Assembly (NCBI GenBank): GCA_025350445.1
Contig: JANXXV010000126.1
Coordinates: 1 to 18,951, forward strand
Reading direction: 5' to 3'
Length of the DNA: 18,951 bases
Source: Bryobacteraceae bacterium
Lineage (GTDB): Bacteria; Acidobacteriota; Terriglobia; Bryobacterales; Bryobacteraceae
Of the stretch, positions 1-18,951 are shown in pieces (within the stretch, counting starts at the first letter, position 1; every line of letters starts with the position of its first letter). Below the pieces are notes generated by a model. That model was not told the origin of the DNA. It saw only the letters and a list, made by a program, of their open reading frames with translations, and did no database searches. The translations under genes were made by a program, and so were the position numbers.

Positions 1-663
1 GGGCATCGCGCCTTCATGGTGCAGCTTCGCGAAGGGCAGGCTGCTCACCCCGGCCGCATCGCCAAGACTTTTGACAAGCTGCGCGCCGCCGGTGGAGACA
101 ACGTAGACTTTGCCCTGGACGGCGCCGCCTCGCTCTCGCCCGGAGTCGCCGGGACCATCTGCGACGCGCTGGAACGTTTCCATCTGCTTTGGTTCGATGA
201 ACCGTGCCCCTCGTTAAACATCGCCGCTTTGCAGAAACTGGCTCTGGAACGGGTGACACCCCTTGGCTTCGGCAGAAGTATCCACAGCGGCACCGGATTC
301 CAAAATCTGCTGCGCGAGGGTGCGCTCGACGTGCTGCGCCCGGACATTGCCCGTAATGGCATCACGCAAATCCGCCGGATGGCGGCCATGGCGGAGACAT
401 ACTACACGGCCGTGGCGCCCTATCACGACGGCGGGCCTATCGCCACCGCCGCCACGCTGCAACTGGCGGCCAGCCTGCCTAATTTTTTCATTCAGCAGAT
501 TCCGGCTCCGCAAGCCGAAGAGGACATCCGCATGCGAGCATCTATCACTGGGGCTTCAATTGAAGCGGTGAAGGACGGATTTGCCGCCCTGCCCACCGGG
601 CCTGGCCTGGGTATCACCGTGAACGAAGAAGCACTAGCGCAGTACGCGGAGCGTGCGGCATGA
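1..663 (+). CDS. Enolase-superfamily (mandelate racemase/muconate lactonizing type) protein, 5' end outside window
   Basis: The reading frame is open from base 1, so the N-terminal capping domain and true start lie upstream; the ATG at 16 is internal. The visible part is the C-terminal barrel. VDFALDG occupies the place of the first metal-ligand Asp and WFDEPCP supplies the second acidic ligand. The usual third ligand in a GER motif is replaced by LGFGRS (Glu to Gly), and the DxH acid/base of the next gene is DFA here. APYHDGGPI matches the usual barrel-end His motif. The family normally abstracts a proton alpha to a carboxylate using Mg2+. With two catalytic positions altered, this copy may have lost that chemistry or belong to a divergent subgroup. 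It overlaps the next gene by ATGA, so the two are probably co-translated. Family is secure; substrate is unknown. Confidence 0.85.
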   Translation, partial: GHRAFMVQLREGQAAHPGRIAKTFDKLRAAGGDNVDFALDGAASLSPGVAGTICDALERFHLLWFDEPCPSLNIAALQKLALERVTPLGFGRSIHSGTGFQNLLREGALDVLRPDIARNGITQIRRMAAMAETYYTAVAPYHDGGPIATAATLQLAASLPNFFIQQIPAPQAEEDIRMRASITGASIEAVKDGFAALPTGPGLGITVNEEALAQYAERAA

Positions 664-1970
664 AACGGCGCGACCTGTTCACCGCCGCCGCAGCCAGCCT
701 GTTCGCCGGTAAGACCGCCATGGCTGGAATCGATTGCGGGTGCGCCTTTGCACCGCCGCAGAACGCGCTTGGCGGCGACGCGTTCCACGCCGTCGGTTCT
801 AAAATCAAGATCACCAACGTGAAGGTGTTCGGCGTCTCGCTGACGCCCGGATCAGACCGCCCCTACGTCTTCGTAAAGATCGAAACGGACTCTGGAGTAG
901 TCGGCTGGGGTGAGGGCACGCTCGAAGGTAAAGCCGCGGCCGTAATGGCGTGCGTTCAGGATTTCCGCGAATTCCTGATCGGCAGCGATCCCATGCAGGT
1001 GGAGCATCACTGGCAGTCGATGTACGTCCACAGCTTCTACCGCGCCGGTCCGGTGATGGGATCGGCCATCTCTGGAATTGACCAGGCCCTTTGGGACATC
1101 CGCGGCAAAGTGCTGGGCCTGCCCGTGTATCAATTGTTAGGCGGCCCGGTGGACCCAAAGGGCGTCCGGGGCTATTACCACGCCCGCGCCAACACGCCCG
1201 ATGAGTTGCAGCAGTTGCGCCAGACGGCGGTGAAGCAGGGCGTCTCGTGCTTCAAGGCGGGCATCCCGGAATACTACGAGTTCATCGAGACGCACGCCAA
1301 GCTCAAGCGCGCCATCAAGCATATGGAGATGCTGCGGGAGAACCTCGGCCCGGACCTGGACATTGCCGTGGACTTTCACGCCAAGACCAGCCCCAGCGTC
1401 GCCTCCATTCTGGTGAAGGAAGTGGAGCCGCTCCGGCTACTCTTCATCGAGGAGCCATGCCCGCCGGAGAACGTGAAGGCGATGGCCCGGATCGCTAAAC
1501 GATCCACCACACCGATCGCCACCGGAGAGCGCCTCATCGCCGCGTACGGCTGTCGCGAACTGATCGAAATGGGCGTCGTGGACATACTGCAAACCGACAT
1601 CAACCACGTAGGCGGAATTACGGCGCTATGGAAAGTGGCCGCGATGGCGGAGGCGTCCGGCATCGTGATGGCACCCCACGCCTGCGAAGGGCCCATCGGC
1701 GCGATGGCCAGCCTGCACGTAGACGCAGCGATGCCGAACTTCCTGATCCAGGAAATTTGCAGCGGTGTGGAACCCGGCCCCAATGAGAAGGTGTGGGCGG
1801 AGTGGATGGGCTTCCCCGTAATGCGCATGGTGGATGGCCGGTTCCCGCTGCCGACCAAGCCGGGGCTTGGCTTCGACCTGACGGAAGAGTCGCTGAAGAA
1901 GTATCCGTTTGGCGGCACGCGTCCGATGGCCAGGGTATTCCATCAGGATGGTTCCGTGGCTGAGTGGTGA
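660..1970 (+). CDS. Tat-exported mandelate racemase/galactonate dehydratase-like enolase-superfamily enzyme
   Basis: This is a 436-residue protein. It opens with [17 protein letters not shown], a twin-arginine signal, so it should act outside the cytoplasm. A full set of MR-type catalytic residues is visible: VDFHAKTS (metal Asp plus DxH acid/base), [17 protein letters not shown], a [13 protein letters not shown] strand and [10 protein letters not shown]. The C-terminal [10 protein letters not shown] resembles the end of D-galactonate dehydratase. In the family these residues dehydrate or epimerise acid sugars via a Mg2+-stabilised enolate. The exact substrate cannot be read from sequence. 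The ATG at 660 overlaps the upstream stop as ATGA, next to a divergent paralogue with a degraded active site. An exported sugar-acid dehydratase is unusual compared with cytoplasmic family members, but the Tat motif is clear. Confidence 0.9.
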
Positions 1971-2944
1971 CGACAGGAGACACCTTTTCCACTACCGCAT
2001 CACGGCGAAACTGGGTGCCGGCGGCATGGGGCAAGTATTCCGCGCCCCCCGATTCGCGCCTGTCCCGCGACGTGGCAATCAAGATTCTTCCGCCAAACGC
2101 GGATGAAAATCTGCATCAACGATTCACCCTTGAGGCGCATGCGGCCGGTGCGCTGAATCATCCGAACATCGTCGCCGTCTACGATGTTGGCTCGCATGAA
2201 ACTAAATCCGGCAGTTCGAGTCCTGCGCATCGTATCAAGTTACTGAATTGCCTCAGGATTTCAACTGCTCCGCAGTTCACCATGCGGGTGATAACAGATT
2301 CCATTGCACCTGCTTGCGGCTAAAGGTCTATTCGATTTTGAGTGGCTCCAACTGCCGGATTTAGGATGAAGGAACTCCAAACATCGTCTCTGAATTGGTA
2401 GTAGGCGAGCCGCTCGGCGATCTGGCAGCACGCGGTCCAGTGCCTGTGACGCAGTTGCTCGACCTGACAACGCAGATCGGGGACGGCATTGCAGCCGCAC
2501 ACGCGGCGGGCATCGTCCATCGCGATCTGAAGCCAGAGAACATCATGATCACTTGGGACGAACGCGCCAAGATTCTCGATTTTCGGACCGGCCAAGCAAC
2601 AGCCCCGCCAAAGCGTTCTAAGCCCAACTGACGAGACGCTCGGCATGACTCACACCCAGCCCGGCCTGATCATGGGAACCGCCAACTACATGAGCCCGGA
2701 GTAGGCCCGCGCCGCCGCGTCCGACTACCGCTCCGACCAGTTCTCTTTCGGCGTAGTTCTGTATGAGACGGTGACCGGGAAACAGCCGTTCTCACGCGAA
2801 ACCACCGTCCAAACAGCGCCGGCACTGCTAGCCGACGATCCCCCGGCAATTCCAGCCGGCGTGAAGATTCCCGCGCCGTTACGCTGGACCATCGACCGCT
2901 GCATGGCGAAGGACCCGCAACAGCGCTTCTATGGCGCGGGTGAC
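1967..2944 (+). pseudogene. Decayed PknB-type Ser/Thr protein kinase
   Basis: Kinase motifs appear in order but in shifting frames. [18 protein letters not shown] (P-loop) is in frame 1. DVAIKILP (catalytic Lys) through [15 protein letters not shown] is in frame 2. GTPNIVSELVVGEPL and IVHRDLKPENIMI (catalytic loop) are in frame 1. DFG-PAKQQ through GTANYMSPE and DYRSDQFSFGVVLYE are in frame 2. The breaks are a shift near 1985-1990, a shift back in the C run near 2045, a 165-bp insertion after 2200, an extra T near 2580 (gattttcgg for gatttcgga) and a TAG at 2701-2703 where relatives have Gln (SPEQA). Homology stops after CMAKDPQQRF near 2944, just before a toxin-antitoxin pair. The original start may have been GTG 1967, overlapping the upstream TGA. 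No functional kinase can be made. Confidence 0.88.
2201..2370. mobile_element. 165-bp MITE-like insertion with 15-bp perfect terminal inverted repeats and 5-bp target duplication
   Basis: CTAAATCCGGCAGTT (2202-2216) and its exact reverse complement AACTGCCGGATTTAG (2350-2364) bound the element. ATGAA at 2196-2200 is repeated at 2366-2370, as a target-site duplication would be. The inverted repeats extend imperfectly a few bases inward. There is no coding capacity, so it is non-autonomous: a MITE or an internally deleted insertion sequence. Removing 2201-2370 joins frame 2 to frame 1 and regenerates the kinase reading SHE-GTPNIVSEL without a gap, which independently supports both boundaries. 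The parent IS family is not identified from the ends alone. Confidence 0.85.
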
Positions 2945-2968
2945 AAATTGTGTTACAAGTACTACTAT
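2940..2968 (+). promoter_or_regulatory. Putative promoter/operator of the toxin-antitoxin pair
   Basis: GTGACA (2940-2945) and TACTAT (2963-2968) are spaced 17 bp and resemble sigma70 -35 and -10 boxes. Between them TTGT-GTT-ACAA (2948-2958) is a short inverted repeat of a kind bound by ribbon-helix-helix antitoxins. The -10 box abuts the ATG at 2969 and no Shine-Dalgarno sequence is seen, so either the start of transcription or the start codon needs adjustment, or translation is leaderless. This AT-richer stretch also marks the junction with the dead kinase gene. The call rests on pattern only. Confidence 0.4.
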
Positions 2969-3211
2969 ATGGACACCACTATTCGGAATCTTGATGAACG
3001 GATCTACCGTGCCTTGAGAGCTCGCGCCGTCCTGCAGGGTCGCAACGTAGGAGAGCTTCTGAATGAAGCGATCGGAGGGTATCTGGCGAGGTTCGCAGTC
3101 AGTCAGGGCCGCTCCACATTACGCGATCTCAAACCCGAGCCGTTTTCGGAGGGCAACGATTTCCTGAGCCAGGAAATCGATGCGATCGTTTACAGAGAAC
3201 GCCGCCAGTGA
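2969..3211 (+). CDS. vapB: Ribbon-helix-helix antitoxin of a VapBC/FitAB-type module
   Basis: This is an 80-residue protein starting at ATG 2969; the open frame extends further upstream only as kinase remnant. Residues 3-40 (TTIRNLDERIYRALRARA then GRNVGELLNEAIGGYL) fit a ribbon-helix-helix DNA-binding fold like FitA-type antitoxins. The C-terminal half, acidic with Phe and Leu, would wrap the toxin. It overlaps the PIN-domain gene by GTGA, the usual coupling in such modules. By family knowledge the antitoxin neutralises the RNase toxin and represses its own promoter; the TTGT/ACAA repeat just upstream is a candidate operator. The module sits exactly at the truncated end of a kinase pseudogene, suggesting it arrived by insertion or deletion. 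Confidence 0.8.
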   Translation: MDTTIRNLDERIYRALRARAVLQGRNVGELLNEAIGGYLARFAVSQGRSTLRDLKPEPFSEGNDFLSQEIDAIVYRERRQ

Positions 3212-3615
3212 TCGTACTCGACTCTAGTTTCCTTATCGGCTTTTATAATGAGCGGGATGTTCACCATGATGAGGCCCGGCTCCTAATGGATCGGTTTCTG
3301 GGAGGCACCTGGGGCAGAGGGCTACTGCTGGAATACGTATTCCTCGAAATCATGACCGTATTGCTATTGCGTCGTGATCTTTCTGTTGCGGCGCGGGTGG
3401 GCCGAATTCTCCTGGATGCGGAAGAACTGGATTTTGTGCCTTGCTCGGAGCTATTTTCCGAAACGATGGAGAACTTTTCGAATCAGGGCGGAACCCGCCT
3501 CAGTTTCGCCGATGCTGCAATCGCATCGGTAGCTCGGAGCCGGGCCGAAGGCCTGTTATTGAGCTTCGACCAGGAGTTTCGAAGAGTTGCCGGACTTCGC
3601 GTAAACCCTGATTAA
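3208..3615 (+). CDS. vapC: PIN-domain ribonuclease toxin (VapC family)
   Basis: A 135-residue protein with a GTG start at 3208 overlapping the antitoxin stop. Acidic PIN residues are in place: Asp5 (IVLDSSFLI), Glu47 (VFLEIMTVL), Asp102 (LSFADAAIA) and Asp121 (LLSFDQEF), which in the family hold divalent metal for RNA cleavage. Length matches VapC proteins. It appears intact, unlike the decayed kinase before it. The target RNA (initiator tRNA, other tRNA or rRNA in known members) cannot be inferred. It is convergent with the small secreted-protein gene that ends at 3682. Confidence 0.88.
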   Translation: MIVLDSSFLIGFYNERDVHHDEARLLMDRFLGGTWGRGLLLEYVFLEIMTVLLLRRDLSVAARVGRILLDAEELDFVPCSELFSETMENFSNQGGTRLSFADAAIASVARSRAEGLLLSFDQEFRRVAGLRVNPD

Positions 3616-3681
3616 TTTGACCCTGAGACCTCTCCGTTGGCGATGGCGAGGCTTGCAACCAAGGCTACGAATGGCTCAAGC

Positions 3682-4092
3682 CTACTTCGTTCGAACCGTC
3701 TGGATAATCGTGACATCCCGGATATCTTGACCGTCCGTTCCGCCGACATAAGGCCGCTGGATCTTCATCCAAAGCTTAGAATTCGCCAATGTAGTTCCCC
3801 CGTCGAGGATGAAAAAGTACCACTTCACCTGTTGTCCGGATGGCAGCTTTGGCCCCGTGCTGCGCATTGTGATCTCCTTGTACCGGCTCTTGTAAAACGT
3901 GTAAACCTGGTCGAGCCCATCGCCCGTCGTGTATACCTCCGACTGCTTGCCCGGTGCGGCTGCGGACGCCTCGCGGCTGGCCTTTTCATCCAACTTGGAG
4001 CCTGCATAAGGCTTAAAGTCTTGGGCCAGACATATGCTATCGACCGCAGCAACCAGCATTCCGGCCGTCAAAATCAATATGGATCTTCGCAT
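3682..4092 (-). CDS. Small secreted protein of unknown function
   Basis: The protein starts MRRSILILTAGMLVAAV with a signal peptide that probably ends after SICLAQ, giving a mature periplasmic or secreted domain of about 110 residues. A segment reading VYTTGDGLDQVYTFYKSRYKEI is followed by the strand WYFFILDGG. The ATG at 4092 was chosen. Two in-frame starts just upstream (GTG 4101 and TTG 4098) are possible, and AAGGGA at about 4104-4109 on this strand would fit the TTG best. It lies about 45 bases downstream of the displaced end of the FAD oxidoreductase, on the same strand, so both may share a transcript. I do not recognise the family. Small exported proteins of this style with a short alpha/beta domain are common in Acidobacteria. 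Confidence 0.7.
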   Translation of the reverse strand: MRRSILILTAGMLVAAVDSICLAQDFKPYAGSKLDEKASREASAAAPGKQSEVYTTGDGLDQVYTFYKSRYKEITMRSTGPKLPSGQQVKWYFFILDGGTTLANSKLWMKIQRPYVGGTDGQDIRDVTIIQTVRTK

Positions 4093-4137
4093 TCGCAACA
4101 CCGTCCCTTAGCCACCCCACGCTAACACGAAACCCCG

Positions 4138-6149
4138 TCACCACAGCCGCACCGCCATCTCCCAGCGGCGCACCGGCCCGGACCTCTTCATCCGAAACGA
4201 CGGCAGCTTTGCTGGAAATCGATCCTCGCGCCAGTCCGTCCAATAGAACGGCAAGTCCGCATGGAACCAGTTCCGATGGTCGGCGGCCATCCAGCCCTCT
4301 TTCACCGCGAGTGCGATGGCATCAGTGATAGAAACGTTAAAACCAAACCGCGCCGCCAGCGCCGCGGCACCTCTCCCCGCGTCAACGGAGCATCCGGCGA
4401 CGCATGCAGACCGGTGTCGCCCAGCGGATACTCGCCGCGTATGGCAGCCATTTGAATAGCGGCAAACGCGGGATGATCCACGCTCAAATCATCGAACCAA
4501 ACGAGCGGCACACCAGCCTCCGCCAATTCCCGCTGGACGTCCGGCGCTCCAGCGGATACCCCCCGTTGCAGCGATAAACTGGCGATCACCGCCGCGGCCT
4601 CACCCACGTTCCATTCAATGGGATGAAGGCGAAAGGCGCCGTTTGTCAGATGCGTGACGCCGATATTCTTCCCCGCGGCCAGAAAATTCGTCACGCCTTG
4701 CGGAACCAACGCCCCCATCGGCAACTGAAACGGCTTCGGCATCATCATCCGGCCGCGCTCATTGGCCCCGCAAGGATGGATGTCCACCATGTAAAAACCC
4801 GTGCCGATCGAATCTGGAAACCAGCGCGCCCGCGGCTGATCGTTCTCAAACACGATGTCCTGTTCGGTGACCCGAGCCTGCCCGCGAATCCGTCGTGACT
4901 CCCGGATGTACGGCGCCTTCGACAACCCATCTTCGGTATCCATCGCGTCCTTGCGCAGCATCAACTCCGGGTACCCGTTCCCCTTGCCGTCATCACGAGG
5001 CAAATCAGTTTGCAGCCAATAGAGGAACGCCAGCGAAACCCGCTTTGCCTGCTGCAGAATGCGCACAGTGTCCAGCGGCGAACGGTCGAGCAGCGACTCG
5101 GAATGGTAATCCTGCTTCGGCCAATTGATCAGTGCCAGGTCCGGCGGCGCATTCTCCCCGGTGAAATTCTTCGCCGCCAGCAATCGCCGCCAACCGAAGA
5201 ACGGCCGCGGCGACATATTGTTGGGCACGGGCGGATCTTCACCGAACATCGTATATTGCACATCGCCCTTCCAGCCATATTCCTTCGGATAATTGACCTT
5301 CAGGCTGAACGCCTGGGAAGCTCGAAGATGCTCATACCCATCCGGCTTTGGGATGCGGTGCTGCTGGCCCGGTCGGTGTTCCACCACAAACGGATACGTG
5401 AAGCTCTGCACGCAAGCATCGTTAGCCGCCGCCGACGCATGCGGCTCCGCAGTCTCACTCTTCGGCTCCGACCCCACCACATAAGGCACATGCGCGAGCG
5501 GCAGCAAGTCGCCCAACTCAGTCGAGTCAAGCACAAACTTCGGCTTGAATCGAATCACCTGGCGGCGGTCGAACTGATACGCCAACACGGATTCAATCCG
5601 CCCACGCACCACTTCCACTTGCAAAACACGAGTGCGCAGAAATGTTTGAATGGGGTATGGTTTCATCATCTGCTGGAGCACGGCCACGCCGGCCTTCGGC
5701 TCAAAGCACAGCGCCGAAACGTAACACGACCCGGGATTGAAATTCTCCATGGCGTCCGCCGCCAGATGGTAATGCGTGCGATAGTAATCCCGAATCCGGC
5801 GCCGCATCTCATAATAGGTGCGCGTTCCCCCGGAGATCTCGATGAACCGGTTCTCATCCAGCGCCGGAACGCCGCCCGACGTGAGCTGACCGCCGATCCA
5901 GCTTGTCTCCTCAGTGAGGCAAACGGAGTGCCCCCGAGCGGCCGCCCGCATAGCCGCCGCCACGCCGCCCATGCCCGCGCCAGCCACCAGAATGTCGCAG
6001 GCGATCCGGCGCGGCGTGGCGGTAACCGTGAGGCTTTGAATTGCGACCCGCGGATCGCCCTCCGCGCGCACCCGCTCCACGTCTACGACGGAAAATTGTT
6101 GAGCCCGCAGAAGGCTAGTTATCATCAAAAGCAAAATCAGCCGCATCAT
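4138..6149 (-). CDS. Exported FAD-dependent oxidoreductase, C-terminus displaced by one frameshift
   Basis: The protein begins MMRLILLLMITSLLRAQQ, a short signal peptide, and then has a Rossmann dinucleotide site (DILVAGAGMGGVAAAM, residues 52-67), CLTEETSWIGGQLTSGGVPA and later LAAGKNIGVTHLTNG. This is the layout of the FAD-dependent oxidoreductase family (PF12831-like). The uninterrupted frame runs 6149 to 4302 and ends in low-quality sequence after DAPLTRGE. One frame over, at about 4368-4370, it continues AAALAARFGFNVSITDAIAL, then KEGWMAADHRNWFHADLPFY and MKRSGPVRRWEMAVRLW, stopping at 4138-4140. The two halves differ by one missing base (2012 nt from start to stop), so this is either a real frameshift mutation or an assembly error. 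Substrate is unknown. Confidence 0.82.
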
Positions 6150-6328
6150 CAGCAGCGTAACGCAATGGCAGGCGTGTTAGTCAAATCATCCACGCCGTAT
6201 CAGATTCCGCTCGATCGGCTTGAATCGCTCACGCCCGCTCATTTCAGCGCGGAGCGCAATACAGCAGGATTGCACGTGATTGTAAAGCACGGCCGGCAAA
6301 TCGGCGAAGACGGTGTCGAAGCCCGACT

Positions 6329-7105
6329 TGCAAAGCCGAAATCTCACAGCAGCAGTGCGATAGTTACGCCGCCGCAAAGATGGCCGAGAGCGATTTACAG
6401 GCTGCTAACGACCGCGCCGCCTGAGCGTCAAACTCTGCGCGGATTGCCTCCGCTTCGCTTGATAGCGCGAAGTTCAAGATTGCCCAGGCGAGCGCCGCGG
6501 TGGATCAGCCGCACGCCAGCCAGCAGCAGGTTGCCATGCGCGGCGTGCGCCTCAGCCTGTTGCCGCCGGAGAACGCCACCGGCAAATACGTGAAGGTGGT
6601 CCAACGGATGCCGGTAAAGATTCTGGTGGTCCCCGCCGCGCTTGAGGAGACTGCGCTGCGTATCGGCATAAACGTGGACGCCATTCCCATCAATGTGGCA
6701 GCGTTCGCCTACATCCCGAAGAACAATATTAACAACGCAACAGGCCTCATTAATTTAGGCCGCAACACCGGAGCCAGCGTGGGCGTCGCGTTAGCAACTA
6801 CGCTGCCGGCGCGCCGGGAACAGCTTCATCACAACAACCTGGTCAGCCATTTGACGCCGCTGGACTGGCGCTATCAACAGACGCTCGATGGCATTGCGCA
6901 AAACATGACCCAGCATGGCGCAAGTGCATCCGGCGCAGATGCCCAGGCGCCTATGATGATCGCGCGGATGGTGCAACAGCAGGCTGCCATGCTCTCCTTC
7001 GCCGACGCGTTCCGGCTATTAGGCGTCATCTGCTTCATCGCCGCTCCATTCGTATCGCCGATCAAAAAGAACCAGCCGCGGAAGGGCGCGGCGCCGGTAC
7101 ACTAA
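6329..7105 (+). pseudogene. Collapsed emrA/emrB multidrug efflux remnant
   Basis: A single frame contains pieces of two genes. First come coiled-coil segments typical of an EmrA/HlyD periplasmic adaptor (AEISQQQCDSYAAAKMAES, DLQAANDRAA, a TGA at 6422-6424, then SARIASASLDSAKFKIAQAS). Next is the adaptor's C-terminal signature LPPENATGKYVKVVQRMPVKI; the barrel between them is missing. Soon after LRIGINVDAI the frame passes into the last part of a 14-TM MFS drug/proton antiporter of the EmrB/DHA2 type (AYIPKNNINNATGLINLGRN, LPARREQLHHNNLVSHLTP, then SFADAFRLLGVICFIAAPFV). The N-terminal membrane anchor and at least the first 12 EmrB helices are absent. At least two deletions plus a nonsense codon explain the structure. 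No transporter can be made. The 5' limit is approximate. Confidence 0.8.
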
Positions 7106-7116
7106 ACTCAAATGAA

Positions 7117-8472
7117 GTGAACGTAGTTCTTGTTTCCACCTACGACCTGGGCCATCAGCCCTTCGGAATCGCCTCGCCCGCCGCCTGGCTGAAGGCCGCG
7201 GGACATCAAGTCACGTGCGTGGATCTAGCCCTCGGGGCGCTTCCGTCACTTCCCATTCGAGAGGCGAACGTGGTGGCCTTGTGGCTGCCTATGCACACGG
7301 CTACCCGCCTGGCCGTCAAAGTCATTGGGAGCGTGAAGCTGCTGAATCCCTCCGCTCGCCTCTGCTGTTACGGCCTCTATGCGCCGATGAACGCCGAATA
7401 CCTGCGCAGCCTTGGCGTCGAAACGATCCTCGGCGGCGAGTTCGAACAGGGACTGCTCGATCTGGCGAGCGGGGCAAGACCCGGCCCCAGCGTCCCGCTT
7501 GACCGCCTGCAATTCGTGCCCCCTGATCGCAGCGGCCTCCCCGGCCTCTCCCGGTACAGCAAGCTGCGCATCAACGGAGCGGAGAAGCGAGTTGGTTACA
7601 CCGAATCCAGCCGCGGCTGCAAACATCTCTGCCGCCACTGCCCGGTAGTTCCGGTGTACAACGGCGTTTTTCGGGTAGTGCAAGCCGACGTAGTTCTGGA
7701 AGACGTCCGGCGCCAAGTGGCCGCGGGCGCGGAGCACATCACCTTTGGCGATCCCGATTTCTTCAACGGTCCAACGCATGCCAGGCGCATCGTCGAAGCG
7801 ATGCACGCCGAATTCCCATGCGTCACCTACGACGCCACTATCAAGATCGAACACCTGCGTAACCACGGGCAATTGCTGCCCGTCCTGCGCGACACCGGAT
7901 GCCTGTTCGTCATCACCGCGGTGGAGTCGGTAGAAGATGAAGTTCTGCGCAAGCTCGATAAAGGACACACCCGGCAGCACTTCATCGAAGTAGTGAACGA
8001 GTTCCGCAGCCTGGGCCTCACGCTGGTTCCGACGTTCATCCCATTCACTCCGTGGACCACGCACTCCGGCTACAGCGATCTGCTGCGCACGATCCTCGAA
8101 CTCGATCTGATTGAAAGCGTTAGCCCGATTCAGCTTGCACTGCGCCTGCTGATTCCGGCCGGATCGCGCTTACTCGAACTATCAGAGATCCGCGAACGGG
8201 CGGGCGAGTTCGATCAGGCAGCACTGCTCCATAGATGGAAGCACGCCGACCCCGCCGTGGACGGCTTGGCGGAACGTGTCCTGCGACTGGTAAACACCGA
8301 ACAGCGCGAGCGCACTCCACGCCGTGAAGTTTTCGGCAAGATTTGGGAAACCGCGAACGGCGTACCCATTTACGAAGACTTCGATCTGATGCCTCGCGCC
8401 ACCATCCCCTATATGGATGAGCCCTGGTTTTGTTGAGCAGAACCAACCGAAGAGCAGTTAGCTCTTGTGTAA
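7117..8472 (+). CDS. CUAEP-tail radical SAM selenoprotein (in-frame TGA at 8434-8436 read as Sec)
   Basis: Residues 1-115 resemble a cobalamin-binding-like domain (MNVVLVSTYDLGHQPFG start, AAWLKAAGHQVTCVD). Cys168, Cys172 and Cys175 in SRGCKHLCRHCP form the CxxxCxxC motif that ligates the 4Fe-4S cluster and S-adenosylmethionine; GAEHITFGDPDFFNGP continues the barrel. The tail reads DEPWFC, then TGA, then AEPTEEQLALV and TAA, so with Sec at position 440 the protein is 451 residues and carries CUAEP. I recall a radical SAM family named for this CUAEP/CCAEP tail, in which Cys replaces Sec in some members. The GTG start at 7117 fits the conserved N-terminus; no good Shine-Dalgarno sequence is visible. 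A SECIS-like hairpin follows the TGA. The reaction is unknown. Normal gene callers would end the CDS at 8436. Confidence 0.88.
8437..8466 (+). promoter_or_regulatory. Bacterial SECIS-like hairpin for selenocysteine insertion
   Basis: After the TGA come 13 bases and then AAGAGC (8450-8455), loop AGTTA (8456-8460) and GCTCTT (8461-8466): a perfect 6-bp stem. The apical loop begins 19 bases after the TGA and has G as its second base. Both agree with the bacterial SECIS rules as I remember them (loop about 16-37 nt from UGA, G in the first two loop positions). In this system SelB binds the loop and delivers Sec-tRNA to the UGA. The hairpin lies inside the extended reading frame. It lacks a T tract, so it is a poor terminator. 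Confidence 0.72.
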
Positions 8473-8611
8473 CTGAAGTAAACGCAACGACGCACCAAAG
8501 GCCCCGGGGGGAGGAAGGGGCGCTGACTCTGCCTGACGTGCTTTCGCGATTCAGATGTTGGCGGCCCGATCTTGAACCGCACCGGACCTTCTCAACCCAG
8601 GATTTACGTTG

Positions 8612-8920
8612 ATGGATTTTGGGCAATATACTCCACATGAAAAAGAGAGTGGCCTCGTTGCAGGCGATCCCGAGTGCGCCGTTATCACATTTCCACTGGA
8701 GGACATTCGCGATCTGGAGTTGTATCAATTCAGCTTTCAGAATGGGATTGCCGATCTTTGGCCGGATAGAGCGGAGCATGGGTTTCGGTTGAAGGTTTGG
8801 CCCTGCTACGGCATCGCGGGGCGGCTACATGCCGGCAAAGCGCGGATCGAATTTGTAACGGCACCCGCCGTGAACTCCGCACTCTTTGCGCCGAAGGCGG
8901 CACCCGGCATAAGATCGTAA
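8612..8920 (+). CDS. Hypothetical protein, about 102 residues
   Basis: The ATG at 8612 is preceded by AGGA (8599-8602), a ribosome-binding site at a reasonable distance of 9 bases. The product is soluble-looking, with no signal peptide or membrane helix; segments include ECAVITFPLEDIRDLELYQF and GFRLKVWPCYGIAGRLHAGK. I do not recognise the family. A long antisense frame overlaps it, but that one looks like a shadow. It lies 139 bases after the selenoprotein gene on the same strand, so a functional tie is possible but unproven. It could also be a spurious frame. Confidence 0.4.
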   Translation: MDFGQYTPHEKESGLVAGDPECAVITFPLEDIRDLELYQFSFQNGIADLWPDRAEHGFRLKVWPCYGIAGRLHAGKARIEFVTAPAVNSALFAPKAAPGIRS

Positions 8921-8974
8921 GATAACGGTTCTCAGCAGGCGGGCCTTTGTCGTTTCGGGCGGCGGGTTCATACA

Positions 8975-10177
8975 GTGGCGTTCACCTTAAACAGCCTCCA
9001 TCACGATGCCATGCGAGACGGGAATGCGACCGGGACACCACTGATCCGCTACGGCGCGGCAGTGATAGCCGTCGCTCTGGCATGCCTCGTCCGGCTGATT
9101 CTGACCCTACCTCTCGGCCAGGAATTCCCTTTTTTCCTCTTCGTTCTGGCGGTTGTATTTTCGGCGGTTTTCGGCGGGAGAGGACCCGGGCTTGCCGCAA
9201 CCGCTCTGAGCGCCGCCATAGTCGACTTCATTTTCATTGAACCCGAATTCAGTTTCATTCCCGCTCACAGCGCCGATACCACGCGGATCATCCTGTTTGT
9301 GGCATTGGGCGTTGTCATCACGCTGGTGGTTGATCGCCTAAGACTGGCGAACGAAGGCCTTCGCCGCTTCGCGCAGGCATCAGGACAGGCGAACCTCCGC
9401 TTGCAGTCCAGTGAGCACGAATCGGTGCAGGCCAATGAACAATTGCAGCGCAGCCAGGACCAGATGACACAAGCGATCGCACGCTTGAAACAGTCCAATG
9501 ACGATCTACAGAAGTTTGCCTATTCGGTATCTCACGATCTGCAAACGCCCATCCGGACGATTGGGGCATTCCGCCAGCTTCTCACCCGGAAGTATCAAGG
9601 CAGACTGGACAAAGAGGCCGACGAATTACTTACCCACATCGACGGCGGCCTGGGGCGCATGAACGCACTGGTTCACGATCTGCTCGAGTACTCGAAAGTC
9701 ACTCATGTGGATGCCGATTTCTTTACTGAAACCGATTGCAACGAAGTTTTGCGCGGCGTCTTAAAGGACTGCGGGGCGACCGTTCCGGAAGCCAGTGCGA
9801 TTGTCGTCGCGGACCCGCTCCCGACAGTCCAGGCCGATCCGGCGAGATTGTCGCAAGTCTTCATGAATTCGATTGAGAACGGGTTGAAATATCGTTCGGC
9901 TCAACTTCCGAATGTACATATCTCCGCCAAACCCGAAGACGGCCGCTGGGTGTTCTCGGTGAAGGACAACGAAATCGGTTTTGATATGGCTTATGCCGGG
10001 CGCATCTTCACGCCATTCGAGCGGCTTCATGGCGCGGGCTCCCGATACCAGGGCAGCGGTATTGGGCTGGCGATCGTGAAGCGGATCGTTGAGCGGCACG
10101 GCGGAACCATTTGGGCCGAATCCGAGACCGGCGCCGGATCTACTTTTTATTTCACGATTCCGGCCTCTAAAACGTAG
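8975..10177 (+). CDS. Membrane sensor histidine kinase (DUF4118-type membrane domain, HisKA, HATPase_c)
   Basis: A 400-residue protein. Residues 22-118 hold about four hydrophobic helices with a VFGGRGPGLAAT loop, like the KdpD-type DUF4118 membrane region. Residues 120-180 are a coiled-coil-like linker (QSSEHESVQANEQLQ). The H box has His187 (FAYSVSHDLQTPIRTI) as the autophosphorylation site. The ATPase domain has an N box (NSIENGLKY, residues 298-306), an F box (FTPFERLH) and a G2 box (GSGIGLAIVKRI). The G1 box reads DNEIGFD instead of the usual DNGIGFD: Glu333, codon GAA at 9971-9973. The GTG at 8975 is the longest start; ATG 9011 is an alternative that keeps all helices. A receiver gene follows and is the natural partner. 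The signal is unknown. Confidence 0.88.
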   Translation: MAFTLNSLHHDAMRDGNATGTPLIRYGAAVIAVALACLVRLILTLPLGQEFPFFLFVLAVVFSAVFGGRGPGLAATALSAAIVDFIFIEPEFSFIPAHSADTTRIILFVALGVVITLVVDRLRLANEGLRRFAQASGQANLRLQSSEHESVQANEQLQRSQDQMTQAIARLKQSNDDLQKFAYSVSHDLQTPIRTIGAFRQLLTRKYQGRLDKEADELLTHIDGGLGRMNALVHDLLEYSKVTHVDADFFTETDCNEVLRGVLKDCGATVPEASAIVVADPLPTVQADPARLSQVFMNSIENGLKYRSAQLPNVHISAKPEDGRWVFSVKDNEIGFDMAYAGRIFTPFERLHGAGSRYQGSGIGLAIVKRIVERHGGTIWAESETGAGSTFYFTIPASKT

Positions 10178-10337
10178 CCTCGTTTCAGGAAACAACCTGC
10201 CAGCCGGCGCGTCTAACAATTAGAAATAGCCGCCGCCGAGTACTATGTAATTTTTCGGTAGAGAAGAACTTCTTTGTTGAGTATTGGGTTATTAAACCAG
10301 CCAGAACTAACCAGGCTGGTAATTCCGCGAGGAGCCG
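10178..10337 (+). promoter_or_regulatory. AT-richer leader of the receiver gene with an inverted repeat
   Basis: This 160-base gap is clearly richer in A and T than the flanking genes. ACCAGCC (10296-10302) and GGCTGGT (10314-10320) form a perfect 7-bp inverted repeat around an 11-base loop, close before the receiver start. GAGGAG at 10329-10334 is a strong ribosome-binding site only three bases from the ATG at 10338. The repeat may be an operator or an RNA hairpin affecting translation. A convincing -35/-10 pair was not found. Confidence 0.35.
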
Positions 10338-10853
10338 ATGTTCCGAATCTTAGTCGTAGACGACAATCCGACCATCGTTTCTCTGCTTCGGGAAACGATG
10401 AAAGATCTGAAACAACGGCACTCTATTTATGACTTGGAAGATGGTTTAGCGGCGCTCGACTTCTTAGCCCGCCGCGATCAGTACGCCGGTGCTCCCCGTC
10501 CGGATTTGATCTTGCTAAGTATGAACCTGCAATACGTGAGCGGGCTGGATGTACTGCGCCGGGTCAAGGCCGATCCTGAACTGCGCAGCATTCCGGTGAT
10601 CGTCTTATCTTCGTCCGTAAATCCGGCGGAGGTACGCAAGGCATATGACTCACAAGCGAACTGTTACCTGCGGAAGCCGTCCGATCTGGAACGGACCTGC
10701 CTGCTGGTTCAGACAATAAAGACGCTTTGGATGGATTTTGCCTTCATCCCGCCGAGCCGGACGAAAACCGTGTTAGAGAATGGCTTCCGAAATGAAGTGG
10801 GCGCGGAAGACGTGTTGGCGGTTTCCCAGCGGCCGGCTGTAGTCACCGCCTAG
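10338..10853 (+). CDS. CheY-like receiver protein lacking the phosphoacceptor aspartate
   Basis: A 171-residue single receiver domain (residues 1-130) with a tail of about 40 residues and no output domain, similar in size to Rcp1-type response regulators. FRILVVDDNPTI supplies the Asp8/Asp9 metal site, VIVLSSS the Ser/Thr switch and NCYLRKPSDL the conserved Lys113. The phosphorylation site, normally LILLDLNLP, reads LILLSMNLQ: Ser61 (AGT) replaces Asp. It therefore should not accept phosphate in the ordinary way and may be a constitutive or protein-binding pseudo-receiver. Its gene follows a histidine kinase with an unusual G1 box after 160 bases. The start is supported by the GAGGAG ribosome-binding site. 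Confidence 0.88.
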   Translation: MFRILVVDDNPTIVSLLRETMKDLKQRHSIYDLEDGLAALDFLARRDQYAGAPRPDLILLSMNLQYVSGLDVLRRVKADPELRSIPVIVLSSSVNPAEVRKAYDSQANCYLRKPSDLERTCLLVQTIKTLWMDFAFIPPSRTKTVLENGFRNEVGAEDVLAVSQRPAVVTA

Positions 10854-11234
10854 AATCACAAATCCGGCGAATTTCTTTTTGAGTAATACGATCCATAAGT
10901 TGCGGCCGCAGCGGAATTTGACGCCTGCCCACGGGCTTTGGGGTTATGCGTCCGGAATGGGCGTGACTCGGAACGCCACGAGTATTCCGGCTCACGAACG
11001 CGAGAAGACAAGCGGAAGACGGCACCTTTGAGATTATCCCCGCCAAAAATCATTGGCCGCCGATTCACGCCGATGAACGCGGATGGCATGGCCCGTCCAG
11101 CTATTTCCTCGAAACCGCAGTAGCTTACGAATCCGGCGTGCTCATCATCCTGGTTACTCCCGGTTCTTCGAAAGCGGAAGTCGATGGAGCAGTTATTAAC
11201 GGGCGGGCGTTTCTAACTACAATAGGAAGACCCC
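10854..11234. other. 381-base intergenic region without a supported gene
   Basis: A frame open from about 10966 to 11234 lacks a suitable start and resembles no family I know. An imperfect inverted repeat, CGTGACTCGGAA (10962-10973) against TTCCGGCTCACG (10985-10996), with one mismatch and one G-U pair, could form a 12-bp hairpin and might end the receiver transcript, but no T tract follows. Near 11050-11085 lies CCGATTCACGCCGATGAACG, similar to short intergenic repeats I have seen in Acidobacteria and Planctomycetes. AGGAA at 11224-11228 is the ribosome-binding site of the next gene. Confidence 0.5.
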
Positions 11235-11846
11235 ATGCGAGCCGTGATCACAGAAAGCGATGTTCCTCTCTCAGGAGAATTGAAGATCGCGATCGGCGCC
11301 ATCGTCACCCCCTCTGCCCGCGACCTTGCCCGCAGCCGGGGCGTCGCCCTGACTGAGGTGTCGAAAGACCAGATGATCACCACGGCCCCCGCGGAGCAAA
11401 CCATCGCCATCGGCGCGGACCATGGAGGCTATGCCCTTAAGGAAGCCCTCAAGCCAATCTTTGCCGAACACAACCTGCAGCTTATCGACGTAGGCGTGCA
11501 TGAAGAAAAGCCGGCTGACTATCCCGATATAGCCGAAAAGGCGGCGCTGATCATCACGTCGGGCAAGGCTACGCGCGGCGTGCTGATCGACGGAGCGGGC
11601 ATTGGTTCCTCGATAGCAGCGAACAAGGTTCCAGGCATCCGGGCGGCCCTGTGCTATGATAAGGTATCAGCTCGAAATAGCCGGGAACACAATGATTCTA
11701 ATGTGCTTACACTGGGCAGTCGGCTCTTGACCCAGTCCCAGGCCGAAGAGGTCTTGCGCGTCTGGCTGACAACGCCGTTCGGCGGCGGGCGCCACTTGAC
11801 CCGCGTGCAAAAAATCCTGGAAATAGAGCGGCGGTATTCAAAGTGA
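11235..11846 (+). CDS. rpiB: RpiB/LacAB-family sugar-phosphate isomerase with N-terminal extension
   Basis: Residues 55-203 form an RpiB fold: [48 protein letters not shown] and [17 protein letters not shown]. The family interconverts ribose 5-phosphate and ribulose 5-phosphate, or related sugars. The position of the catalytic Cys in E. coli RpiB (CGTGIG) is Asp119 here (DGAGIG), so chemistry or substrate may differ. The first 54 residues are extra compared with about 150-residue RpiB proteins and include [19 protein letters not shown], a segment I associate with bacterial-microcompartment enzymes. The ATG at 11235 is preceded by AGGAAG. It overlaps deoC by GTGA. The isomerase-aldolase pair is the hallmark of sugar-phosphate-utilising microcompartments, but no shell gene is in this window. 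Confidence 0.82.
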
Positions 11847-12748
11847 CATCCACCGAACTGGACCAACTGGTTGCCGAAATCGGCGAAGAAATCCTGAACC
11901 GGCTTGGCGGCCCGCGATTTTCCAAGGCTGAAGGGCTCAATATTCCAGACTTGGTCTGCCCGGGTTGCAAAGGCCGCTGCCCGCAAACCTGCGCCAGGAA
12001 GACGAACCAGATCGTCGCCGCTGGCGCCGACCGCGTCTCAGCGAGCGACAAGACCACCAAGATCGACCCCGCGATAGCCGGCTTGATCGACCATACAATT
12101 CTGCGCGCGGATGCCACCCGGGACGACATCGTCAGGATCTGCCAGGAAGCCCGCAAATACTCGTTCGCCAGCGTTTGCGTCAATCCATACTGGGTGCCTC
12201 TGGTGGCGCGCCAATTGGCCGGCTCGCCAGTGAAAGTGTGCACGGTCATCGGATTCCCGCTGGGCGCGACCACCACGGAAATCAAGCGCGCCGAAGCCGA
12301 AGCCGCCATCCGTGTAGGCGCGCAGGAAATCGACATGGTGATCAACGTCGGCGCGCTCAAATCCGGCGACCAGGAGACTGTTAAGCTCGATATTCAGGCA
12401 GTGGCCGATGCCAGCCACAAAGGCGGCGCAATCGTGAAGGTCATCATCGAGACTGCCCTTCTGGACGACAATCAGAAAGCGGTAGCCTGTACCCTGGCGA
12501 AACTGGCTGGAGCGGACTTCGTCAAGACTTCCACCGGCTTCGCCGCCGGTGGTGCGACCGTGCACGATGTGGCATTGATGCGGAGCATTGCCGGCCCCGA
12601 CATAGGCGTGAAGGCATCAGGCGGAATCCGCACGTTGGACGACGTCCGGAAGATGACGGCGGCCGGGGCGACGCGGATCGGCGCCAGCGCCAGCGTGAAA
12701 ATTGCGGAAGCCGCGGCAAGCCCGGCCGGAGTGCCTTCCGCATACTGA
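11843..12748 (+). CDS. deoC: Deoxyribose-phosphate aldolase with microcompartment-type N-terminal extension
   Basis: DeoC splits 2-deoxyribose 5-phosphate into glyceraldehyde 3-phosphate and acetaldehyde. Active-site residues are Asp164 (EIDMVINVG), Lys199 (IVKVIIE) and the Schiff-base Lys228 (DFVKTSTGF); [10 protein letters not shown] forms the phosphate site. About 75 residues precede the usual start of the fold. Residues 4-22 ([19 protein letters not shown]) make an amphipathic helix like those that target enzymes into microcompartments. Then Cys39, Cys42, Cys46 and Cys50 form a CxxCxxxCxxxC cluster ([16 protein letters not shown]) that may bind metal. The GTG start at 11843 overlaps the isomerase stop. 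The GTG start is supported by the helix, which would otherwise be lost. Confidence 0.9.
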
Positions 12749-12759
12749 AAACCGTCCGC

Positions 12760-14520
12760 ATGGCCAACACAACCTCCACACGAAAATCAGCGGTGCGCTT
12801 CAAGGAACGCGCGGAATTGCTTGACTTCCTGCTCGAAGTCTCGGCAACTACGTCCGAGACGCTGGACCTGGACCGGCTGCTTCCAACCCTGGCCGACTTC
12901 ATTGCCCGGGTAATTCCGCACGACCTGTTCGCCATCCTTCTTTACAACGACAAGATGCAGGGCTTGCGAATGCGGTACGCGCGCGGCCATCGCGACGAGG
13001 TGGTTAAGAATGTGACGTTGCAGTTAGGGGAAGGGCTGACGGGCGTTGCCGCCGCCACCCGCCAGACGATTCTGGCGTCAGATGTCCGCTCGGATCCACG
13101 CTACATCAGCACGGTGGATGCGGTCCGCTCGGAGCTTGCCGTCCCGATGGTGGCCCGGGGCAAACTGGTGGGCGTAATCGACCTGCAGTCCACGCGCGAG
13201 AATGCATTCTCCGAGCAGGACGCCGCGCTGCTAAGGCTGCTGGCGGCCCGTGCAGTGGCCTCCATCGACAATGCCCGGCTCTACCAGCGCGTCCAACGCC
13301 AGAACCGGACGTCGAAAATCCTGGCCCATCTGTCGCAGGAGTTCTCATCCATCCTGCAACTCGACGAGTTGCTGAGCAATATCGCCAAGGCCATCCGGGC
13401 GCTGATCAACTACGACGCTTTCAGCATCCTGTTGGTTGATAGCGAGCAGCGGGCGCTGCGGCATCGGTTTAGCGAACGGTACGATCAGCGGGTCCTGCTG
13501 GACAACATTCCGCTGGGAAAGGGAATCACCGGGGCTGCCGCCGTTCAGCGCGAAGTGGTTCGCGTGGAAGACACCCTGGCCGACCCCCGCTACATCGCCT
13601 CGCACCCGGATATCCGTTCGGAGGTCGCCGTGCCGCTGATCGTGCAGGACCGTGTGGTAGGCGTGCTCGATCTGGAAAGCGAGCGTATCGGCTACTTCAC
13701 CGAAGAGCACGTCCGCACACTAACGCTGCTGGCTCCGCAGATTGCCAGCTCGGTTGAGAATGCCCGGTTGTATGAAGAGTTGGCGCAGCGGGAACAGCGC
13801 ATGGAGCAGGATCTCAAAGCCGCGCGCAAAGTGCAGTCGATCCTGCTGCCGCGGGAGGCGCCTGAAATCAGCGGCCTCGAAATCTCAATCGGCCTCCGTC
13901 CGGCGCGGGAAATCAGCGGCGACCTTTACGACTTCTTCGATCATGACGACGACTACGCGCTGATCGCGTTCGGCGATTCCAGTGGAAAAGGCGCGGCCGC
14001 CGCATTGTACGGCGCGCTGGTAAGCGGGCTTCTACGGACACTCGCTCCGCGCATGAACCGGCCGGCACAGTTGATGCGCCGCCTAAACGAGTCGCTGCTG
14101 GAACGGAAGGTGGATGCGCAGTACGTGACGCTGCTGCTGCTGCACTGGGACAAGAAGTTCCACGAACTGACGCTGGCCAACGCCGGCTCGATCCCGCCGA
14201 TGCTCTGCCGCAACGGCGAACGTGTTAAGACCAAGATTGAAGGCGTGCCGCTGGGACTGCTGGACGATCGCGAATATGACGAAGTGACCATCAAGACCGA
14301 GCCCGGCGATGTTTTCCTGCTTTACTCGGACGGCATTCAGGACCAGACCAATCCGGCCGGCGAGGAATACGGCGGCTCGCGCATTTTTAAGGTGGTGGCG
14401 GTTAATGCCGCGCGATCCACCAAGCAGATTGTGGACGCGGTGTTGGCCGACATCGACAAATGGACCGCGGGCGGCCCTATGTCCGACGATCAGACGCTCA
14501 TCGCCTTGAAAGTAACTTAA
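12760..14520 (+). CDS. GAF-GAF-PP2C (RsbU/SpoIIE-type) serine phosphatase
   Basis: A 586-residue protein. GAF domain 1 covers about residues 20-180 (DLFAILLYNDK, LGEGLTGVAAATRQT, ELAVPMVARGKLVGVIDLQS). GAF domain 2 covers about 195-340 with a near-repeat of the same pattern (GKGITGAAAVQREVV, EVAVPLIVQDRVVGVLDLES). A linker helix (REQRMEQDLKAARKVQSILL) leads to a PP2C-like catalytic domain with REISGDLYDFF, IAFGDSSGKGAAAALYG, LLYSDGIQDQTN and SDDQTLIALKV, which supply the metal-binding aspartates. Such enzymes dephosphorylate anti-sigma-factor antagonists in partner-switching stress control; GAF domains sense small ligands. No anti-sigma gene is next to it. It begins 11 bases after deoC and its stop overlaps the lysA start by one base (TAATG), so it is in the same operon. 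Confidence 0.92.
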   Translation: MANTTSTRKSAVRFKERAELLDFLLEVSATTSETLDLDRLLPTLADFIARVIPHDLFAILLYNDKMQGLRMRYARGHRDEVVKNVTLQLGEGLTGVAAATRQTILASDVRSDPRYISTVDAVRSELAVPMVARGKLVGVIDLQSTRENAFSEQDAALLRLLAARAVASIDNARLYQRVQRQNRTSKILAHLSQEFSSILQLDELLSNIAKAIRALINYDAFSILLVDSEQRALRHRFSERYDQRVLLDNIPLGKGITGAAAVQREVVRVEDTLADPRYIASHPDIRSEVAVPLIVQDRVVGVLDLESERIGYFTEEHVRTLTLLAPQIASSVENARLYEELAQREQRMEQDLKAARKVQSILLPREAPEISGLEISIGLRPAREISGDLYDFFDHDDDYALIAFGDSSGKGAAAALYGALVSGLLRTLAPRMNRPAQLMRRLNESLLERKVDAQYVTLLLLHWDKKFHELTLANAGSIPPMLCRNGERVKTKIEGVPLGLLDDREYDEVTIKTEPGDVFLLYSDGIQDQTNPAGEEYGGSRIFKVVAVNAARSTKQIVDAVLADIDKWTAGGPMSDDQTLIALKVT

Positions 14521-15758
14521 TGGGATTCTCCTACGAAAACAAGACGCTTCATTGCGACCAGGTATCGCTGGCCGATATCGCCGAGTCGGCGGGCACGCCG
14601 TGCTACGTGTACTCGGCCGGCGACATTCTGGAACGCTATCACGCCTACGACCAGGCCTTCGGCAGTCATCCGCATCAGGTCTGCTATGCCGTCAAGGCAA
14701 ACTCAAATCTCTCGCTGCTGCGGTTGCTGGCGGATGCCGGCGGAGGCTTCGACATCGTATCCGGGGGCGAACTCTATCGGGTGCTGCAGGCCGGGGGCGA
14801 CCCGGCGAAGACCGTATTCGCCGGTGTTGGCAAGACGGCTGAAGAGATCGAGTACGCCCTCTCGAATAAGATCCACACCTTCAATTGCGAGTCCGAAGCT
14901 GAACTGGAATTGATCGACGGCCTGGCGCGAAAGCACGGCGTCACGGCGCGCGCGGGACTGCGGGTGAATCCCGACGTGGACGCCGCCACGCATCCCTACA
15001 TTTCCACCGGCCTGCGTGAGCATAAGTTTGGCGTCGATATCTCGGAAGTGGAAGCCGTCTACGCGCGGGCCAAGGGGCTGTGCAACATCGCGCTCGAAGG
15101 CGTGAGTTGCCACATCGGTTCGCAGTTGCTGGACACCGGCCCGATGATGGAGACGGTAGACAAGATGCTGGCGCTGGTTGGCCGTTTACGGGCTAATGGA
15201 ATTCCGATCAGGCATCTGGATCTGGGCGGCGGCCTCGGAGTCGCCTATAAGCCGGAGGACAAGGCGCCCGGCATCGCCGAAGTAGTTTCCGCTATCGCGA
15301 GCAAAGTGGACGGCCACAACCTCAAGATCATGGTGGAACCGGGCCGCAGCATCGTTGGCGCCGCGGGCGTTCTGCTGACACGCGTGCTGTTCCGCAAGCA
15401 GACGCCGCGCAAGGAGTTCATTGTGGTGGATGCCGCCATGAACGACCTGATCCGTCCGGCGCTGTATCAATCGCACCACGAAATTATTCCGGTCGAAGAG
15501 CCATCGGAAGACCAAGCGATGCTTGCCGATGTGGTTGGCCCAGTCTGCGAGACGGGAGATTTCCTGGCGCGCAATCGCGAGATGCCGCCGGTGCTGCCGG
15601 GCGCACTGATGGCTGTCTGCACGGCGGGCGCGTATGGCTTCGTGCTGTCGTCCAACTACAATTCCCGGCCTCGCGTGGCGGAGGTGCTGGTGGAAGGCGC
15701 AACGTGGCGCATCGTTCGCCGGCGGGAAACGCTGGAAGATCTGATCAGGGGAGAATAG
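14520..15758 (+). CDS. lysA: Diaminopimelate decarboxylase
   Basis: LysA removes the D-carboxyl of meso-diaminopimelate to make L-lysine, using pyridoxal phosphate. At 412 residues it is full length. Lys59 in VCYAVKANSN is the cofactor Lys. FDIVSGGELYR, GLREHKFGVD, CHIGSQLLDTGP, LDLGGGLGVAY and MVEPGRSIVGAAG are family motifs, and VCETGDFL carries the Cys/Glu that complete the neighbouring active site. The ATG at 14520 overlaps the phosphatase stop; the longer frame reaching 14460 runs into that gene and is not needed. No other lysine-pathway gene is adjacent. The chromate-transporter half follows after two bases. Confidence 0.95.
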   Translation: MGFSYENKTLHCDQVSLADIAESAGTPCYVYSAGDILERYHAYDQAFGSHPHQVCYAVKANSNLSLLRLLADAGGGFDIVSGGELYRVLQAGGDPAKTVFAGVGKTAEEIEYALSNKIHTFNCESEAELELIDGLARKHGVTARAGLRVNPDVDAATHPYISTGLREHKFGVDISEVEAVYARAKGLCNIALEGVSCHIGSQLLDTGPMMETVDKMLALVGRLRANGIPIRHLDLGGGLGVAYKPEDKAPGIAEVVSAIASKVDGHNLKIMVEPGRSIVGAAGVLLTRVLFRKQTPRKEFIVVDAAMNDLIRPALYQSHHEIIPVEEPSEDQAMLADVVGPVCETGDFLARNREMPPVLPGALMAVCTAGAYGFVLSSNYNSRPRVAEVLVEGATWRIVRRRETLEDLIRGE

Positions 15759-15760
15759 CC

Positions 15761-16306
15761 GTGGCCGGGCCGCCGCTTCGCGAAATTGGGAGAATCTTCT
15801 TCCGCACCGGCAACGTCACGTTTGGAAGTGGCGCGGCCTCCACCGTGCTGCTCCGCGAGGAGATCGTCGAGAAACGCGGGTGGCTCGGCAAGGACCAGTT
15901 CGCACTCTGCTACGCGCTGGCCCGAGTGACTCCGGGCACCAATCTGTTCGCGCTCTTCAGTGCGGCGGGCTGGTATTTGCGTGGATGGCCGGGCGCCATT
16001 GTGGCAATTGTCGCGGCCTCGCTGCCGGCGTCCATCGTGGTCATATTGTTGACTCTGGGCTACCTCGCCATTTACACAAGCCGTCTGGGGCAGGCGGCCA
16101 TCATTGGCGCGATGGCTGCGGTGGTGGGAACCATCATCGCCGGCGCATGGCTTCTGATCGAGCCGGACATCCTTTCGCGAAACTGGTTTCGTACGGTAAC
16201 GTTGGTGGCCGGCTCGATAATTCTGTCGCTCGGTTTCAGTGTGCCGCCGATCCCGATTGTCGGCCTGGCCGCGCTGACAGGCTTCTTCTGGCAGGATTCG
16301 AAATGA
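15761..16306 (+). CDS. chrA: Chromate transporter family protein, first half (short-chain CHR)
   Basis: A 181-residue protein starting at GTG 15761 with AGGGGAG (15747-15753) upstream. Longer readings overlap lysA and were rejected. One CHR domain is present: FRTGNVTFGSG, VEKRGWLGKDQFA, RVTPGTNLFALFSAAGWYL and then four or five hydrophobic helices. The usual GGPAAH motif is replaced by GSGAAS. Short CHR proteins work as antiparallel pairs and are credited with chromate efflux, though many distant members have unknown substrates, so chromate is only a family-level guess. It overlaps the next gene by ATGA. Confidence 0.8.
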   Translation: MAGPPLREIGRIFFRTGNVTFGSGAASTVLLREEIVEKRGWLGKDQFALCYALARVTPGTNLFALFSAAGWYLRGWPGAIVAIVAASLPASIVVILLTLGYLAIYTSRLGQAAIIGAMAAVVGTIIAGAWLLIEPDILSRNWFRTVTLVAGSIILSLGFSVPPIPIVGLAALTGFFWQDSK

Positions 16307-16821
16307 GCGTGCTGTTGCTTTACTTCCTGTTCCTGAAAGCGACCGTAACATCGTTCAACGGCCCATCTTCGTTGCCCATCCTGCGCGAAGACCTGGTGGT
16401 GCGCCGCCAGATTCTGACGGACCGGCAGTTGAATGCGGCGGTGGTGGCGGGCCGTTGCGCGCCCGGACCGATGGGGATCTACGTGGTAAGCGTGGGGTAC
16501 TTCATTGCGGGGCTGCCGGGAGCCTTCGCCGGATGGCTGGCAATGATCACCCCTGCATTCCTGATCGTTCCGTTGCTGCGATACGTGGGAGGCAAAGCGG
16601 AGCACCCGCGAGTTCGAAGCACTTTGCAAGCCGTGGTAATCGCCAGTGCAGGATTGATTCTAAGTTCGGCGAAGCCGCTGGCGCTGGATGCCATCACCGG
16701 ACTGTTGCCGCTGGGAATCCTGATCGGGTCGATCGCACTGCTGGTGATGACCAGGATCGAAACAGTCTGGGTAATCGCCGGGGCGGCGATCTTCGCTTGT
16801 GTAGTTAAAGCCGTTTCTTAA
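16303..16821 (+). CDS. chrA: Chromate transporter family protein, second half (short-chain CHR)
   Basis: A 172-residue protein with an ATG at 16303 inside the stop of the previous gene. It starts MSVLLLYFLFLKATVTSFNG, followed by SSLPILREDLVVRRQILTDR and GRCAPGPMGIYVVSVGYFIAG, matching the second CHR domain; about five membrane helices follow. Together the two genes equal one full ChrA split in two. The pair ends the run starting at 11235, and the fucosidase gene converges on it. Function beyond anion transport cannot be assigned. Confidence 0.8.
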   Translation: MSVLLLYFLFLKATVTSFNGPSSLPILREDLVVRRQILTDRQLNAAVVAGRCAPGPMGIYVVSVGYFIAGLPGAFAGWLAMITPAFLIVPLLRYVGGKAEHPRVRSTLQAVVIASAGLILSSAKPLALDAITGLLPLGILIGSIALLVMTRIETVWVIAGAAIFACVVKAVS

Positions 16822-16995
16822 CCGCATGGGGAAAGGCTTGGCGGCGGGGCGGGCCAGGGGTCTGACCAATTTTGGCTTTGGCCGGTTGCGCCTTGTCAAT
16901 TAGTGGACGGGACTTCAGGTCCCCGGCTTGAGCAGGTGGCAGGCTTGCGGTTGAATGTGCCTTGGTTCGACCGGGTATCCGCTGAGAAGACGGCC

Positions 16996-18435
16996 TCAGT
17001 CCCGCACAAGCTGTTGGGGCGCCGGGGTTATTTTCAGGGCGGCTGCGTACGGGCCGTTTTGCCGGGCCTTCACTATCATGTCGCGGCCTGCTTGCTGCCA
17101 CCCGAGAGGTCCGTTGCGGCCCAGCATTTCCACTGTGGTGGATTCGGCTGCGTAGACGTTTGGCACGCGGATGGTGTCGCCGGTGGAGGGCTTCAGCAGG
17201 AACGCGTACACGGTGTTTTCTTTGCGCGTGAAGCGGATGTCGGCGTCCTTGTCCTTGGCCGCTGAGCGGATCCAGGGCTTCGTATCGAAGATGCCTTCGC
17301 CATGCACCGCCAGCCACTTGCCCAGCGTAGTTAGGCGATCCTTCTGAATGTCGCTGATACTGCCATCCGGCCTTGGTCCGACGTTCAACAACAGGTTGCC
17401 GTTCTTGCTTACGATGTCAATCAGCAATTCAATCAACTTGTCCGAGGCGATGACGTGCTCCGGACCCTCGATCTGGTTGTAGCCGAAGCTGAACCCCAGG
17501 CCGCGGCAGCTCTCCCATTTCTTCTCGACGATGGTCTCGTAGCGCGAGTACTCGGGGGTGGTGAAGTCGAAGTGATCGCGGCCGAAGCGGTTGTTGACGA
17601 GACCTTCTTTGTCGCGATTGTAGAAGTCGCTGAAGAGTTTTTCGAGACGGCCGGCGCGCGGGTAGCCTATGTCGTTCCACAATACCGCCGGCTGGTAGCG
17701 GTCCATCAATTCGTTCCAGTGCGCATCGGCGTAGTCCGCGTACTGCCGGGTCTGCAACACGGTTCCGGCCACATCGGCTAGAGTCGCCACCGGACGTTTT
17801 TCAAAAGTCCAGTCGAGACCGCCTGAGTAATAGAGGCCCATTTTCATCCCCGCGCCGCGCACGGCGTGTGTCAAGTCTCCGACTAGATCGCGGCCGATCA
17901 GAGGGAGATCGGGCTTGACGGGGTTCTTCACGCGCGAAGGCCACAACGTAAATCCGTCGTGATGCTTTGTGGTGAGCACTACGTAGCGCGCGCCTACTGA
18001 GCGAAATAGCGACGCCCAGGAATCGGGGTCCCATTTCTTGTTCTCCTCATTGAAGGTGGCGGCAAAGCGGTAGTAGTCGAAATCGGCTCCGTAGGTGGAT
18101 ACGTGGTGTTTGTAGGCCGAGGACTCCTTGAGGCGGATGGAATTCAGGTACCACTCGGCATAGGGATTCTGATAGAACCATTTGCTCCAATCGACCTTGC
18201 CCAGTTCTCCGGAAGGCTGCGCCCAGGCGGGTACGGAGTACAAGCCCCAGTGGACGAAGATGCCGAGCTTTGCGTTGCTGAACCAGGCGGGAAGAGGGTG
18301 AAGGCGGAGGGAATCCCACGTCGGTTCGTATTTGGATGGGGGACCGGGCGGGCCGAATTGCGCTGGCAGGGAGATGGCGCTGAGCGCGCCTGCGCCCAGG
18401 ACTTGCGTGAAGCTACGGCGGGAATGGAGAGTCAT
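16996..18435 (-). CDS. Tat-exported GH29 alpha-L-fucosidase
   Basis: GH29 enzymes hydrolyse alpha-linked L-fucose with retention of configuration. The start at ATG 18435 puts HSRRSFTQVLGAGALSAI in the right place for a Tat signal; GTG 18456 and ATG 18447 are upstream alternatives. Family motifs are AKLGIFVHWGLYSVPAW, LTTKHHDGFTLWPS, MKMGLYYSGGLDW, AVLWNDIGYP and GNLLLNVGPRPDG. The Asp in LWND (residue 255 from the chosen start) is the expected nucleophile. The length of 479 residues suits a catalytic domain with a small C-terminal beta domain. Export implies action on plant, algal or microbial polysaccharide outside the cytoplasm. A divergent Gfo/Idh-family gene lies about 340 bases upstream, consistent with a sugar-use cluster. 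Specific linkage is unknown. Confidence 0.93.
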   Translation of the reverse strand: MTLHSRRSFTQVLGAGALSAISLPAQFGPPGPPSKYEPTWDSLRLHPLPAWFSNAKLGIFVHWGLYSVPAWAQPSGELGKVDWSKWFYQNPYAEWYLNSIRLKESSAYKHHVSTYGADFDYYRFAATFNEENKKWDPDSWASLFRSVGARYVVLTTKHHDGFTLWPSRVKNPVKPDLPLIGRDLVGDLTHAVRGAGMKMGLYYSGGLDWTFEKRPVATLADVAGTVLQTRQYADYADAHWNELMDRYQPAVLWNDIGYPRAGRLEKLFSDFYNRDKEGLVNNRFGRDHFDFTTPEYSRYETIVEKKWESCRGLGFSFGYNQIEGPEHVIASDKLIELLIDIVSKNGNLLLNVGPRPDGSISDIQKDRLTTLGKWLAVHGEGIFDTKPWIRSAAKDKDADIRFTRKENTVYAFLLKPSTGDTIRVPNVYAAESTTVEMLGRNGPLGWQQAGRDMIVKARQNGPYAAALKITPAPQQLVRD

Positions 18436-18772
18436 TGCTGGGTGCATTGATAGCACGATTATTGCTCCAGAGCAACTCTGGCGTTGTGGTGACTTAATTA
18501 GGGAGCGGCGGAAGGGCGGAGAGTGCTTAAATATGGCTTTGTTTTGGAACTCGCGCCGCCCCTACACGCCGATGGAAAACTGGAGAATGCCGTGCGTTGG
18601 CTTTGGATATGTTCCGAAGGGGATTGCGAGTTTCGGCATTGGGTGGCGCCGGGGACGGGCCTTGGGAAGAGCCGGACGGGGGCGTCCGGCGCGGTTCAGG
18701 GGAACCGCCGTCCTCGGTTCAGATCTACAATGGAAGCCACGGTTTGGTTTATTAGACACGGAGATTTTATCT
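18436..18772. other. 337-base divergent control region between fucosidase and oxidoreductase genes
   Basis: The region holds no convincing gene; an open frame at 18523-18867 overlaps the next gene in another frame and has no family look. Near the fucosidase start, CCAGAG-CAA-CTCTGG (18467-18481) is a perfect 6-bp inverted repeat that could be an operator. Two GC-rich hairpins lie at 18671-18708. GGAG at 18760-18763 is the ribosome-binding site for the oxidoreductase. Clear -35/-10 pairs were not found. Confidence 0.5.
18671..18708 (+). repeat. Tandem perfect GC-rich hairpins in the leader of the oxidoreductase gene
   Basis: GCCGGACG (18671-18678) pairs with CGTCCGGC (18683-18690) around GGGG. 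Immediately after, GCGGTTC (18691-18697) pairs with GAACCGC (18702-18708) around AGGG. Both stems are perfect (8 and 7 bp), abut without spacer and have G-rich 4-base loops. They could be a REP-like repeat, a leader RNA structure or an attenuator; no T tract follows. Confidence 0.6.
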
Positions 18773-18951
18773 ATGACGATGGCACGGAGAGATTTGCTGC
18801 GCGGCACGGCCGCGGCGGTTACTGCCGCTTCGTATTCCCGGATTTTGGGAGCGAACGACAAGATTAATTTAGGCGTGATTGGATGCGGGGATCGCGGCAA
18901 TCTGGACATGACGCAGTTCCTGCAGAACCCGGCGGTGCAGGTTACGGCGCT
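18773..18951 (+). CDS. Gfo/Idh/MocA-family oxidoreductase with Tat signal, 3' end outside window
   Basis: Only the first 59 residues are visible. MARRDLLRGTAAAVTAAS is a twin-arginine signal. NDKINLGVIGCGDRGNLDM then begins a Rossmann fold with the GxGxxG nucleotide motif (GCGDRG). That combination is typical of the exported Gfo/Idh/MocA proteins common in Acidobacteria and Planctomycetes, some of which act as glycosidases or sugar oxidoreductases with tightly bound NAD. ATG 18773 with GGAG nine bases before it was chosen; ATG 18779 is a second in-frame choice. It is divergent from the fucosidase and may share sugar substrates with it. Confidence 0.82.
   Translation, partial: MTMARRDLLRGTAAAVTAASYSRILGANDKINLGVIGCGDRGNLDMTQFLQNPAVQVTA

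Follow-up and report, generated by a model that had tools for sequence, protein, structure and literature searches.

A CUAEP-tail radical SAM gene with a predicted selenocysteine codon in a Bryobacteraceae bacterium, and its ligase partner in related genomes

Reading frame, family membership and tail of the radical SAM protein

The window analysed here is the whole stretch of 18,951 nucleotides from a Bryobacteraceae bacterium (contig JANXXV010000126.1, assembly GCA_025350445.1), and it raises a question about where one of its proteins ends. The standard open reading frame (ORF) of a radical S-adenosylmethionine (SAM) gene, 7117-8436, encodes 439 amino acids ending ...DEPWFC at a TGA codon, and the codons that follow read on in the same frame: does this TGA terminate the protein or encode selenocysteine (Sec), and what would the resulting enzyme do? 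A first-pass annotation had read the frame as ...DEPWFC-TGA followed by AEP-TEEQLALV and TAA, and the letters at 8431-8472, read directly, agree: codons 8446-8469 are ACC GAA GAG CAG TTA GCT CTT GTG (TEEQLALV), and TAA stands at 8470-8472. If the TGA is Sec, the product has 451 amino acids, and a standard annotation is 12 residues short, as had been claimed. The features are collected in Table 1.

Table 1. Features of the predicted selenoprotein gene; positions are those of the window.
Feature	Position	Strand	Basis and remarks
Predicted CUAEP-tail radical SAM selenoprotein gene	7117..8472	+	GTG start; 451 aa with UGA codon 440 as Sec; NF040546 and PF04055
CxxxCxxC (C168-K-H-L-C172-R-H-C175), predicted radical SAM [4Fe-4S] ligands	7618..7641	+	three Cys invariant in a 46-row alignment
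TGT, C439, Cys preceding the predicted Sec	8431..8433	+	invariant in both protein alignments (24 picked homologues; 46 rows)
In-frame TGA, predicted Sec440	8434..8436	+	57 TGA vs 24 TGC/TGT in 81 sequences
GCA GAA CCA, Ala-Glu-Pro, invariant motif	8437..8445	+	80/80 loci; invariant in the 46-row alignment
Remainder of the tail (TEEQLALV) and predicted true stop TAA	8446..8472	+	varies more among Cys forms than among Sec forms, most of which are alike
Putative bacterial SECIS-type hairpin, stem AAGAGC/GCUCUU, loop AGUUA	8450..8466	+	fold of -7.9 kcal/mol and comparative conservation

The same annotation had placed the protein in the CUAEP/CCAEP-tail radical SAM family, and a full-length profile match bears this out: NF040546 was matched with 613.9 bits against a curated cut-off of 500, over residues 3-449 of the protein and positions 1-467 of the 468 in the profile. 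Because this score lies above the cut-off, the family is a known one, and on its profile match the window protein is a member of NF040546, "CUAEP/CCAEP-tail radical SAM (seleno)protein". The 451-residue product also matches Radical_SAM (PF04055) and contains the CxxxCxxC motif. It shares with the family both this motif and the C-(U/C)-AEP tail, and no tested feature differs. The closest named homologue among the proteins listed, at 82% identity, is "MAG: CUAEP/CCAEP-tail radical SAM protein [Bryobacteraceae bacterium]". The family name carries no function, and the window gene adds a further member to a selenoprotein family that is named and still unexplained. No paper containing "CUAEP" was found in the open-licence literature searched, and the term NF040546 does not occur in a 2026 review (PMC13188914).

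Related loci were found with two internal patterns, TIKIEHL[LR] and CRHCPVVP, so that the tail itself was not used in the search, and of 537 confirmed relatives the 80 best went into the analysis. The pattern used to count tails accepted a codon only if A-E-P followed it, and every locus passed: 56 loci had TGA and 24 had TGC or TGT at the Sec site, all of them before AEP (57 TGA, 19 TGC and 5 TGT in 81 sequences once the window was added). Since C-[TGA/TGC/TGT]-AEP occurs in 80/80 related loci, the TGA at 8434-8436 and the AEP behind it are, on this comparison, not a chance arrangement. The alignment check that the first-pass annotation had proposed, for exchange of UGA and Cys at site 440 with AEP conserved, thus came out positive, and the opposite pattern that it had named, homologues ending at the preceding Cys with AEP unconserved, was not what the 80 loci displayed. 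Among deposited proteins, 24 homologues picked from 120 listed were aligned, and 10 were deposited as ending at the Cys while 14 read CCAEP. A further set of chosen radical SAM loci carried C-(U/C)-AEP in 32/32 cases, at least six of them from genomes already counted. In a phylogeny of the 81 proteins with the tail left out, 10 changes between Sec and Cys were counted, and at least eight of these are forced by supported branches.

Two draws of genomes extended this count. The gene was present in 54 of 101 genomes drawn from the family of a Bryobacterales record (G025; the family draw), of which 43 had one in-frame TGA, nine had none and two gave matches ending before the tail. It was also present in 63 of 251 genomes (61 above the family cut-off) from the phylum of a record named Chloroflexi (G024; the Chloroflexi draw), 27 of them with one TGA; in both draws, the position of the TGA within the gene was confirmed in individually fetched loci only. 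A reading of UGA as Trp, or a general change of code, was rejected because homologues carry Cys at the site. One locus, L062, is titled Acidimicrobiia and sits in genome G076, which the draw placed in one family with the Bryobacterales records; its title is probably wrong, and Actinobacteria were therefore not counted as carriers.

The hairpin, the selenocysteine machinery and the reading of the TGA codon

The window hairpin has a stem of 6 bp and a loop of 5 nt with G in second place, and the loop begins 19 nt downstream of the UGA; a piece of 25 nt folds with -7.9 kcal/mol (z -3.1). The limits for bacterial SECIS (bSECIS) elements given in the Fig. 2 legend of a review are a loop of 3-9 nt, a stem of 4-16 bp, G in one of the first two loop positions, a loop lying 16-37 nt after the UGA and a minimum free energy (MFE) at or under -7.5 kcal/mol (PMC13188914), and the window hairpin lies within all of these published values. 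Rfam at its gathering threshold and a tRNA search gave no match in the window, and an inverted-repeat finder at default settings did not detect the 6-bp stem.

Comparison across relatives was more telling than single folds. For two of the 57 Sec-form tails the contig breaks off too early, which leaves 55, and in these the six stem pairs were kept in 311 of 330 cases, against 198.3±5.2 (maximum 219) in 200 sets of synonymous-codon shuffles. Likewise, pieces of 24 nt folded with -9.3 on average in the Sec-form tails and with -4.6 in 60 shuffle sets. At three of the six positions A-T, G-C and C-G pairs all occur among the Sec tails, i.e. both sides of the stem changed together. In contrast, the 24 Cys-form tails showed only a small excess of pairs (76/144 vs 61.7±3.4, maximum 71) and a fold energy no lower than that of their shuffles (-3.6 vs -3.5). 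The value of -7.5 kcal/mol was reached by only 38/55 Sec tails, as against 2/24 Cys tails, when the 24-nt piece was folded. Individual folds were less clear-cut, both in Sec forms (Thermomicrobium roseum, z -1.2; L018, z -1.3; L053, z -2.3) and in Cys forms (L007, z -0.8; L020, z -0.9 and in another register). Judged from this comparison of sequences, the hairpin in the Sec forms is conserved beyond the needs of the protein.

Genes for Sec insertion were then sought in the genomes of 50 relatives, mostly drafts: those of the 24 Cys-form loci, without exception, and those of the 26 Sec-form loci that ranked highest among 56. selA was above its cut-off in 24/26 Sec-form vs 18/24 Cys-form genomes, and selB was found at E 1e-60 in 25/26 vs 18/24, that of G043 being in two pieces below the cut-off. 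tRNA-Sec at 54 bits or more occurred in 23/26 vs 16/24 genomes; this line is a gap chosen after the scores had been seen, because weaker matches occur in 50/50 genomes and in 14/14 control genomes, and matches above Rfam's own score occur in 46/50 genomes and 5/14 controls. At least one of selA, selB and tRNA-Sec was present in 26/26 Sec-form genomes, and none of the three was found at the chosen thresholds in 6/24 Cys-form genomes (L010, L020, L021, L038, L046 and L065), four of which hold a tRNA match of 47-50 bits, above the Rfam gathering score. A plain Fisher test of Sec form against selB gave p 0.045, and the link between Sec form and machinery was not significant once relatedness was counted (five independent pairs on the tree). 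In the family draw, selB was found in 87/101 genomes and not found in four Sec-form genomes (G056, G062, G082 and G104), which are taken as draft gaps.

A member of the family also occurs in a cultured organism. On a plasmid of T. roseum DSM 5159, the protein WP_012643191.1, encoded by TRD_RS12835, is annotated to end ...TESWFC, and the DNA (L109:5935-7400) runs on with TGA GCG GAG CCG, encoding AEP, and with a hairpin of its own. Standard annotation thus cuts off the diagnostic residue even in a cultured thermophile, and this type strain offers a decisive protein test of Sec.

The simplest objection is that the TGA is a plain stop, that the protein ends at C439 and that the frame beyond was left over from an ancestor of the Cys type. 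This agrees with where standard gene calling ends the protein, that of T. roseum included. However, a relic would decay, yet AEP is kept in 56/56 TGA loci; the hairpin stands far above the level of synonymous shuffles in TGA forms and barely so in Cys forms; and TGA forms are common, at 56/80 loci and in 43/54 and 27/63 of the genomes that bear the gene. A plain stop is accordingly very improbable. The claim of the first-pass annotation that the TGA is Sec therefore gains from three sides, i.e. the exchange of UGA and Cys with AEP kept, the SECIS-type hairpin and the Sec machinery in Sec-form relatives, and comparative evidence of this kind makes it almost certain that UGA codon 440 is decoded as Sec, aided by the hairpin just 3' of it.

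The partner ligase and neighbouring genes

One cluster of ORFs lay within 3 kb downstream of the radical SAM gene and on the same strand in 42/80 loci, mostly within ~130 bases. Its representatives carry ATP-grasp_4 (PF13535) and LAL_C2 (PF18603) in 5/5 cases scanned, and the nearest solved relative is the L-amino acid ligase BL00235 (3vot, E 1e-36). The partner resembles BL00235 and BacD (E 1e-36 and about 2e-14, respectively) in having both domains, and differs from them as a separate group that is tied to CUAEP genes. As a rule it gives one match per genome, far above threshold, and a few of the matches are pieces at contig edges. A TGA inside the ligase match (G127, corresponding to L107, and G132, corresponding to L105) was considered as a second recoding site and rejected, being only the terminal stop codon.

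The two genes go together at the level of the genome. In the family draw of 101 genomes, 53 had both, one had the radical SAM gene only, two had the ligase only and 45 had neither (Fisher p 4e-25, a value that ignores shared ancestry), and the two genes were within 3 kb of each other in only 19 of the 53. In the Chloroflexi draw of 251 genomes, the radical SAM gene was found in 63, the ligase in 82 and both in 62, leaving 20 with the ligase alone. The ligase was further found in 38 of 39 chosen genomes (34 without a ligase in the radical SAM locus, in some cases by contig end, and five others), the one miss being the genome of L080. The radical SAM enzyme thus belongs to a conserved pair of enzymes, the ligase being encoded next to it or elsewhere in the genome, and from these gene distributions the co-occurrence very probably reflects a shared pathway. 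No gene for the partner ligase was found in the window. Since the pairing holds at the genome level, including the genome of L003, the row closest to the window on the tree, and those of L047, L052, L056, L067 and L073, in which the tail DNA resembles that of the window, the ligase of the source organism is expected on a different contig.

Beside the ligase there is usually a convergent gene, 9 to 51 bases away, for a YggX-type protein (PF04362, described in Pfam as bacterial Fe(2+) trafficking). This cluster of small ORFs had been read as antisense noise, a reading rejected once it proved to be YggX. In the family draw, YggX lay within 3 kb of the ligase in 38/55 ligase genomes, 37 of the 38 being convergent; it occurs in 92/101 genomes of that draw, and it is therefore informative there by position only. 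The Chloroflexi draw contained YggX matches in 64 genomes, strong ones (at least 97 bits) in 40, of which 38 also have the radical SAM gene, and in 37 of these 38 the strong match lay within 1 kb of the radical SAM or ligase gene. Formyltransferases are general in that draw (215/251 genomes), whereas one distinct group (PF00551; at least 274 bits, the next match having 170) is found in 33 genomes, 33/33 of which have both the radical SAM gene and a strong YggX, with the formyltransferase within 1 kb of YggX in 30/33. A YggX-like gene lies beside the ligase or radical SAM gene at L005, L089, L120, L122 and others, and a formyltransferase gene lies beside YggX in Chloroflexi loci. The remaining neighbours at the 80 loci resemble an assortment of housekeeping genes (NadA 5, BrkB 4 and UDP-glucose dehydrogenase 3 of the 92 ORFs scanned).

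The open-licence literature searched yielded no paper joining radical SAM, L-amino acid ligase and selenocysteine, none joining radical SAM with YggX and ATP-grasp, and none joining selenoprotein, Acidobacteria and radical SAM. Within that literature, the near-obligate ligase partner and the YggX and formyltransferase neighbours are new. Together these genes would place the orphan selenoprotein in a pathway whose product can be tested.

Nearest characterised relatives and proposed function

By sequence comparison, the nearest characterised relative of the window protein is ArsL (NF040542), a radical SAM protein of arsinothricin biosynthesis (E 4.7e-74; 29% over 390 columns, E 2.5e-53). The window protein scores 250 bits against the ArsL cut-off of 450, and thus falls outside that family. 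Tandem Cys residues at the C-terminus are common to ArsL and the CUAEP protein; they differ in that ArsL ends RCCLKC where the window protein has the CUAEP tail, that the CUAEP protein carries an extra stretch before this tail and that no ars genes were seen around the CUAEP gene among the window ORFs scanned and the 25 commonest neighbour families. TIGR04167, the rSAM_SeCys family of Geobacter, was not among the 15 NCBIfam matches of the window protein. Table rows in PMC9312934 and PMC13188914 give TIGR04167 as a radical SAM protein predicted to contain Sec. For a structure model in which Cys replaced Sec, the nearest solved fold was the radical SAM diol dehydratase AprD4 (6fd2), with 18% identity, another substrate class and an alignment that stops at model residue 417, before the tail.

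The first-pass annotation had suggested a redox or peptide-like function for the Cys-Sec tail; the evidence gathered here points to the partner amino-acid ligase and the kinship with ArsL, and the best guess is that an amino acid derived from SAM is made and then ligated. The radical SAM enzyme would make this amino acid by chemistry of the aminocarboxypropyl (ACP) type, as in ArsL, and the ligase would couple it to another amino acid; the YggX-like protein would supply or protect iron for the cluster, and in Chloroflexi the dedicated formyltransferase may finish the product. Taken as a whole, the explanation by a Sec-containing selenoprotein paired with a ligase appears highly probable, with the chemistry as its conjectural part. 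The partner would also link the CUAEP family to the ArsL kind of SAM cleavage.

Three other accounts of the chemistry have to be weighed against this. The enzyme could be a Sec-dependent radical SAM methyltransferase of the cobalamin type, or use other radical chemistry of the AprD4/MgmA fold group, with the ligase acting on a different amino acid and no aminocarboxypropyl transfer taking place; that AprD4 is a diol dehydratase and not an ACP transferase does count against the ACP proposal. However, among characterised families ArsL is the one nearest in sequence, along almost the entire protein, and a scan of the window protein at E 0.001 gave no B12-binding domain PF02310 (it occurs in 12 of 120 homologues listed), and I regard this account as a real but lesser possibility. 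Closer to ArsL itself would be an arsenic enzyme in which Cys-Sec binds As(III) and the ligase turns an arsenic-containing amino acid into a dipeptide antibiotic, for which the ArsL kinship, the tandem C-terminal Cys and the ATP-grasp genes of ArsL-type clusters speak. An ATP-grasp gene is annotated in four of five ArsL-type plasmid loci read, of 16 listed, and one of these proteins was related to the partner ligase in a profile comparison (hhalign 99.2%, E 2.5e-19). Yet the window ORFs that were scanned showed no arsenic gene family, and neither did the 25 families most often met among the 92 neighbour ORFs (71 matched, the 46 rarer ones lying outside this set); arsenic as the acceptor is therefore without support from the neighbours. 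In addition, the radical SAM and ligase genes often lie apart, and roughly half of the genomes in the family draw carry them, unlike the plasmid ars islands, which leaves the arsenic enzyme unlikely. Two methyltransferase ORFs among the neighbours match UbiE and general models.

The remaining account concerns the tail and would be compatible with any of these chemistries: Cys-Sec may be a redox device, a thiol-selenol couple that feeds electrons to the cluster or protects it and makes no contact with the substrate. An adjacent Cys-Sec is a usual redox pair, and YggX lies beside the genes. Nothing speaks directly against such a device; CC-AEP is kept in the six Cys-form genomes without Sec machinery at the chosen thresholds, from which selenium would not be essential for the role of the tail. 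I consider the redox device possible, if somewhat doubtful.

Returning to the preferred reading, in which a SAM-derived amino acid is made and ligated, a wider proposal can be put forward tentatively. The CUAEP protein might be the core of an undescribed and widely inherited small-molecule pathway, in which the Sec-containing radical SAM enzyme builds a new amino acid from SAM, the radical being handed to a soft element on the Cys-Sec tail, the ligase makes a dipeptide, the YggX-like protein serves the cluster and the Chloroflexi formyltransferase completes the product. This would be a second, selenium-using branch of ArsL-type chemistry and, if true, a pathway spread as core genes in Acidobacteria, Chloroflexi and Methylomirabilota (going by record names) and not as an antibiotic island.

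Some minor observations were made along the way. The ArsL-type plasmid clusters L110, L111, L139 and L140 carry, besides the ATP-grasp gene, a gene for a GTP-binding protein, with no stated role, and three of them also carry a gene for an aquaporin or MIP channel. In the window, the ORF directly upstream of the radical SAM gene (6500-7105) combines an EmrA-like and an EmrB-like segment, both C-terminal, and, from its sequence, looks like a remnant of an efflux gene pair. The ORF at 1964-2323 has a weak kinase-like match (PF07714, just below the cut-off), and the ORF at 2771-3211 starts with residues that look kinase-like by eye, runs on into a weak match to an RHH antitoxin and is followed by a PIN-domain ORF at 3208-3615. 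At 15704-16821, chromate transporter domains are split over two adjacent, overlapping ORFs.
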